64,000 nucleotides of DNA, taken from Phycisphaerae bacterium (lineage in GTDB: Bacteria > Planctomycetota > Phycisphaerae > UBA1845 > Fen-1342). The stretch spans positions 310,001-374,000 of the forward strand of contig JAJVHV010000016.1 of the NCBI GenBank assembly GCA_022072445.1. The letters run 5' to 3'. A model generated the notes under the pieces. The model saw nothing but the letters and a program-made list of their open reading frames with translations, was not told the DNA's origin and made no database searches. Below, piece by piece: positions 1-64,000 of this stretch. Made by a program: the position numbers and the translations under genes. Position 1 is the first letter of the stretch. Every line of letters starts with the position of its first letter.

Positions 1-1350
1 CGTCTCGCGGTACTCCGTGAGCTGCGGGTGGTCGGGAGGTAAGACCTTCTCGGCCATCGACACCGCCTCCTCCAGTTCGGGCAGAGCCGTTGCGGCATCA
101 TTGTTCTCAAGGCGGGCGCTGCCTGAACTCCACAATGTGCGGGCGAGCGTCGGCGAGCCGTCCGGCGATCGCTTTCGCAGAATCGCCAGGGACTGGTCGA
201 GGCCGTGTCGTGCTTCGGCGGTCTTGCCCATCGCGTGTTGGATGCGGGCGAGATTGGCCAATACCAGTGCGACATTGGGATGATCCGGTCCCAAGCCCCT
301 GCGATAAATCGCCACCGCGCGCTGCGAGAGAGGCTCGGCCTGCGCAAACTGCCGCTGGGTTCGATAGAGCATCGCGAAGTTGTTCAGGGTGGCTCCCACC
401 AAGGTGTGGTCGGGGCCCAGCGCCTTCTCACGGATGGCCAGCGCACGCTTGTACAAATCTTCTGCCTTGGCGTACTGATCCTGGGCCTCGTAGAACGCGG
501 CCAGGTTGTGCAAGTCCGCGCCGACTTCCGCGTGCTCGGGACCGAGCAGCTTTTCGTCGATCGCCAATGTGCGGAGGTACAGCGGTTCGGCCTCTGCATA
601 CCGGCGCTGTGCTTTGTAGAGCAAGGCCAGGTTGTTCAGCACGACTGCGACGTCCGCATGTTCGGGCCCGAAAGCCTTCTCGCGGATCGCCAGCGCGCGG
701 ACGTACAACGGCTCGGCTCTCGCGTACTGCTCCCGAGCGCGATAGCTCTCGGCCAGATTGTGCAGACCGGCGGCCACCAGAGGGTGATCGGGGCCGAGTG
801 CCTTTTCGCAGATCGCCAGCGCGCGGACGTAGAGCGGCTCCGCCATCGCGTAATGCGCCTGCTCGTCATACATCGTCGCGAGACTGTTGAGGCTGGCGGC
901 GACGTCTGGATGGTCCGGGCCCAGAGTCTGCTCATAGATTGCCAGCGACCGCTTCATGAGCGGCTCGGCCTCGGCGTACTTGCCCTGCGTGCTGTACAGC
1001 AGCGCCAGGTCGTTCAGCGTGAGGGCCAGGTCGCGGTGGGTTGGGCTGAGGATCTTCTCGCGGATCGCCAGTGCGCGTTTGAAGAGCGGCTCGGCCTGGT
1101 CAAGCTGGCCTTGCAAGTAATGTAGGACGGCCAGGCTGTTCAGGCCCGCCGCGACGTCGCCGTGCTCCGGGCCACGGGTCTTCTCAAACATCGCCAATGC
1201 GCGCACATAGAGCGGCTCGGCCTTGTCGTAATGGCCCAGGGCACGATGGAGGGAGCCCAGGTTGTTGAGGCTTAGCGCGACGTCGGGATGGTCGCCCTTG
1301 AACACCCGCGCGCGCGTCGCGAGGGCATCCTCCAGCAGCGGCTGCGCCTG
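1..1350 (-). repeat. Tandem 126-bp coding repeats (TPR units)
   Basis: The 3' part of the kinase gene is built of about ten degenerate 126-bp direct repeats, each encoding one 42-residue TPR unit. Recurrent words on the plus strand, such as cagcgcgcg and ctcggcctc, recur every 126 bases. The array continues past the left edge. Such arrays are prone to changes in copy number by recombination. Confidence 0.85.
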
Positions 1351-2916
1351 GACGTACTTGCCGTTGTTCTTCAGAATGCAGCCGATCGTGTCCTTCAGAC
1401 CCGCCTCGGTCTCGAGGTCATCCTTGAACGCGCCCGACTCGATCTTGGCAGTGGCCTTGCCCATCGCCTGCGCGATGGTTGTCTCCTGCTTGCCGCTCTG
1501 CATCGGGTCGCTGGACTCGAGTGCGGCGATCACGAACGCGTTGATCGCCTCGGCACGGGAGCGGGCCCTGGCCTCGGCGGCTGCTGTGGTCTCGGCGAGG
1601 TCGCGCAGCCTGACCGCCTCCGCGCGCTGGCGGGCCTCGCTGATGCCGAACGAGACCGATACCCCCGTGGCGAGCAGGAGAACCGCCGCCACCGCACTGC
1701 CCGCCGACACCATCACGCGATTCCGGCGGACGAATTTCTGGACCCGATAAATGGCACTTGGCGGGGCGGCGACGACCGCGTCGCCTCTCAGGTAGCGCTC
1801 GATGTCCATCGCCAGACCGTTGGCGGTCTCGTAACGCCGGGCGCGGTCCTTCTCGAGCGCTTTCATGATGATCCAGTCCAGATCGCCGCGCAGCAGCGTC
1901 CCCAGCTTCTTCGGCTCGATCGAGCGCTGCCGCGCGACGGCGTGCATCTCCGCGCCCAGGCTGCTCAGACGCGTGCTGGGGCGCGGCGGCTCCTCCTCGC
2001 GGATGATGCGCTTGATCTCGTCCAGACCGGCCCTGCGCAGCGACTTGCTGTCGAATGGCGTCGCGCCCGTCAGCAGCTCGTACAGCAGCACGCCCAGCGA
2101 GTAGATGTCGCTGCGCGTGTCGATGTCCATGCCGAGCGGATCGGCCTGCTCCGGCGACATGTAGGCCGGCGTGCCGATGAACTGGCCGATCTCGGTGAAC
2201 ATGGTCTGTTCGGTCAGCCGCGCTTGTGTGGCCTTGGCGATGCCGAAGTCGATCACCTTCGGTACCGGGTTGTCGTCCAGCTCCGCCACCAGCACGTTGC
2301 CGGGCTTGATATCGCGGTGGATGATGCCCTTCTGGTGTGCATGCTGCACCGCTCCGCACACTTGCATCAACAGCTTCAGCCGCTCGCGCGGCGGCATGTG
2401 GCGCTTGTCGCAGTACTCCGTGATCGGAATACCCCTGACCAGTTCCATCACGAAGTACGGCCGGCCGGTATCGGTCGCGCCGGCGTCGAACACTCTGGCG
2501 ATGTTGGGATGGTCCATCAGCGCCAGCGCCTGCCGCTCCTGCTCAAAGCGCGCGATCACCTCTCGCGTGTCCATTCCCAGCTTGATGATCTTCAGCGCAA
2601 CATGTCGCACCACCGGCTCGCGCTGCTCCGCCAGGTACACCACGCCGAAGCCACCCGCGCCGATTTCCTGCAGCAGCTTGTAGCGCCCGATCATCTGGCC
2701 GGCCCGCTCGACGGCGGGGCCGCGCGTCGTTGTGGCGCCGCCGCCCGAAGGAACCGTTGCCGCGGACCCAACGCCGCTCGGAACCAGCCTCGACGATGCT
2801 CCCTCAACCGTCTCGTGCTCGGAGCCGGCGCTGCCGCCCGGGGGGCGCGCGTCACGCGTCTCGTCTGGTTTCCTGGACGCGTCGGGAGAGTTCGGCTTTT
2901 CGTTGTCCGGGTTCAT
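1..2916 (-). CDS. Ser/Thr protein kinase with C-terminal TPR array (3' end off the window)
   Basis: Membrane-anchored Hanks-type Ser/Thr kinase. The frame is open from the ATG at 2916 to the left edge (972 codons), so the C-terminus is missing. After a Pro/Ser-rich N-terminus of about 75 residues, the kinase domain shows the glycine loop GAGGFGVV (near 86-93), the ATP lysine K109, the catalytic HRDIKPGN (H200-D202) and DFG (223-225). A hydrophobic segment near 400-423 looks like one membrane span. From about residue 520 on, the protein is a run of TPR units of 42 residues of the kinesin-light-chain type (NNLA.LY..Q..Y.EAEPL). The kinase core is therefore cytoplasmic, and the TPRs probably lie across the membrane. 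This layout is very common in Planctomycetes. The substrate and signal are unknown. A TACAAT hexamer on the minus strand at 2957-2962 is a possible -10, without a clear -35. Confidence 0.93.
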   Translation of the reverse strand, partial: MNPDNEKPNSPDASRKPDETRDARPPGGSAGSEHETVEGASSRLVPSGVGSAATVPSGGGATTTRGPAVERAGQMIGRYKLLQEIGAGGFGVVYLAEQREPVVRHVALKIIKLGMDTREVIARFEQERQALALMDHPNIARVFDAGATDTGRPYFVMELVRGIPITEYCDKRHMPPRERLKLLMQVCGAVQHAHQKGIIHRDIKPGNVLVAELDDNPVPKVIDFGIAKATQARLTEQTMFTEIGQFIGTPAYMSPEQADPLGMDIDTRSDIYSLGVLLYELLTGATPFDSKSLRRAGLDEIKRIIREEEPPRPSTRLSSLGAEMHAVARQRSIEPKKLGTLLRGDLDWIIMKALEKDRARRYETANGLAMDIERYLRGDAVVAAPPSAIYRVQKFVRRNRVMVSAGSAVAAVLLLATGVSVSFGISEARQRAEAVRLRDLAETTAAAEARARSRAEAINAFVIAALESSDPMQSGKQETTIAQAMGKATAKIESGAFKDDLETEAGLKDTIGCILKNNGKYVQAQPLLEDALATRARVFKGDHPDVALSLNNLGSLHRALGHYDKAEPLYVRALAMFEKTRGPEHGDVAAGLNSLAVLHYLQGQLDQAEPLFKRALAIREKILSPTHRDLALTLNDLALLYSTQGKYAEAEPLMKRSLAIYEQTLGPDHPDVAASLNSLATMYDEQAHYAMAEPLYVRALAICEKALGPDHPLVAAGLHNLAESYRAREQYARAEPLYVRALAIREKAFGPEHADVAVVLNNLALLYKAQRRYAEAEPLYLRTLAIDEKLLGPEHAEVGADLHNLAAFYEAQDQYAKAEDLYKRALAIREKALGPDHTLVGATLNNFAMLYRTQRQFAQAEPLSQRAVAIYRRGLGPDHPNVALVLANLARIQHAMGKTAEARHGLDQSLAILRKRSPDGSPTLARTLWSSGSARLENNDAATALPELEEAVSMAEKVLPPDHPQLTEYRET

Positions 2917-3020
2917 GGGCACCGTGTCATTCGAATCGCTCAAGGGTTGAGGAAGGATTGTAACGTCCGATACCGCCGCGGCCGCCGTCCATGCCTCCTC
3001 TACCGGGCGTCATTCCTGAA

Positions 3021-3074
3021 GTGTGGAGCGTGACGTTCAGCCCGGATGGTCAATTCCTTGCCACCGGCACCGCC
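3021..3074 (+). pseudogene. WD40-like relic between two genes
   Basis: A short stretch translates as VWSVTFSPDGQFLATGTA, a very good match to the first strands of a WD40 repeat. No further repeats follow in any frame, and the frame reads directly into the leader of the next gene. In Planctomycetes, WD40 repeats are often fused to Ser/Thr kinases, so this may be debris of a neighbouring kinase-WD40 gene. It could also be chance. Confidence 0.3.
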
Positions 3075-3164
3075 GGCGCCATCGGGGTTCCTGAGAAAAT
3101 GTGCGACGGATCGCAACCGCAACTCCGGCAAGCCGCCGGCCACCCTCGCGGCTACGATACGTGC

Positions 3165-4547
3165 ATGTGCAGACGGAAACACCCCGGTCGCGTGCTGCCG
3201 CTCATGCTCTGCCTCGCCAGCTTCCCCACCGCCGCGCCTGCCCAGACCGCCCCGCGCTGGGCGTTTCACGTCGGCGACCGCCTGATCTACGAACGCCGCG
3301 CCGTCGTCGCCGCCCTCGACACCCACGCCGTCCGCGAGCACATCACCGATCAGATTCAGATCTGGTGCCTGGAGAAGCGCGGCGACGAGTGGCTCCTGCT
3401 CGTCGATCTGATCCGCATCGTCGACGGCAAGACCGAACCCACCCGCGGCGCCGTGCTGCTCATCGACGACCGCGGCCGCCGCCACATCGAACCCGCCGTC
3501 GCCACGCACGTCGCCGACATGGACGCCGCCTTCGACCTGCTGCCCGAATTGCGGCCGTCGCTGCCACCCGCGCAGCGCTGGACGACCGCGCCCGACTCGT
3601 TCGGGCGGCGCTGGGACTGTACCGAGCATGGGCCCGACCCGCAGCGCGCGCAGCTCGTCCGCGTCACGTTCACGCTGACCGATCCGACCGGCGTCGCGTC
3701 ATTCGTCGGCGAGCAGCGCAGCGGCACATACTGGTTCGATACGCAGACTAACTGCATCGCCCGCCTCGAGAGCGAGCTCCAGCACACCGCCGCCGGCGTC
3801 ATCGTCCAATCCAAGACCCGACTGCATGAAATCCGCCACAACAAGCCGGGCTGGGCCGCGCTCCGCGCCGACGAAGCCCGCCGCTACGTCGTCGCCCTGG
3901 GAAACGAAGAGCGCCTGCTGGCGGACGCCGTCAACCGGCCCGCGGAAATCGAGCTGACCACCGGCAAGCTGACGCGCATCTGGAGCAGCCTCGCGGCCGA
4001 CATCAACGAACGCCTGAACTCGCCCTTCCGCCCCATCGCGCTCGCGTGCCAGTCACGCGCCATGGGCAGCGCCGCCGTCCTGCGCGAGGCCGCCCGGCGG
4101 AGCGAGCGCTGGGCCGGAGCCCGCGCCGCGGCCTGGTCGCTGAGCGATCCGGCCGGCCGGCGCGTGCAGAGCGCCGAATTCCGCGCTCGCCCGACAGTCG
4201 AACTGTTCTGGAGTGCCGATTCGCTCTGGGGTCTGCGGGCCCTCGAGTCGGCTCGCAAGCTGCAACAGGGCCTCGGCGAGCGGCCGGTGCGCGTCATCTG
4301 CCTGAACATGGATAAGGATCACGCCCGCGCTGCGCGCGCCATCGACGCCTGCGGCGCCGGCCTGACGCACGTCCTGGCCGAATCGCTCAGCCTAACCGAG
4401 CCGCCGATGGATTTTCCCACCCTGAGGCTGATCGACGCGGCGGGAATGATCCGCTACGTGTACGTCGGCTGGCGGCCGGATTACACCGATCTGCTGCTGC
4501 CGCTCATCGACCCGCTGCTGCCGCGCAGCGAACCCGCCCAACCGTAG
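3165..4547 (+). CDS. Secreted protein with thioredoxin-like C-terminal domain lacking CXXC
   Basis: 460-residue protein with a signal peptide ending near PTAAPAQ. The ATG at 3165 was chosen because it begins that signal peptide; the open frame extends further upstream, but that part carries the WD40-like relic. The N-terminal 230 residues look like a beta-rich domain of unknown family. Roughly the last 110 residues look like a TlpA/thioredoxin fold: a strand with VELFWSADSLWG in place of the usual W-C-x-x-C, a helix, the strand VRVICLNMD, the loop PMDFPTLRLIDAAGMI (cis-Pro-like), and a final helix. No redox cysteine pair sits at the expected place, so thiol-disulfide activity is unlikely. The gene is convergent with tadC. 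The function is unknown. Confidence 0.72.
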   Translation: MCRRKHPGRVLPLMLCLASFPTAAPAQTAPRWAFHVGDRLIYERRAVVAALDTHAVREHITDQIQIWCLEKRGDEWLLLVDLIRIVDGKTEPTRGAVLLIDDRGRRHIEPAVATHVADMDAAFDLLPELRPSLPPAQRWTTAPDSFGRRWDCTEHGPDPQRAQLVRVTFTLTDPTGVASFVGEQRSGTYWFDTQTNCIARLESELQHTAAGVIVQSKTRLHEIRHNKPGWAALRADEARRYVVALGNEERLLADAVNRPAEIELTTGKLTRIWSSLAADINERLNSPFRPIALACQSRAMGSAAVLREAARRSERWAGARAAAWSLSDPAGRRVQSAEFRARPTVELFWSADSLWGLRALESARKLQQGLGERPVRVICLNMDKDHARAARAIDACGAGLTHVLAESLSLTEPPMDFPTLRLIDAAGMIRYVYVGWRPDYTDLLLPLIDPLLPRSEPAQP

Positions 4548-4628
4548 CCTGTCGTCCTGCCTGACCGTGCGCGCTCTGTTGCCGCCCAGCGCTCCTGGCT
4601 GTCCGTCCGGGCGGAGCCTCGCCATCCC

Positions 4629-4696
4629 TTCGTCGCTCCGTCGCTTCGTCGCTTCGTCCCTCCGTGGCTACGTGGCTTCGTGGCTCCGTGGCTTCG
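4629..4696. repeat. Tandem octamer array, 8.5 copies
   Basis: Eight uninterrupted 8-bp units of consensus TYCGTSGC plus a half unit, with no phase slip. The first four units end in TCGC or TCCC and the last four in TGGC. The array lies in the 153-bp space between the convergent 3' ends of the preceding gene and tadC. It has no dyad symmetry and no flanking target duplication. Confidence 0.85.
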
Positions 4697-4700
4697 CCCA

Positions 4701-5657
4701 TCATCCCCCGCTCAGCGCCGGCGTGTTCTTCATCGCCTCGATCATCTTCAGCGCCGCCGGTCCGCCCAGCACCACGCCCATCGCCGGAAAGATGAAGATC
4801 ACCAGCGGGATCATCAGCTTGACGGCGGTCTTCTGGGCGCGCTCTTCGGCCTTCTGGCGGCGCTTGACACGCAGCGCGTCGGCCTGATTACGCAGCGCCT
4901 TGGCGATGCTCGTGCCGAATTTCTCGGCCTGCAAAATGATCGACACCAGGCTCTTCACCTCGGGAACGTCCGTGCGGCGAGCCATGTTCTCCAGCGCCTC
5001 CGCCCGCGGCAGACCCATCTGCGACTCGGCGACGGCGATGCGCATTTCTTCGCTCAGCTCGACGTGAACCGTCGCCATCTCTTCGCCCACGCGCTGAATC
5101 GCCGCGTCAAGACCCAAACCCGACTCGACCGAGACGACCAGCAGGTCAAGCGTGTCAGGCAGACCGTGGCGGATCGCCTCCTTGCGGCTCGACACCGCCA
5201 GCATCAGCCAGCCGTCCGGCAGCAGGAATCCGACCGGCGCCGCGAACAGCACCGCGCCCACCAGCGACAGCCACGACAGCGCCATGCTCACGCCCACCAC
5301 CGCCGTCGCCAGCGCCAACCCGGCCGCCACCGCCGTCTTGCTCGCCAGGAAAACCGTCTGAGCCTGCTCGCGGCGGAAGCCGGCGCTGGCCAGCCGCAGA
5401 CGCAGGTGCGTCTGCTCGACCTCGCTGGTCGGCAGCGTCAGCCGCGAAAGCACCGGCGCCGCCTTCTTGACCAGCTCCGCGGTCGCCGACTCACGGGCCT
5501 TCTTGCGCAGTTCCGCGACCTCGTCCACCGCCCGCCCGCCCGACAGCCGCCGCTTGACCGCCTCGCGCTGCTGCGTCGCACCGGCCGTCAGCGAGTACAG
5601 AATCAGGATCAGCGAGGCCACGATCAGGACGCTGATGACCATCAGTTGCATGACCAA
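4701..5657 (-). CDS. tadC: Tad pilus inner-membrane platform protein TadC
   Basis: Type II secretion F-family protein (318 residues), one of two platform proteins that couple the TadA motor to Flp pilus assembly in the inner membrane. It has an N-terminal membrane segment (MVISVLIVASLILILYSL), a cytoplasmic region, two central hydrophobic segments, the T2SSF core near 165-260 (E.MRIAVAESQMGLPRAEAL, LVSIILQAEKFGTSIAKALR) and a C-terminal membrane segment (LMIPLVIFIFPAMGVVL). It is the last gene of the Tad locus and lies 65 bp after tadB. Length and paired position with tadB fit TadC. An alternative ATG lies two codons downstream. Confidence 0.92.
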   Translation of the reverse strand: MVMQLMVISVLIVASLILILYSLTAGATQQREAVKRRLSGGRAVDEVAELRKKARESATAELVKKAAPVLSRLTLPTSEVEQTHLRLRLASAGFRREQAQTVFLASKTAVAAGLALATAVVGVSMALSWLSLVGAVLFAAPVGFLLPDGWLMLAVSSRKEAIRHGLPDTLDLLVVSVESGLGLDAAIQRVGEEMATVHVELSEEMRIAVAESQMGLPRAEALENMARRTDVPEVKSLVSIILQAEKFGTSIAKALRNQADALRVKRRQKAEERAQKTAVKLMIPLVIFIFPAMGVVLGGPAALKMIEAMKNTPALSGG

Positions 5658-5722
5658 CTCCCGTAACGAATGTCGCCTGTGCCCGCGGCGCAGTCGCGCC
5701 GCGCTCCGCTCGCTTGTCCGGG

Positions 5723-6736
5723 TTATACCTTGATGTTGATGATCTTCTTGATCATCGCCCAGCCCATCAACTGCATCACGATCGCCGTCGTCGTCATCAT
5801 CTTCCCGGTCGGATCGCTGATCAGCACGTCCGCATAATCACGGTTGACGAAGAGCATCACAAAGAAAACCAGCGGCGGCAGCGCCAGCAGCACGTAGCCC
5901 GACAGACGCCCCTCCGCCGTCAGCGCCTTGACCATCCCGAAGAGCTGGATGCGATCGCGGATCACCGTCCCGATCTTGTCGAGCACCTCGGCCAGGTCGC
6001 CGCCCGTCTGCCGCTGGATCAGCACCGCCGTCACGAAGAACTTCACGTCCATCAGGTCGGTGCGCGTCGCGAGATTCCGCAGCGCGTCCTCGACCTTCAG
6101 GCCCAGGTTCTGCTCGTGAAACACGCGGCCGAACTCCGTCCCGGCCGGATCGGGAAGCTGCTTGGCGATCAGTTGCATGCCGCTGGCCAGCGAGTGACCC
6201 GCCCGCAGCGCCTGCGACAGCATCTCGAACACGTCGGGCAATTGCTCGATCAGCTTGTTCATGCGCTTCTTGCGCGCTCGGATGAAATACAGAATCGGCA
6301 GCACAAAAACGCCCGCGCCCGTGCCCAGCGCCGCGATCGGACTCACGCCGAACATCAGCAGCACCACCACGCCCACGACCGACGCCGTCCCGAGCCGAAT
6401 GAGTAGCTGCGCGGCGGCCATGTTGACGTTGGCCTGATCGAGCACGGTCTGCATGCGGGCCGTGAAGCTGAAACGCGAAATCGCGCGGGCCAGCCCCCCA
6501 ACTGCCTCCGTGCCGCTCTTGCGCAGGTCCTGCCCTTCCGCGTCGTCGGCCCCGCGCCGCGTACGCGACGAGCCCGCCTGCAGCCGCTTGACGATGCGCC
6601 GCTTGTCCGCGCTGCGCAGGTCAACCGCGACCGAAAAGACGCCGTAGGCCATCAGCACCGACCCGATGATCGGCAGTGCCATGAGGAGAATTCCGCCCAC
6701 ACCACTGAACATGTCGACAGCGAGCAGCGCGTTCAT
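5723..6736 (-). CDS. tadB: Tad pilus inner-membrane platform protein TadB
   Basis: 337-residue T2SSF-family platform protein, partner of TadC. It has an N-terminal hydrophobic segment, two central spans (near 125-165), the T2SSF domain near 195-300 (QLPDVFEMLSQALRAGHSL, FFVTAVLIQRQTGGDLAEVL) and a C-terminal span. The QTGG and ALRAGHSL elements are typical of TadB. The start codon lies two bases after the tadA stop, so translation is probably coupled. Confidence 0.93.
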   Translation of the reverse strand: MNALLAVDMFSGVGGILLMALPIIGSVLMAYGVFSVAVDLRSADKRRIVKRLQAGSSRTRRGADDAEGQDLRKSGTEAVGGLARAISRFSFTARMQTVLDQANVNMAAAQLLIRLGTASVVGVVVLLMFGVSPIAALGTGAGVFVLPILYFIRARKKRMNKLIEQLPDVFEMLSQALRAGHSLASGMQLIAKQLPDPAGTEFGRVFHEQNLGLKVEDALRNLATRTDLMDVKFFVTAVLIQRQTGGDLAEVLDKIGTVIRDRIQLFGMVKALTAEGRLSGYVLLALPPLVFFVMLFVNRDYADVLISDPTGKMMTTTAIVMQLMGWAMIKKIINIKV

Positions 6737-6738
6737 AA

Positions 6739-8229
<1,491 letters not shown>

Positions 8230-8255
8230 GATGCACACCCCCGCTGGAGCGATCC

Positions 8256-9530
8256 CTAGCGCGTCTTCTTCGCGTCGCCAAACAGCCCGAACAACCCCTT
8301 CCGGCCTGACTCCGCCGGCGACTCCGCCTCCGCCCCCGTCCCGGCCGGATCCGCCCCCGCCAGCGCCAACGCCACGTCGCGATACGCCGCCCGAATCTTC
8401 GACTTCGGCGCGTGCAGCAGCAGCGGCGTTCCCATGTTCACCGCCGTGCTGCTCGTCTTCCAATCGTCCGGAATAAACCAGTCCACCTTGCGGCTCAGAA
8501 TCGTCTCCACGTCCGCCGGCTCGAGATAGCCCGCGTCGCGGCCCACGCGATTGCACAACAGCCGCACCCGCTCCGTGTTGAACCCCGAGTCGCGCAGCTC
8601 GTGAATCAGCCGGTCCGCATTCCGCACCGATGGCACCAGCAGTTGAATCGTCAATATCGCGTAGTCCGACTGCTCGATGATCAGACGGGCCTGATGGTCA
8701 AACCGGCACGGACCGTCCACCACCACGTACTGATAGTGCTCCTGAAGAACCGCCAGCACGCTCGCACACTGCGCCGCCGTGATGTTCTCCGCCTGCTGCA
8801 GCGTCGACGGCCGAGCCAGGATGTGCACGCCCGTCGAGTGCTTCAGCATCGCCCGCTCGATCATCGCCAGGTCGGCTTGCTCCGGACTGTCGCACAACTC
8901 CGCGATCGTGTACGTCGGCTGCGCGTCCATCAGCGTCGCAACCTGCCCGAACCGGAAGTCCAGATCCACCACCGCCACACGTGGCGCCGCCGCCACCGGC
9001 TTGCGGGCCGCGTCCGGCGGCGCCGCCGGATCGAGCTGCGCCAGCTCCACCGCCAGGTTCGTCGCCAGACACGTCGCCCCGACACCACCCACCGTCCCCA
9101 CCACGCAGATCAGCTTGCCGCTCTGCGGCGTCTCGCGGTCCTTCCGCTCGCGCAGCTCGGTGCCCACCTTGCGGATGATTTCCGACAACTGCTCGGGGTT
9201 GAACGGCTTCCACAGAAACTCGCGCATGCCGACGCGCATCGCGCGAATCACCAGTTCGGCGTCGCGGTCCTCGGTCATGCCGATCGCCGCCACGGTGTCC
9301 TTCGTCGACTCGATCGTCGGCCCGACCACCTGCATGATCGCCGCCGGATTCGGATCGAGATGCAGCAGTAGAATCTCTGACGGAATCTGCGCCAGCACGC
9401 TCGGGAGCATGGCCGGTTCGTCCACCTCGGCGACGATCTTGACGCCCTCGATGCTCAGCAGGAACGCGCGCAGCTCGGGCGCGGCCTGCTCATCGGTGTT
9501 CAAGACCACGACTCGGATCACCTGGCTCAC
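8256..9530 (-). CDS. tadZ: Tad pilus localisation ATPase TadZ/CpaE
   Basis: 424-residue MinD/ParA-superfamily protein that places the pilus machine at the cell pole. It has an atypical receiver-like domain (1-125, with LLLHLDPNP and a KPF near 110), then the ATPase domain starting at [18 protein letters not shown]. The deviant Walker A lacks both lysines usual in MinD/ParA (GGVGAT instead of KGGxGKT); this is known for TadZ and implies altered nucleotide handling. [15 protein letters not shown] is the switch region. The C-terminus has a Gly/Glu-rich tail. The gene is separated from tadG by 313 non-coding bases, so tadZABC may form its own transcript. Confidence 0.92.
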
Positions 9531-9556
9531 GAAGCGCCTGCCCCTGTTTTTCTCCC

Positions 9557-9573
9557 ACGTGCGTACAGCACGT
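9557..9573. promoter_or_regulatory. Small inverted repeat upstream of tadZ
   Basis: Perfect dyad ACGTGC-gtaca-GCACGT, 27 bp upstream of the tadZ start codon. It could be an operator or a leader hairpin. The rest of 9531-9843 holds no credible gene. No clear promoter hexamers were seen. Confidence 0.35.
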
Positions 9574-9778
9574 CTGTCTCCCGCGGCCGAGGATGGTCGC
9601 TGCTCGTCTCATCGACCATTCCGGGCCGCCGCGTCGATACCGCGCGCCACCGCCCGCGCGGAACCCGACCTCAGCCGTTCTCGGACGTTTCCCACGCCAT
9701 CGCCCTTCCGCGCCAGAGAAAGCTGCCGACTCGGCCGCACTTCAAGCCATCCTCAGCCCCAAGCCGCACCTCAAGGCA

Positions 9779-9807
9779 GCGGCCCATCGCATTCCGCGAT
9801 GGGCCGC
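9779..9807 (-). terminator. Hairpin just downstream of tadG
   Basis: Perfect 12-bp GC-rich stem (arms 9779-9790 and 9796-9807) with loop ATTCC, 36 bp after the tadG stop. No T-tract follows on the minus strand, so it is more likely an attenuator or RNA-processing/stability hairpin dividing the Tad transcript than a full intrinsic terminator. Confidence 0.5.
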
Positions 9808-9843
9808 CGATAACCACCGTCAATCACCCGCCGGCCAGCCAGC

Positions 9844-11649
9844 CTACTCGATCAACGCCACCGGCCGCTTGCCGCCCAGAGTCTTGAAAATCGCCTCCAG
9901 CTCGGCGGTGTATTCCTCCACCGTGCCCGAAGCGTAAAACTCCTGGCCGTGCGCGATCGCCGCCACTTCCTGCATCAGCGGACGATCCGCGTCATAGCCC
10001 ACGCTGACCGCGTAAATGCGGACGCTCTGATCGGCTGCCGCCTGCGCCTGGGCTCGGGCGTAGTCCGCCGCGGCGGCCGAACCGTCGCCGACGTAGTTGC
10101 CACTCTCATCGACGTTGGGTTTTCCGTCCGACATCAGCACGATCACCTTGGCGGATGATGCCCGCGCCCGCGACGAGTTCAGCTCGGCCAGACCCTGGGC
10201 GATGCCGCCGCCGATGTTCGTCGTGCTGTCATAGTGACCCGCCTGCCGCTGATAAAGCCGGTCGGGGACGTTCTGAAGCGTGTTGGTGAGATTGATCTCG
10301 TGCCGCGCCGAGGTCGCGAAAATCTCGAGCGACATCTGATCCAGACTCTGCAGCGCGACAATCACGTCAGTCATGGACTGTACGGCGTCCTTGACCGCTT
10401 GCAGCGGCTCCTCGGGCGTTTGCCAGAGGATGTTCGTTCGGGCATAGGAGGCCTGATTCTCCAGCAGGAAGTTGGTGTAGGTCTTCAGACCAAAGCGGTA
10501 CTGGAGCTTCGAGCTGGCGCTCTTCATGGCCGTCGAACTGGAGGCGACGTAATTGATGTAGTCCGTCCACGTCCACGTGCCGCGGTACGAAGGATAAGCC
10601 GCCCAGGTCATTTCCGAGTCTTCGATCAGCCCGTCGCCGTCGCCGCCCGACAGCGTCCGTCCGCCGGCCCGGCCGCTCTTCCAGTCCGCCAGACCCACCA
10701 TCACCGCCGTCCGGTTCCGCCAATGATTCGTGTAAATGTAATCATTGGTGTTTTTCATGATCAGGTTGCGCTCGTCCAGGCTGTAGCCGCGGCCGGTCAG
10801 ATAGGACGTCACGCCCGAATCGGTGACCGTCGTGCCCTTCTTCGAGTACAACAGGCCCGGATCGGTCGACGCGTCGTAAGTCTCCACCGTCACCGGGATA
10901 CCCCAGTTCGACATATTGCCCACCGTCGGGCCCGTGTCGCTGGCGTACTCGGTCTCGCTCTCGCCGCCCGGAGTGTACGGTCTGCTCGGCGCCGGACCGT
11001 CCAGCGCGCACCAGATGTCGCGCAGGTTGATCTCCACACCGGGACGAATCGTGTGCGTGGCACCGCTCAGAAACGTCTTGTAATGCTGAAGCTCGCTGTC
11101 GTCGTTCATCGAACCCGACAGGTCGATCACCACCGCGATGTCACGCGGCAGCAGCACCGCCGAAGCGCTCGCCCACAGGTCCTTCTGCGAGCGGCCGAAA
11201 ATGTTCGCAAACCCAAGCTGAATCGCTCCGCCCTCCGATTCGCTCGTGCGACGCACCGTCACGCGCACGGCGTCGTAGGGCTCGACATTCGGCTGAAACG
11301 TGAACTTGCCCGTGCCGGAGTCGAACTCCGCGCGCCCGAACACCACGTCCTGCGACAGATTCAGACCCGCCGAAACCCCAAGGACCGCATTCGCCCGCGC
11401 GTACTTGTCGGCCGCCTGCCGCGCCGCCGCCACCGGGTCCCCGCCCGAATCGTCCTGCACCAGTTGCGAAGCCGCGGCCAGCGCCGCCGCATCCGCCGAT
11501 GCCTGGAGCTCCGTCCGCGCCATGTACATCGTGCCGATGTCCACGGCCAGGGCGCCCATCCCCAGCAGCACCGTCGACCCAATCGCCACCTGAATCACGA
11601 CGGCGGCCCGCCGCCGTGACCGGTGAAACGCCACCCGCTGCTTTCCCAT
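9844..11649 (-). CDS. tadG: TadG-like pilus protein with VWA domain
   Basis: 601-residue TadG-type protein. The N-terminus has the TadE/TadG pseudopilin-like helix (RRAAVVIQVAIGSTVLLGMG, then ALAVDIGTMYMARTELQASA), which anchors it in the inner membrane. A von Willebrand A domain follows, with the MIDAS motif DLSGSMND near 175. A second VWA part (VIVLMSDGKPNVDESGNY) comes after a long insertion rich in Tyr and Trp. TadG proteins are thought to help anchor or stabilise the Flp pilus in the envelope. SD-like GGAGGAG precedes the ATG at 11649. The 63-bp gap to rcpA holds a hairpin. Confidence 0.88.
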   Translation of the reverse strand: MGKQRVAFHRSRRRAAVVIQVAIGSTVLLGMGALAVDIGTMYMARTELQASADAAALAAASQLVQDDSGGDPVAAARQAADKYARANAVLGVSAGLNLSQDVVFGRAEFDSGTGKFTFQPNVEPYDAVRVTVRRTSESEGGAIQLGFANIFGRSQKDLWASASAVLLPRDIAVVIDLSGSMNDDSELQHYKTFLSGATHTIRPGVEINLRDIWCALDGPAPSRPYTPGGESETEYASDTGPTVGNMSNWGIPVTVETYDASTDPGLLYSKKGTTVTDSGVTSYLTGRGYSLDERNLIMKNTNDYIYTNHWRNRTAVMVGLADWKSGRAGGRTLSGGDGDGLIEDSEMTWAAYPSYRGTWTWTDYINYVASSSTAMKSASSKLQYRFGLKTYTNFLLENQASYARTNILWQTPEEPLQAVKDAVQSMTDVIVALQSLDQMSLEIFATSARHEINLTNTLQNVPDRLYQRQAGHYDSTTNIGGGIAQGLAELNSSRARASSAKVIVLMSDGKPNVDESGNYVGDGSAAAADYARAQAQAAADQSVRIYAVSVGYDADRPLMQEVAAIAHGQEFYASGTVEEYTAELEAIFKTLGGKRPVALIE

Positions 11650-11668
11650 GACACTCCTCCATCGTGAG

Positions 11669-11700
11669 TCGCCGGCCGCCGCTCTTTCGACGGCCGGCGA
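11669..11700 (-). promoter_or_regulatory. Hairpin between rcpA and tadG
   Basis: Inverted repeat with perfect 10-bp arms (11669-11678 and 11691-11700) and a 12-base loop, lying between the rcpA stop and the tadG ribosome site. There is no T-tract. It probably acts on the polycistronic mRNA (processing or differential stability). Confidence 0.4.
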
Positions 11701-11712
11701 AGCCGCACGCTC

Positions 11713-13260
11713 TTAGGTGCCCTCCTCGAAACCGGCGGGACCGAGCGGGCCGCGGAGCTTCGAGCCCACGTCCTGCCCGTAAAGATCCGCCGGTCGAGCG
11801 GGCCACTGATTGTTCACCCGCGGCAGCAACGTCCGACGCGTCGAGTCCGACGCCCCGTCAAGCTGCCCCATCAGATAAAACTCAAAGTCGTTCGGCACTG
11901 AGTTGCGGGCGCCCGGCACGTACGTGATCTGGTCCGCCGACACCGGCTCCACCAGCTCCGGCGTCACCAGCACGACCAGCTCGGTTTCGTCAGTCTGGAA
12001 TTCGTTGGAGCTGAACAGCGCTCCCAGGATCGGCACGTCGCCCAACGCCGGCACGCGCCGCGATACCCCGCGGACGCGCTCGCTCAGCAGCCCGCCGATC
12101 GCAAACGTCTGCCCGCTGCCCAGCTCGATCACCGTGTCTACGCGCCGCTGCGTCAGACCCGGCACGACGAACCCCTGAAACGAAACCGCGTTGCTCAGGT
12201 CCGGCTCGCTCACCTCAGGCTGCACGCGCAGCCGGATCGACTGCTCGCTGTTCACCGACGGCGTGAAGCGCAAACGCACGCCAAACTCGCGATATTCGAT
12301 CGTGATGGCGTTGTTGTTGCCGCCCTGCGGAACTGGAATCGGGAATTCGCCGCCCACCAGGAAATCAGCCTGCTGCCCGCTGATGGCCACAACGTTCGGC
12401 TCGGCCAGCACGCGCAGCAGACCGTTCTCGCGCAACGCCTGCACGAACACCTGCATCTCGACCCGCGGGAACCCGAAGCTCAGCGTGCTGCTCGCCGTCA
12501 CCGGAATGCCGTCCTGCCCCACCAGGAACGGAATCCGCTGCGTCACGACCGAGCCTTCCGGCGCCCCGATGTTCGACGGATTAATCCCGTCCAGGTTCGA
12601 CAGGAAGAACACGTCGCGCACGTTGTCGCCCGCGATCCAGCCGTTGAAGCCCATCCGCCGAATGGCGCTGCGGTTCACCTCCGCCACCGTGCAGCGCAGC
12701 AGCACCTGCTGCGTGCCGGCTACCTGCATCTGGTTCAGCACCTTCGGCGAATAGATATTCGCGATCTCCATGATCCGCTCAGCGCTGCCCGAGTCGGGCA
12801 CGAGACCCGTCAGCACGACCGAATCGAGCACGGCGTGGGCCTCGACCTGGGCGCGCGGCACCGCGCTGCGAATGCTCGCAACCAGGCGCTCCAGCTCGAT
12901 GTCCACCGCCACGTCGATCATCGTCTGCTCGGTCTCACTCACCCACACCACCAGTTGCGTCACGCCGAACGATCGGCCTGTCACGACCAGTTGCCGCGGC
13001 GAGGTCGCCGTCACGTCGGCGATCTCGGGCTTGGCGATCCGCGCTTCCTTGATGGGCAGGTTGAAGTCCACCAGCACCGACTTGTGCACCGGGACGCTGA
13101 TCAACCTGCCCGCTTTTTCCAAATCGCTGGTCTTGATCTCCAGCTTCTGTCCATCCTGCGCCGCCGACACCGTCGCCAGCAGCAGTCCGGCCGCCGCGGC
13201 GAGCACCGCGCGACGACCGCCAAACAATCCAGTCCGTACGGCCAACTCACTGTGGGTCAT
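11713..13260 (-). CDS. rcpA: Tad pilus outer-membrane secretin RcpA/CpaC
   Basis: 515-residue secretin that forms the outer-membrane channel for the Flp pilus. It has a signal peptide (FGGRRAVLAAAAGLLLATVS AAQ region), the pilus-formation N-terminal domain (VHKSVLVDFNLPIKEARIAK; DVTATSPRQLVVTGRSFG), a BON-like segment (DSVVLTGLVPDSGSAERIME) and the secretin domain (about 245-440), including the conserved VPALGDVPILGALFSS. The length is normal for CpaC. It lies 41 bp downstream of cpaB and 63 bp upstream of tadG. Confidence 0.95.
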   Translation of the reverse strand: MTHSELAVRTGLFGGRRAVLAAAAGLLLATVSAAQDGQKLEIKTSDLEKAGRLISVPVHKSVLVDFNLPIKEARIAKPEIADVTATSPRQLVVTGRSFGVTQLVVWVSETEQTMIDVAVDIELERLVASIRSAVPRAQVEAHAVLDSVVLTGLVPDSGSAERIMEIANIYSPKVLNQMQVAGTQQVLLRCTVAEVNRSAIRRMGFNGWIAGDNVRDVFFLSNLDGINPSNIGAPEGSVVTQRIPFLVGQDGIPVTASSTLSFGFPRVEMQVFVQALRENGLLRVLAEPNVVAISGQQADFLVGGEFPIPVPQGGNNNAITIEYREFGVRLRFTPSVNSEQSIRLRVQPEVSEPDLSNAVSFQGFVVPGLTQRRVDTVIELGSGQTFAIGGLLSERVRGVSRRVPALGDVPILGALFSSNEFQTDETELVVLVTPELVEPVSADQITYVPGARNSVPNDFEFYLMGQLDGASDSTRRTLLPRVNNQWPARPADLYGQDVGSKLRGPLGPAGFEEGT

Positions 13261-13301
13261 GGGGGGAGAGCTCCTGGGGCTCGGACCATATTTTCCTGCG
13301 C

Positions 13302-14555
13302 TTACCGCAACGACGGCTCCTCGCTGGGCGTTTCGCTGTCGCTCTCAACGTCCGTCGATTCCTCATCACGCTCGGATGGCAGCTCCGAGGGTACGTCCGC
13401 GTCATCGCTGACTTCGTCCGACGGGCTCGGCGTCGCGTCCGGCGGCGCCGGATTCGACGGCGCCGGTTGAGCCGTCGCGGCGGCGCCGGGCTTCGGCGAA
13501 TTCGCCGCCGCCGGCATTCCTGCGCTGCTGGCCTGGACCGCCGGCGGGACCGCGCTCATCTTCGGCGCCTGCCCCCGCGCGTTCTTCGGCAGCTTCAGCT
13601 CGACCGGCTCCATCGAGTCCATCGTCTTCCAGCCGAGCTGCGTGCAGTCCTCGCCGTTCCACACCTTCATCCGCCACGCGAGTTGCATGCCATCCGGCGA
13701 CCCGACGCCGCCGGCCAGCGCGTCGATGCGCTGCTGGAGCTGCCGGTCGCGCTCGGCCAGCATTTCAGTCACTTTCTGCATCATGGCCTGGCTGTCTTCC
13801 CCGCCGTCCGCGCTCTCCTCGGGAATCCCGAGCACCTGGGCCTCGTTGCGGACGTCGTCCTTCGACGCCACCTCGGCGTCGCCTTCGCCGCGCATGCTCA
13901 GCTTGATCTTGCCGCGCTGCTCGGCGAGGTGAATGATCGGGACGTCTTCAGGCTTGACGGCGACAGTCACCGCGCGGGCCTGTTTCGGCGCCACCGACTT
14001 GCCGCCCTTCGGGTCGGCGGTCTCTCCCGCCGGATTGATCCGCTCGCCGACCGCCACGATTTCGCAATCCTGGATCAGCGTGCGCGAGATCGTCTCCTGC
14101 TTGGCGTTCCGCGTCACCTTGAAGTACCCCACCACGTCGACCCGGCAGCCGGGCTGCAGCAGATTCGACACGCCCGACCCTTCGTCCACCTTGATCGACA
14201 CGGCCCGCAATCCGGGCTTCACCACCAGACCGGGAAGCGTCCCCGGCGGATGCAGCATGCCATCCAGAATCGGAAGCCCCACCGCCGTGTTCGTTCGCAC
14301 CACGCGCCCGATCAGCTTCTCCTTGTCCTTCTCGCGGAACGCGCCTTCCGGCACCAGCTTGGCCGGGAACTTGAGCTGCGACAGCATCTCGTCGCGGATC
14401 GCCGTGCCGAACGGAATCTCGACTTGCGGCGCCCAGACCACCGTCGTCTCCGGCGCGGCGCCCCTGGCCTTCTTCAACGTGTCGAAAACCAGCTTCAGGG
14501 CAAACCCGCCGATGCACAGTCCGATCACCAGTGGGATCAACGACTTTCCGTTCAT
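13302..14555 (-). CDS. cpaB: Flp pilus assembly protein CpaB/RcpC
   Basis: 417-residue periplasmic protein with an N-terminal membrane anchor (LIPLVIGLCIGGFALKLVF), a SAF domain (VPEGAFREKDKEKLIGRVVR; LPILDGMLHPPG) and the RcpC/CpaB domain (VKPGLRAVSIKVDEGSGVSN; LLQPGCRVDVVGYF). CpaB works with the secretin. The C-terminus is extended by about 130 Pro/Ser/Glu-rich residues with an acidic tail. The long acidic tail is unusual for CpaB and may be species-specific. Confidence 0.92.
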   Translation of the reverse strand: MNGKSLIPLVIGLCIGGFALKLVFDTLKKARGAAPETTVVWAPQVEIPFGTAIRDEMLSQLKFPAKLVPEGAFREKDKEKLIGRVVRTNTAVGLPILDGMLHPPGTLPGLVVKPGLRAVSIKVDEGSGVSNLLQPGCRVDVVGYFKVTRNAKQETISRTLIQDCEIVAVGERINPAGETADPKGGKSVAPKQARAVTVAVKPEDVPIIHLAEQRGKIKLSMRGEGDAEVASKDDVRNEAQVLGIPEESADGGEDSQAMMQKVTEMLAERDRQLQQRIDALAGGVGSPDGMQLAWRMKVWNGEDCTQLGWKTMDSMEPVELKLPKNARGQAPKMSAVPPAVQASSAGMPAAANSPKPGAAATAQPAPSNPAPPDATPSPSDEVSDDADVPSELPSERDEESTDVESDSETPSEEPSLR

Positions 14556-14697
14556 AGCTCACCACGCCTTGGCCGCTGCGGGCGGCCATGCCGCGGCCGG
14601 CCGCCGTGGCGGCCCGCCGTGATCACGATTTCATCGGCACACCGAAGCGTGCCGGTCCCCATCACTTGCAACGATTGCGCCGCGCATCAAGCGACAC

Positions 14698-15090
14698 CTA
14701 ATCCGCGCCTTCCTTGCGCATCGAACACGACGCGCCGAGGTCGAAATTCGTCGAGCCAAAGAAGCAGCCCAGCAGCGTGACGTCCTCATACGGGATCTTG
14801 ATGTGGACCTTCTCCGTCGGGTCCTCCGCCGTCGAGTGCGTCAATTCGAGCGAATAGGTCGTCAATCCATATGGCTGGAGGTACGACGCGACCCGCGCCG
14901 TAATGTCCGAATCCACCGCGCCGCGCAGAACCGCGGTCCGCGCGCCTTCGCGGGCCGCGTTCGCCAGCGCCTGCTTCACCGTGAACACCCAGCCGTACTC
15001 GATGATGCCGAATACCAGCGTCAGCAGCAGCGGCGTGACGATCGCCATCTCCACCGTTGCCGAGCCGCGGCGTTTCTTGTGTAGCGTCAT
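14698..15090 (-). CDS. tadE: TadE-like minor pseudopilin
   Basis: 130-residue TadE-family protein. It starts at the ATG at 15090, immediately before the typical short basic leader and Glu-containing helix (KKRRGSATVEMAIVTPLLL). The pseudopilin cleavage would be after the Gly of RRG, with the conserved Glu at +5, processed by the TadV peptidase encoded next. The rest is a periplasmic region with REGARTAVLRG and two cysteines near the C-terminus. It lies between tadV and cpaB. Confidence 0.88.
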   Translation of the reverse strand: MTLHKKRRGSATVEMAIVTPLLLTLVFGIIEYGWVFTVKQALANAAREGARTAVLRGAVDSDITARVASYLQPYGLTTYSLELTHSTAEDPTEKVHIKIPYEDVTLLGCFFGSTNFDLGASCSMRKEGAD

Positions 15091-15138
15091 GGTTGGCACT
15101 CTCCCCTGCTTACCGGACCCCACCTGAATGCACGGCGT

Positions 15139-15693
15139 TCAGCCGAGCCATCCCCCAAAGTAGTATGTGAAAAGAACGGCGAGCGTGCCTGCGGTTAACG
15201 GAACTCCGTACGGCAATAATTGACTGGTCGCGCCGAATGTGCGCGCTCCGCCGAATTCGCCGAACGCGGTGTCCCAGCGGCGGACCTTGGTCATGATGGT
15301 CTGAAAATTAGTGAGGGCGTGGACCGCGCGGCCGGTGGAGAGAATCATGATGACAGCGACGACTCCGCCGATGATCGCGCCCGCCGCGAAGCTGACGAAG
15401 GTGAGCCAGGGGCCGATCCAGGCGCCGATGGCGGCCATGAGCTTCACGTCGCCGGCGCCCATGCCGTGCATGAGCCAGGGGACGATCAGGAGGGCAAAAC
15501 CGACCAGCAGGCCGGCCAGTCCGTTGGTAAGGCCGGAAAGCTGGAAGAAGGCGAACTGGGTTATCAGACCGGCCAGGGCGAGCGTGGCGTTCAGCCAGTT
15601 CGGGACGCGGCGTTCGGCGTAGTCGATCCAGGAGGCGTAGAGGACGCCGGGCGTCAGGACGGCGAGCGTGACTTCCCAATATCCGAGCTGCAT
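15139..15693 (-). CDS. tadV: Prepilin peptidase TadV/CpaA
   Basis: Type IV leader peptidase of the A24 family (184 residues from the ATG at 15693), an inner-membrane aspartic protease that trims the Flp prepilin and the TadE-like pseudopilins. The first catalytic Asp lies in WIDYAERRVPNWL and the second in the GxGD motif of HGMGAGDVKLMAAIGAWIG. About six membrane segments are visible. The open frame extends to 15879, but the upstream part is non-hydrophobic and unlike the family; the ATG at 15693 gives a standard CpaA. Confidence 0.93.
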   Translation of the reverse strand: MQLGYWEVTLAVLTPGVLYASWIDYAERRVPNWLNATLALAGLITQFAFFQLSGLTNGLAGLLVGFALLIVPWLMHGMGAGDVKLMAAIGAWIGPWLTFVSFAAGAIIGGVVAVIMILSTGRAVHALTNFQTIMTKVRRWDTAFGEFGGARTFGATSQLLPYGVPLTAGTLAVLFTYYFGGWLG

Positions 15694-15905
15694 GTGATCG
15701 GCCTCCAGGCCCGACGATTCCGGAGCGCGCGGCTCGGGTCGGGCGCCAACAGTGACGACAGAAGCATCGGGTATCCGGCGCGCGGGCATGACTTGGGCGC
15801 GGCGGGTCAACGCGGAGCGACCGAGACAAATGGGCACGGGAGCCGCCGAAGCGACTCCCGTGCCGTGACCTTGCATCAAGCCGACGACAGCGTCGTCGCT
15901 TAGGA

Positions 15906-16088
15906 TCAGGTGCCGTCGGGCAGCGTGCTCTCGACGTTGCTGAAGATGGTGTTCACCTTCTGGCCGAGCAGTGTAATAGCGGCCAGAGCGACAATGATGA
16001 TCAGGGCGAGCATGACCGCGTATTCGGTCGCGGTCGGGCCGTCCTCATTCACCATGAACTGCCGAGCCTTAGCCAGCAAAGCCTTCAT
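15906..16088 (-). CDS. flp: Flp-type prepilin
   Basis: 60-residue Flp prepilin, the major subunit of the Tad pilus and first gene of the locus. A basic leader (MKALLAKARQFMVNEDG) ends in Gly; cleavage there leaves PTATEYAVMLALIIIVALAA, with the Flp signature Glu-Tyr at +5/+6 and a hydrophobic helix. A strong ribosome site (AGGAAGGA) sits about 6 bases before the ATG. The short hydrophilic C-terminus (NVESTLPDGT) is typical of the family. Being first and separate from tadV by 212 bp fits high expression of the pilin. Confidence 0.96.
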   Translation of the reverse strand: MKALLAKARQFMVNEDGPTATEYAVMLALIIIVALAAITLLGQKVNTIFSNVESTLPDGT

Positions 16089-16478
16089 TGCATTCCTTCC
16101 TTTCGTTCCCCTGTGGCGGTCGCGCGACCGCCTTTCAGACTCTGAGTGCTTCCGTTCGTCACGCCGTTCCGGAGCGTTTCCCCCACCGGAAAGCTTGTGG
16201 CCGCCTCCCTGCGCCACGGGCACCATTGCTGGCCTCGATCGGCACGTTCGCGGCGGTCCACGGTGGACTGCCGGCGTCGATTCACCTTCGTTGATCGGGA
16301 GGTGATCGACATGCACTAACTGTCGCAATGGGATTCGGGTGTGGGCAAGCGGGCGGGGGGAAAATTTTGCGAAATGGGTTGCGTCCGGTAAGGCTGGGCG
16401 CGTGTTATGGCCACTGGCAGAGTCGGCCATTCGCTTTTAGAGTGTTCCGATCGGGAACTTGGGTGACGGAGGACGTGG
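16089..16478. promoter_or_regulatory. Divergent control region of the flp/tad locus
   Basis: 390 non-coding bases between flp (minus) and the small gene at 16479 (plus). Two strong dyads are present: a perfect 18-bp palindrome at 16115-16132 (GGCGGTCGC followed by its complement), in the flp leader, and an inverted repeat at 16252-16272 with 10-bp arms, one mismatch and a one-base centre, suited to a dimeric regulator. A shorter dyad CGATC-N7-GATCG lies near 16297. No convincing sigma-70 or sigma-54 hexamers were identified. Confidence 0.5.
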
Positions 16479-16763
16479 ATGCTGCTGAAGGAACGACCGG
16501 ACGGGCGTGTCGAGCTGACGGTGTCGCTGAGCCAACTGAAGAACACTTACGTGGCGATGTTCCGGCAGCTTCACGCGGGCGGCATGAGCGTCGACGCGCT
16601 CGACGAGGACGACATGCTGCTGACGCTTCAGACGTTCCTGCAGCGGAAGGCGGCGGCGGCCGGGGTGGACGCGACGATTCACGCGGAGTGGGAGGCGTTT
16701 CTGGGCGTGCGCGGCGCCCCGAGTTGCGAGCAGCGCTTCGGCCACCGCGACGCCGAGACGTAG
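16479..16763 (+). CDS. Small uncharacterised protein upstream of coaD
   Basis: 94-residue soluble protein of unknown family. A good ribosome site (GGAGG) sits 7 bases before the ATG. It is mostly alpha-helical, with a segment LSQLKNTYVAMFRQLHAGGM followed by an acidic stretch (DALDEDD). It ends 9 bp before coaD, so the two are probably co-transcribed. No signal peptide, membrane span or metal motif. No function is proposed. Confidence 0.7.
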   Translation: MLLKERPDGRVELTVSLSQLKNTYVAMFRQLHAGGMSVDALDEDDMLLTLQTFLQRKAAAAGVDATIHAEWEAFLGVRGAPSCEQRFGHRDAET

Positions 16764-16772
16764 GGACGCGCC

Positions 16773-17312
16773 ATGCCGCAGCGAGCCAGGATCATTGCGG
16801 TCTATCCGGGGTCGTTTGATCCGGTCACGTTTGGGCATCTGGACGTGATCCGGCGCGGCGCGCAGCTTTTTGACCGGCTGGTGGTGGGGGTGGGTCAGAA
16901 CCCGGAAAAGGAGTCGTGGTTTTCGCATGGGGAGCGGCTGGCGATGCTGGAGCCGCATCTCGAGACGCTGCGCAACGTGCGGGCCGAGGGCTACGAAGGC
17001 TTGACGGTGGATTTCGTGCGGCGGGTGGGCGGGCGGGTGCTGCTGCGGGGCATCCGAGATCAGATCGACCTTTCCGACGAGCTGCACCAGGCGAACGTGA
17101 ACCTGCTGGTGGGGGAGATCGAGACGGTTTTCCTGATGACGAGCGATCAGCACGTACTCACGTCGAGCACGTACATCAAGCAGATCTACGAGCTGGGCGG
17201 GGGCGATCTGGCGCGGATTGAGCGGCTGGTTCCGCCGAACGTCGTCGACCGGCTGGAAGAGCGGATGCGGCGGAACGGCGTCCGCCGGCGGCGGAGCCGA
17301 CGGAGGAACTGA
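16773..17312 (+). CDS. coaD: Phosphopantetheine adenylyltransferase
   Basis: CoaD transfers AMP from ATP to 4'-phosphopantetheine, giving dephospho-CoA, the penultimate step of coenzyme A synthesis in the cytoplasm. The nucleotidyltransferase fold is clear: YPGSFDPVTFGHLDVIRR with the T/HxGH motif, KESWFSHGERLAML, GLTVDFVRR, LLRGIRDQIDLSDELHQANV and a C-terminal SSTYIKQI in place of ISSSxxRE. 179 residues, slightly longer than E. coli CoaD because of a basic tail (RRRRSRRRN). It is followed at 3 bp by the next gene. Confidence 0.97.
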   Translation: MPQRARIIAVYPGSFDPVTFGHLDVIRRGAQLFDRLVVGVGQNPEKESWFSHGERLAMLEPHLETLRNVRAEGYEGLTVDFVRRVGGRVLLRGIRDQIDLSDELHQANVNLLVGEIETVFLMTSDQHVLTSSTYIKQIYELGGGDLARIERLVPPNVVDRLEERMRRNGVRRRRSRRRN

Positions 17313-17315
17313 GCG

Positions 17316-18401
17316 ATGCTTGCGATTGGGATGATGCTGGTGGCGCTGGCTGTGCCGCAGGCACGGGGCGAGGACGACCGGATCGCGCGGCTCATCAACC
17401 GCATCGCGACGGGTGACGCGCAGGCGGCGGAGGACGCGACCGACGAGCTGCTGCGGCGGACGGTCGAGCCGATTTCGGCGGCGATCGGGCCGATGTCGCA
17501 GCGGCCGCAGTCGGAGCAGCTCCGACTTCGCCGGATGCTCGTGCGGCTTTCGGCGCGGCTGCGGCTGGCGCTGTTCCGCGCCGAGCTGACGCCGGCGCAG
17601 CGCACGATGCTGGACGAATTCTCGCTGGCGCACACGGAGTTGGTGGAGCAACTGTTCGACGACAACCCGGCGGCGCGGCTGACGGCGATCCAGCAGATTC
17701 CGGTCGAGCCGGACACGGCGTCGGGTCTGCTGGCGGTGGCGAAGATCAACGACCCGGACGGGGACGTGGTGGAAGCGGCGATCGAGCTGACGAACTCGCT
17801 CCAGGATCGGGTGGTGACCGAGGCGCTGCTGCGTTTTGTGACCGACTCGACCGCGGCCATCCGCGCGGGCTACTTCCGTCCCGGCGAGCAGGAGCTGGCG
17901 GCGAATCTGGTGGCGCTGGTGGGGCAGGCGATCCGGCAGATCGGCGTGATCGCCGAGGCTCATCCGGAGTACGCGCGCGACGCGGCGCCGCCGCTGCTGG
18001 AGGCGCTGCGCTACTATCCCGGGACGGCGTTCCGGGCGGTGTTCTTTCCGGCGGAGGTGGCCGAAGCGCTGGGGAAGGTGGGCGACGTGCGGGCGGCACC
18101 GGCGCTGCTGGAGCTGCTGGAATCTCGTGAGATCGCGGCGAACATGGCGCTGGGCGGGGGGAAGCTGATCACTCAGACGATGGGTGACGTGGCGCATCTG
18201 GCGCTGCTGCGGCTGTTCAAGGTTGATCCACAGGAGTATGGATTCGAGGTGGGTCCCGAACCCCGCAAGGTGACCGGATTTCTCGAGCAGGACTCGCGCG
18301 ACGCGGCCCGCAAGAAACTGCGGATCTGGTACAAGGAGCAGGTTGAAGCGCGGGTCGCGGCGGCCAGCTCGCAGCCGGTGTCGGGCGAGCGGCGGCCGTA
18401 A
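17316..18401 (+). CDS. Secreted HEAT-like repeat protein
   Basis: 361 residues with a short signal peptide (MLAIGMMLVALAVPQARG). The rest is all-helical, with Ala/Leu/Glu-rich pairs of helices that look like degenerate HEAT/armadillo repeats (AARLTAIQQIPVEPDTASGL; DPDGDVVEAAIELTNSLQ; LGKVGDVRAAPALLELLES). Probably a periplasmic scaffold or binding protein; no catalytic residues can be recognised. It has a SD GGAGGAA and lies 3 bp after coaD, so it is likely in the same operon, though a functional link is not evident. Confidence 0.75.
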   Translation: MLAIGMMLVALAVPQARGEDDRIARLINRIATGDAQAAEDATDELLRRTVEPISAAIGPMSQRPQSEQLRLRRMLVRLSARLRLALFRAELTPAQRTMLDEFSLAHTELVEQLFDDNPAARLTAIQQIPVEPDTASGLLAVAKINDPDGDVVEAAIELTNSLQDRVVTEALLRFVTDSTAAIRAGYFRPGEQELAANLVALVGQAIRQIGVIAEAHPEYARDAAPPLLEALRYYPGTAFRAVFFPAEVAEALGKVGDVRAAPALLELLESREIAANMALGGGKLITQTMGDVAHLALLRLFKVDPQEYGFEVGPEPRKVTGFLEQDSRDAARKKLRIWYKEQVEARVAAASSQPVSGERRP

Positions 18402-18463
18402 GTCGTGTGGGGCGGGATCGGGCTGGCGCGCGGTGGTGATCGATTGCGGTTGGCACGCGAGGC

Positions 18464-18493
18464 GCATGCTCACGCCTGACGGCGAGAGCATGC
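18464..18493. repeat. REP-like palindrome, copy 1
   Basis: 30-bp imperfect palindrome (outer arms GCATGCTC and GAGCATGC) in the 125-bp gap after the HEAT-like gene. It matches a second element at 37073-37102 in 27 of 30 positions, including the central CGCCTGAC. A further half-copy (GGCGAGAGCATG) follows at 18499-18510. This looks like a dispersed repetitive extragenic palindrome. Confidence 0.7.
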
Positions 18494-18526
18494 CACTCGG
18501 CGAGAGCATGACACCCGCGAGGCATT

Positions 18527-19957
18527 GTGGCGAATCCTGGAGGCGAGGACCTGGATATTCCGGCACCGGCACCGATGCTCGCGACGCGCGGCGGGATGCA
18601 CGCGCCGCCGGGGGTGCGCGCCGCGGCGGCCCTGTTCTGGATCGTGCTCTGCATCGTGCTGGCTGCGTACGCGGGGCGGCGGATCGCGCGAGGCACACCC
18701 GACTTCGAGTTCTTCTACAAGGCGGGTGCGGCGATGCTGGCGCGTGGCGGGCTGGACAGCGGCTGCGACGTGCTGGCCGACGGCACGATCGAGCGGCGCG
18801 GGACGATCGAGTGGTATCTGCCGTTCACGTCGCGCCTGATGACGTTGCTGGCGTGGATGCCGCAACGGGTCGCCGGCGCGATCTGGGTGGGGGCCAATCT
18901 GCTGGCGATGCTGACGATTCTGCGACTGCTGGGTGTGCACCTGATGGGTCTTCCGGCGCGGGATTGGGCCGTGACGCAGGTCGTGCCGTTTGTCGCGCTG
19001 TCCGCGTACTGGTTCACCGAATTCGGCCTGAACCAGATCGACACGCTGACGCTGCTGCTGCTGGTCGCCGGCTTCGTGCACTGGCAACAGCGTCGGCGGC
19101 TGGCGAGCGGTCTGTGGCTGGGGCTGGCGACGCTGATCAAACTCACGCCGGCGATCGTGGTGCTGTGGTTCGTGCTGAAGCGGCAGTATCGCGTGGCGGC
19201 GGCGGCGGTGGCGACGATTGGGCTGTTCGGGCCGGTATCGGACGTGCTGGTGCTTGGCACGGGGCAGACGGTCGATGTTTACCGAACGTGGATTCGAAAC
19301 GCGGTGCACTCCGGCTCGCACGCCGGGCTGATTCGCGAGCAGCGCGAGATGGACTGGCGCAATCAGGGGCTGGGCGCCGTGCTGAGCCGCTGGCTGCACG
19401 AGACGAACTGGGCGCGGCACTTCGACAACGATCCGCGCGTCGCGGCCGACTCCGATCCGCCGCAATTCATGAACGTCGTGTCGCTGCGGCGCGAGCAGGT
19501 GGTGTTGATTGTCCAGGGTCTGGCTGTGGCGAGCGTGCTGGGGCTGGTGTGGCTGGCACGGCGGCCGGCGGGGGAGCTGAGCCCGTGGGCGCTGCGGTTC
19601 GAGTGGGCGCTGTTCGTGCTGGCGATGCTGTGGCTGATGCCGGTCATGCGGCAATACCACATGATCTGGGCGACGCCGGCGGTGAGTCTGCTGGCGGCGG
19701 CGGTGCACCACGTGGGGCATCGCTCGCGGGCGGCCTGGGCGATCTACGCGGTGCTGTCGCTCGTGCTGCTGGCGCAATTGGCGCTGTTTTCGGAGGCGAT
19801 CAAGGCGCGGGGCGTGACGCTGGCGAGCGTGCCGGTGCTGGCGGCGCCGCTGATCGCGCTGCTGGTGCGCTACCCGCGCAGCGCGCTGCCGCCCGCAGCC
19901 GCGGAGCAGGACGCGCAGCCGGCGCCGTCCGCCCGTCTGGCCGGCGCGCATGGCTGA
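18527..19957 (+). CDS. GT87/DUF2029-type membrane glycosyltransferase (copy 1)
   Basis: 476-residue multi-pass protein with about 10-12 hydrophobic segments, resembling the polyprenyl-phosphate-mannose-dependent mannosyltransferases (GT87, DUF2029). Family-like features: an acidic periplasmic motif after the first span (TPDFEFFYKAG), FTEFGLNQIDTLTLLLLVA (NQxD motif) and LIKLTPAIVVLWFVLKR. It probably adds a sugar from a lipid-linked donor on the outer face of the inner membrane. Start uncertain: GTG at 18527 was taken; ATGs at 18575 and 18596 are alternatives. It overlaps copy 2 by 8 bp. Confidence 0.82.
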   Translation: MANPGGEDLDIPAPAPMLATRGGMHAPPGVRAAAALFWIVLCIVLAAYAGRRIARGTPDFEFFYKAGAAMLARGGLDSGCDVLADGTIERRGTIEWYLPFTSRLMTLLAWMPQRVAGAIWVGANLLAMLTILRLLGVHLMGLPARDWAVTQVVPFVALSAYWFTEFGLNQIDTLTLLLLVAGFVHWQQRRRLASGLWLGLATLIKLTPAIVVLWFVLKRQYRVAAAAVATIGLFGPVSDVLVLGTGQTVDVYRTWIRNAVHSGSHAGLIREQREMDWRNQGLGAVLSRWLHETNWARHFDNDPRVAADSDPPQFMNVVSLRREQVVLIVQGLAVASVLGLVWLARRPAGELSPWALRFEWALFVLAMLWLMPVMRQYHMIWATPAVSLLAAAVHHVGHRSRAAWAIYAVLSLVLLAQLALFSEAIKARGVTLASVPVLAAPLIALLVRYPRSALPPAAAEQDAQPAPSARLAGAHG

Positions 19958-21275
19958 GCGCCCGCGTCACTCCTGGCTGCTGGCGCTGGCGCTGGTCGCG
20001 GTGCTGGCGGGCGTGGGCGGGCTTTGCTGGTGGCGGGCGGCGGCGGGGGAGTGGGATTTCCATCATTTCTATCTCGACGCGCGCTACGTGTGGGAGCATC
20101 GGGCGCTGAATCCGCTGCGCGACAGCCCCGACCCGCTCCGCAACCGCCAGTTGCCGTTCTACCTGCCGTGGGTGCCGTGCGTGCTGGCGCCGCTTGCCGC
20201 GGCCGGCCCACAGGCCGCGGCGGTTCTGTGGGCGCTCGGTCAGATCGTGGCGCTGGCGAGCTGCCTGGCGCTTGGCACGCGCTGGCTGGAGCACGCCGGC
20301 GTCGCATGGGCGCCGACGTGCGTGGCCGTCGCGGCGGCCGTCGCCTCTCCCGCGATCTATGAAGCCGCGTTTTTCAACCAGCTCAGCTTTCTGGTGTTGG
20401 CGCTGGTGCTGGCCGGCACGTACGCCGTCGCACGGCGCTGCCCGCTTCGCGGCGGGGCGCTGCTGGGTGTTGCAGCGGCGCTGAAGCTGCTTCCGGCGAT
20501 CATGCTGGTCTGGCTGCTGATGAAGCGCGAGGGGCGGGCGCTGGCGGCGGCGGCGGTCGCGGGCGTGTGCGTCGCGTCGATCCCGCCGCTGATCGTGCTG
20601 GGTCCGGGGCCGGCCTGGGCGGCGCACGTGGAATGGCTGCGCGACAACGTCTACGGTCCGCCGCTGGAAGGCATGGTCGATCCGGCGTTGCGCGAGCACT
20701 TCGTCGACCATCACAATCAGTCGATCGCGGCGGTGCTTGGGCGCATCGCATGGAGCGGGCATCCTGCGGCTGCGCCGTGTCAATTGCTGTCGATCTCGCG
20801 CGAGGCGACGGTGTGGGCGGCGCGCGGCATCGCCTTGGCGCTGGGTGTGGGGCTGTGCGTCGCGACGCGGTCGGCCGCACGGCGTCAATCGTCGCTAGCG
20901 TTGTATCGCGACGCGTCTGTATTCATGCTTGCGATGGCGGCGTTCTCGCCGCTGCTGCGACAGTATTATCTGGTGTGGGGGTTGCCGGCGCTGGCGTTGC
21001 TCGTCGCCGGGGCGCGGGGCGGCCGGCGCGACGCTGGTGGTGGAGAAGCGCGCGGCGCGCCGGGAATCCAGCGGGTTTCGGCGTTGGGTGACGGCCGGCT
21101 TACCGCGCGACTTGGACTGACGGTGTGGATCGCCGGCATGCTGGCGTGGCCGTTTGACGTGTCGCGCGTCTATGGCGTGCATCTGGTGATGCTGTTGGTC
21201 GTGGCGTTGGCGGCGGGGTTGCAGTTGCGGATGCGGCGCGGTGATGAGGTCCGGCCGACACGCGCCCGGACCTGA
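19950..21275 (+). CDS. GT87/DUF2029-type membrane glycosyltransferase (copy 2)
   Basis: 441 residues, a divergent paralogue of the preceding gene. It has the same arrangement: an acidic motif after the first span (WDFHHFYLDARYVWEH), EAAFFNQLSFLVLALVLAG, LKLLPAIMLVWLLMKREG and LLRQYYLVWGLPALALL. The NQ-x-D acidic residue is replaced (FNQLS), so the donor or acceptor may differ. The start ATG overlaps the stop of copy 1 (ATGGCTGA), indicating translational coupling. The pair may act sequentially on one glycan. Confidence 0.82.
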   Translation: MAERPRHSWLLALALVAVLAGVGGLCWWRAAAGEWDFHHFYLDARYVWEHRALNPLRDSPDPLRNRQLPFYLPWVPCVLAPLAAAGPQAAAVLWALGQIVALASCLALGTRWLEHAGVAWAPTCVAVAAAVASPAIYEAAFFNQLSFLVLALVLAGTYAVARRCPLRGGALLGVAAALKLLPAIMLVWLLMKREGRALAAAAVAGVCVASIPPLIVLGPGPAWAAHVEWLRDNVYGPPLEGMVDPALREHFVDHHNQSIAAVLGRIAWSGHPAAAPCQLLSISREATVWAARGIALALGVGLCVATRSAARRQSSLALYRDASVFMLAMAAFSPLLRQYYLVWGLPALALLVAGARGGRRDAGGGEARGAPGIQRVSALGDGRLTARLGLTVWIAGMLAWPFDVSRVYGVHLVMLLVVALAAGLQLRMRRGDEVRPTRART

Positions 21276-21314
21276 ATCGTGGAACCAGGGTGCAAAGCGG
21301 TCGGCGCGTCGGGT

Positions 21315-22490
21315 TCACGCCGGCCGGAGCGGCTGGATGTCCTGGAGGATGCGGGACAGCGCGACGGCGCGGATGCCGCGGCTCAGGGCAAAAGTCTGGT
21401 CTCCGGCGTGGATCACGTCGAGACCGGTCAGCTTCAGGTCGCGACGTGCTGTGTGCATCGATGGCGTCACAGTTGGCGACGCAGTGCGCTTGATCTCGAA
21501 TCCTCGGCGGTTGCGACCGCGGACGATGAGCAAGTCCAATTCCGCACCGGCGTGGGTGGCCCAGAAATAGCACTCTTCGGGCCGGACGCCGAGGTGGTGC
21601 ATGAGTTGCTGCATCACAAAGCTCTCCCACGACGCGCCCAGCTTGGGATGGCTTTCCAGGTCGCGCTGCGTGGACGCATTCAGCAGCGTGTGCAGCAGGC
21701 CGGTGTCCGCGACGTACACCTTGGGGGCTTTGACCTGCCGCTTGGAGATGTTCTCATGCCAGGGCAATAACTGCCGCAGGACCAGGGCGGAAGTGAGCGC
21801 GTCCAGGTAGTGTCGAATCGTCGTATCGGCGACCCCGAAGGAACGGGCGAATTCGGAGGCGTTCCAGATTTGGCCGTGGTAGTGTGCCAGCATGATCCAG
21901 AAGCGGCGCAGTGTCGCGGTGCGGATGTTGATGCCGAGTTGAGGGATATCGCGCTCCAGGAATGTGCGGATGAACTCGCGGCGCCATTGGGCGCTTTCAG
22001 CGGCGGTGCGGGCGAGATAGGAGCGCGGGAAACCCCCGCGAATCCAGAGGCGTTCGTGCTGCTCGACGTCGACTTCGTCCAGCGTCAGACCGTTGAGCTC
22101 GTGATAGACGATGCGGCCGGCGAGGGATTCCGAGGATTGGCGCAGCAGTTCGGGCGACGCGCTGCCGAGAAGCAGAAAACGGGAAGGCCGTCGCGGGCGG
22201 TCGGCCAGGACGCGGATGATGGGGAAGAGGTTGGGTTGGCGCTGCACTTCGTCGATCACGACCAGACCGCGCAGGCGCTCAAGCGCCAGCATGGGCTCTG
22301 CCAGGCGGGCGGCGTCGCTAGGGTTTTCGAGGTCGAAGTGGAATACCGGCGACTTTTGGCGCATGGCGAACTGACGCGCCAACGTCGTCTTGCCGACCTG
22401 TCGCGCGCCGACAATCGCGACGACCGGATTGTGCCGCAGCAGCCGGCGAAGGGTCGCAAGCTGGTCTGAGCGTTGAATCATGAGGCTCAA
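21315..22490 (-). CDS. AAA-type ATPase with DUF4143 domain
   Basis: 391-residue ATPase of the widespread AAA_14/DUF4143 group. Walker A is in VVAIVGARQVGKTTLARQFA (near residue 32), Walker B in LRGLVVIDEVQRQPNLF, and sensor 1-like FLLLGSASPELLRQSSESLAGR. The C-terminal DUF4143 part has VKAPKVYVADTGLLHTLLN and a PD-(D/E)XK-like core (GAELDLLIVRGRNRRGFEIK). Cellular role unknown; members are often mobile or horizontally spread single genes. It lies between convergent GT87 genes and a GH43-like gene with no functional link. Confidence 0.93.
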   Translation of the reverse strand: MSLMIQRSDQLATLRRLLRHNPVVAIVGARQVGKTTLARQFAMRQKSPVFHFDLENPSDAARLAEPMLALERLRGLVVIDEVQRQPNLFPIIRVLADRPRRPSRFLLLGSASPELLRQSSESLAGRIVYHELNGLTLDEVDVEQHERLWIRGGFPRSYLARTAAESAQWRREFIRTFLERDIPQLGINIRTATLRRFWIMLAHYHGQIWNASEFARSFGVADTTIRHYLDALTSALVLRQLLPWHENISKRQVKAPKVYVADTGLLHTLLNASTQRDLESHPKLGASWESFVMQQLMHHLGVRPEECYFWATHAGAELDLLIVRGRNRRGFEIKRTASPTVTPSMHTARRDLKLTGLDVIHAGDQTFALSRGIRAVALSRILQDIQPLRPA

Positions 22491-22526
22491 CAGTACCTTG
22501 AAAACTCGGTGATGACAACCGACATT

Positions 22527-23588
22527 TCAAGGTCCGTTCAACCTTGCTCCGACAGCCTCGACGCCGTCCGTCGTCATCCGCACCGGCTTGATGAACCCCC
22601 GTTCGTCGAACTCGAGGCGCTCGATGCACACGACGCGGTGGTCGCGGTCGGTCTCGCCCAGCGGGCGGCGGTGATAGACGATGTAATATTGGTCGGCGCC
22701 GGGCCGCTGGATCACGCTGTGATGCCCGGCGCCGGTCGCGACCGCCGGGTCCTGCTGCAGAATCTTGCCGAGGCGCGTGAACGGGCCGTGCACGGAGTCG
22801 GCAGTCGCGTAGGCCACCGAGTAGTCCGGGCCGGTCCAGCCGCCTTCGGACCACATGAAGTAGTAGCGGCCGTTGCGGACAAACATGAACGGGCCTTCGA
22901 CGTAGCCCTCGGGCGTCACTTCCTTGAACGTGCTGCCGTCGGGGAGCGGGACGAAGCCGGTGAAATCGGCGTTGAGCTGCGTCAGGTTGCAGTGCCGCCA
23001 GCCGCCGTAGATGAGGTAGCAGCGCCCGTCGCGATCACGGAAGAAGCACTGGTCGATCGGCTGGGCTCCGTTGTGAAAAGCGGCGATGAGCGGCTTGCCG
23101 AGGTAATCGCTAAACGGTCCTTCCGGCCGGTCGGCGACGGCGACGCCGATGCCGCCCGGCTCGCTGTCGGACTGGATGTCGTTGGCGGCGAAGAAGAGGA
23201 AGTATCGGCCGTTGTGGTGTGCGAGCGCGGGGGCCCACATGGCGCGCCGCGCCCAGGAAACCGACACCTTCTCCAGAATCTTCGGGTGGCACGTCCAATG
23301 AACCAGGTCCGGCGACGAGAACGCGTCGAAGTAGGTCTGTTCGTCGTAGCGCGCCGACGTGGTGGGGAATATCCAGTAGCGGCCGCCGATGACGGCGCCC
23401 TCCGGGTCGGCGTACCAGCCGGGGAGGATCGGGTTGCCCGAAAGCGCGCCGGGCGCGGCCCGCGACGTGGCGGGGGTTGAAGCGCGGCACGCGGGGAGGA
23501 TGGCGCCGAGCGAGGCGAGGACGAGTGTCGTTGCGTGCGGCGCGAGGCGCGCGGCGCGCTGCGGGGGCTTTTGTGCAGGCGTTTTCAT
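22527..23588 (-). CDS. GH43-like five-bladed propeller lipoprotein
   Basis: 353-residue exported lipoprotein. It starts at the ATG at 23588, giving a signal peptide with lipobox LPAC (C34). The mature part is a five-bladed beta-propeller of the glycoside hydrolase 43 type: GWYADPEGAVIGGRYWI (general-base Asp region), MWAPALAHHNGRYFLFFAA, IDQCFFRDRDGRCYLIYGG and EGPFMFVRNGRYYFMWSEGG (general-acid Glu region). These suggest an intact arabinofuranosidase/xylosidase-like active site, acting on plant-type or algal polysaccharide outside the cell. Exact specificity cannot be read. Confidence 0.85.
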   Translation of the reverse strand: MKTPAQKPPQRAARLAPHATTLVLASLGAILPACRASTPATSRAAPGALSGNPILPGWYADPEGAVIGGRYWIFPTTSARYDEQTYFDAFSSPDLVHWTCHPKILEKVSVSWARRAMWAPALAHHNGRYFLFFAANDIQSDSEPGGIGVAVADRPEGPFSDYLGKPLIAAFHNGAQPIDQCFFRDRDGRCYLIYGGWRHCNLTQLNADFTGFVPLPDGSTFKEVTPEGYVEGPFMFVRNGRYYFMWSEGGWTGPDYSVAYATADSVHGPFTRLGKILQQDPAVATGAGHHSVIQRPGADQYYIVYHRRPLGETDRDHRVVCIERLEFDERGFIKPVRMTTDGVEAVGARLNGP

Positions 23589-23673
23589 CAATGGTGCGCT
23601 CGTGGTGGCTGGGCCGCGCGCGGGGGAGAAAGTGCAGCCGAGGGCGGCTGCTCTCCATGCCGGCGACGTCGCT

Positions 23674-24660
23674 TCAGTCCCGGAATCGGGCATGGCAGTC
23701 TCTGCAGGACGCCGCGATCAGCTCGAATGGCGCGCCGAGCCTGATCGCGTTTGTTTCGCCCGCGGCGAGCAGGTTCTCGAGAGTCTGCGATGCCGCGTTG
23801 GCTTCGTGCATTATGGTGGAAAACGCCGCCGGCCGGCGGGCGACATCGTCGGTCTCGCTGAGGACGCGGAAGAGATCGGCCAGGCGGCCTGCTTCGGCGG
23901 CTGGAACCAGGTCGGGGTGATCCCGGGGCGTGGTCCAGCCGGCGTTCTCGATAGCCTTGAGGCCCTCGAACGCCGCGTCGATCTCGAGCATGCCTTTCAC
24001 GAAGTCGGACGGCTTCCACACGGGCGGAAGGTCGGCGGGCACGCGGTCGATTTCGCTGGCGAGCACGACCGTGGCCGCGCTGGCGCAGGTGTAGAGACCG
24101 GGGTAGTTGCGGGCGGTGCCGGAGACGCGCATGCGCTCGACGCCAGCGGCCGGGCTGAGCCATCCGAGGCTGGCGGCGATCGTCGCCGCCGCTGCGGCGC
24201 TGCGATGTTTGCCGTGATGGCAGTGGATGTAGACGGGTCCGTGCTGGCTGGCGTCGCGGACGGCGCGGACCAACTGGAGCTTACGCTGCTGGTCGAAACC
24301 GTTGTATCCGATGGGCAGGTGGACGTAGCGGATGCCGCGCGCCGCGGCGCGCTGGACTTCGGGCTCCGCGCCGTCGACGCTGACGATGGTCCTGATGCCC
24401 ATGGCCGCGAGGGTGTCGAACCCCGCTTCGCCTTCCGGGGCGCTTCCGGACACGAACCCCTCGTGGTAGGCGACCGCGTTATGGATGCCCGGGTAGTTGC
24501 GCGGCGTGTCGTCGGCCAGCGCCGGCAGGGGAACCGAAGCCGGTGGCGCGGCGCGCGGCGGAGCGGCGCGGGCGTCGCTCCGAGGCGAGGCGCACGAGCA
24601 GCATGCCCCCAGGGCGACGTGCAGACCGGCACCCAGCACGACGCGAAGCAGCACGCTCAT
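23674..24660 (-). CDS. Lipoprotein: CX5R phosphatase fused to a cytochrome c'-like domain
   Basis: 328 residues. A lipoprotein signal peptide with lipobox LGAC (C20) is followed by a dual-specificity/tyrosine phosphatase-like domain (about 50-190): GFDTLAAMGIRTIVSVDG, YVHLPIGYNGFD and the P-loop HCHHGKHRS with C147 and R153 in the exact CX5R spacing. The C-terminal 130 residues are helical and end in AASCRDCHARFRD, a CXXCH heme motif (C319-H323) close to the C-terminus followed by FR, which is the layout of cytochrome c'/c556 four-helix bundles. The protein would be periplasmic or surface-bound, with one covalently bound heme. I do not know of a standard family with this fusion; the cytochrome call rests on motif and layout, not an alignment. 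Confidence 0.78.
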   Translation of the reverse strand: MSVLLRVVLGAGLHVALGACCSCASPRSDARAAPPRAAPPASVPLPALADDTPRNYPGIHNAVAYHEGFVSGSAPEGEAGFDTLAAMGIRTIVSVDGAEPEVQRAAARGIRYVHLPIGYNGFDQQRKLQLVRAVRDASQHGPVYIHCHHGKHRSAAAAATIAASLGWLSPAAGVERMRVSGTARNYPGLYTCASAATVVLASEIDRVPADLPPVWKPSDFVKGMLEIDAAFEGLKAIENAGWTTPRDHPDLVPAAEAGRLADLFRVLSETDDVARRPAAFSTIMHEANAASQTLENLLAAGETNAIRLGAPFELIAASCRDCHARFRD

Positions 24661-24690
24661 GGCAGCACCTCCGAATGAGTGCCCAGTATA

Positions 24691-24730
24691 GCGGCCGTGC
24701 GACGTGTGCGCCGGCCTCTGGCACGGCCGC
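24691..24730. promoter_or_regulatory. Long inverted repeat between phosphatase and kdp genes
   Basis: Perfect 10-bp arms GCGGCCGTGC and GCACGGCCGC separated by 20 bases, in the 189-bp divergent region. It could be an operator, or a leader hairpin for the phosphatase transcript. No T-tract. Confidence 0.4.
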
Positions 24731-24750
24731 GTCGCGGCGATGATGCCGAT

Positions 24751-24777
24751 CCTTACACGGTTTTTACGCCTCCCGTG
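24751..24777 (+). promoter_or_regulatory. Candidate KdpE box
   Basis: TTACAC (24753) and TTACGC (24764) form a direct repeat 11 bp apart (one helical turn), in a local T-rich run ending TTTTTACGCCTCCCG. This resembles the T-tract plus TTTACA element bound by KdpE upstream of E. coli kdpFABC. It lies 73 bp before the first small gene of the kdp operon. The similarity is by eye and the site is a prediction. Confidence 0.35.
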
Positions 24778-24849
24778 CCGAAACGAACGGCAACCTGATT
24801 TGCCGGCAGGTATTCTTCTGTCGGAGGCGCGAGGCGCGGAGTTTGGTTC

Positions 24850-24939
24850 ATGGACGCACTCTATCTGCTGGTCGGCGTGTTTTTCCTGTTGCTCACGGCG
24901 TTTGTCGTCGAGCGCGCGTTTCCGAGGGTGAAGTCGTGA
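24850..24939 (+). CDS. 29-residue membrane peptide at head of kdp operon
   Basis: Peptide with one hydrophobic helix (MDALYLLVGVFFLLLTAFVV) and a basic tail (ERAFPRVKS). A SD-like GGAGGCGCGAGG lies upstream. It overlaps kdpF by four bases (GTGA). Its size, position and single span resemble KdpF itself, so the operon may carry two KdpF-like peptides. Short membrane peptides just before kdpF are seen in other kdp operons but are rarely annotated. Confidence 0.7.
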   Translation: MDALYLLVGVFFLLLTAFVVERAFPRVKS

Positions 24940-25025
24940 CGGCCTGGTACATCGCGTGTGCGATTCTGGCGCTGCTGCTGCTGGTCTACCTGTTTGTGGC
25001 CATGCTGAAGCCGGAGTGGTTCTGA
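24936..25025 (+). CDS. kdpF: Potassium-transporting ATPase small subunit KdpF
   Basis: 29-residue single-span peptide starting with GTG: VTAWYIACAILALLLLVYLF and ending KPEWF, the typical C-terminal motif of KdpF (LLxPExF). KdpF stabilises the KdpABC complex. Start overlaps the previous peptide and the stop is directly followed by the kdpA ATG. Confidence 0.9.
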   Translation: MTAWYIACAILALLLLVYLFVAMLKPEWF

Positions 25026-26834
25026 ATGTCTGCCTGGGAATGGGCGCAATTGGCGCTTTACTTCGTCGTCCTGCTGCTGCTGGCCAAGCCGCTCGGGGCG
25101 TTCATGGCGGCGGTCTACGAGGGTCGCATCCCCGGCTTCGTGCGTTTTCTGGCGCCCGTGGAGCGCGGCATCTACCGGGTGTGCGGCGTGCGGCCGGAGG
25201 TGGAGCATAACTGGAAGCAATACGCCATCGCGATGCTGATGTTTCACGTCGTAGGCTTCGTCTTCCTGTACGGCTTGCAGCGATTGCAGGTCTACCTGCC
25301 GCTGAATCCGGCCAACATGGCCGCCGTCACGCCCGACTGCTCCTTCAATACGTCGGTCAGCTTCGTGACCAATACGAACTGGCAGGGGTATGGCGGCGAG
25401 ACGACCATGAGCTATCTGACGCAGATGCTCGGGCTCACCGTTCAGAACTTCGTCTCCGCGGCGGCCGGCATGGCGGTGCTAGTGGCGCTCATTCGCGGCT
25501 TCGTGCGGCGGCAGACGAACGCGATCGGGAACTACTGGGTCGATCTGACGCGCTCGACGCTCTACATCCTGCTGCCGTTGTCGATCGTGCTGGCGCTGGC
25601 GCTCGTGTCGCAGGGTGTGGTGCAGACGTTCAGACCGTATCAGACCGCCACGCTCCTGCAGCCGACGAGCTATCAGCAGCCCAAGCTCGACGCGGAGGGC
25701 AATCCGCTCAAGGACGGGCAGGGCGAACCGGTCATGGACACGGTCGCGGTCAGCGAGCAGGCGCTTGCGGTCGGGCCGGCGGCATCGCAGATCGCGATCA
25801 AGCAGCTCGGCACGAATGGCGGCGGGTTCTTCAACGTGAACTCGGCCCATCCGTTCGAGAATTCGACGCCGTTTTCGAACTTCCTGGAATGCCTGGCGAT
25901 CCTGCTGATTCCGGCGGCGCTGTGTTACACGTTTGGCGTGATGGTCAAGGACACGCGGCAGGGCTGGGCGCTGCTGGCGGCGATGACGGTGATGTGCCTG
26001 GGTTTTCTGGCGCTCTGCGTTCACCAGGAATATCACCCCGACCCGCAACTCGCGGCGCTGGGCGTCATGACGACGGACGGCGCGGACATGCCGGGCGGCA
26101 ACCTGGAAGGCAAGGAGGTCCGCTTTGGGGTCGCGAACTCCGCGCTCTGGGCCACAACGACCACGTGCGCGTCGAACGGTTCGGTCAACTCGATGCACGA
26201 TTCCTACATGCCGGTGGGCGGCCTTGTGCCGATGGTGCTGATGCAGCTCGGCGAGGTGATCTATGGCGGCGTGGGCTCGGGCCTGTACGGCATGATCGTG
26301 TTCGTCGTGATCACGGTCTTCATCGGCGGCCTGATGGTCGGCCGCACGCCGGAATATCTGGGCAAGAAGATCGAGGCCCACGAGATGAAGATGGCGTCGA
26401 TCGCCGTGCTGGCCCCGTGTCTGGCCGTTCTGGCGGGGACGGCGATCGCCGTGATGACTGCACAGGTTTCCGCCTCGATCTGCAACCCGCTGCCGCACGG
26501 CTTCTCGCAGGTTCTGTACGCCTTTTCGTCGGCCGGCAACAACAATGGCAGCGCGTTCGCGGGTTTCGGCGCGAACAATCCGACCATGAACCTGCTGCTC
26601 GGACTGGCGATGCTGACGGGCCGGTTCTGGGTCAAGATCCCGGTGATCGCGCTGGCCGGCGCGTTGGCGGCCAAGAAGCACATCCCGGTTTCGGACGGCA
26701 CGTTGCCGACGCACACGCCGCTGTTCGTCGCGATGCTGATCGCGGTCGTGTTGATCGTCGGCGCGTTGACGTTCATCCCGGGCCTGGCGTTGGGCCCGAT
26801 CGCCGAGCACGTTCAACTATTTGCCGCGAAGTGA
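25026..26834 (+). CDS. kdpA: Potassium-transporting ATPase channel subunit KdpA
   Basis: 602-residue ion-conducting subunit of the high-affinity K+ pump KdpFABC, in the inner membrane. Pore-loop motifs are intact: [56 protein letters not shown] and [20 protein letters not shown]. About ten membrane helices. It is some 45 residues longer than E. coli KdpA, mainly from an insertion before the second pore motif. The stop is one base before the kdpB start, so translation is coupled. Confidence 0.98.
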
Positions 26835-26835
26835 G

Positions 26836-28929
26836 ATGATGACCACCGCGCATTCGAAATCTCGTCCGCTCTTCGACCCGCCGATCGTCCGTCGAGCGCT
26901 GCTCGATTCCCTGATCAAGCTGCACCCGCGGCACCAGGTCCGCAACCCGGTGATGTTCGTGGTGCTGGTCGGGGCCGTGCTGACGCTGATCCTGTTCTTT
27001 CAGGCGCTGGGCGGTCACGGCGAGGCGTCGCCGCTGTTCATCCTGGCGATTTCGCTGTGGCTGTGGTTCACGCTGCTGTTCGCGAATTTCGCCGAGGCGA
27101 TGGCCGAAGGCCGCGGCAAGGCCCAGGCCGACACGCTGCGCAAGGCGCGGCGCGAGATCGTGGCGCACAAGCTGGCCGAGCCGCGCCGCAGCGCCGCGAT
27201 CGTGCCGACGCCCTCGACCGAGCTGCACAAGGGTGATTGTGTGCTGGTGGAAGCCGGCGCGTTCATCCCGCTCGACGGCGAAGTCATCGAGGGCGTCGCC
27301 TCGGTCGACGAGTCGGCGGTCACGGGCGAGAGCGCGCCGGTCATCCGGGAGAGCGGGGGGGATCGCAGCGCCGTGACCGGCGGCACGCGCGTCCTGTCGG
27401 ACTGGCTGGTCATCCGCATCACGTCGAACCCGGGCGAGAGCTTCATCGACCGCATGATCGGCCTGGTCGAGGGTGCCAAGCGGCAGAAGACGCCCAACGA
27501 AATCGCGCTGAACATCCTGCTGGCCGGCATGACGATCATCTTTTTGATGGCCGTGGCCACGCTGCTGCCTTTCTCGCTCTTCACGGTGACCGCGCTCGGC
27601 CACGGCGACGTGATTACCATCACGGTGCTGGTTGCGCTGCTGGTGTGCCTGATTCCGACGACGATCGGCGGCCTGCTTTCGGCGATCGGCATCGCGGGCA
27701 TGGACCGCATGATCCAGGCGAACGTCATTGCGATGTCCGGCCGCGCGGTCGAGGCGGCTGGCGACGTGGACACGCTGCTGCTCGACAAGACCGGCACGAT
27801 CACGCTCGGCAACCGCGAGGCGACCGAGTTCATCGCCGCCGACGGCGTGCGCATCGAGGAATTGGCCGACGCGGCGCAGCTTTCGTCGCTGGCCGACGAG
27901 ACGCCCGAGGGTCGCAGCATCGTTGTGCTGGCCAAGCACAAGTATGGGCTGCGCGGGCGCGACATCGAGAAGATGCACGCGCACTTCGTGCCGTTCACTG
28001 CCCAGACGCGCATGAGTGGGGTCGACATGAGCGGCACGCGCATCCGCAAGGGCGCTGCCGACGCCATTCAGCGTTTCGTCGAAGCCGAAAAGGGCGTCTT
28101 TCCGCCGAACCTGCGGAGCACGATCGACTCGATCGCCAAGAAGGGCGAGACGCCGCTGGTGGTGGCCCAGGCCGCGAATGGCGGGCCGGCGCGCGTGCTG
28201 GGGGCGGTCCGGCTGAAGGACATCGTCAAGGGCGGCATTCGCGATCGTTTTGCGCAGCTTCGCACGATGGGCATCAAGACGATCATGATCACGGGAGACA
28301 ACCCGCTGACGGCGGCGTCGATCGCCGCCGAGGCGGGCGTGGACGACTTTCTGGCCGAGGCCACGCCTGAGGCGAAGCTCAAGCTCATCCGCGAGAACCA
28401 GGCGGGCGGGCGGCTGGTGGCCATGTGCGGCGATGGGACGAATGACGCCCCGGCGCTGGCCCAGGCGGACGTGGCGGTGGCGATGAACACCGGCACTCAG
28501 GCCGCCAAGGAAGCCGGCAACATGGTCGATCTCGACAGCAATCCGACCAAGCTGATCGAGGTGGTGGAGATCGGCAAGCAACTGCTCATCACGCGCGGCG
28601 CGCTGACGACCTTCAGCATCGCCAACGACGTGTCCAAGTATTTCGCGATCATCCCGGCCGCGTTCGTGACCACCTACCCGGCCCTCGGCGCGCTGAACAT
28701 CATGGGCCTGGCGACGCCTCAGAGTGCGATCCTCTCGGCGGTGATCTTCAACGCCCTGATCATCATCGCGCTGATTCCGCTGGCGCTGCGCGGCGTGAAG
28801 TATCGCGCGGCCCGGGCACAGTCGCTGCTGAGCTGGAACCTGTTCGTCTATGGCGTCGGCGGGCTGCTGATCCCGTTCGTCGGGATCAAGCTGATCGACC
28901 TGCTGCTGGTCGCGTTGAGGTTGGCGTGA
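26836..28929 (+). CDS. kdpB: Potassium-transporting P-type ATPase subunit KdpB
   Basis: 697-residue P-type ATPase that energises K+ uptake. It has the actuator motif VTGESAP, the phosphorylation motif [10 protein letters not shown] (D317), nucleotide-binding KGA motif ([10 protein letters not shown]), [14 protein letters not shown] and [20 protein letters not shown]. All catalytic residues are present. ATG 26836 and 26839 are both possible starts. It is followed by an unusual 106-bp gap with an inverted repeat before kdpC. Confidence 0.98.
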
Positions 28930-28938
28930 AGCGAGTCG

Positions 28939-29009
28939 AACCACCGAGGCGCAGGGACGCGGAGGATCGAGTCTCCGTTCTTTCTCGGTCCCTGTGTGTC
29001 TCTGTGGTT
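28939..29009. repeat. Imperfect inverted repeat between kdpB and kdpC
   Basis: Outer arms AACCAC / GTGGTT (28939-28944, 29004-29009), inner arms CAGGGAC / GTCCCTG (28952-28958, 29088-29094 equivalent at 28988-28994), with mostly paired bases between. As RNA it folds into a long interrupted hairpin. The right arm read in reverse gives an AACCACAGAGACACACAGGG-type word, a kind of intergenic repeat word that I associate with several bacterial genomes. It could reduce readthrough so that KdpC is made at a different level. Confidence 0.55.
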
Positions 29010-29035
29010 GGCTCCGCTCGAAGGGTGCAAGAACC

Positions 29036-29662
29036 GTGTTGACGCAATTACGAGTTGCCACACTGATGCTGATCGTGATGACCGTGCTGACCGGCCTGAT
29101 CTACCCGCTGGTGATTACCGGCATCGCGCAGGTCGTGTTTCCGTCGCAGGCCAACGGCAGCCTGATCGACCGGGAGGGCAAGCCACTGGCCGGCGGCGGC
29201 GCGGCGGCCGGCTCGGCGTTGATCGGCCAGCCGTTCGACGCCCCGCAATACTTCTGGGGCAGACCGTCCGCGACCGCACCATTTCCGTATCACGCCGGTG
29301 CGTCCACGGGCAGCAACTGGGCCGTCACCAACCCCTCGCAGACCGATGCGATCAAGGCCCGCGTGGCGAAGCTGCGCGAGTCGGGCATTCCCGCCGGTCA
29401 GCCGATACCCGTGGACCTTGTGACGGCCTCCGGCAGCGGGCTCGATCCGCACATCAGCGTCGCCGCGGCGCGGATTCAGATCGCCCGGGTGGCGAGCGCC
29501 CGCGGGATGAGCGAGCAGAACGTGCGGCGGCTCGTGGAGCAGCACATCGAGGCGCGGCAGTTCGGCATTTGGGGCGAGCCGCGCGTCAACGTCCTGCGCC
29601 TGAATCTGGCGCTCGACGCGGTGCGGGCCGAGTCGCGGCTGGCGGCGGTCGGCGCGCCATAG
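29036..29662 (+). CDS. kdpC: Potassium-transporting ATPase subunit KdpC
   Basis: 208-residue assembly/chaperone subunit of KdpFABC with one N-terminal membrane span ([20 protein letters not shown]) and a periplasmic domain. Family motifs: [24 protein letters not shown]-like [32 protein letters not shown] and a C-terminal [11 protein letters not shown]. Start taken as GTG at 29036 (TTG at 29039 is possible). Confidence 0.97.
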
Positions 29663-29751
29663 CGGACTTCACATTTTTCGGAGCCGGCCGCGGCGCCGCG
29701 TTGACGACGCTGCCGGCCTTGGGTTTGCCCGAACCAAAATCGGGCGATGGA

Positions 29752-29913
29752 GTGACGCAGGTGCATACGCAATCGAACGCGGGACAGCCGGCCAAGCCTG
29801 GCCAGTCGCCTAAGCCGACGCAGCAGCCCAAGCCCTCGGCGCCGAGCACGACGCCGCCGAAGGGCGCGCCGGCGGTCGGGACGCCTGCTCCGCAGAAGCC
29901 CGCGACGAAGTAG
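29752..29913 (+). CDS. Possible short Pro/Lys-rich peptide
   Basis: The 334-bp gap between kdpC and the outer-membrane protein holds a 53-codon frame beginning GTG (VTQVHTQSNAGQPAKPGQSP) and rich in Pro, Lys, Gln and Thr. Codon use is GC-rich like its neighbours, but the ribosome site is weak and the composition is simple. The frame stays open upstream without a better start. It may be a real cell-wall or envelope-associated peptide or a non-coding stretch. Confidence 0.3.
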   Translation: MTQVHTQSNAGQPAKPGQSPKPTQQPKPSAPSTTPPKGAPAVGTPAPQKPATK

Positions 29914-29996
29914 CGCGGCAGATTTCGGCTGAAGGGGCGGTGAGCCACGGCTCGCCGCCCCGAGCGGCCCTCGCTCCACGGCACGAACGGTGACCC

Positions 29997-30965
29997 ATGC
30001 GGCAACACGGTTGCTTATTCAGCTTCGCAATCATCAGCATCGCACTGTCGGGATCCGCTGCGGCGCAGGAAGCCGCTACGACTCGGCTCGCAGCGGGGCC
30101 CGCGTCCGAGCGCCCCTTCCATCTGGGCTACGTCGAGGAGCAGCCGAAGAAGGAGGACGCGGTCGGGAAGGCCGACGAGTCGAAGCACGGATTCTGGTTC
30201 TTTGATCGAACGACGACGCCCGGCCCGATGAGCAGCGATCGACCAGGCTTCTCGGACAGCTACGCGCTTGTGCCGCGCGGCTACTCGCACCTCGAGTTCG
30301 GCTACAGCTTCTACTACGACCGTGAGCAATCCACACGCATCCAGAACCACACGCTGGGCGAATTCTCGCTACGCACCGGCTTGACCGACGAGTTCGAGCT
30401 GCGCATCAAGTGGGCTGGCTATTCGTTCGCGGAATCACTGTTCGAGGATTCGAGCCGCTGGGCCGGCCGCCACATCATGACGAAAGACCATGACGACGGC
30501 GGGACCGACATGAGCGTCGGCTTCAAGTCGCCGCTGCTCAAGCAGGACGGGCTGATCCCCAACCTATCCATCATTCCCGCCATCTCGCTGCCGACCGGCA
30601 CGAGCACGAAGGGAACCGGCGACGTTGACCCGGAAGTCCGGCTGGCGTGGAATTACGCCCTGAACGACAGGTGGTCGCTATACGGCGTCGGGCTCGCAAC
30701 CGTGCTGAGTGACGCCGATGGCCGGTTCTTCCAGACCGGCGCATCGCTGGCCACGTACTACCAGTTCACGCCGAATCTGGGCGGGTTTGTCGAGTACTAC
30801 GGGCTGTACCCCAGCACCCACCATACGGACTGCCAGCACAACATCGACTTCGGCCCGGTGATCCTGATCAACGACAACTTCCAGATCGACATCCGCGCCG
30901 GCTTCGGCCTGAACGAAGAGGCGCCCGACTTCGTCGCCGGTATCGGCTTCTGCTTCCGCTTCTAA
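29997..30965 (+). CDS. Outer-membrane beta-barrel protein (MetA-pathway-like transporter)
   Basis: 322 residues with a signal peptide (CLFSFAIISIALSGSAAAQ). The mature part has alternating beta-strands ending in Phe (FVAGIGFCFRF), as in outer-membrane proteins. The motif MSSDRPGFSDSYALVPRGYS and LRTGLTDEFELRIKWAGYS match the Phenol_MetA_deg/transporter family (PF13557-like). It lies between kdpC and kdpD, so it may provide an outer-membrane path for K+ or act in sensing. Assignment of family is by motif recognition. Confidence 0.78.
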   Translation: MRQHGCLFSFAIISIALSGSAAAQEAATTRLAAGPASERPFHLGYVEEQPKKEDAVGKADESKHGFWFFDRTTTPGPMSSDRPGFSDSYALVPRGYSHLEFGYSFYYDREQSTRIQNHTLGEFSLRTGLTDEFELRIKWAGYSFAESLFEDSSRWAGRHIMTKDHDDGGTDMSVGFKSPLLKQDGLIPNLSIIPAISLPTGTSTKGTGDVDPEVRLAWNYALNDRWSLYGVGLATVLSDADGRFFQTGASLATYYQFTPNLGGFVEYYGLYPSTHHTDCQHNIDFGPVILINDNFQIDIRAGFGLNEEAPDFVAGIGFCFRF

Positions 30966-30990
30966 AGTTCCCGCCGGGCAGGCGCGTGCC

Positions 30991-31260
30991 ATGAATGCAC
31001 TTCCACTCATCGCCGTGTGGTTTCCATCCGGGTCGCTCGCTCCTGCCGTGCCGGTGGGAAGTCCGATCATCCTGGCACTTGGCTTGGCGGCCGTGTTCCT
31101 CTCGGCGATGCCGTTCCGCCGCCGGCAGCGCGGCACCCGAGTCAGTCGGCTCGGAACGGACTCCGGTCGTGTAGAACCCGGGCAGCCGCCGTGCGCTTCC
31201 ATGCGTTTCTGCCCGCGCTGCGGTCAACCGCTTGAGTCGCGGATCGAATTTGCGGGCTGA
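30991..31260 (+). CDS. Possible small membrane protein with CPRC motif
   Basis: 89-codon frame with one hydrophobic segment (SPIILALGLAAVFLSAMPF), a basic stretch (FRRRQRG) and a C-terminal half zinc ribbon (RFCPRCGQPLES). Only one CXXC pair is present. The ribosome site is modest. It sits in the kdp operon between the barrel gene and a 31-residue peptide. It could be real or a chance frame. Confidence 0.35.
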   Translation: MNALPLIAVWFPSGSLAPAVPVGSPIILALGLAAVFLSAMPFRRRQRGTRVSRLGTDSGRVEPGQPPCASMRFCPRCGQPLESRIEFAG

Positions 31261-31294
31261 GTTCCATAGTCATCACAAGCATAGGAGTCACATC

Positions 31295-31390
31295 GTGTTT
31301 TGGATCGACGTGCTGTTTCAGGTCATCGTGTACGTTCTGACGGGGTTCCTTGCGCAGTTCCTGCCGGCGACGCAGGTCCAGCTCGTGTAG
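31295..31390 (+). CDS. 31-residue membrane peptide before kdpD
   Basis: Short frame starting GTG with an excellent ribosome site (AGGAG, 9 bases upstream): MFWIDVLFQVIVYVLTGFLA followed by QFLPATQVQLV. One hydrophobic helix. It is followed 81 bp later by kdpD. The tight SD and position suggest a real peptide, possibly a modulator of Kdp or of KdpD. Confidence 0.55.
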   Translation: MFWIDVLFQVIVYVLTGFLAQFLPATQVQLV

Positions 31391-31471
31391 AAGGGCGCCG
31401 TCGCACGGAGCGCGCCCGCGGCGCGACGAGGCGTCGGCAGCGCGATCCATCAGGCGTAGAATGGAGGCGTG

Positions 31472-34222
31472 ATGGATCAACGTCCTGATCCCGATGCCCT
31501 GCTCGCCCGCGCCCAGGCGGAAGCGGCTCAGCCGCGCCGCGGCCGGCTGAAGATCTTCTTCGGCATGAGCGCGGGCGTCGGCAAGACCTACGCCATGCTC
31601 CAGGAAGCGCAGGAGCGGCGGCGGTCGGGCAGCGACGTCGTCGCCGGCTACATCGAAACGCACAAACGCCCCGAGACCGACGCCCTCAAGCAGGGTCTCG
31701 AGGAGTTGCCGCCGCGCTGGGTCGAGTATCGCGGCATGCGGCTGCGCGAGTTCGACCTGGACGCGGCGCTGGCGCGCAAACCGGGGCTGATTCTGGTGGA
31801 CGAGCTGGCGCATACGAACACGGTCGAGGGCGACGGTGCCACAGGGGGCTTGCGGCACGCCAAGCGGTATCAGGACGTGCTGGAGCTGCTCGATTCGGGC
31901 ATCGACGTCTACACGACCGTCAACGTTCAGCACATCGAATCGCTCAACGACGTGGTCGCGCAGATCACCGGCATTCCCGTCAAGGAAACCGTGCCCGATT
32001 CGATCATCGAGCGCGCCGACGAGATCGAGCTGGTCGATATTCCGCCCGACGATCTGCTCCAGCGGCTGCGCGAAGGCAGGGTGTACGTCGCCGACCAGGT
32101 GCAGCGCGCCGTCTCGCAGTTCTTTCGCCGCGAAAACCTCGTCGCCCTGCGCGAGCTGGCACTGCGCGAGACGGCGGCCCGCGTCGGCGAGCAGGTCCGC
32201 GTCGAGCGCGCCGGCCGTGGCGAAACGCGGCCTTGGGCGACCGCCGAGCGGATTCTCGTCTGCGTCGGCCCAAGTCCGCTCTCGGCCCGCGTGATCCGCA
32301 TCGCCCGCCGCATGGCCGCCGCGGCCCAGGCCGAGTGGATCGCGGCGAGTGTCGAGACGCCCGGCCAATCGGAGCTCGGCGCCGCGCAGGTCCGGCGCAA
32401 TCTGAAACTGGCCGAGCGCTTGGGGGCCGAGCCGACAATGCTCACGGGCGAGCGCGTCGTGGATGAAATCCTGGCGTACGCGGTGCGGCATAACATGACG
32501 AAAATCGTCGTCGGCAAGCCGACGCTGCCGCGCTGGCGCGAGTGGCTGCGCGGCTCGATCGTGGATGAGCTGATCCGCCGCAGCGGCGAGATCGACGTGC
32601 ACGTGGTCAAGGGCGAGCCGGACGACGTGGTAGGGGCGCGGCCCCGCGCAGCCCGTCGAGCCGGCTGGCGCGAGTACGCGATGGCGGCGGCCGTCATGGG
32701 CGCCTGCACAATTCTGGCGGCACTCGCGTTCCCGTACATTTCAGCCGTCAACGTGACCATGATCTACCTGGCGGGCGTCGTGCTGGTCGCCACGCGGCAC
32801 TCGCTGGGACCCTCGGCGCTGGCCTCGGTGTCGGCGGCGCTGCTGTTCGACTTCCTGTTCACGTCGCCCTACTACTCATTTGCCATCTCCGACATCCAGT
32901 ACGTGATCGCGTGCCTCGTGCTGCTCGCCACAGCGCTGGTCATCAGCGGCCTCACGCAGCGCGTTCGCCGACAGAACGAGGCCGCGCGCACCCGCTATGT
33001 CCGCACGGCGGCGCTCTACTTCATGAGCCGCCAGCTCGCCGCCGCCGCCGGTGCAGACTCGCTGGCGCGCGTCGCGGCCAAACACGTGGCGGACGTCTTC
33101 TTGGGCGAGTCGGCGATTCTGGTCCCCGACTCGGAGCTCCGGCTCGCCGTCAGCGCTCAATCGGGCGGCTTTGCCGTCGAGACGACCAACGAACGCGCCG
33201 CCGCACAGTGGGTCTTCGAGCACAGAAAGTGGGCCGGCTGGAGCACGGACACGCTGCCCTCGTCCCAGGCGATCTACCTGCCGCTGGTTGCGTCCGGGAA
33301 GTCGCTCGGCGTGCTTGCCCTGCGCCCCCGGCAGCCGGAAGCTCTGCTGGAACCGGATCAGCGGCACATGCTGGAGACGTTTGCGACCCAACTGGCCATC
33401 GCGCTGGAGCGTGCCGCGCTGGCGACTGAGGCCGAAGCCGCCCGGCGGCAGGCTGAGGCCGAGAACATCCGCAGCTCGTTGCTGAGCTGCGTGTCGCACG
33501 ACCTTCGCACGCCGTTGGCCGCGATCGCCGGAGCGGCCAGCGCCCTGGTCGAGGGTTCGCAACAACTGAGCGATGCGATGCAACGCGAACTGGCGCAGTC
33601 CATCGCCGACGAGGCGGGCCGGCTGAACCAGCTGGTCGGCAAGCTGCTGGACATGACGCGACTCGAGTCGGCCGGCTTCCGCGTGCAGAAGGACTGGTAC
33701 CCGCTCGACGAGCTGGTGGGAGCCGCGCTCACGCGCCTTGGCTCCACCCTGCGGCGGCATCGTGTCAACACCGAAATCCCGGACAGCCTGCCGCTCATGC
33801 ACGTCGACGGCCCGCTGATCGAGGAGCTGCTTGGCAACCTGCTGGAGAACGCGGCACGCTATTCGCCACCCGGGTCGACGATCACGGTTCGAGCGGCGGC
33901 GGTCCCGGGCGGCGTCCGGACGGCGGTGCTCGATGACGGGCCGGGGCTACAGCCGGGCACCGAAAAGGAGATTTTCCGGCGCTTCGTACGCTTCCGCCCG
34001 CCCAGCGATCGACAGGGCACGGGCCTGGGTCTGGCGATCTGCGAGGCGGTGGTCCGGCTGCACGGCGGAGAAATCGAAGCGCAGAACCGGGCGGAGGGAG
34101 GCGCGCAGTTCTGGTTCACGCTACCGCACGGCCCGAGTGCGCCGCCCGATCTCTCCGGCATGGATGTGCTCCACACGCGATCCGGTCCGCGTGACACCCA
34201 TGCGTCGGAGGCGACGTTGTGA
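31472..34222 (+). CDS. kdpD: Osmosensitive K+ channel sensor histidine kinase KdpD
   Basis: 916-residue sensor kinase for kdp expression. Domains in order: KdpD N-terminal domain (Walker A FFGMSAGVGKTYA, K38; DELAHTNTVEGDG with a small insertion relative to E. coli), Usp-like domain (about 250-375), a group of four membrane spans (about 405-500), GAF domain (520-650), HisKA with SCVSHDLRTPLAAIAG (H676), and HATPase (LLENAARYSPPG; DDGPGLQPG; GTGLGLAICEAVV). ATG 31472 was preferred over GTG 31469 because of the GGAGG spacing. It overlaps kdpE by four bases. Confidence 0.97.
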   Translation: MDQRPDPDALLARAQAEAAQPRRGRLKIFFGMSAGVGKTYAMLQEAQERRRSGSDVVAGYIETHKRPETDALKQGLEELPPRWVEYRGMRLREFDLDAALARKPGLILVDELAHTNTVEGDGATGGLRHAKRYQDVLELLDSGIDVYTTVNVQHIESLNDVVAQITGIPVKETVPDSIIERADEIELVDIPPDDLLQRLREGRVYVADQVQRAVSQFFRRENLVALRELALRETAARVGEQVRVERAGRGETRPWATAERILVCVGPSPLSARVIRIARRMAAAAQAEWIAASVETPGQSELGAAQVRRNLKLAERLGAEPTMLTGERVVDEILAYAVRHNMTKIVVGKPTLPRWREWLRGSIVDELIRRSGEIDVHVVKGEPDDVVGARPRAARRAGWREYAMAAAVMGACTILAALAFPYISAVNVTMIYLAGVVLVATRHSLGPSALASVSAALLFDFLFTSPYYSFAISDIQYVIACLVLLATALVISGLTQRVRRQNEAARTRYVRTAALYFMSRQLAAAAGADSLARVAAKHVADVFLGESAILVPDSELRLAVSAQSGGFAVETTNERAAAQWVFEHRKWAGWSTDTLPSSQAIYLPLVASGKSLGVLALRPRQPEALLEPDQRHMLETFATQLAIALERAALATEAEAARRQAEAENIRSSLLSCVSHDLRTPLAAIAGAASALVEGSQQLSDAMQRELAQSIADEAGRLNQLVGKLLDMTRLESAGFRVQKDWYPLDELVGAALTRLGSTLRRHRVNTEIPDSLPLMHVDGPLIEELLGNLLENAARYSPPGSTITVRAAAVPGGVRTAVLDDGPGLQPGTEKEIFRRFVRFRPPSDRQGTGLGLAICEAVVRLHGGEIEAQNRAEGGAQFWFTLPHGPSAPPDLSGMDVLHTRSGPRDTHASEATL

Positions 34223-34920
34223 CCGCCGCAGCCGCCAGCGTGCTGCTTGTGGAGGATGAGCTGCCGATTCGCCGATTCCTTCGCCCCGCGATCGACGCCG
34301 CCGGCTGGCGCCTGATCGAGGCCGACACCGGGCAGCGCGGCATGCTCGAGGCCTCGCAGGTCCGGCCGGACGTGATCATCCTCGATCTGGGCTTGCCGGA
34401 CATCGACGGGATCGAAGTTGTCCGGCGCATGCGCGAATGGTCGGCGGTGCCGATCATCATCCTCTCGGCGCGCGGCCAGGAGAACGACAAGATCGCGGCG
34501 CTCGACGCGGGCGCCGACGACTATGTCCAGAAACCGTTCGGCGTCGCGGAGCTGATCGCCCGCATCCGAGTCGCACTGCGGCACGCGGCCGCGCGGGTGC
34601 AACCCTCGGCCGACATGACGATCGTCGCGGGGGACATTGCCATCGACCTGGTCCGGCGGACGGTGACGCGGAGTGGCGCGAGCGTGCATCTCACGCCGCT
34701 GGAGTACAAGCTGCTGACGACGCTGGCGCGGAACGCGGGGCTGGTGATGACGCATCGGCAACTGCTTCGCGAAGTCTGGGGCGCCGGCCACGCCGAGGAC
34801 TCGACCTACCTGCGCATGTTCGTGCGGCAACTCCGCCAGAAGCTCGAGGACAACCCGACACAACCCAAGCACCTGATCACGGAAGTGGGCGTTGGCTACC
34901 GGCTCGTCGTCGAACGATAG
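34219..34920 (+). CDS. kdpE: KDP operon response regulator KdpE
   Basis: 233-residue OmpR-family regulator, partner of KdpD. The receiver domain has acidic pocket VEDE, phospho-acceptor D56 in VIILDLGLPDIDG, and the switch Lys in YVQKPFG. The C-terminal winged helix has LTPLEYKLLTTLARNAG, VWGAGHAEDSTYLRMFVRQL and GVGYRLV. Start GTG overlaps the kdpD stop. It probably activates the kdp promoter upstream of 24850. Confidence 0.97.
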   Translation: MTAAAASVLLVEDELPIRRFLRPAIDAAGWRLIEADTGQRGMLEASQVRPDVIILDLGLPDIDGIEVVRRMREWSAVPIIILSARGQENDKIAALDAGADDYVQKPFGVAELIARIRVALRHAAARVQPSADMTIVAGDIAIDLVRRTVTRSGASVHLTPLEYKLLTTLARNAGLVMTHRQLLREVWGAGHAEDSTYLRMFVRQLRQKLEDNPTQPKHLITEVGVGYRLVVER

Positions 34921-34946
34921 GCTGCTCGCGGCAGGCCGTGCCGTGG

Positions 34947-36848
34947 TCAGTCCAGACGCGCCGACCAGCGCCGCGCCCAGCACTCGAACATCAGCAGCGC
35001 CCAGAGTCGATGATCGTGATTGGCCCTGCGTTCCTGATGCTCGGCCAGCAGCTCCGCCAGCCACTCGCGGCGGAAAATACGTGCACACGGCGCGTCGGGC
35101 GCCAGCAGCGCGTCGCGCAGCAATGGCCGCAGCTCGTGGCGAAACCACTCGCCGATCGGCACGCCGAAGCCCTTTTTCTCGCGGCGTAGCGTGGGCGGGG
35201 GCAGGAGGGATCGTGCCCAGTCTTTGAGGATGCGTTTGCCTCCGCCGACGCCCAGTTTCCAGCGGTCGGGCAGGGAGAACGCAAACTCGACCAGTTCGTG
35301 ATCGAGGAACGGGCTGCGGCACTCGAGGCTGCACGCCATGGAGGCGATGTCGACCTTGGTCAGCAGGTCGTAAGGCAGATAGGTCGACAGGTCGGCGGCC
35401 GCGGCGCGCTGCGAATCGCTGCCGGCGGCGCGCGCGAAGTGTCGCCCGAACCAGTCGCGCGGCTCGTCCAGCGCCAGACGGCTGGCGAACTCCGGCTCGT
35501 AGGCCCGCGCCAGCACCTCGGGCGAAAAGACGCAGATCCACTGCAGGTAGCGATCGGCCGGGGAGAGATCGGCACAGCGCAAGAAACGGCTGGCACGGTG
35601 CCGCGCGCTGCCGGTCCGGCCCGGCGGAATTCTCCCCGCGAGCGCCGCCAGCGACCGCCGCGCGCCGCGCGGCAGGCCGTCGAACCACGCGGCCAGTTGC
35701 AGCGCGCGATAGCGGTCGTACCCCCCGAAGCACTCGTCGCCCGCGTCGCCGGTCAGCGCCACCGTCACGCGTTGCCGCGTCCACCTCGAAACGTAGTACG
35801 TGGGAATCGCCGACGAGTCGGCCATCGGCTCGTCGTAGTGATACGCCAGCAGGTCGAGAATCTCGCGCGCCTGCGGCGTGACGGTGAACTCGTGGTGCTC
35901 GGTCTGGAAGTGCCGTGCCACGACGCGGGCGTGCGCCGATTCGTCGTAGCGCGGATCGTCGAATGCAATCGTGAACGTCCGCAGCGGGCTGACGCCGAGC
36001 TGCCTCATCAGCCCCACCACGATCGAGGAATCGATGCCGCCCGAAAGAAACGCGCCCAGCGGCACGTCGGCCACGAGGCGTTTCTGCACGGCGGCGGTCA
36101 GCAGCGCGCCGAGCCGGTCGCGGGCCGCGCGATAGGAGCCGGTGAAGCCACCAACCGCGGGCGGATTCCAGTACGCGTGCTGCTCGAACTTGCCGCATGC
36201 CGCGGGCGTCAGGCTGGCCCAGCAGCCCGGCATGATCTTGCCGAAGCGCTCGAAGATGCCGAACGGTGCCGGCACATATTGAAACGTGAAGTAACGATGC
36301 AGCGCCTGCGGATCGATGCGGCGCGGCAGGTCGGGTCGCACCGCCAGCATCGCCTTCAGTTCGCTGCCGAAATAGAGCTGGCCGTCGAAATCGGCGAAGT
36401 GCAGCGGTTTCTTTCCCAGACGGTCGCGGGCCAGCGTCAGCCGACCCGCCGTCTCGTCCCAGAGCGCGATGGCGAACATTCCCTCGAGGCGCGCAAAAAC
36501 CCCCTCCTGCCACTGCTCGAAACCATGCACGATGACCTCGGCGTCGCTGACGGTGCGGAAGTGATGTCCGTGCGACTCGAGTTCGCTCCGCAGCGGGCGA
36601 AAGTTGTAGATTTCGCCGTTGAAAACCAGCCAGAGCGTGCCGGTCTCGTTCGAGAGCGGCTGGTGGCCGCCGGCGAGGTCGATGATCGCAAGCCGGCGAA
36701 AGGCCAGCCCGGCACGGCCCGCCGGGTCGACGTACACGCCTTCGTCGTCCGGTCCGCGGTGCACCAGCGGCGCGGCCAGGCGCTGCAGTTGTGGTGCATC
36801 GACCCGCGTCGCGGCCGACGACGCGATCACACCGGCGATACCGCACAT
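34947..36848 (-). CDS. asnB: Glutamine-hydrolysing asparagine synthetase
   Basis: 633-residue AsnB, converting aspartate, glutamine and ATP to asparagine. The class II glutaminase domain starts at MCGIAGVIAS with catalytic Cys2 (the reason for choosing the ATG at 36848), with LVHRGPDDEGV, RRLAIIDLAGGHQPL and FNGEIYNF. The synthetase domain has the PP-loop FLSGGIDSSIVV, TGDAGDECFGGYDRY and LTKVDIASMACSLECRSPFLD. Length and RREKKGFGVPIGEW match the subgroup often found in polysaccharide or exosortase loci, which may amidate sugars or peptides rather than supply free asparagine. It is tail-to-tail with kdpE. Confidence 0.96.
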   Translation of the reverse strand: MCGIAGVIASSAATRVDAPQLQRLAAPLVHRGPDDEGVYVDPAGRAGLAFRRLAIIDLAGGHQPLSNETGTLWLVFNGEIYNFRPLRSELESHGHHFRTVSDAEVIVHGFEQWQEGVFARLEGMFAIALWDETAGRLTLARDRLGKKPLHFADFDGQLYFGSELKAMLAVRPDLPRRIDPQALHRYFTFQYVPAPFGIFERFGKIMPGCWASLTPAACGKFEQHAYWNPPAVGGFTGSYRAARDRLGALLTAAVQKRLVADVPLGAFLSGGIDSSIVVGLMRQLGVSPLRTFTIAFDDPRYDESAHARVVARHFQTEHHEFTVTPQAREILDLLAYHYDEPMADSSAIPTYYVSRWTRQRVTVALTGDAGDECFGGYDRYRALQLAAWFDGLPRGARRSLAALAGRIPPGRTGSARHRASRFLRCADLSPADRYLQWICVFSPEVLARAYEPEFASRLALDEPRDWFGRHFARAAGSDSQRAAAADLSTYLPYDLLTKVDIASMACSLECRSPFLDHELVEFAFSLPDRWKLGVGGGKRILKDWARSLLPPPTLRREKKGFGVPIGEWFRHELRPLLRDALLAPDAPCARIFRREWLAELLAEHQERRANHDHRLWALLMFECWARRWSARLD

Positions 36849-37059
36849 GCGCATTCCCGAGAGCGTGGTGCTCGCGCCGGCGACCGATCGGCGGCACTCA
36901 TCGGATCATACGATCGAACGGGCGACAGGGTCGAGCGCGGTCGTCAAATGCTCGCGCTCGGCGCAGATGCGATATTCGGGGTGGGCGGCACGAGGGTGTG
37001 AGTTTCGAGTGGTGGCACGGACGATCGCGCCGCCAACGGTGCGGAGCGAGATCCGCCCT

Positions 37060-37105
37060 CATTAGAAAAGAGGCATGCTCGCGCCTGACAGCGCGAGCAT
37101 GCCTC
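37060..37105 (-). terminator. Rho-independent terminator built from a REP-like palindrome
   Basis: Perfect 15-bp stem (arms 37070-37084 and 37091-37105) with loop CTGACA, 28 bp after the stop of the VWA/HYR gene. On the minus strand it is followed by TTTTCTAATGA, a usable T-tract. The core 30 bp (37073-37102) matches 18464-18493 in 27 of 30 positions, so this terminator is a member of a dispersed repeat family. Confidence 0.8.
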
Positions 37106-37133
37106 CGATACACCCATGCCACGTCGCGATGGG

Positions 37134-40022
37134 TTATTTCCCGGACGGGCTTCCGCCGGCGTTGCCGCCGCTGCCGTCGCCCGACTTCTCGGTCTTGCCG
37201 CCGGTGTTGACTTCACCACCCTGCGCGCCGATGTCGTGCTTGATGTTCCCGCTCTCGTAGAGCTGGCCGACGAGCGTCGAGCCTGCCAGGCCGGTTTCGC
37301 CGGAGGCGGTGAAATCCAGGAACTTCAGCTCGATGCCGTGCAGCGCCAGCGGCTTGCTGCCGGGGCAGAAGCCGGACTGGATGCCGTCGATGCGGGCCTT
37401 GCCCTTGTCCTGCTGCAGGAAGAAGCGCTGGAAGATCGGATGGATCGAGGTCAGCGTGCGCGTCGACCAGCAGTTGACGCAATGATTGCTGGTGAAGCTG
37501 CGACGATTCTCGTTCTGATCGTGCAGGACGTAGTCGGCCAGCGTGACCGGCTCGTCCGGCGGATCGCCATTGTCATCCGCGTCGCGCAGATCGACCGAGA
37601 GCGGCACAAGCGTCAGCTCGGCGTTGACGTTGACGGGGCCGGCCGTCGAGGCACCCGTGTAGGCCGTATTGGCCCGCTGGGCGGTGGTCTCGGCGTAGAA
37701 CTCGAGCAGCAACTGGCCGAAGGCGAAGTCGTACTGGAAGCCGTCGAAGTCGAGGTTTCCAGGAATGATGTAGGCGTCGCAGCAGACGCCGTTGGCGTCG
37801 AACGAGACGCAATCGAGCGGCTCGTCGCCCTGGTCGACGCAGCGCGTCCCGTAGGCCGTGGCGTTGTATTCCCAGGCTTCGGTCTTCTGGAGATTCACGA
37901 TCGTCGCGTGGCCGGTCAGGTGGTTCCAGCGAATCTCGTGCTCCATGACGTCCGTGGCCCACAGGATGATGTAGCCGCGGAGCACGCGGTTTCCGCTGGC
38001 CGGATCATCCGGATCGGGGCGGCCCGGCGGATCGCCGTCGTCCAGGATCGTGAACGAACTGAGACCCTTCGGCTGGCCGCTCGCCGCCGACCAGTAGGTC
38101 GGCTCCTCGGCCGTCAGCAAAAAGTGATTATCGACCTTGTTACAGCCGGGGTGCGCCCGCTCGCCGCCGGCGGCCGGCGTGGCCGGGTCGCCGTTGATGA
38201 AGTAGCTCTTGACGTAGATGTTGCCCGGGCCGTCGTTGGAGAGCGAGATGATGGTGTCCTGCACCAGATCGCCGTTCGCGTCCCAGACGAGTTCGACAAA
38301 CGGGAAGACCAGCAGGCTTCCCTTCTTGCCGACGCGTCCGCGCTGCGCGGGCAGCACGGTGATGTACGCGGAGCAGGTGGCCGTATTGCCGCACGAGTCG
38401 GTCGCCGTCCAGGTCACCTTGGTCTTGCTGTCGTAGGCGAAGCCGCAGTCCGGCGCGTCATTGGTCACGTCGACCACCGCGTCGCAGTTGTCCGTCGCCG
38501 TGGCGCTGTTCAGCCACTCCGACACTTCGTCCCCGCAGAGGAACGAGCCGTGCTCGACGGTGATGTCGTCCGGGCAGTCGATCTCCGGCGGCACCTCGTC
38601 CTTGACCTCGGCGGTCTTGATGCACGCGTGGGCCGGGTTGCCGCAGCAGTCGTCAGCGTTGACGGTGAGCTGGACGATGGCGGGGCAGCTCAGCAGATCA
38701 GAGACGAGGGCCGAACCGCTGACGGTCACCGTGTTGCCGTCGGTCTGGATCTTGTTAACCACGATGTTGGTCAAGCTGGCGTTACCGCTGGTGACGACGA
38801 CCTCGACGAGCACGTCGTCCTTCAGGACGCAGCAGTTGTCGTCGATCGTGGCGCTGAACGTGACGGTCTTCTCGCAGTTCGGATCGACGCCGTTGCCGAC
38901 GATGTTGCAGGAAATCGTCGGCGAGGTGCGATCCTGGTAGTTGACCAGCGTGATGGTCTGCGTGCAGCTCGCACGGTTGCCGTGGATGTCCTCGGCGGTC
39001 CAGGTGCGCGTGATCGATCCCTGGCACTCGCCGCCGTTTCGCTGGTCGGAATATGTGATTTCCTCGATGCCGCAGTTGTCAGTCGCGGTGGCCTCGCCGG
39101 TTTCGCTCGGGTCGATCGAGTCCTCGCAGGAAACCGTAACGTTGTCCGGGCAGTCGATCACGGGCGGTTCGAGGTCCCGGACGGTGACGAAGCACTCGCG
39201 TGTCACTTCGTAGGTTCCGCCGTCGCAGGTGATCGTGACCGGCGTGGTGCCGACGTCGTAGGGTCCGGGCGGATCGCAACTGATGGGCAGCGGTTCGCCG
39301 TCGTCGTCGAAGCACTCGCCGATCTCGGAGCAGGCAACCCTGGCGGTGCACAGGCCCGGATCGGTGTTGACGGTCGGGTTCAGGCAGTTGCCGAAGAAGA
39401 AGTCGAAGCAGCCGCGGCAGAGCGCTTCGAAGTCGTTGAAGTCGTCGGCCTCGCCATAGCCGCCGCCGGTGGCAGTGGCGATGGCCTGCAACACAGCCTT
39501 GCCTTCATCCGTCGCGCCGACCGCGATGGCACAGACGGTGATGCCGTCGCGCACCAGTGAAGCGGTGACGACGTTGATGTCGAGCGGGTCGTTGAAGGGC
39601 GCGCCGTCGCCCGTCAGGAGAATCAGGTCGTTGGTGGCCGGTCCAGCGACAAGCATGACACGGGCACTCTCGAGACCGGCGGCGAGATAGGTGCCATCGA
39701 GCCCGACCTGACGGTTGGTCTTGAGGCCTTCCAGGGCGTTCAGGACGGTGTTGACGTTGCCGGGCGTGTAATTCGTCAGGCCCAGGATGTCCTTGACGCC
39801 CTCGGCAAAAACCGTGATGCCGACGTTGACCGTGCCGTCCTGCGGAATCAGCGTCGGGTCGCCGACGCACGACTTCAGGCCGTCGATCTCGATGCCCAGC
39901 TCGGTGGCGTTGATACTCCCAGAAACGTCGATACAGAGATTCAGATCGGTGACTTGCGCCCACACCGCCGGCGTCAGCACGGCGGCGGCGGCGAGCAGCA
40001 ATGCAGCCCTCACGCGAGACAT
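37134..40022 (-). CDS. Secreted VWA/HYR-domain protein
   Basis: 962-residue exported protein. The ATG at 40022 has a strong ribosome site (AGGAGGAAGAAG) and begins a signal peptide (VRAALLLAAAAVLTPAVWAQ). A VWA domain follows at once, with MIDAS motif LCIDVSGSINATEL and LILLTGDGAPFNDP. Next come Cys-rich HYR-like Ig domains (PPVIDCPDNVTVSCED; PPEIDCPDDITVEHG, each ending TATDNC). The C-terminal half is of unknown type, and the last 25 residues are Gly/Lys/Ser-rich. It is likely a cell-surface adhesion or scaffold protein; about 40 cysteines suggest many disulfides. No membrane anchor or sorting signal was recognised. Confidence 0.85.
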   Translation of the reverse strand: MSRVRAALLLAAAAVLTPAVWAQVTDLNLCIDVSGSINATELGIEIDGLKSCVGDPTLIPQDGTVNVGITVFAEGVKDILGLTNYTPGNVNTVLNALEGLKTNRQVGLDGTYLAAGLESARVMLVAGPATNDLILLTGDGAPFNDPLDINVVTASLVRDGITVCAIAVGATDEGKAVLQAIATATGGGYGEADDFNDFEALCRGCFDFFFGNCLNPTVNTDPGLCTARVACSEIGECFDDDGEPLPISCDPPGPYDVGTTPVTITCDGGTYEVTRECFVTVRDLEPPVIDCPDNVTVSCEDSIDPSETGEATATDNCGIEEITYSDQRNGGECQGSITRTWTAEDIHGNRASCTQTITLVNYQDRTSPTISCNIVGNGVDPNCEKTVTFSATIDDNCCVLKDDVLVEVVVTSGNASLTNIVVNKIQTDGNTVTVSGSALVSDLLSCPAIVQLTVNADDCCGNPAHACIKTAEVKDEVPPEIDCPDDITVEHGSFLCGDEVSEWLNSATATDNCDAVVDVTNDAPDCGFAYDSKTKVTWTATDSCGNTATCSAYITVLPAQRGRVGKKGSLLVFPFVELVWDANGDLVQDTIISLSNDGPGNIYVKSYFINGDPATPAAGGERAHPGCNKVDNHFLLTAEEPTYWSAASGQPKGLSSFTILDDGDPPGRPDPDDPASGNRVLRGYIILWATDVMEHEIRWNHLTGHATIVNLQKTEAWEYNATAYGTRCVDQGDEPLDCVSFDANGVCCDAYIIPGNLDFDGFQYDFAFGQLLLEFYAETTAQRANTAYTGASTAGPVNVNAELTLVPLSVDLRDADDNGDPPDEPVTLADYVLHDQNENRRSFTSNHCVNCWSTRTLTSIHPIFQRFFLQQDKGKARIDGIQSGFCPGSKPLALHGIELKFLDFTASGETGLAGSTLVGQLYESGNIKHDIGAQGGEVNTGGKTEKSGDGSGGNAGGSPSGK

Positions 40023-40205
40023 CTTCTTCCTCCTGTCCGGGAGTTCATCCCGAACTGCAAATAAACGGTCGCCATGCAACCACGCGCAATGCGTTGGGAT
40101 GCCGAGACGAGCGGCGGAATGGCGATCTCAGGCCCATGCGTGACTCAACTTCCCCTACCGAAACCCATGCCGCACGTCGCGCTTGTGCGCGGTTACGGCT
40201 TATGC

Positions 40206-40234
40206 AGTATCTCGCTTGATTCCCATATTGTCAA
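40206..40234 (-). promoter_or_regulatory. Sigma-70-type promoter of the VWA/HYR gene
   Basis: On the minus strand: a perfect -35 TTGACA (40234-40229), a 17-bp spacer, and -10 GATACT (40211-40206). It would start a transcript near 40199 with a leader of about 177 bases before the ATG at 40022. The rest of the 312-bp gap (40023-40334) contains no convincing gene. A small dyad CACAAG-N6-CTTGTG at 40327-40344 straddles the stop of the symporter gene. Confidence 0.65.
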
Positions 40235-40334
40235 CCGCTCGGCGCGAGGAAACCATATGTTTTCGCACCTCCTGCGGTCGATTGGGCGGTTGGTTGGTTA
40301 TCGGGCGGGTGCGCGGTACGTGGCGGCACAAGTT

Positions 40335-41675
40335 TCAGCTTGTGGTCGCGGCCTCGCGCCGGTCAACGCAGGCGGCGATGGTCAGATCCCCGACAACGTT
40401 CACGGTGGTCCGACACATGTCGAGCAGGCGATCCACGCCGAGGATGATGCCGATGCCTTCCGCAGGCACGCCGACAGTCTGAAGGACGATCACGACCAGC
40501 GGGAGCGAGCCGCCGGGGACGCCGGCAGTGCCGATGCCAGCCAAAATGCAGAGCAGCGCGACAACCACCTGCTGGGTCAGCGTCAGATCGACGCCGAAGA
40601 CCTGCGCCAGAAAGAGGACCGTGACACCCTCGTACAGTGCAGTGCCGTTCTGGTTGGCGGTCGAGCCGACGGTGAGGACGAAGTTGCTGACGTGACGGTG
40701 CAGGCCGAGGCGCTCCTGCGCGACGCGGAGCGAGGTCGGCAACGTGGCATTCGACGAGGACGTGCCGAAGGCCGTCAGCATGGCGTCGCTGATCCGCGCG
40801 AAAAAGCGCAGCGGATGACTGCGGGCCGCGACAGCCAATAACAGCGAATACACGCCGAACATGTGCAGCGCCAGGCCGGCCACCACGGCGACGATGTAGC
40901 CTCCCAGCGTGCGAACGATGCCCAGGCCGAGTTCGGCGGTCAGGGCGAAGACCAGAGCGGCGACGGCGAGCGGCGCGAGGCGCATGGCCATGCCGATCAT
41001 GGCCATCACGACGTCGTAGAGGCCCTGGAGCACGGCGACAAGCGGCGCGGTGCGCTGCGGCGCGAGCGCCAGTGCGATGCCGAACAGCAGCGCGAAGAAC
41101 ATGAACGCCAGCATGCCGCCGCCCGGCGAGCTGCCGTCGGCGGCGCCGACGACCTCCTGCGCGAGGTTTCTGGGGACGAGGTCGACGATGATCTGGCGGA
41201 GCGGTTTGGACGCGCGGGCCTGTTCGACGGGTTTCAGTTGTCCGCCCGTGTAGCGCTCGCGCAGCTCGTGGCGGGTCTGCTCGGGGAGGATGCGGCCGGG
41301 TTGAAGTGTATTGACGACCGCCAGTCCGATGACGACGGAAATGGCCGAAAGGACCAGTGTGTAGACGATCGTCCAGGCGCCGATGCGGCCGAGCTTGCGC
41401 ACGTCTCCTAGTTCCGCGATGCCGAGCACGAGCGCCGAGAACACCAGCGGCACAACCACCATGATGATCAGCCGCAGGAAGATCTCGCCGACGGGCTTGG
41501 CGAGATTGTCGATCCACCACAGCACCTCGGGTGCGAGTCTTCCGTCGGGGGCGCGCCGGGCCGCCGCGGAGCAGACCAGCCCAGCGGCGCCGCCGACCAG
41601 CAGGCCGATGAGAATCTGCCAGTGCAGCGGGAAGCGCCGCAACGTGGTTTCTTCGGACGGTGGTTCGGCCGGCAT
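40335..41675 (-). CDS. Na+/H+:dicarboxylate (glutamate/C4-dicarboxylate) symporter
   Basis: 446-residue DAACS-family transporter in the inner membrane (GltP/DctA type). Signatures: the serine-rich re-entrant loop FGTSSSNATLPTSL, the NMDGT-type motif here as STANQNGTALYEG, GTAGVPGG and the substrate-binding helix DRLLDMCRTTVNVVGD. The NQNGT form and the Cys-Arg in DRLLDMCRT suggest an acidic amino acid or dicarboxylate substrate. A hydrophilic insertion lies near residue 130-160. Transcribed away from the MaoC gene. Confidence 0.93.
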   Translation of the reverse strand: MPAEPPSEETTLRRFPLHWQILIGLLVGGAAGLVCSAAARRAPDGRLAPEVLWWIDNLAKPVGEIFLRLIIMVVVPLVFSALVLGIAELGDVRKLGRIGAWTIVYTLVLSAISVVIGLAVVNTLQPGRILPEQTRHELRERYTGGQLKPVEQARASKPLRQIIVDLVPRNLAQEVVGAADGSSPGGGMLAFMFFALLFGIALALAPQRTAPLVAVLQGLYDVVMAMIGMAMRLAPLAVAALVFALTAELGLGIVRTLGGYIVAVVAGLALHMFGVYSLLLAVAARSHPLRFFARISDAMLTAFGTSSSNATLPTSLRVAQERLGLHRHVSNFVLTVGSTANQNGTALYEGVTVLFLAQVFGVDLTLTQQVVVALLCILAGIGTAGVPGGSLPLVVIVLQTVGVPAEGIGIILGVDRLLDMCRTTVNVVGDLTIAACVDRREAATTS

Positions 41676-41919
41676 GATGCGAGAGGATAGCGAGCGACGG
41701 CCGCCGCGACGAGACGGTCGGGGTCGAGCCGGCAGCGCTCATGTCGCACGGCGAAATGGTCGAAGCGCCACGTAGCGGGGTGTCGGTTCGAGGTAGCTAC
41801 GGGGGGCGATCGGGGTGCGCGGCGACCCGCGGCTCGTGCGGCGGGGCGCACCCGCGTATCATCCTAGCGCCGGCGTGCACCGCGACGCGGGCGATGCGCG
41901 CGGCGTGGCGGGATCCGAC

Positions 41920-42360
41920 ATGAACGCTTCGCTCACCACGCGTGAGACGCTGGCCATCGGCGACAGCGGCTCGTTCACCAAGACCATCACCGAACAGGAC
42001 GTGTTCGCCTTTGCTGGGGCATCGGGCGACTTCAACCCGCTGCACGTCGACGAGGAATACGCCCGCAGGACCGTGTTCGGCCAGCGCGTCGCGCACGGCA
42101 TTCTGACGGCGGGCATCATCTCCGCGGTGCTGGGGGGCGATATTCCCGGGCTGGGGACGATCTTCGTCGAGATGCACATACGCTTTCTCAAACCAGTGCA
42201 CCTGGGCGACACCGTGACGGCGACGGCGATCGTCACCGAGTTCATCAATCCCAAGCGCGTCCGGCTGCTGGTGGCCTGCGTGAATCAGCAGGGTGAGGAC
42301 GTCGCGATCGGCCACGTCATCGTCATCCCGCCGGCCGCGACCCGTTTGATCAGTGAATAA
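41920..42360 (+). CDS. MaoC-like (R)-specific enoyl-CoA hydratase
   Basis: 146-residue single hotdog-fold protein. The hydratase-2 motif is present: FAFAGASGDFNPLHVDEEYA (catalytic Asp and His) with VFGQRVAHGILTAGIISAVL. PhaJ-like enzymes convert 2-enoyl-CoA to (R)-3-hydroxyacyl-CoA for polyhydroxyalkanoate or other pathways. No pha gene is nearby, so the role is open. ATG 41920 gives the family length; the upstream extension to 41815 is not homologous-looking. Confidence 0.92.
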   Translation: MNASLTTRETLAIGDSGSFTKTITEQDVFAFAGASGDFNPLHVDEEYARRTVFGQRVAHGILTAGIISAVLGGDIPGLGTIFVEMHIRFLKPVHLGDTVTATAIVTEFINPKRVRLLVACVNQQGEDVAIGHVIVIPPAATRLISE

Positions 42361-42837
42361 GGTCGCACGCTGTGGGGGGGAAGAGGAGGGAGCAGGTCGA
42401 CGACGACCGGGGGTACTCGGGCCGAAGGGGGGATGGCCGTCGCCGCCTGCTCCACACGCGTTGCGGTGTCTGGTCACCCGCAATCGGCGTGCCAGACATG
42501 CGAAATCGCGATCAGACCCCGAAAGTCGACTCGCCACCGCTACCGCGGGCCGGTGCGCCAACGGCCTCTGCCGGTCGGCCAGCCCCGCCCTGTGGTCTGA
42601 AACCCGCCGCGCAGGTCCCAAATCGTGTCGGATGGCGCGAGAAACGCTCATGCCGCGCGCGGGGACGCAACACGTCTGCCGGCTGCGCTGCGACAGGTGT
42701 TATGTGCCCTCTGTCCGGCCCAGGCACTCGAATCGCGATTCTGACGCTCCCAGCACGAGTCGCCGTGAGGCAAACCGCGCAACGTTGCGCCAAAGCTCCG
42801 TGGCCCGCCGATTGCTACACGCCAGTAGGTGCAGGTA
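42361..42837 (+). other. Non-coding leader of the hydrogenase operon
   Basis: 477 bases without a credible gene; frames here have scattered stops or a composition unlike proteins. It does not encode the missing N-terminal domains of HypF. A perfect 14-bp palindrome GCGCAACGTTGCGC lies at 42777-42790, 47 bp before the HypF start, and is a candidate operator. No obvious FNR, sigma-54 or riboswitch pattern was recognised. Confidence 0.5.
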
Positions 42838-44103
42838 ATGAATCCAGCCCAACCAACATCACGCCGCGGTGCGCGAAATGGCGACACTGCCCGCCCGCTC
42901 CCGCCGGACAGCGTGCTGGCGATGGGCGCCGAACTGAAGTCGACGTTCTGCATCGCGGGACGGCGGCGTGCTCCGGCGACCAGCGAGGTTTTCGGCGACC
43001 TGAAGGAACCGGCTGTCTTTCGGCGATATTTCCGCGCCATCGCCGACGCGCTGGGCGGCGAATCGCCAGAACTGATCGTATGTGATCTGCATCCGGCGTA
43101 TCTCTCGACGCGGCACGCGGAGCAGTTGGCGCGGGAGTGGTCGCGGCCGCTGCTGCGCGTGCAGCACCATCATGCACATGTACTAGCGCTGATGGCGGAG
43201 CGGGGTGTGGAATCGCGCGTGGTCGGCGTGGTGTGCGACGGCGTGGGTTACGGCTCGGACGGCAACGCGTGGGGCGGGGAAATCCTGCTGTGCACCCCCA
43301 CCACATCCCAGCGCTGCGCGCACTTGCGCGAATTCCCGCTGCCCGGTGGCGACCTGGCCGCGATTCAGACCTGGCGGCCGGCCGTGGGGCTGCTGGCGGC
43401 GGCGCTGGGTTCCAGTTGGCACGCCTGGCTTGTGGAGCACGCCCCCGCGTGTGCCGCGCGGCTGGAGAGATGCGGCGCGGACATTCGACTGATCATGGCG
43501 CAACTCGCGCGGCGCGACACGCTCATGCACACCAGCAGCCTGGGGCGCATTTTTGACGCGGTCGCATTTCTGACCGGGGTATGCGGCGAGAACCGGTGCG
43601 AAGCACAAGCCGCGATCGCACTAGAAACCGCGGCCGAATCGCAGCCCACCGAAGTGCCACCGCTGGCGTACGTACTACGCGCAGCACCCCGTGTCGGCGA
43701 CGCGACCGGTTCGGATACGGCGACCATCGATCTGGGACCGATGGTGTTGGAGATCGCGCAGGCTGCGTCGCGGGGTGAGCCGTTCGACCGGCTTGCCGGC
43801 CAGTTCCACGAGACCGTCGCGCGAGCACTGGCCGACGCGGCGATCGGGACGGCGCGGCGGCACCATGTGCCGACGGCGGCGCTGACGGGCGGGTCGTTCG
43901 TCAATCGCCGGTTGCGGACGCGCGTCGCCGCGCTGCTGGAGGCGGCGGGGCTGCGCGTCCTGACGCACGAGACGGTCTCGCCCGGCGACAGCGGGATTTC
44001 GCTGGGTCAGGCGTGGGCGGGACTGCACTGGATGCGGCTCGCCCGGATCAAGGCGTGCGCGGGCGAGGATCGGGCGGCGCTGGCCGCCGCGCGTGGAGGA
44101 TAG
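42838..44103 (+). CDS. hypF: Stand-alone C-terminal (Kae1-like) domain of HypF
   Basis: HypF makes the cyanide ligands of [NiFe] hydrogenase by transferring carbamoyl to HypE. Full HypF has acylphosphatase, zinc-finger, YrdC and Kae1-like domains (about 750 residues). This gene has 421 residues and only the last: VLAMGAELKSTFCIAG, CDLHPAYLSTRHAEQLAREW, the metal site VQHHHAHVLALM, VCDGVGYGSDGNAWGGEILL, FPLPGGDLAAIQTWRPA and ALTGGSFVNRRLRTRV. It begins about 20 residues before the domain boundary, so the truncation is at the boundary itself. A partner providing carbamoyl adenylate would be needed. It is followed 4 bp later by hypC. Confidence 0.88.
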   Translation: MNPAQPTSRRGARNGDTARPLPPDSVLAMGAELKSTFCIAGRRRAPATSEVFGDLKEPAVFRRYFRAIADALGGESPELIVCDLHPAYLSTRHAEQLAREWSRPLLRVQHHHAHVLALMAERGVESRVVGVVCDGVGYGSDGNAWGGEILLCTPTTSQRCAHLREFPLPGGDLAAIQTWRPAVGLLAAALGSSWHAWLVEHAPACAARLERCGADIRLIMAQLARRDTLMHTSSLGRIFDAVAFLTGVCGENRCEAQAAIALETAAESQPTEVPPLAYVLRAAPRVGDATGSDTATIDLGPMVLEIAQAASRGEPFDRLAGQFHETVARALADAAIGTARRHHVPTAALTGGSFVNRRLRTRVAALLEAAGLRVLTHETVSPGDSGISLGQAWAGLHWMRLARIKACAGEDRAALAAARGG

Positions 44104-44107
44104 GGTC

Positions 44108-44395
44108 ATGTGTCTGGCAGTGCCGGGTCAGATCGTGGAGGCGCGTGGCGACGAGGCGATCGCCGACCTCAATGGCAATCGCTTCCGGATCAGCACCGTG
44201 CTGACGCCGGACGTGGGGATCGGCGACTGGGTGCTGGTCCACGCGGGATTTGCAATCAGCCCGATCGCGGAGCGTGACGCGCTGGAGACGTGGGAGTATC
44301 TGCGGGGCGAGGGCGTCGTGGAAGTGGACGTGACAGCGGACGCGGGCGAGCGCGTACCGGCGGCTCAGGAGAGTCAACCGGAGCACCTGCGATGA
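44108..44395 (+). CDS. hypC: Hydrogenase assembly chaperone HypC
   Basis: 95-residue HypC/HybG-family chaperone that, with HypD, carries the Fe(CN)2CO group to the large-subunit precursor. It starts MCLAVPGQI with the essential Cys2. The OB-like fold continues GDWVLVHAGFAISPIAERDA. Its C-terminus is longer than usual and acidic. It overlaps hypD by four bases (ATGA). Confidence 0.96.
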   Translation: MCLAVPGQIVEARGDEAIADLNGNRFRISTVLTPDVGIGDWVLVHAGFAISPIAERDALETWEYLRGEGVVEVDVTADAGERVPAAQESQPEHLR

Positions 44396-45555
44396 AAGCG
44401 CCCGAGACAGCCGAGCGTGGCGCGACCGCGGGGAGCGATGCGCGGCTGACCGCCGACATCGCCGAGGTTCAGCGGCTCTGCGGCGCGCTGGGGCGTCGCG
44501 TTCAGATCATGGAGGTGTGCGGCACGCACACGGTGTCGATCTTCCGCACGGGGATTCGCGCGCTGCTGCCGGCGAATCTGCGGTTGATCAGCGGGCCGGG
44601 CTGCCCGGTGTGCGTGACGGCGCAGCGCTACATCGACGCGGCCCTGGAGCTGGCCTGCCGGCCCAATGTGACCATCGCGACGTATGGCGACATGCTGCGC
44701 GTGCCGGGCCGTCGCGGCAGCCTGGAGCAGGTTCGCGCGGGGGGCGCCGACGTGCGAGTGGTGAGCAGCAGCATGACGGCCATCGACCTGGCGGAGCGGC
44801 TCGCGCCGCGCGAAGTGGTGTTTCTGGGCGTGGGGTTTGAGACCACGGCACCGGCGACGGCGGCGGCGGTCATGCTTGCGGAGCGGCACGAACTGGTGAA
44901 TTTCAGCGTGCTGGCGGCGCACAAGCTGGTCGTGCCCGCCATGCAGGCGCTGCTGAGCGCCGACGCCGCGACCCGCGACCCGCGGACGCCGCGCGGCATC
45001 GACGGGTTTCTCTGCCCCGGACACGTCAGCGTGATCATCGGCGCGAGCGCGTATGAGCCGATCGTCCGCGAGCACCGCGTGCCGTGCGTCATCGCCGGCT
45101 TCGAGCCGGCACAAATCTGGCGCGGCCTGGCGCAGCTCATGCGCCAGATCGCCGGCGGCGAGCCGCGCGTCGAGAACGTCTATCCGGCGGTGGTGAGCGA
45201 GCACGGGAACCGCTATGCGCAGGGTGTCTTGCGGCGCGTGTTCGAGGTGGCCGACGCCGCGTGGCGCGAGCTGGGCGTCATTCCGCGCAGCGGGCTTGAG
45301 CTTGCGCCGCGCTACCAGCGCTTCGACGCCGTGCGTCGGTTTGAGATCACGCTCGGCGCCGACGAGGACCACCCAGCGTGTCTGTGCGGCCAGGTCATCC
45401 AGGGCCGCGTCGAGCCGCCCGAGTGCGGGCTGTTCGGCGACGGCTGCACGCCGCTGCACCCGATCGGCCCGTGCATGGTGAGCAGCGAGGGGACGTGCGC
45501 GGCGTGGTATCGCTACGGGGCGCGGGGCGCGGCGGCCACGGGGAGGAGATCATGA
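44392..45555 (+). CDS. hypD: Hydrogenase maturation protein HypD
   Basis: 387-residue iron-sulfur scaffold for assembly of the Fe(CN)2CO centre. Conserved motifs: EVCGTHTVSIFRTG, SGPGCPVCVTA, FLGVGFETTAPATA, GFLCPGHVSVIIG and the C-terminal cysteines in CGLFGDGCTPLHPIGPCMVS. All four Fe-S ligands appear present. It overlaps hypC and hypE by four bases each. Confidence 0.97.
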   Translation: MKAPETAERGATAGSDARLTADIAEVQRLCGALGRRVQIMEVCGTHTVSIFRTGIRALLPANLRLISGPGCPVCVTAQRYIDAALELACRPNVTIATYGDMLRVPGRRGSLEQVRAGGADVRVVSSSMTAIDLAERLAPREVVFLGVGFETTAPATAAAVMLAERHELVNFSVLAAHKLVVPAMQALLSADAATRDPRTPRGIDGFLCPGHVSVIIGASAYEPIVREHRVPCVIAGFEPAQIWRGLAQLMRQIAGGEPRVENVYPAVVSEHGNRYAQGVLRRVFEVADAAWRELGVIPRSGLELAPRYQRFDAVRRFEITLGADEDHPACLCGQVIQGRVEPPECGLFGDGCTPLHPIGPCMVSSEGTCAAWYRYGARGAAATGRRS

Positions 45556-46760
45556 GCGGCCCCTCATCAGCGGCGAAGCAGGCCGGGCGGGCAGCTTCTC
45601 CGGCGGCGTGTGACGCATCGGCGGCCCTGGCCGCGCTGGCGGCGGAGCCGGGCGCGGAGCCGCGGATCGTGATGGCGCATGGCGGCGGCGGGGAGCTGAT
45701 GCAGCGGCTGATTCGCGACTGCGTCATGCCGATCCTAGGCGAAGCGGGCACGCAGCGCGGCAACCGGCTGGCGGCCGAGGCCGCCGCGATGAATGACGCG
45801 GCGATCATCCCCTGGAGCGGACCCGACGTGGTCTTCACGACCGACTCGTTCGTCGTGACGCCACTCGAATTCCCCGGCGGCGATATCGGTCGGCTGGCAG
45901 TCTGCGGGACGGTGAACGACTTGAGCGTCATGGGCGCCGAACCGGTCGCGCTCAGCCTGGGTCTGATCCTGGAAGAGGGACTGCCGTTGCGCGTGCTGGA
46001 GCGCGTGCTGCGGTCCATTGCCACCGCCGCCGGCGAAGCTGGCGTCGCCATCGTGACGGGCGACACGAAGGTGGTCGAGCGGCGCGGCGTGCGGAGCGTG
46101 AGCGATGCGCCCGGGATGATGATCAACACGGCGGGGATCGGCCGGAGACTTGGCGGTGCGAGGCCCGATGCGCGCCTGATTCGCGTGGGCGACCGGGTTC
46201 TCATCAATGGTCCGATCGGAGAACACGGGCTGGCCGTGCTCTCCGTCCGGCAGGGGCTGGAATTCGAAACGCCCATCACCACCGACGCTGCCCCGCTGAA
46301 CGGATTGATATCGGCGATCTGGTCGGCGGCGGAGGAACGCGCCGGTTGCGCCGACCCGCGCAGCGCGCCGCGGTCTGGCGCAGGTCCGATTCGCTTCATG
46401 CGCGACGCAACGCGTGGCGGCGTGGCCGGCGTACTGGCCGATATTTGCGACGCCAGCGGGCTAAGCCTCCAAATCAGCGAGCGCAGCGTGCCGGTTTCGC
46501 CCGCCGTCCGGCACGCGTCCGAAATGCTGGGGCTCGATCCGCTCACAATCGCCAATGAGGGGCGACTGGTGGCGGTCGTGGCGCCGGAGGCGTGCGAAGC
46601 GGTGCTGGAAACAATGCGGCGGCATTCGCTCGGTCGGCACGCGGCGTGCATGGGAATCATCACGGAGAGTCAGCCGCCGCTGGCGGAGCTGATCACCCAG
46701 GGCGGCGGCCGTCGGATCATCCAGCGACCGTACGGCGAAGACCTGCCGCGAATCTGCTGA
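45552..46760 (+). CDS. hypE: Carbamoyl dehydratase HypE
   Basis: 402-residue PurM-like ATPase that dehydrates the thiocarbamate on its own C-terminal Cys to thiocyanate, the source of the CN ligands. It has MAHGGGGELMQRLIRD, TTDSFVVTPLEFPGGDIGRL, CGTVNDLSVMGAEP, MRDATRGGVAGVLADI and the C-terminal PRIC with the acceptor Cys at the end. It has an Ala-rich N-terminal extension of about 40 residues. A GGAGGAGAT ribosome site lies inside hypD. It is followed by a 55-bp gap before hydB. Confidence 0.97.
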   Translation: MSGPSSAAKQAGRAASPAACDASAALAALAAEPGAEPRIVMAHGGGGELMQRLIRDCVMPILGEAGTQRGNRLAAEAAAMNDAAIIPWSGPDVVFTTDSFVVTPLEFPGGDIGRLAVCGTVNDLSVMGAEPVALSLGLILEEGLPLRVLERVLRSIATAAGEAGVAIVTGDTKVVERRGVRSVSDAPGMMINTAGIGRRLGGARPDARLIRVGDRVLINGPIGEHGLAVLSVRQGLEFETPITTDAAPLNGLISAIWSAAEERAGCADPRSAPRSGAGPIRFMRDATRGGVAGVLADICDASGLSLQISERSVPVSPAVRHASEMLGLDPLTIANEGRLVAVVAPEACEAVLETMRRHSLGRHAACMGIITESQPPLAELITQGGGRRIIQRPYGEDLPRIC

Positions 46761-46815
46761 CGCGAGCTGGAAGCGGGTGGCGCGGACGCGGCTCTCCCGA
46801 AGAAGGGAGCAGCTG

Positions 46816-47901
46816 ATGCTAGACGGAATAATCTCACACCAAGAGCTGCTGCGGCGGATCGACGCCTTGCGCGTCGAGCGGCGGCTGATCGGTCCGGTGG
46901 CCCGGGTTGAGCCGGAGTGCATGCCGCCGGTGCGCTACTTCTACCAGCCGGTGGAGCGTGCCGACGAGTTGGCGCTCGACTTCACGTATTGCGTGCAGTC
47001 GCCCAAGGCGGTGCTGCTGCCGCCGGCCGAGCCGCTGCTGCGCTTCGACCGCGAGAGCGGTAAGTTTCGGGCCGGGCCGGTGATCGATCACACGCCGACG
47101 GCGCTGATCGGCGTTCATCCGTGCGACGTTCATGCGATCGAGTTGCTCGACGCCGTGTTTTCCAACGGCAACGCCGACGGGCACTATCTGGCGCGCCGAC
47201 GGAGCTTGTTCATCGTCGCGGTCGATTGTCCGGAGCCGTGCACGGAAGGCGTGTTCTGCCGCGACATGGAGACGCACGAGACGGATCGCGGCTTCGACGT
47301 GATTCTCTACCGGCTGGACGCCGACCGGCGGTACGGCGTGGTCTTCGCGAGCGACGCGGGCCGCGCCTGGCTGAATCCCAGTCTGTCGTCCGGCGGGATG
47401 CGCACGCCGAACTCGGACGACGAGCGGACGTTCATCCGCTACCGGCAGAACAAGGAACGTGCGTTTGAGCCACGGCTGCCGATGCCACGGCGCGAGCTGC
47501 CGGAGATGATGGCGCGCTCGTACGATTCGCTGCTGTGGGAGGCCACGGCGCAGCGCTGCTATTCGTGCGGGAGCTGCAATCTGGCCTGCCCGACCTGCTA
47601 CTGTTTCGACATTCGCGACGAGAACGAGTTGAACGGCGGGGGCTGCCGGCTGCGCGAGTGGGACGCGTGCATGGCGCGCGACTTCGCGCTGGTCGCCGGC
47701 GGGCACAATTTCCGGGCGAAGCCGGGCCAGCGGCTGCGCCACCGGCTTTATCGCAAGGCCGCGTGGATCGAGGCGCAGACCGGCCTGCACGGCTGCGTCG
47801 GCTGCGCGCGGTGCGACCGGGCGTGCACGGCGAAGATCAGCATCGTCGAAATGCTCGGGCAACTGGCCGAGGAGGTGCAACATGCGGGCACGCGACCCTG
47901 A
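46816..47901 (+). CDS. hydB: [NiFe]-hydrogenase (group 3b) beta subunit, Fe-S protein
   Basis: 361-residue HydB/HyhB-type subunit that passes electrons between the NAD(P)-binding subunit and the hydrogenase core. Two ferredoxin-like clusters: CYSCGSCNLACPTCYCFD and GCVGCARCDRACTAKI near the C-terminus. The N-terminal domain has LIGVHPCDVHAIELLDAVF and FIVAVDCPEPCTEGVFC, typical of this family. ATG 46816 was chosen from the AAGGGAG ribosome site. It overlaps hydG by 20 bases. Confidence 0.94.
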   Translation: MLDGIISHQELLRRIDALRVERRLIGPVARVEPECMPPVRYFYQPVERADELALDFTYCVQSPKAVLLPPAEPLLRFDRESGKFRAGPVIDHTPTALIGVHPCDVHAIELLDAVFSNGNADGHYLARRRSLFIVAVDCPEPCTEGVFCRDMETHETDRGFDVILYRLDADRRYGVVFASDAGRAWLNPSLSSGGMRTPNSDDERTFIRYRQNKERAFEPRLPMPRRELPEMMARSYDSLLWEATAQRCYSCGSCNLACPTCYCFDIRDENELNGGGCRLREWDACMARDFALVAGGHNFRAKPGQRLRHRLYRKAAWIEAQTGLHGCVGCARCDRACTAKISIVEMLGQLAEEVQHAGTRP

Positions 47902-48757
47902 GACGCGACGGCCGGCCGACACCACCGACTTTCCGTACAGCATCTATCTTCCCGAAGCGGCGCGTGTGCTGAACGTCAACCCGATGACCGAACTCGACTC
48001 GCTGTTCGAGCTCGAGCTCGAGAGTGGGCGGGCGCTCGGCCACGCGCCCGGACAGTTCGTCCAGGTCTCGGTCTTCGGCTTCGGCGAGTGCCCGATCTCG
48101 ATTTCCTCCTCGCCGACGCGCGGACCGCGCTTCGAGCTCAGCATCCGCCGCGTGGGCGAGGTCACCAACGCCCTGCACCGGCTGCGCTCCGGCGACTCCG
48201 TCGGAATTCGCGGCCCGCTGGGCCACGGCTTCGACGTGCGCGAGCTGCACGGGCACGACATGCTCGTCATCGCCGGCGGCTGCGCGCTGGCCCCGGCGCG
48301 CTCGCTCATTCAGTACGTTCTCGATGAGCGGCAGCGGTTCGGCAGCTTTCACGTGCTTTACGGGGCGCGCTCGCCCAACGAGCTGCTCTTCCGCGACGAA
48401 CTGGCGCGCTGGGGCCAGCGCGACGACGTGCACTGCCACGTCATCGTCGACCACGCCGATGAATCCTGGCGCGGTCGCGCCGGCGTGGTCACCAAGCTCT
48501 TCGACGAACTGCCCGAGCTGGACCGCGAACGCACCATGGTCGCCGTCATCGGTCCGCCCATCATGTTCCGATTCGTCATGCTCGAAGTGCTGGCGCTGGG
48601 CATCCCGCAGAATCACGTGTACTGCTCGATCGAGCGGCGGATGAAGTGCGGCATCGGCAAGTGCGGGCACTGCCAGGCTAACGACGTGTACGTTTGCATG
48701 GAGGGTCCGGTTTTCAAGTATGGGCGCCTCAAGGCGCTCAGGGAGGCGATCGAATGA
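47882..48757 (+). CDS. hydG: [NiFe]-hydrogenase (group 3b) gamma subunit, FAD/NAD(P)-binding
   Basis: 291-residue diaphorase subunit of the ferredoxin reductase family. It has the FAD-binding domain (LGHAPGQFVQVSVFGFGECP; SISSSPTRGPRFELSIRRVG), the NAD(P)-binding part (HDMLVIAGGCALAPARSLIQ; FHVLYGARSPNELLF) and a C-terminal [2Fe-2S] site MKCGIGKCGHCQANDVYVC. It links the hydrogenase to NADP(H). The C-terminus overlaps hydD by four bases. Confidence 0.95.
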   Translation: MRARDPETRRPADTTDFPYSIYLPEAARVLNVNPMTELDSLFELELESGRALGHAPGQFVQVSVFGFGECPISISSSPTRGPRFELSIRRVGEVTNALHRLRSGDSVGIRGPLGHGFDVRELHGHDMLVIAGGCALAPARSLIQYVLDERQRFGSFHVLYGARSPNELLFRDELARWGQRDDVHCHVIVDHADESWRGRAGVVTKLFDELPELDRERTMVAVIGPPIMFRFVMLEVLALGIPQNHVYCSIERRMKCGIGKCGHCQANDVYVCMEGPVFKYGRLKALREAIE

Positions 48758-49575
48758 TCCCGGTCTTCGATACCTCGTGCCCCGTGGCGGGGCGTAGTGG
48801 CGAGCCGGTCGGGGCGAAACTCGCCGCCGGCACGCGGCCGCGCATCGCCATCTTCAGCCTGACGGGCTGCGAAGGCTGCTCGCTGGCGATCCTCGAGCTG
48901 GAGAACGAGCTGCTCGACGTGCTGGGCGCCGTGGACATCGTCAACTTCCGCGAGGGCATGAGCGAGCGCGACTGGAACATCGACATCGGCTTTGTCGACG
49001 GCGCCGTCTCGACGCCGCACGACGAGGCCCAACTGCGCCGGCTGCGCGAGTGCTGCAAGACGCTGGTGGCCATCGGGTCGTGCGCCTGCCTGGGCGGCGT
49101 GAACACGCTCAAGAACGCGCAGCCCCAGAACGAGTATCGCGGGTACGTCTATGGCGAGGCGGCGCGGCACTTCCCGACGGCCGACGCACGGCCGCTCTCG
49201 GCGTTCGTGCCGATCGATCACGAGCTGCCGGGCTGTCCGCTGGTGCGCGAGGAGTTCCTGCGGTTCGTCAAGTGTCTGCTGGGAGGCCGTCCGTTCCGCC
49301 TGCCCTCGTACCCGGTGTGCGTGGAGTGCAAGCGGCGCGGCAACCTGTGCAGCTACGAGCGCGGGCAGATCTGCCTGGGCCCGCTGACGCGCGGCGGCTG
49401 CGACGCCATCTGTCCGTCGTACGGCCGGGCGTGCGACGGCTGCCGGGGCGTGGTCAGCAATGAGGCTTTGAAGGCCTTCGGCCGCAACATGCGGACGCAA
49501 TACGACGTTTCGCTCAGCGACGTGCTCGAGCGGCTGCGGCTGTTCGGGGCGTTTCAGGAGTCAGCGCTGCCCTGA
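48754..49575 (+). CDS. hydD: [NiFe]-hydrogenase (group 3b) small (delta) subunit
   Basis: 273-residue electron-transfer small subunit. It carries the proximal cluster region FSLTGCEGCSLAILELENEL, CLGGVNTLKN and LPGCPLVREEF, plus a Cys-rich C-terminus (VCVECKRRGNLCSYERGQIC; GGCDAICPSYGRACDGCRG). The ATG at 48754 overlaps the hydG stop (ATGA). No Tat signal, so the enzyme is cytoplasmic, as expected for group 3. Confidence 0.95.
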   Translation: MIPVFDTSCPVAGRSGEPVGAKLAAGTRPRIAIFSLTGCEGCSLAILELENELLDVLGAVDIVNFREGMSERDWNIDIGFVDGAVSTPHDEAQLRRLRECCKTLVAIGSCACLGGVNTLKNAQPQNEYRGYVYGEAARHFPTADARPLSAFVPIDHELPGCPLVREEFLRFVKCLLGGRPFRLPSYPVCVECKRRGNLCSYERGQICLGPLTRGGCDAICPSYGRACDGCRGVVSNEALKAFGRNMRTQYDVSLSDVLERLRLFGAFQESALP

Positions 49576-49625
49576 AGGGGTGCCGCGCCGCCGGCTGCGG
49601 GCGGCGCGCGAGTCGGAGAGTTGTC

Positions 49626-50930
49626 ATGAGCAACATCACCATCGACGTCAAGGAGGTGACGCGGGTCGAGGGACACGGGAACATCTCCGTGCGCCTGAGC
49701 GACGGCGAGATCACGCACCTCGAGTTGGCGATCGTCGAGAGTCCGCGTTTCTTCGAGTCCTTCATCCGCGGCCGCCTCTACAGCGAGGCGCCGCACATCA
49801 CCTGCCGCATCTGCGGCATCTGCTCGGTCGGGCACACCACCGCCGCCACCAAGGCGATCGAGGCCGCCTGCGGCATCGTGCCCAGCGCGCAGACCGTCAA
49901 GCTGCGGAAGCTCATCTTCATGGGCGAGCAGCTTCAGAGCCACGTGCTGCACCTCTACTTCCTCGCCGCACCCGACTTTCTGGGCGTCGGTTCGGTCGTG
50001 CCGCTGGCCCGCACCCATCCGGACGTCGTCCGGCGGGCGCTGCGCATGAAGCGGTTGGCCAACGATCTGTGTCAGATCGTGGGCGGACGGCACATTCACC
50101 CGATTGCCTATCAGGTGGGCGGGTTTACGCACTTTCCGACCTCGGCGGAGCTGCGCGGGATCAAGAGCCGATTGGAGGAGGCGCGGGCCGACCTGCGCGA
50201 GACGGTCGAGCTGTTTGCCGCCCTGCCGGTGCCGGATATGACGCGCGACACCGAGTACGTTTCGCTCCGCAGCATGCGCGACGACGAGTATGCATTCTAC
50301 GACGGCGAGATTGTATCGACGCGCGATCCGAGTCCCACGCGCGTCGCCGACTACCGCCTGCGCGTGCTCGAGGGCGTGCGGCCGCACTCCAGCGCCAAAC
50401 ATTGCCATTCGCCCCACGCGCCGACGTACGCCGTCGGGGCCCTGGCGCGCTTCAACAACAACCACGACCGGCTGCACCCGCGGGCGCGCGAAGTGGCGGC
50501 GCGCCTCGGCTTCCAGGCCCCGTGCAGCAACCCGTTCCATAACAATACGGCCCAGTTGCTCGAAGTCGTGCACTGCCTCGAAACGGCCATCGAGCTGATC
50601 GACGAGTTGCTGACCGCCGGCGTGCGCGTCGAGCCGCGCGAGCGGCCGCGGCATTTCGGGCGCGGGGTGGGAGCGGCGGAGGTGCCGCGGGGGGTGCTGT
50701 TCCACGAATACACGCTCGATGATCGCGGGCGCATCAGCGACGCGAACCTGATTATCCCGACCGGGCAGAACCTGGCCAACATCGAAGCCGACATGCGCTG
50801 CCTGACGCCGACCATGCTCCGCGACGGGCTGACGCCGGAGGCCATGACACAGCGTCTGGAGATGCTGGTGCGGGCCTATGACCCGTGCATTTCGTGTGCG
50901 ACGCACTTCATGGACGTGAAGTGGGAGTGA
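49626..50930 (+). CDS. hydA: [NiFe]-hydrogenase (group 3b) large subunit
   Basis: 434-residue catalytic subunit holding the NiFe(CN)2CO centre. The N-terminal nickel motif is RICGICSVGHT (C63, C66, H70) and the C-terminal motif YDPCISCATHF (C421, C424). The last seven residues (FMDVKWE) after H427 form the peptide removed by the maturation protease encoded next. EVTRVEGHGNISVR and the gene order hydB-G-D-A mark it as a group 3b, NADP-linked bidirectional or sulfhydrogenase enzyme. The 50-bp gap after hydD has no SD-like GGAG until GAGAG. Confidence 0.96.
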   Translation: MSNITIDVKEVTRVEGHGNISVRLSDGEITHLELAIVESPRFFESFIRGRLYSEAPHITCRICGICSVGHTTAATKAIEAACGIVPSAQTVKLRKLIFMGEQLQSHVLHLYFLAAPDFLGVGSVVPLARTHPDVVRRALRMKRLANDLCQIVGGRHIHPIAYQVGGFTHFPTSAELRGIKSRLEEARADLRETVELFAALPVPDMTRDTEYVSLRSMRDDEYAFYDGEIVSTRDPSPTRVADYRLRVLEGVRPHSSAKHCHSPHAPTYAVGALARFNNNHDRLHPRAREVAARLGFQAPCSNPFHNNTAQLLEVVHCLETAIELIDELLTAGVRVEPRERPRHFGRGVGAAEVPRGVLFHEYTLDDRGRISDANLIIPTGQNLANIEADMRCLTPTMLRDGLTPEAMTQRLEMLVRAYDPCISCATHFMDVKWE

Positions 50931-50935
50931 CAGCC

Positions 50936-51562
50936 GTGCAATTCAACGGGACGTCACCTGCGACCGGCCCGGGCGACGCGAAACAGCCAGCGGGCCGCGG
51001 CGCCGCTCGCGTGCGCGTGGTCGGCTGCGGCCGCAGTCACCGGCGCGACGATCAACTCGGCCTGCGAGCGGCCGAGCTGCTGGCCATCGCCCCGCCGCCC
51101 GGAACCGAAATCGTCACGTCCGAGTCGGCGGGTGTGGACCTGGTCGCCGACCTGGAGAGCGTCGACCTGCTGGTCGTTGTGGACGCAGCCCGCGCCGGGT
51201 CGGATGCCGCCCCCGGCCGGATTGCCCGACTGGCGCTGTCGGACGGGAGCTTGCGGTTGTCCGATAACCCGCAGCCCGCCATGGGCGAGTCCAGCCACTT
51301 CATGGGCATCATGGACGGCCTGCGCCTCGCCGAGGCCCTGGGAGCGCTGCCGCAGGACGTGTGGATTTACGTCGTCGCGGCGAGCGATTTCGGATACGGG
51401 GATGGAATGTCGCCCGAAGTGGAACGCGCGTTGCACACCGTCTCGGGAAGGATTCGCGCCGACCTGCGCTCCTGGTTTGAGCAGCGGGACGGAGCGGACG
51501 GCGAACTGGTTATGGCGCGGCGGCGCCGCGCTGACGGCCCGCGAGGTGCGGTCGATGCATGA
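50936..51562 (+). CDS. Hydrogenase maturation endopeptidase
   Basis: 208-residue HyaD/HycI-type protease that cuts the C-terminal peptide of HydA after Ni insertion. Catalytic/metal motifs are VVGCGRSHRRDDQLGLRAAE, LLVVVDAARAGSDAAPG and MGESSHFMGIMDGLRLAEAL; the metal-binding acidic residues and the His are kept, but the usual GxGN Asn is Arg. GTG at 50936 was selected: it lies 8 bp after a GGGAG and only 5 bp after the hydA stop. Its C-terminus overlaps hypA by 8 bp. Confidence 0.88.
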   Translation: MQFNGTSPATGPGDAKQPAGRGAARVRVVGCGRSHRRDDQLGLRAAELLAIAPPPGTEIVTSESAGVDLVADLESVDLLVVVDAARAGSDAAPGRIARLALSDGSLRLSDNPQPAMGESSHFMGIMDGLRLAEALGALPQDVWIYVVAASDFGYGDGMSPEVERALHTVSGRIRADLRSWFEQRDGADGELVMARRRRADGPRGAVDA

Positions 51563-51905
51563 GTCGGCGATAGCCCAGAATCTGGTGGACATGGCCGCGT
51601 CGTCCGCGCGGGCGCACGGTGCGTCGCGCGTCACGTGCGTGCGCTGCCGCGTGGGAACGATGCGGCAGCTCGACGAGGCGATGCTCCGCGACGCGTTCGA
51701 GCTGGTGGCGCAGGGCGGACCGTGCGCCAACGCCACGCTCGCCGTCGAACAGTTGCCGCTGCGCGCGGCGTGCGTTCACTGCGGCGTCCAGTACGGCGTC
51801 GAGGGCTGGCAATGGGCCTGTCCGGTGTGCGGGCGGATTGGTGCGGTCGAGGGTGGCGGCGACGAGCTGGAGCTCGTGTCGATAGACGCGGAGGTCGAGC
51901 CATGA
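51555..51905 (+). CDS. hypA: Hydrogenase nickel incorporation protein HypA
   Basis: 116-residue Ni chaperone. It starts MHESAIAQNLVDMA with the essential His2 and Glu3. The Zn site is CVHCGVQYGVEGWQWACPVC. The ATG lies inside the protease gene and the stop overlaps hypB by four bases, so expression is coupled. Confidence 0.96.
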   Translation: MHESAIAQNLVDMAASSARAHGASRVTCVRCRVGTMRQLDEAMLRDAFELVAQGGPCANATLAVEQLPLRAACVHCGVQYGVEGWQWACPVCGRIGAVEGGGDELELVSIDAEVEP

Positions 51906-52618
51906 ACATCCCCGTGGTGCGCAAGGTCCTGGAGAAGAACGACTCGGCCGCCGCCGAGAACCGCGCCATGTTCGAGCGCCGCGGCATCACGTGCATCAAC
52001 CTGCTGGGCGGGGCCGGCTGCGGAAAGACGTCGCTGCTCGAGGCGCTCCTTCCGCGGCTGAAGGATCGTCTGCGCGTGGCGGTACTGGAGGGCGATCTGG
52101 CCACGACCCGCGACGCCGAACGCATCGCGGCATTGCGTGTGCCCGTCGTGCAGTTGCTGACGGAGGGCGGCTGCCATTTGACGGCGGCGCACGTGCAACG
52201 TGCGATGTCGCAGGTCGAGATCGGCCAGCCCGAGCTGCTGCTGGTCGAGAACGTCGGCAATCCGGTCTGTCCGGCCAACTTTGACCTGGGGGAGCACCGC
52301 CGGCTGGTTGTGCTCAGCTCCGCGGAAGGGGATGACAAGGTCTCCAAGTACCCGCTGCTCTTCCGCGGCGCGCACGCTGTGGTGCTGTCGAAGAGCGATC
52401 TGCTGCCCTACGTGAACTTTGACGTCGGCGCCGTGGCCGACGACCTCCGCCGCATCAACCCGTCGGTCGAGATTCATCAAACCGACATCCGGCATGGCCG
52501 CGGCATCGACGCGGTCGCCGCCTGGATCGAGCACGTCGTTTCGGAATGCCGCGCGCAGCGCGGCGCGGCGCACCCAGCGCCGTGCGCCGCCGCGCCGCCT
52601 GAAGGAGATGCACGATGA
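51902..52618 (+). CDS. hypB: Hydrogenase nickel incorporation GTPase HypB
   Basis: 238-residue GTPase that drives Ni delivery with HypA. G1 loop [27 protein letters not shown], the CH-containing loop [32 protein letters not shown] and [13 protein letters not shown] are present. The His-rich or Cys-rich N-terminal metal-storage region is missing, as in many bacteria. The stop overlaps the malic enzyme start by four bases (ATGA). Confidence 0.96.
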
Positions 52619-54321
52619 CCCGCACGAACTACCGCGACGCGGTCGGCAACGGCGGCCCCATGGGCGGCCAGCTTCTGCACGAGCCGCGCTTCAACAAGGA
52701 CGCCGCGTTTTCGCTGGAGGAGCGCCGCAAGCTGCATTTGCGCGGCCTGCTGCCGCCGACGCCTCTAACCATCGAGGAACAGGTTTCTCTCGAGCTCGAG
52801 CACGTCCGCGCCAAGCGCGACGACCTCGAGAAGTTCATCGGATTGATGGCGCTGGCGGACCGCAACGAGACGCTGTTCTACCGGCTGCTGATCGAGAACA
52901 TGGCGGAGCTGCTGCCGATCGTCTACACGCCCACTGTCGGCCAGGCCTGCCAGCGTTTCAGCCACATCCACCGCCGCTCACGCGGCCTCTGGATCACGCC
53001 CGACGACGTACGTGACGTTCCGGAAGTGCTGCGCAACTTCCCGAACGCCGCCGACGTGCGGCTCATCGTCGTGACCGACAACGAGCGCATCCTCGGGCTG
53101 GGCGACCAGGGCGCCGGCGGTATGGGAATTCCGATCGGAAAGCTGACGCTCTACTGCGCCGCGGCCGGCATCGCGCCCAATCGCTGCCTGCCGATCAGCC
53201 TTGACGTCGGAACCGACAACAGCGATCTGCTGACCGATCCGTATTATGTCGGCTATCGCCATCGGCGGCTGCGCGGATCGGCGTACGACGAGTTCATCGA
53301 GGCGTTCATCGACGGCGTGATCGAGGTCTTCCCGCGGGCATTGCTGCAATGGGAGGACTTCCACAAGGGCAACGCTTTCACGCTGCTCGACCGCTATCAC
53401 CGCCGGCTTCCGAGCTTCAACGACGACATTCAGGGCACGGCGGCGGTCGTGCTGGCGGGCATCTGGTCGGCGCTGCGGATCACGCAGGAGGAGCTCCGCG
53501 AGCAGCGCATCGTCTACGCCGGGGCAGGGGCGGCCGGCGTCGGCATCGCGCGCCTCGTGCGGGCCGCGATGCTGGCCGAGGGCGCCGACGAGGACACCGC
53601 CCACCACGCCCAGGTGCTGCTGGATAACGACGGTGTGCTCCACACCGGCCGCGCCATCCGCGATCCGCACAAACGCCCCTTCGCCCTCGAAGCCGACGAG
53701 CTGGCCGCCTACGGCCTTAACGCCGAGCCGCGGCTCGACCTGCTGACGGCCGTGCGCTGTGTGAAACCCTCGGTCCTGATTGGCACCACCGCGACGCCGG
53801 GCCTCTTCTCCGAGGAGATCATCCGCGAGATGTCGGCCAACACCGAGCGTCCGATCATCTTCGCCCTCAGCAATCCCACCAGCAAGTGCGAGTGCGCCGC
53901 CGCCGACGCCGTCAAGTGGTCCGACGGACGCGTCATCCTGGGCACCGGCAGCCCGTTCGCGCCAGTGGTGCACGGCGGGAAGCTGCACGAGATCGGGCAG
54001 GCCAATAACGTGCTGATTTTCCCGGGTGTCGGGCTCGGCTGCATCCTGGCCGAAACGCGCGAGGTGACCGACTCGCTGTTCATGGCCGCTGCCCGCACGC
54101 TCGCCGGCTGTGTGTCGGAGCAGCGGCTGGAGGGTGGCGCGATCTATCCGGACGTGTCGCAGTTGCGCGAGGTCTCGGCCCGCATCGCCGGTCAGGTGAT
54201 GCGCACGGCGCGGGACGAAGGTCTCGGGCGGATCATTCCGGATAATGAGATTGCCTCGCTGGTGCGTTCGCGCATGTGGCACCCGGAGTATCCGGACTTC
54301 GGCCGGGTGCCCAGCGAGTAG
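52615..54321 (+). CDS. Malic enzyme (NAD-type, decarboxylating)
   Basis: 568-residue large malic enzyme, oxidising malate to pyruvate and CO2 with reduction of NAD(P). Characteristic motifs: [60 protein letters not shown], the metal site [10 protein letters not shown] and [16 protein letters not shown], and dinucleotide fold [16 protein letters not shown]. Length and motifs match the SfcA/MaeA or eukaryotic group. It is the last gene of the hydrogenase operon, starting inside hypB. Cofactor choice cannot be decided from the motifs seen. Confidence 0.97.
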
Positions 54322-54428
54322 CTGGCGTCGCGACTACGGGGACGCGCGGATGAAGAAGTTGACGCATCGGTGCGCGGATTCTCGCAACCGCAATGAAGTC
54401 GCGCGCCCGCCGATCCGATGGGCTCAGC

Positions 54429-54965
54429 ATGATGCGCACCTGGGTTGGCGGCATGCTGAGCGCGACGGCACTTGCCATTCTGATGGGCGGTTGCCCGCCG
54501 ACGGGGTCCGGCGCCGCCGACGCCGGCGCGACTGAGAATACCGCATCGTCCGATAGCGCCGCGACAGAGGTGGTCGCCAGCGATACGGCGGCGGATCACG
54601 AAGCGACCGACACGCCGACGCCCGGCGCGGGCGAGGCGCTCTCCTACGCGGCGCACATCCAGCCGATCTTCGACGCGAATTGCATCACGTGCCACCGCAA
54701 CGGCGGCCTGGCGCAGCGCTCGGGCATTTCGATGACGCTGGTGCCGGCGGAGTCTTACGCGTCGATCGTGAACCAGCAGAGCTCGCAGCACGCGACGCTG
54801 GTGCGTGTGGCGCCGGGCAAGCCGGACGAGAGTCTGCTCTATCTGAAGGTCAGCCTGGACGATCCGCCGATCGGTCAGCGCATGCCCTACGGCTGCGGCC
54901 GGCTGCACGATGATCAGCTCGAGGCGATTCGGCGCTGGATTGCCGATGGCGCGCTGAACAACTGA
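54429..54965 (+). CDS. Cytochrome c-like lipoprotein
   Basis: 178-residue lipoprotein (lipobox LMGGC, C22) with an Ala/Thr/Asp-rich linker and a small heme domain: IQPIFDANCITCHRNGG (CXXCH, C85-H89) and a probable distal Met in IGQRMPYGCG. Planctomycete-style PSCyt domains look like this. Start at ATG 54429 (54432 also possible). It follows the malic enzyme by 107 bp; whether it is in the operon is unclear. Confidence 0.85.
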   Translation: MMRTWVGGMLSATALAILMGGCPPTGSGAADAGATENTASSDSAATEVVASDTAADHEATDTPTPGAGEALSYAAHIQPIFDANCITCHRNGGLAQRSGISMTLVPAESYASIVNQQSSQHATLVRVAPGKPDESLLYLKVSLDDPPIGQRMPYGCGRLHDDQLEAIRRWIADGALNN

Positions 54966-54991
54966 GGCGCCGACGTTCTCCGCGCAATCCT

Positions 54992-55870
54992 TCAGTTGCC
55001 GGCGGAGGCGGTGACGGCGGGCCGCGTAATCCGCAGAAAGGCCGACGTGGCCAGATCGCGCGCCCCGCGCTTCTGAGCGGCGACGAAGGCGGCGTGGGCG
55101 GCGTCGAAGCGGTCGCGTTGAAACTCCATGAACCCCAGCAGGAAGCAGGCGTCGGCGGTGGGCCGCTCGGCGACACTGCGTGTCAGCCCGGCGACATGCG
55201 TCTCGAGCGCGTCGGCGCTAGGGTAATACTCCGTCAGGTTGAGGTTCATGTAGATGAGACGATCCTGGAGCTGCAACGCGCGCCGCAGGACGCGGCCGGC
55301 GTCGTCGTAGTGGCCCTGGGCCAGCAGGGCCTGAGCCAGGTGGACGCGGCTGGCCGGGTCGGCGTGATTCAGCTCGGTCGCCAGCGTGAGGGCCACGACA
55401 GCCCGCGGGTAGCGCCCTTCGCGAAGCAGGGCCACGCCGGCGCGCAGGGCGCGCTCGTGATGCTCGAGCGTCTTGTCGGCGCGGCGGGCCATGTCGCCTT
55501 CGTTCCAGACGTAGGCCTGCTCGCGGCGTTCGTGCCGGCGGCCGGCTTCGTACGCGTCGTCCAAGTCGCGGCGATCGAAGAACGGGAAGCCCCAGTGACC
55601 GGGGGACTGGCGCTGCAGACTGCGACGCAGCTCGGCGGCGCGCGGCCGCCGCTCGATCGCGGGGGCGGGTTGAGCTGTGGCGGGCGGCGCTTCGGAAGGC
55701 GAGGCGGGCTCCTCCTGCACGGCGCGCACAACGGCGACGCGCTCGTGAGAGGCCTCACCCGGCGCGCGAATCACGCGCACGACGCGGTCGTCGTCGCCCG
55801 CCAGCACACGGGCGCCGAGAGCCGCCCCCACGATCAGACCCGCGAAACGGCCGTAGCTCCGCGCAGACAT
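54992..55870 (-). CDS. Exported TPR protein
   Basis: 292 residues beginning at the ATG at 55870 with a strong GAGGAGG ribosome site. The N-terminal hydrophobic segment (YGRFAGLIVGAALGARVLAG) is a signal or anchor. After a Pro/Ala linker comes a RRDLDDAYEAGRRHERRE region and several TPR-like helix pairs (ALRAGVALLREGRYPRAVVA; VHLAQALLAQGHYDDAGRVL; FLLGFMEFQRDRFDAAHAAF). It is probably a periplasmic protein-binding scaffold. It is 56 bp downstream of the hydrolase gene. Confidence 0.82.
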   Translation of the reverse strand: MSARSYGRFAGLIVGAALGARVLAGDDDRVVRVIRAPGEASHERVAVVRAVQEEPASPSEAPPATAQPAPAIERRPRAAELRRSLQRQSPGHWGFPFFDRRDLDDAYEAGRRHERREQAYVWNEGDMARRADKTLEHHERALRAGVALLREGRYPRAVVALTLATELNHADPASRVHLAQALLAQGHYDDAGRVLRRALQLQDRLIYMNLNLTEYYPSADALETHVAGLTRSVAERPTADACFLLGFMEFQRDRFDAAHAAFVAAQKRGARDLATSAFLRITRPAVTASAGN

Positions 55871-55926
55871 GGTTGGCCTCCTCAACGCAGGCAATGCCGA
55901 AGCAAGCAACCGAATTATAGCCGCTC

Positions 55927-56865
55927 TCAATCCGAAGCGGAGCGGCTCGCGGCGGCCGCCAAATTCGACCACACGCCCGTCAGAAAATTTTCGATCTGAA
56001 AAACGTACTCCGCAGTGCGGAGATAGGGGCCCAGGGCGTGATCGATGCCGTCAAACCGCACGAGGCTGACAGGGCCGGCGGCGCGATCCGCCAGGCGCTG
56101 CACGGTCGTCGGCGGGGTGAGAAAATCGCGCTGGCTGGCGAGAATCAGGATCGGCTGCGTGACGTTGCGAATCACCGCGTCGGAAATCAGCGTCGGGTCG
56201 AGCCGGCGAACCACTTCGTTGGCCTGGCCGCCGATGATCGCGTTGAAGCGGTCGAGTTCGGCGTCGAGCGCGACGGGCGAATCGAGGATCAGTCCGTTGA
56301 CGGCGTCGGGGCGGGCGGCGGCGACCGCGATCGACGGGATGCTGCCGATCGAGATTCCGGCGAGCGTAACCTTGTCGCGGCCGGTGAGGCGGCGAGCCCA
56401 GTCGACGACGGTGTTCAAGTCGTCGGGCATGGAAGCAAGCGATGCCTGGCCCTCGCTTTCGCCGAAGCCCTGATAGTCATACGTGAATACGGACCAGCCG
56501 TTGTAAACGAACAGGCGGGCCACGAAGAGGTAGCAGGCCTTGTTTCCCGCGGCGCCGTTGGAGAGCACAATCGTGCCGCGATCAAGGTTGGCCGGCAGGT
56601 ACCAGACCTGAAGCACGGTGCCATCGGGTTTCAGGACCCAGTGTGTCAGATAATCGAGACCGGCCTGGTCGGGCGTGTCGACGGTCGTGAGGAAGTACAG
56701 GCGGAAGTCGTCGCGAAGCCGCTCGCAGCTTTTGGCCGGGTCGAGCAGAATGCCGGACAGCACGTCGTTGATTTCTTCGGGGCCCGGCAGCGGCTGTGGC
56801 GCGCAACCCAAGCAACAGCAAGTACCTGCAAGCAAACTAATGATGGTCTTTCGTCGCAGTCGCAT
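55927..56865 (-). CDS. Alpha/beta-hydrolase lipoprotein
   Basis: 312-residue exported lipoprotein (lipobox CLGC, C21). The hydrolase fold is clear: oxyanion region IVLSNGAAGNKACYLF, FTYDYQGFGESEGQASLASM, nucleophile elbow TLAGISIGSIPSIAVA (GxSxG), QPILILASQRDFLTPP (acid) and VRFDGIDHALGP (His). Similar to secreted esterases or peptidases of the BAAT/Abhydrolase_1-like group; substrate not predictable. Confidence 0.87.
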   Translation of the reverse strand: MRLRRKTIISLLAGTCCCLGCAPQPLPGPEEINDVLSGILLDPAKSCERLRDDFRLYFLTTVDTPDQAGLDYLTHWVLKPDGTVLQVWYLPANLDRGTIVLSNGAAGNKACYLFVARLFVYNGWSVFTYDYQGFGESEGQASLASMPDDLNTVVDWARRLTGRDKVTLAGISIGSIPSIAVAAARPDAVNGLILDSPVALDAELDRFNAIIGGQANEVVRRLDPTLISDAVIRNVTQPILILASQRDFLTPPTTVQRLADRAAGPVSLVRFDGIDHALGPYLRTAEYVFQIENFLTGVWSNLAAAASRSASD

Positions 56866-56919
56866 GGTGGTTTCAACCCTGTCCCGGTGCGAGACTTTCG
56901 CGGGGACCGCCGGTACCTA

Positions 56920-56953
56920 TCGACATTATATCGATTTCGACAATACGATCCGA
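56920..56953. promoter_or_regulatory. Overlapping divergent promoters
   Basis: An AT-rich patch between divergent genes. On the minus strand there is a perfect -10 TATAAT (56930-56925) for the hydrolase gene, with a weak -35. On the plus strand TCGACA (56920-56925), an 18-bp spacer and TACGAT (56944-56949) face the membrane-protein gene at 57082. The two overlap, so their use is probably mutually exclusive. Confidence 0.5.
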
Positions 56954-57081
56954 ACGAGGTTGGGATGAGCCGACTGGCGGCGCGTGGAAATCGAGTTGCG
57001 AGTGGGAATAACGGGCCGCGCCAGGCGAATTCAGCGTTGGAAGACTCTTGGGCCGCCAGGCGGCCCTGTGGAGATGGTGCC

Positions 57082-57726
57082 ATGGACACAATGTCGCCGA
57101 TCATCGTCAAGAAGGGGTTCCTCAGCACAGTCGCGCAAGGGCTGTTTGGCACGCTGATCACGGCGATTGTGTGCGGGTCGGGCCTTGGCTTTTACCTGGT
57201 GAACATCGTCGATCGCAAGACCGGCGATCTGTTCAGCTTCACGCAGGAGACGATCGCGTCTCTGCCGGCGCTGCGGGCCGCGCTGCCGCCGGCGATTGCC
57301 GACGCGCTGGCGGACCGGCGCGATCCGGCGTATCGGCAGCAGCTCGACGTCGCGGCGCAGTTGGTTGCCGGCGAGCAGAGCGACGACGTCTGGTCGCGGC
57401 GGGTGGTGCTGAACGTCACGAACAAGGGAGACCAGACGGTCTCGCTGCTGGCGGTGCGGCTGGTGCTGCTCGATGCGCAGGGCGTGCCAGTGCGGGCCGT
57501 GCTTCGGCACGCGGCGACGCCCATCGCGCTGGAAGACGAGCAGTGGAATGGTCCGCTGATGCCCGGCGGCGTGCGCAAGATCCCAGTCATCATTCCGACC
57601 GACGACAAGTACGCGAGTGTGTCGGCGGAAGTGACCGACCTGCGCATCTGGACGGGGCAGGAGGCGACGACGTCGGCGCCGCGGGCGGACGTGGCGACGC
57701 CGGGTGAGTCGGCGGGTCGCGGGTAG
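57082..57726 (+). CDS. Small membrane-anchored protein of unknown function
   Basis: 214 residues starting at the ATG at 57082, 8 bases after a GGAG. One membrane helix near the N-terminus (QGLFGTLITAIVCGSGLGFY), then an Ala/Leu-rich helical region and a beta-sandwich-like domain (VVLNVTNKGDQTVSLLAVRL; GPLMPGGVRKIPVIIP). The C-terminal part resembles protein domains with immunoglobulin-like beta folds, perhaps an adhesin-like or regulatory envelope part. No family assigned. Confidence 0.72.
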   Translation: MDTMSPIIVKKGFLSTVAQGLFGTLITAIVCGSGLGFYLVNIVDRKTGDLFSFTQETIASLPALRAALPPAIADALADRRDPAYRQQLDVAAQLVAGEQSDDVWSRRVVLNVTNKGDQTVSLLAVRLVLLDAQGVPVRAVLRHAATPIALEDEQWNGPLMPGGVRKIPVIIPTDDKYASVSAEVTDLRIWTGQEATTSAPRADVATPGESAGRG

Positions 57727-57760
57727 TTGCGGCTGCCGAGCGGGCAAACATCGATCCAAG

Positions 57761-57791
57761 GCCCTGCCGACGCGAACAGCGTCGGCAGGGC
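57761..57791. terminator. Perfect GC hairpin downstream of the membrane-protein gene
   Basis: 13-bp perfect stem (57761-57773 with 57779-57791) and loop GAACA, 34 bp after the stop at 57726. No T-tract. It could end or stabilise the upstream transcript, or be a REP-like element. Confidence 0.5.
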
Positions 57792-57797
57792 ACCCGC

Positions 57798-57904
57798 GCC
57801 ACATCATTGAGAAGGCGGCTGTGCCACACAGCCAAGGGCGGCTTGTGCCACATCATTGAGAACGCCGCTGCGCCACACAACGCCGATGTGCCACGTCATC
57901 AACG
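57798..57904. repeat. Short tandem array, units of about 49 and 43 bp
   Basis: Two exact copies of a 16-mer (gccacatcattgagaa) at 57798-57813 and 57847-57862, 49 bp apart, and a degenerate third copy (gccacgtcatcaacg) at 57890-57904. Additional GTGCCACA words lie between them. The region 57727-58045 (319 bp) contains no credible gene. Spacers are not unique sequence of constant length, so this is not CRISPR. Confidence 0.65.
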
Positions 57905-58045
57905 CTGCGGCCACCACCTGGGCGCGAGTCCTCCGCGCGCCTATCATCCGCCAGGTTCGCTGAATCGAACGTATCGGGCTGCGCCGGTTCGCCGAGGGCG
58001 GCTGTGCTACATCAACGCGGCGGCATCTGAGCGGCGGCATCTAAT

Positions 58046-59191
58046 ATGATCGCACGATGCAGGAATCTCGCAAGGTTGTGGCTGGCGGCGGCTGCTACGC
58101 TCTCGGTGGTATGCACGAGTCTTGGCCAGTCGGCGGCGACGCGTGGCGCGGAGTCGCGCGTCCGATCGGTCCGGCTGCCGGCGGGCGGCATGGTCGCCGA
58201 CGCCGTCGCGGACGACTCGGGCGAACTGTGCGTCGTCTATGGCGTCGGCGCCGACATTTTCTTTCATCGGCTGACGCCGGGCGGAGAGTGGACGGACGCG
58301 GCGGTTCGGGTGAATTCGACGTTGGGCTCGGCGCTGGTGCGTGGGGAGCGCGGGCCGCGGATCGCGCTGGGCAAAGGGGCGGTGGTGCACGTTGTCTGGA
58401 CGGGTCAGGGCGCCAGCGGGCTGTGCTATGCGCGGAGCCTGGACGGCGGCAAACGGTTTGAGCCGCAGCAGCGCATCTCCGATGCGCGGTTTGAAGCGGA
58501 AGGGCCGGCGGTCTTTGCGGACCGGCGCGGCCGCGTCGGCGTCCTGGTGCTCGACTCCCGGCTGGGCGAAGCGCCGGAGGCGCCGATTTCGTTCGCGCCG
58601 GCGGTGCGCTGGTCGAGCGACGATGGGGCCGAGTTCGCCCCAGGCGAGCCGATCAGCCGGGACGCGCGCGATCGGGCGTGCATGTGCTGCGAGCCGGCGG
58701 CAGTTTCCGGGCCAGCGGGCGATTTCGTCCTCGTGCATCGCATGGCCTATGACAGCCTGCGCGACATGCTGCTGTGGCGCTGGTCGCCGGGCGAGCCGAG
58801 CTGGCGGCGCACGCCGATCAGCGCGGACCGCTGGAAGCTGGTCGGCTGTCCCATGTCGGCGCCGGCGGTGGCACGATCGGTCGACGGGAAGCTGCTGGCG
58901 GCGGCGTGGATGAGCGACCAGCGGGTGTATTTCGCGACCATGCCGGGCGACGGGGAGTCGTTCTCGCCGCGCGTCCGGTTGGACGAGGGCGCGGCGCCGG
59001 CGCGGCAGCCGAGCGTGGCGATCGCCGCCGACGGCGCGATTCTGACGACGTGGGTGAGCGAGGGGGCGATTCGATGGAAGCTGCATGAGGCGGGCGGCCG
59101 CGCGGTCGCACAGCACGGGAGCTTCGACTTCGGCGAGTCGTGGAAGCCCAAGGCCGTCGCCAGCCGCGAACGGTTCTTCGTGCTGTACTGA
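58046..59191 (+). CDS. Secreted beta-propeller (sialidase/BNR-like) protein
   Basis: 381 residues with a signal peptide (LARLWLAAAATLSVVCTSLG). The mature part shows recurring Asp-box-like turns and strand pairs of a six-bladed sialidase-type propeller (GLCYARSLDGGKRFEPQ; PAVRWSSDDGAEFAPGE; MPGDGESFSPRVRLDEG). A Cys-rich motif RACMCCEPAAV is found in the middle and is typical for a family of secreted proteins with BNR-like repeats. No sialidase triad recognised, so an enzymatic role is not claimed. Confidence 0.78.
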   Translation: MIARCRNLARLWLAAAATLSVVCTSLGQSAATRGAESRVRSVRLPAGGMVADAVADDSGELCVVYGVGADIFFHRLTPGGEWTDAAVRVNSTLGSALVRGERGPRIALGKGAVVHVVWTGQGASGLCYARSLDGGKRFEPQQRISDARFEAEGPAVFADRRGRVGVLVLDSRLGEAPEAPISFAPAVRWSSDDGAEFAPGEPISRDARDRACMCCEPAAVSGPAGDFVLVHRMAYDSLRDMLLWRWSPGEPSWRRTPISADRWKLVGCPMSAPAVARSVDGKLLAAAWMSDQRVYFATMPGDGESFSPRVRLDEGAAPARQPSVAIAADGAILTTWVSEGAIRWKLHEAGGRAVAQHGSFDFGESWKPKAVASRERFFVLY

Positions 59192-59230
59192 CGCGGGGAG
59201 GTCGGCGCCTTTGCCGCGGCGGCGTGACGG

Positions 59231-59980
59231 TCAATAGAGGCTGGCGCGGGCGGCGGCGTTGGCGGCGATGCTGACGGCGGCGGTCTCAACGCGCAGGATG
59301 TGCGGTCCCAGCCGGACGAAGTGTCCGCCGGCGTCGCGCAGCAGCGCGCTCTCGTCGGGAGTGAGCCCACCTTCGGGGCCGACGACGGCGGCGAGGCGGC
59401 GGTTGGCGGCGGGGTGCGTGTGCAGCCAGGTTGCGAGCGGGACGGCGCGTTCGTCAGGGTCGGCGACCAGCAGCGTGTGGTCCTGGCAGGCGCGGACGGC
59501 CTCGGCGAGGGTGCGGCCGGCGGAAAGCTCGGGAAGATGCGCCCGACCGCATTGCTTGCAGGCTTCGATCGCGGCGCGATGCAGCTTTTCCAGGTGGGAA
59601 TCGCCGACGCGCACGACGCTGCGTTCGAATTCGGCCAGCGTGATCCGCTGCACGTCGAGCTCGACGCACTTTTCGACCAGCCAGTTCAGCCGCGGACCTT
59701 TGCAGCCGGCGACGATCAGTTCGAGCGTGCGTTCGGGGCGTGGGACGAGCAGCACCTGGTCGACGTGAGCGGCCAGCGCCGCCCCGCCGCGCCGCCCGCG
59801 CCGCGTTTCGTGCGCCGCGGCGGCGATGGTGCCGGCCGCGACGTGGCCGCGTCCGTCGAACAGGACGAGCGAATCTCCCGGGCGCAGCCGCAGAACTTGC
59901 GTGGCGTGGTGCGCCTCGTCCTTGAGCAGGACGTTGGCGCCCGGTTTCAGATCGGGGCAGAAGAACCTGGGACCTTGCAC
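59231..59980 (-). CDS. rsmE: 16S rRNA m3U1498 methyltransferase RsmE
   Basis: 249-residue SPOUT methyltransferase that methylates U1498 of 16S rRNA. N-terminal PUA-like region (FFCPDLKPGANVLLKDEAHH ATQVLRLRPGD) and SPOUT knot with VVGPEGGLTPDESALL and LGPHILRVETAAVS. Motifs KGPRLNWLVEKCVELDV and EACKQCGRAHLPEL are typical. It is convergent with the propeller gene. Confidence 0.96.
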   Translation of the reverse strand: MQGPRFFCPDLKPGANVLLKDEAHHATQVLRLRPGDSLVLFDGRGHVAAGTIAAAAHETRRGRRGGAALAAHVDQVLLVPRPERTLELIVAGCKGPRLNWLVEKCVELDVQRITLAEFERSVVRVGDSHLEKLHRAAIEACKQCGRAHLPELSAGRTLAEAVRACQDHTLLVADPDERAVPLATWLHTHPAANRRLAAVVGPEGGLTPDESALLRDAGGHFVRLGPHILRVETAAVSIAANAAARASLY

Positions 59981-60106
59981 GCAGGGATTATCGGCCTGCG
60001 GGCGGCTGCCGGAAAGTCGCCGGCACGCGCATTCCGATACTCAGATAGAGCGCCCAGCGCGGTTCCGACAGCCGCGCGCCGCGGCGCAACCGGGGGGGAC
60101 GAGATC

Positions 60107-60814
60107 ATGGCCGATGCGGAAGTGACCACGAGCGGCGTCACCGTCGTGGATGGGGCCGAGGGAAAGCCCGTAGCACACGTGATCGTTCCGAACACGGCGA
60201 GCGCGCCGGTGGCGCCGGGAGCAGGTCAGCCCGCCGCTGCTGCGACTGATTCGGCGGCAAAAACCGATTCTACGCTGGCGGCGAAACCAGCCGCGGCGGC
60301 GACGCCGAAGGCCGCTGTCGCTGCCGGCACGGCGAAGGCCGCTGGCACCGCCGAAACGCCGACGAGCGTGGAGTCGGTCGCGACCGTCGCGCCGTCCGCT
60401 GCTGCGGCGGGCCGAGCGCGCGTGCCATGGTTCGCGCCGTCAGCGGTGTTCGGCGGGATGCTTGCTGTTCTGGATTGGATATTGGGCGTGATCGACCGGC
60501 CGTTCGCGCGGCTGGGGCGCGGAGTGCGCGGTGTGATCGGATTGACCGCGCTGGGAACGCTGGCGCTCTCGGGCGCGGCGGTGGCGCTGCGGCCGGTGCT
60601 GTTTCCGGTTTACGACATCGGCGCCGCGCTACAGGCGGCGGTCGTCGAGGCGTCGAAACCGCCGCCCGTCGAGGCGGATGCCGGCGGTCACGGAGAAGAG
60701 GGCAAGGGCAAGGGCGGCCACGGCGACGCGGGACCGTCGAGCGAAGGTGGGGGCGGTGCGCATGGAGCGCCGAAGAGCGGGGGCGGTGCGCACGGCGCGT
60801 CGGGGCATCATTAG
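60107..60814 (+). CDS. Membrane protein with Ala-rich N-terminus and His/Gly-rich tail
   Basis: 235 residues. A long Ala/Thr/Pro-rich N-terminal region (about 100 residues) leads to two hydrophobic segments (PSAVFGGMLAVLDWILGVID; GVIGLTALGTLALSGAAVAL) and a C-terminal tail of Gly, Glu, Lys and eight His ([28 protein letters not shown]). The tail could bind metal. Good G-rich ribosome site before ATG 60107. Its stop overlaps the convergent HyuAB stop by 3 bp. Confidence 0.65.
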   Translation: MADAEVTTSGVTVVDGAEGKPVAHVIVPNTASAPVAPGAGQPAAAATDSAAKTDSTLAAKPAAAATPKAAVAAGTAKAAGTAETPTSVESVATVAPSAAAAGRARVPWFAPSAVFGGMLAVLDWILGVIDRPFARLGRGVRGVIGLTALGTLALSGAAVALRPVLFPVYDIGAALQAAVVEASKPPPVEADAGGHGEEGKGKGGHGDAGPSSEGGGGAHGAPKSGGGAHGASGHH

Positions 60815-63800
60815 TCCGAAAGACCGGGCCGGCCGTACCCGCCGCCGCCGGGAGTTTCGATCGTGAGGATGTCGCCGGGCTCGACGCGGCGATGGGCGAT
60901 CGGTCCCAGGTCTTCGCTGCGGTCGGTCGCGGCGCGGTGGAGCGTGTTGTGCCCTGGCAGGCCCGGTTCACCGCCGGCGAGTCCGAAAGGCGGACGTGTG
61001 CGGCGTTGCGTCAGCAGCGACAGTTCGAGCGGCGCGTTGAATTCGATGCGGCGAATGACCCCGTCGCCGCCGCGATGCCGGCCGCGGCCGCCGGAGCCGC
61101 GACGGATGGCGAATTCGAGCAGCCGCACGGGGTAGCGGGCTTCGAGCACTTCCGGATCGGTCAGACGCGTGTTGGTCATGTGGGTGTGCACGGCGTCGGC
61201 GCCGTCGAACGTCGCGCCCGCACCCGACCCGCCGCAGATCGTCTCGTAATACCCGAACGACTCGTTCCCGAAGATGAGGTTGTTCATGGTTCCCTGGCTG
61301 GCGGCGGCGAGGCCGAGCGCGCCAAGGATGCAATCGACGACGCGTTGCGAGGTTTCGACGTTTCCTCCGACGACGGCGGGCCAGTGCTCCGGATCGGTCG
61401 GAGCGGGGTCGAGCAGGCCGTGGGGAATCTTCAGGCGGATGGGCGTGAGGACGCCGGCGTTCAGCGGGATGTCCTCGTCGATCAGGCAGCGGAAGCAGTA
61501 GAGCACGGCGCTGGTGACGATGGCGCGGTTGGCGTTGAGATTGCCGGCGTGGACAGCGCCGGAGCCGGCGAAGTCGATCTCGGCGGAGTCGCCGGCCACG
61601 CGGATCGTCGCGCACAGCGGCGTGCCGTCGTCCAGAGCGTCGGCAAAGCTGTGCGTGCCAGCGCTGAGCCGCGCGATGGCGCGCCGCGCTTTGGTCTCGG
61701 CGGCGGACTGGATGTGCCGCATGTAATCGGAGACGAGGGAGAGTCCGGTGGCGCCGGCCAGCTCGCGAAGCCGCCGCGCGCCGGTTTGATTGGCGGCGGC
61801 CTGGGCGAGTGCGTCGGCGACGTTTTCATCGACGCTTCGTGATGGATGCGGCCCTGACCGCAGCAGGGCGCGCAGTTTTTCGGCTTGGCTGCGGCCGGCG
61901 TCGACCAGCTTGAACACGTCGATCAGCACGCCTTCTTCGGCCAGCCGCGTCGAGACGGGCGGCATCGAGCCGGGTGTGATACCTCCAATCTCCGCGTGAT
62001 GCGCCCGGCTGGCGGTGAAGAACTTGGGGCGCGACTCGTCGCCGATGAAGACCGGCGTGATGACGGTGACGTCGGGCAGGTGTGTGCCGCCGCGAAAGGG
62101 GTGATTGGTGACGAAGACGTCGCCGGGCTGCATGGGCGGGCAGCGCTCGATGAGTTGGCGGACGCAGTCGGACATGCTGCCGAGATGAACCGGGATGTGC
62201 GGGGCGTTGACCACCAGAGCGGCGGATGCGTCGAAAATCGCGCAGGAGAAATCGAGCCGCTCGCGGACGTTGACCGAGAGCGCGGATCGTTGCAGCGCGG
62301 CTCCCATTTCCTCGGCGATGGCGGCGAAGCGATTGTTGAACAGCTCGAGGCGGATCGGATCGGCGACCACGTCGTCGGTCCGCTCAGACGGTCGGTGCGA
62401 CCGCGCGGCGCCGGCCGCGGCACCGGCGGACGGCGCGAGGACGAGGTCGCCGGCGGCGGCGACCGTCGCCTGCCAGCCGCGCTCGACGACTACGGTGCCG
62501 GTCGATTCGGCGATGACGGCCGGCCCGACGACCGTCGCGCCGCGGGGCAGCGCGTCGCGCTCGATGAGCGGAGCGTCGTACCAGCCGTCGAACCACGCCC
62601 GCAGTGTTGCCTGCCGCGGTTGCGACGCGCCGACGCCCGTGCTGTCGGACTGTGTGGCGCCACTCGGCTCGATCGCGGGGGCAGGCCGGCGCTCGCGCAC
62701 TTCCATGCGCAACGCGCACACCTCCAACGCGCGATCCGGCAGGACGAATCCGAATTGCTCGCGATGCAGCCGCTCGAACGCCATCGCCGGCGGGACATGC
62801 GCCGACAAATCGACGTCGATCGAGGCGCTTTGTCCGGCGTAGCGCAGCTCGAGGCTGCGGCGCGGAGCTTCGAGGTGAGCCGTGTCGGCACCCTGCGAGA
62901 CCACGCGCCGCCGGAGGTCCGCCTCAAGCGCGGCGAACTGCGGTTCGATCCGGCGCAGCAGCTCAGGCGAAAGCCTCTCGCCGACGTCGCACTGCCCATG
63001 CGCGCTGATCTCTGCCAGGCCGACACCCAACGCGCTCAACAGGCCGGCGAAGCGCGAGACGACCGCCCGTCGCATCCCCAGCGCCTGCGCGACGGCGCAG
63101 GCGTGCTGTCCGCCCGCGCCGCCGAAGGCCACCAGCGTGTGCGTGCGCGGATCGAGACCGCGGGCGGTCGAGATGCGCCGGATGGCGCCGGTGACGTGGG
63201 CGTTGGCGATGTCGAGAAAGCCGGCGGCCAGCTCCTGGCGCCCGTATTCGCGGCCGGTGTCGGCGCGGATGCGGTGCCGAAGCTCATCGATGCGGCGCTC
63301 GGCGGCTTCGAAGTCGAGCGGAAACGCGAATCGCTCGCACGCGATCCGGCCGAGCAGCAGGTTGCAGTCGGTGATGCAAAGCGGCCCGCCCGCGCCGTAA
63401 CAGGCCGGCCCCGGGTCGGCGGCGGCGCTGTGCGGGCCGACGGAGGGCTTCACCCCGTCGAACCAGCAGACGGAGCCGCCGCCGGCGGCGACGGTTTCGA
63501 TGGCAAGCGTGGGCGCGACGATGCGGGTGTGCGCGTCGGTGCGCGGGTCGCGCAGCAGCGTTTCATGCCGGAGCTCGTGCCGGCCGTCGAAGCGACAGAC
63601 GTCGGTGCTGGTGCCGCCCATGTCGAAGCCGATCGCCGGCAGGCAGCGGTTCGCCGCCGCGACGTGCGCCACGCCGTTCACGCCGCCGGCCGGCCCGGAG
63701 AGCAGGGCGTCGCGGCCGCGCGCTGCTCGAACATCGACCAGCCCGCCGCTGCTGGTCATGAGCTTGATGTCGGCGTGCGTCATGGCGGCGGCCAAACGGC

Positions 63801-64000
63801 GCAGATAGTCGTGCAGCACGGGCGTGACGTAGGCGTCGACCACGGTCGTCTCGCCGCGCGGGACGATCCGCGGAAGGGGGCTCAGCTCAGTCGAGACCGA
63901 GACGGTGTCAAAGCCGATTTCGCGGGCGAGCTGGGCGACGCGCTGCTCGTGGGCCGGGTTGCGATACGAATTCAGCAGGCAGACCGCCAGCGACGCGATG
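60811..64000 (-). CDS. Fused hydantoinase/oxoprolinase HyuA-HyuB (5' end off the window)
   Basis: 1,063 codons are visible; the gene begins beyond the right edge. HyuA part: [57 protein letters not shown]-like actin-fold motifs, [20 protein letters not shown]. HyuB part from about 62370 down: [72 protein letters not shown] and SDTNHA-like C-terminal [12 protein letters not shown] equivalent. This is the layout of eukaryotic-type 5-oxoprolinase (ATP-dependent, about 1,250 residues). Substrate may be 5-oxoproline or a hydantoin or acetone-type compound; not decidable. Confidence 0.93.

Follow-up and report, generated by a model that had tools for sequence, protein, structure and literature searches.

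A conserved planctomycete protein family that joins an atypical phosphatase domain to a predicted c556-like heme domain on one chain

Introduction

Why would a single exported protein carry both the P-loop of a cysteine phosphatase and a heme-binding motif, and could the heme control the phosphatase? The question is raised by an open reading frame in a stretch of 64,000 nucleotides of a Phycisphaerae genome (hereafter the window), which encodes a protein of 328 amino acids on the minus strand (23674-24660, stop codon included in this range). A preliminary description made from the sequence had read the protein as a lipid-anchored phosphatase fused to a cytochrome c'-like domain that senses redox state, NO or CO, and had put forward, as a hypothesis, a 'new type of envelope signalling'. 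That the heme controls the phosphatase is plausible, and we asked which kind of heme site and which kind of phosphatase the family has. The following features of the window are referred to below.

23674..24660, minus strand: whole gene of the phosphatase-heme protein, predicted to be exported (reading of the open reading frame and relatives)
24601..24660, minus strand: signal peptide with a lipobox-like LGAC at its end, Cys20 probably lipidated (direct sequence reading, family comparison)
24061..24495, minus strand: DSP-type phosphatase domain, residues 56-200 (Pfam PTP-SAK, predicted fold)
24301..24303, minus strand: position 120, Asn here, aligned with the general acid Asp105 of TpbA (Asp in 93/164, Asn in 37/164 members)
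24199..24225, minus strand: P-loop HCHHGKHRS, residues 146-154, with nucleophile Cys147 and Arg153 (both in 164/164)
23677..24006, minus strand: c556-like four-helix heme domain, residues 219-328 (profiles, predicted fold)
23989..23991, minus strand: Met224 on helix A, predicted distal heme ligand (164/164; in register with Met7 of b562 and Cys32 of NaxLS)
23692..23706, minus strand: CXXCH (CRDCH), residues 319-323, predicted to bind heme, with proximal ligand His323 (164/164)

Results

Both active centres are invariant in a planctomycete family

Scanning 84,980 GTDB species, each represented by a single genome, yielded 168 confirmed relatives, from which 80 loci were taken. By record title these are mostly Planctomycetota, with a few misnamed or unclassified MAGs. 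In 392 sampled Planctomycetota genomes, 150 had a match at E<=1e-10, and by reading about 135 of these carry the two-domain form sought and about 15 the phosphatase only. Conservation was counted over 164 two-domain members taken from the loci, with identity down to about 30%. Eleven positions are invariant (P75, H114, P116, Y119, C147, G150, R153, M224, C319, C322 and H323), and G72, V95, D96, Y186, G188 and R327 are kept in 162-163 of the 164. Since the Cys and Arg of the P-loop and the four heme-domain residues M224, C319, C322 and H323 are among the former, both active centres have been kept together. The octapeptide HCHHGKHR is exact in 128 members, and every one of the 164 has exactly one CXXCH.

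The intact P-loop and the C-terminal CXXCH had thus been read correctly as parts of one chain, and loss of the two cysteines or the histidine, which would have spoken against a heme site, is seen in none of the 164 members. The spacing of 165 residues given earlier holds when the count starts where the P-loop motif ends; C147 and C319 are 172 residues apart. CRDCH is followed by ARFRD, the C-terminal end of the chain. A CXXCH within the last 15 residues is expected about 2e-4 times by chance at this composition, so that chance is not a sensible account, and the conservation settles the matter. The export signal, with its lipobox-like LGAC20, likewise stands. Its lipoprotein character does not extend to the whole family: a strict lipobox pattern is present in 71 of 156 relatives, and by eye others show a less strict lipobox or simply an ordinary signal peptide. 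Judged by these sequences, lipidation is common in the family but not universal.

In a tree of the phosphatase domain, all fused members fall on one side of a single branch (99/94), apart from the unfused planctomycete relatives (n=18, most with a GxDRTG-like P-loop), and the heme domain is never lost inside the fused clade. The tree has few columns and its bootstrap is unsettled, and its inner details were left unused. A single fusion with later dissemination inside the phylum would account for the grouping, and the two-domain architecture is a conserved family, probably of single origin, spread through Planctomycetota. Records titled Limnohabitans, Chitinophaga and Leptolyngbya also occur among the relatives. 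These are apparently planctomycete DNA that was given a wrong name or bin, and we infer their phylum; the one of them placed in the tree (L052) is nested among planctomycetes. In a check for spread by phages, no viral contig encoded the gene.

The phosphatase domain has a PTP fold with relaxed catalytic positions

The phosphatase half matches Pfam PTP-SAK (PF22784) above its curated cutoff (33.7 versus 27 bits, E 4.5e-8); this model spans the phosphatase half alone and the heme domain is extra to it. The whole protein, modelled with AlphaFold2 from 103 family sequences, reached a mean pLDDT of 92.6 and a pTM of 0.82. In this predicted model the phosphatase half adopts the PTP fold and matches DUSP23 (VIA Z 16.6, rmsd 2.4, 142 aligned) and TpbA of Pseudomonas aeruginosa (VIA Z 16.2, rmsd 3.2, 157 aligned). 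TpbA (PDB 4r0s, 2m3v), likewise DSP-type, is the closest solved relative, being both the best sequence match (profile E 6.7e-11) and the best Foldseek match of the domain. TpbA is an exported, periplasmic DSP phosphatase, but it has no heme domain, its P-loop reads HCKHGNNRT instead of HCHHGKHRS, and Asn120 takes the place of its general acid Asp105. The PFA-DSP phosphatases (Siw14, At1g05000), which are eukaryotic inositol-pyrophosphate enzymes, are similar in fold (VIA Z 14-15) and carry GKHR in their P-loop as the planctomycete protein does, yet also lack a heme domain.

While the Cys and Arg of the HCX5R P-loop are kept in all 164 members, other catalytic positions vary. Position 120 is Asp in 93 of the 164 members, Asn in 37, including the protein studied here, and another residue in the rest; position 154 after the P-loop Arg is Ser in 103, again including this protein, and Gly in 58. 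H114, Y119, D96, H149 and H152, in turn, show little or no variation. Since the general-acid Asp is not conserved and Gly follows Arg in more than a third of the members, catalysis may be weak or different: by sequence the domain may be an atypical phosphatase, in which another residue could act as acid, or may carry out other cysteine chemistry. The BLH_phosphatase and TIGR01244 sulfur-transferase profiles match it weakly.

The heme domain is predicted to be of the c556 kind

The cytochrome c'/c556 assignment was examined by profiles and by models. Pfam Cytochrom_C_2 scores the protein just under its cutoff (23.9 or 26.3 versus 26.5 bits), with E-values of 9e-5 for the whole protein and 1.6e-5 for its C-terminal part. 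In the family, 88 of 103 members match at E<=0.01 (best 8.5e-9), and the family sequence profile matches solved c' at E 7e-7. Modelled alone, the heme domain forms four helices, the last of which ends with the CXXCH (pLDDT 96.3), just as had been anticipated; a missing four-helix bundle would have spoken against the assignment. Its top structural match is NaxLS of Kuenenia (Z 12.5, rmsd 2.7-2.8, 103-104 aligned), and further matches are Shewanella c' (Z 12.0-12.3) and cytochrome cb562 (Z 11.4-12.2). Because any helical bundle tends to score high, these Z values carry little weight by themselves; the sequence profile points to c' independently. With class II cytochromes c (c', c556) the domain shares the four-helix bundle, the CXXCH near the C-terminus and the conserved Arg that follows it, and differs from them by a family-specific W-x2-P-x2-HPDL segment and by the fusion to a phosphatase.

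The axial ligands distinguish between the two classes. In the structural rows for cb562, residues 14 and 123 of the model are aligned with chain residues 1 and 106, respectively. A gapless reading of helices A and D then sets M224 (model residue 20) on Met7 and H323 (model residue 119) on His102, which we take to be the two axial heme ligands of cytochrome b562. For helix A, the sequence-profile alignment with b562 is off by about three residues from this register, and the structural register was preferred. The register with 6r6o (13 to 25) sets M224 on Cys32 of NaxLS, presumably the distal heme ligand there and mutated in NaxLS structure entries (C32G, C32M). The predicted model therefore places a helix A Met at the distal site, as expected of c556, where a c' would have no coordinating residue. 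Since Met224 is invariant and sits at the distal axial position, the modelled heme is probably six-coordinate with His/Met ligation, as in c556 or b562, instead of offering the open gas site of c'. NaxLS (Kusta0087/0088, PDB 6r6m) is also from Planctomycetota, but is a stand-alone heterodimer with Cys where the fused protein has Met.

We infer covalent heme loading, axial Met ligation and export of the chain. The genome encodes a CcsA-type heme-attachment protein (PF01578), and the PF05140 profile found no ResB in it. A second c556-type protein, without phosphatase, is encoded on another contig of the same genome (L214:1027-1662, contig C27), just upstream of an open reading frame that we take to resemble panB.

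Neighbours are not conserved and extra fusions are rare

In the window the gene lies between a same-strand GH43 gene and a divergent kdp operon. The latter (25026-29662) comprises the K+-ATPase genes kdpA, assigned by Pfam, and what we take from our own reading of the sequence to be kdpB and kdpC; a DUF4143/AAA_14 ATPase gene occupies 21315-22490 on the minus strand. A conserved operon was rejected, as clustering of the open reading frames of 81 loci returned as shared items solely the gene itself and its antisense frames, and no Pfam family occurred in more than four of 146 adjacent open reading frames. Since the neighbours are not conserved, nothing external ties the phosphatase-heme protein to signalling. 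CHASE8, the periplasmic sensor domain type of the TpbA target TpbB/YfiN, occurs in hybrid histidine kinases beside three loci:

L039:4843-6942, convergent with the phosphatase-heme gene: CHASE8 hybrid histidine kinase
L046:9164-11146, convergent with the phosphatase-heme gene: CHASE8 hybrid histidine kinase
L050:8966-10963, convergent with the phosphatase-heme gene: CHASE8 hybrid histidine kinase

For a role like that of TpbA, a secreted DSP with a periplasmic sensor domain as its target, the protein does have a signal peptide; the kinase neighbour was given little weight because the loci are only three, the genes are convergent and two of the loci are close relatives in the tree.

In a few species further domains precede the pair, and these rare fusions say more than the neighbours do:

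L023:7326-8861, L084:871-2358, L209, L210: three-domain chains of glutathione peroxidase (GPx), phosphatase and c556 domain
L195, L196 (L108:1-2352): CNT nucleoside transporter fused to phosphatase and heme domain
L193 (L137:1282-3273): Na+/Ca2+ exchanger fusion

The first group, in four species of one genus, has a signal peptide and a glutathione peroxidase (GSHPx E 2.5e-41) ahead of the pair, which fits a redox role of the phosphatase-heme pair and hints at one; in a fifth species (G597), a GPx-like and a phosphatase-heme open reading frame lie on separate contigs. Two species of one genus have the Na+-dependent CNT transporter in frame ahead of the pair; their chains share 71% identity along almost their full length, and the fusion hints at nucleotides as possible substrates. 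In one genome the exchanger precedes a degenerate phosphatase (TCETGRDR) and an intact heme domain.

Discussion

We propose that the protein is an exported, usually membrane-anchored redox-gated phosphatase, built from an atypical CX5R domain and a heme domain of the His/Met c556 kind, and assign this reading a probability of roughly 0.45. It builds on predicted fold, conservation, domain order and the one-clade fusion, all of which are supported by sequences and models, and suggests that extracytoplasmic dephosphorylation may depend on redox state. The heme would exchange electrons with periplasmic carriers and thereby report their redox state. The change might be passed on through the packed domain interface or by oxidation and reduction of the P-loop cysteine, and would switch dephosphorylation of a putative envelope substrate on or off; the phosphatase activity, its substrate and the coupling of the domains are hypothetical elements of this scheme. 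An analysis of interdomain coevolution by mean-field DCA reached a Meff of 144 for 267 columns, too shallow for trustworthy ranks. As a tentative extension, the oxidation state of the P-loop Cys could be under direct control of electrons from the periplasmic respiratory chain, delivered by the c556 domain, with the fused GPx of one genus feeding in peroxide signals.

It is unlikely that the domains work independently, the phosphatase having its own job while the heme domain serves only to carry electrons or to keep the protein close to a redox complex. The rare fusions to unrelated modules such as peroxidase and transporters show that the pair tolerates tethering, and in one member a stand-alone c556-like lipoprotein gene adjoins directly downstream (L187:1890-2594), which may have arisen by duplication of the heme domain or may encode a partner in electron transfer. 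However, the invariance of both centres suggests functional coupling, and the persistence of the heme domain in the fused clade and the confident joint model (pTM 0.82) also argue against independence.

The P-loop could instead perform cysteine redox or sulfur chemistry, such as reduction of arsenate or another oxyanion or persulfide transfer, with the heme as electron donor or acceptor. PTP-type P-loops have turned into arsenate reductases elsewhere, Cys and Arg are invariant whereas the general acid and the Ser next to Arg vary, the weak BLH_phosphatase and TIGR01244 matches point the same way, and electron flow would be well served by a heme carried on the same polypeptide. We regard this as unlikely, since genuine phosphatases give the best matches by both profile and fold, Asp120 and Ser154 are kept in most members and no arsenic or sulfur genes are prominent among the 146 adjacent open reading frames.

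Sensing of NO, CO or O2 by the heme domain, with control of the phosphatase as proposed in the preliminary description, appears improbable. The class II fold does include the gas-binding c', and the top structural match NaxLS is described as a nitric oxide-binding complex in a title cited in PMC8388095. With Met224 invariant (n=164) and placed at the distal axial position by the structural register, the site is probably closed; the c556-like part of the former c'/c556 assignment is thus retained and its c'-type sensing part weakened, and electron transfer or a redox switch becomes the first reading. A phosphatase that dephosphorylates extracytoplasmic nucleotides for nucleoside import, with the heme as accessory, would fit the CNT fusion but is very improbable, as most members have no such partner or transporter neighbour, another fusion partner is a Na+/Ca2+ exchanger and the heme is left unexplained.

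Two well-known modules are thus joined on one chain in a phylum-wide family with both active centres invariant. Should the heme control the phosphatase, the family would allow redox control of extracytoplasmic dephosphorylation to be tested directly; should the redox-gated phosphatase respond to respiratory electrons, an envelope phosphatase would act as a redox reporter across much of the phylum. The architecture appears to be previously undescribed: a literature search for a planctomycete phosphatase/cytochrome protein, which reached little of the subscription journals, found nothing relevant. The family gives an entry point to a gene present in roughly a third of the sampled Planctomycetota genomes. 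Two copies lie on plasmids, both in Planctomycetota, one annotated as 'dual specificity protein phosphatase' and the other as 'hypothetical protein'; neither name covers the heme half.
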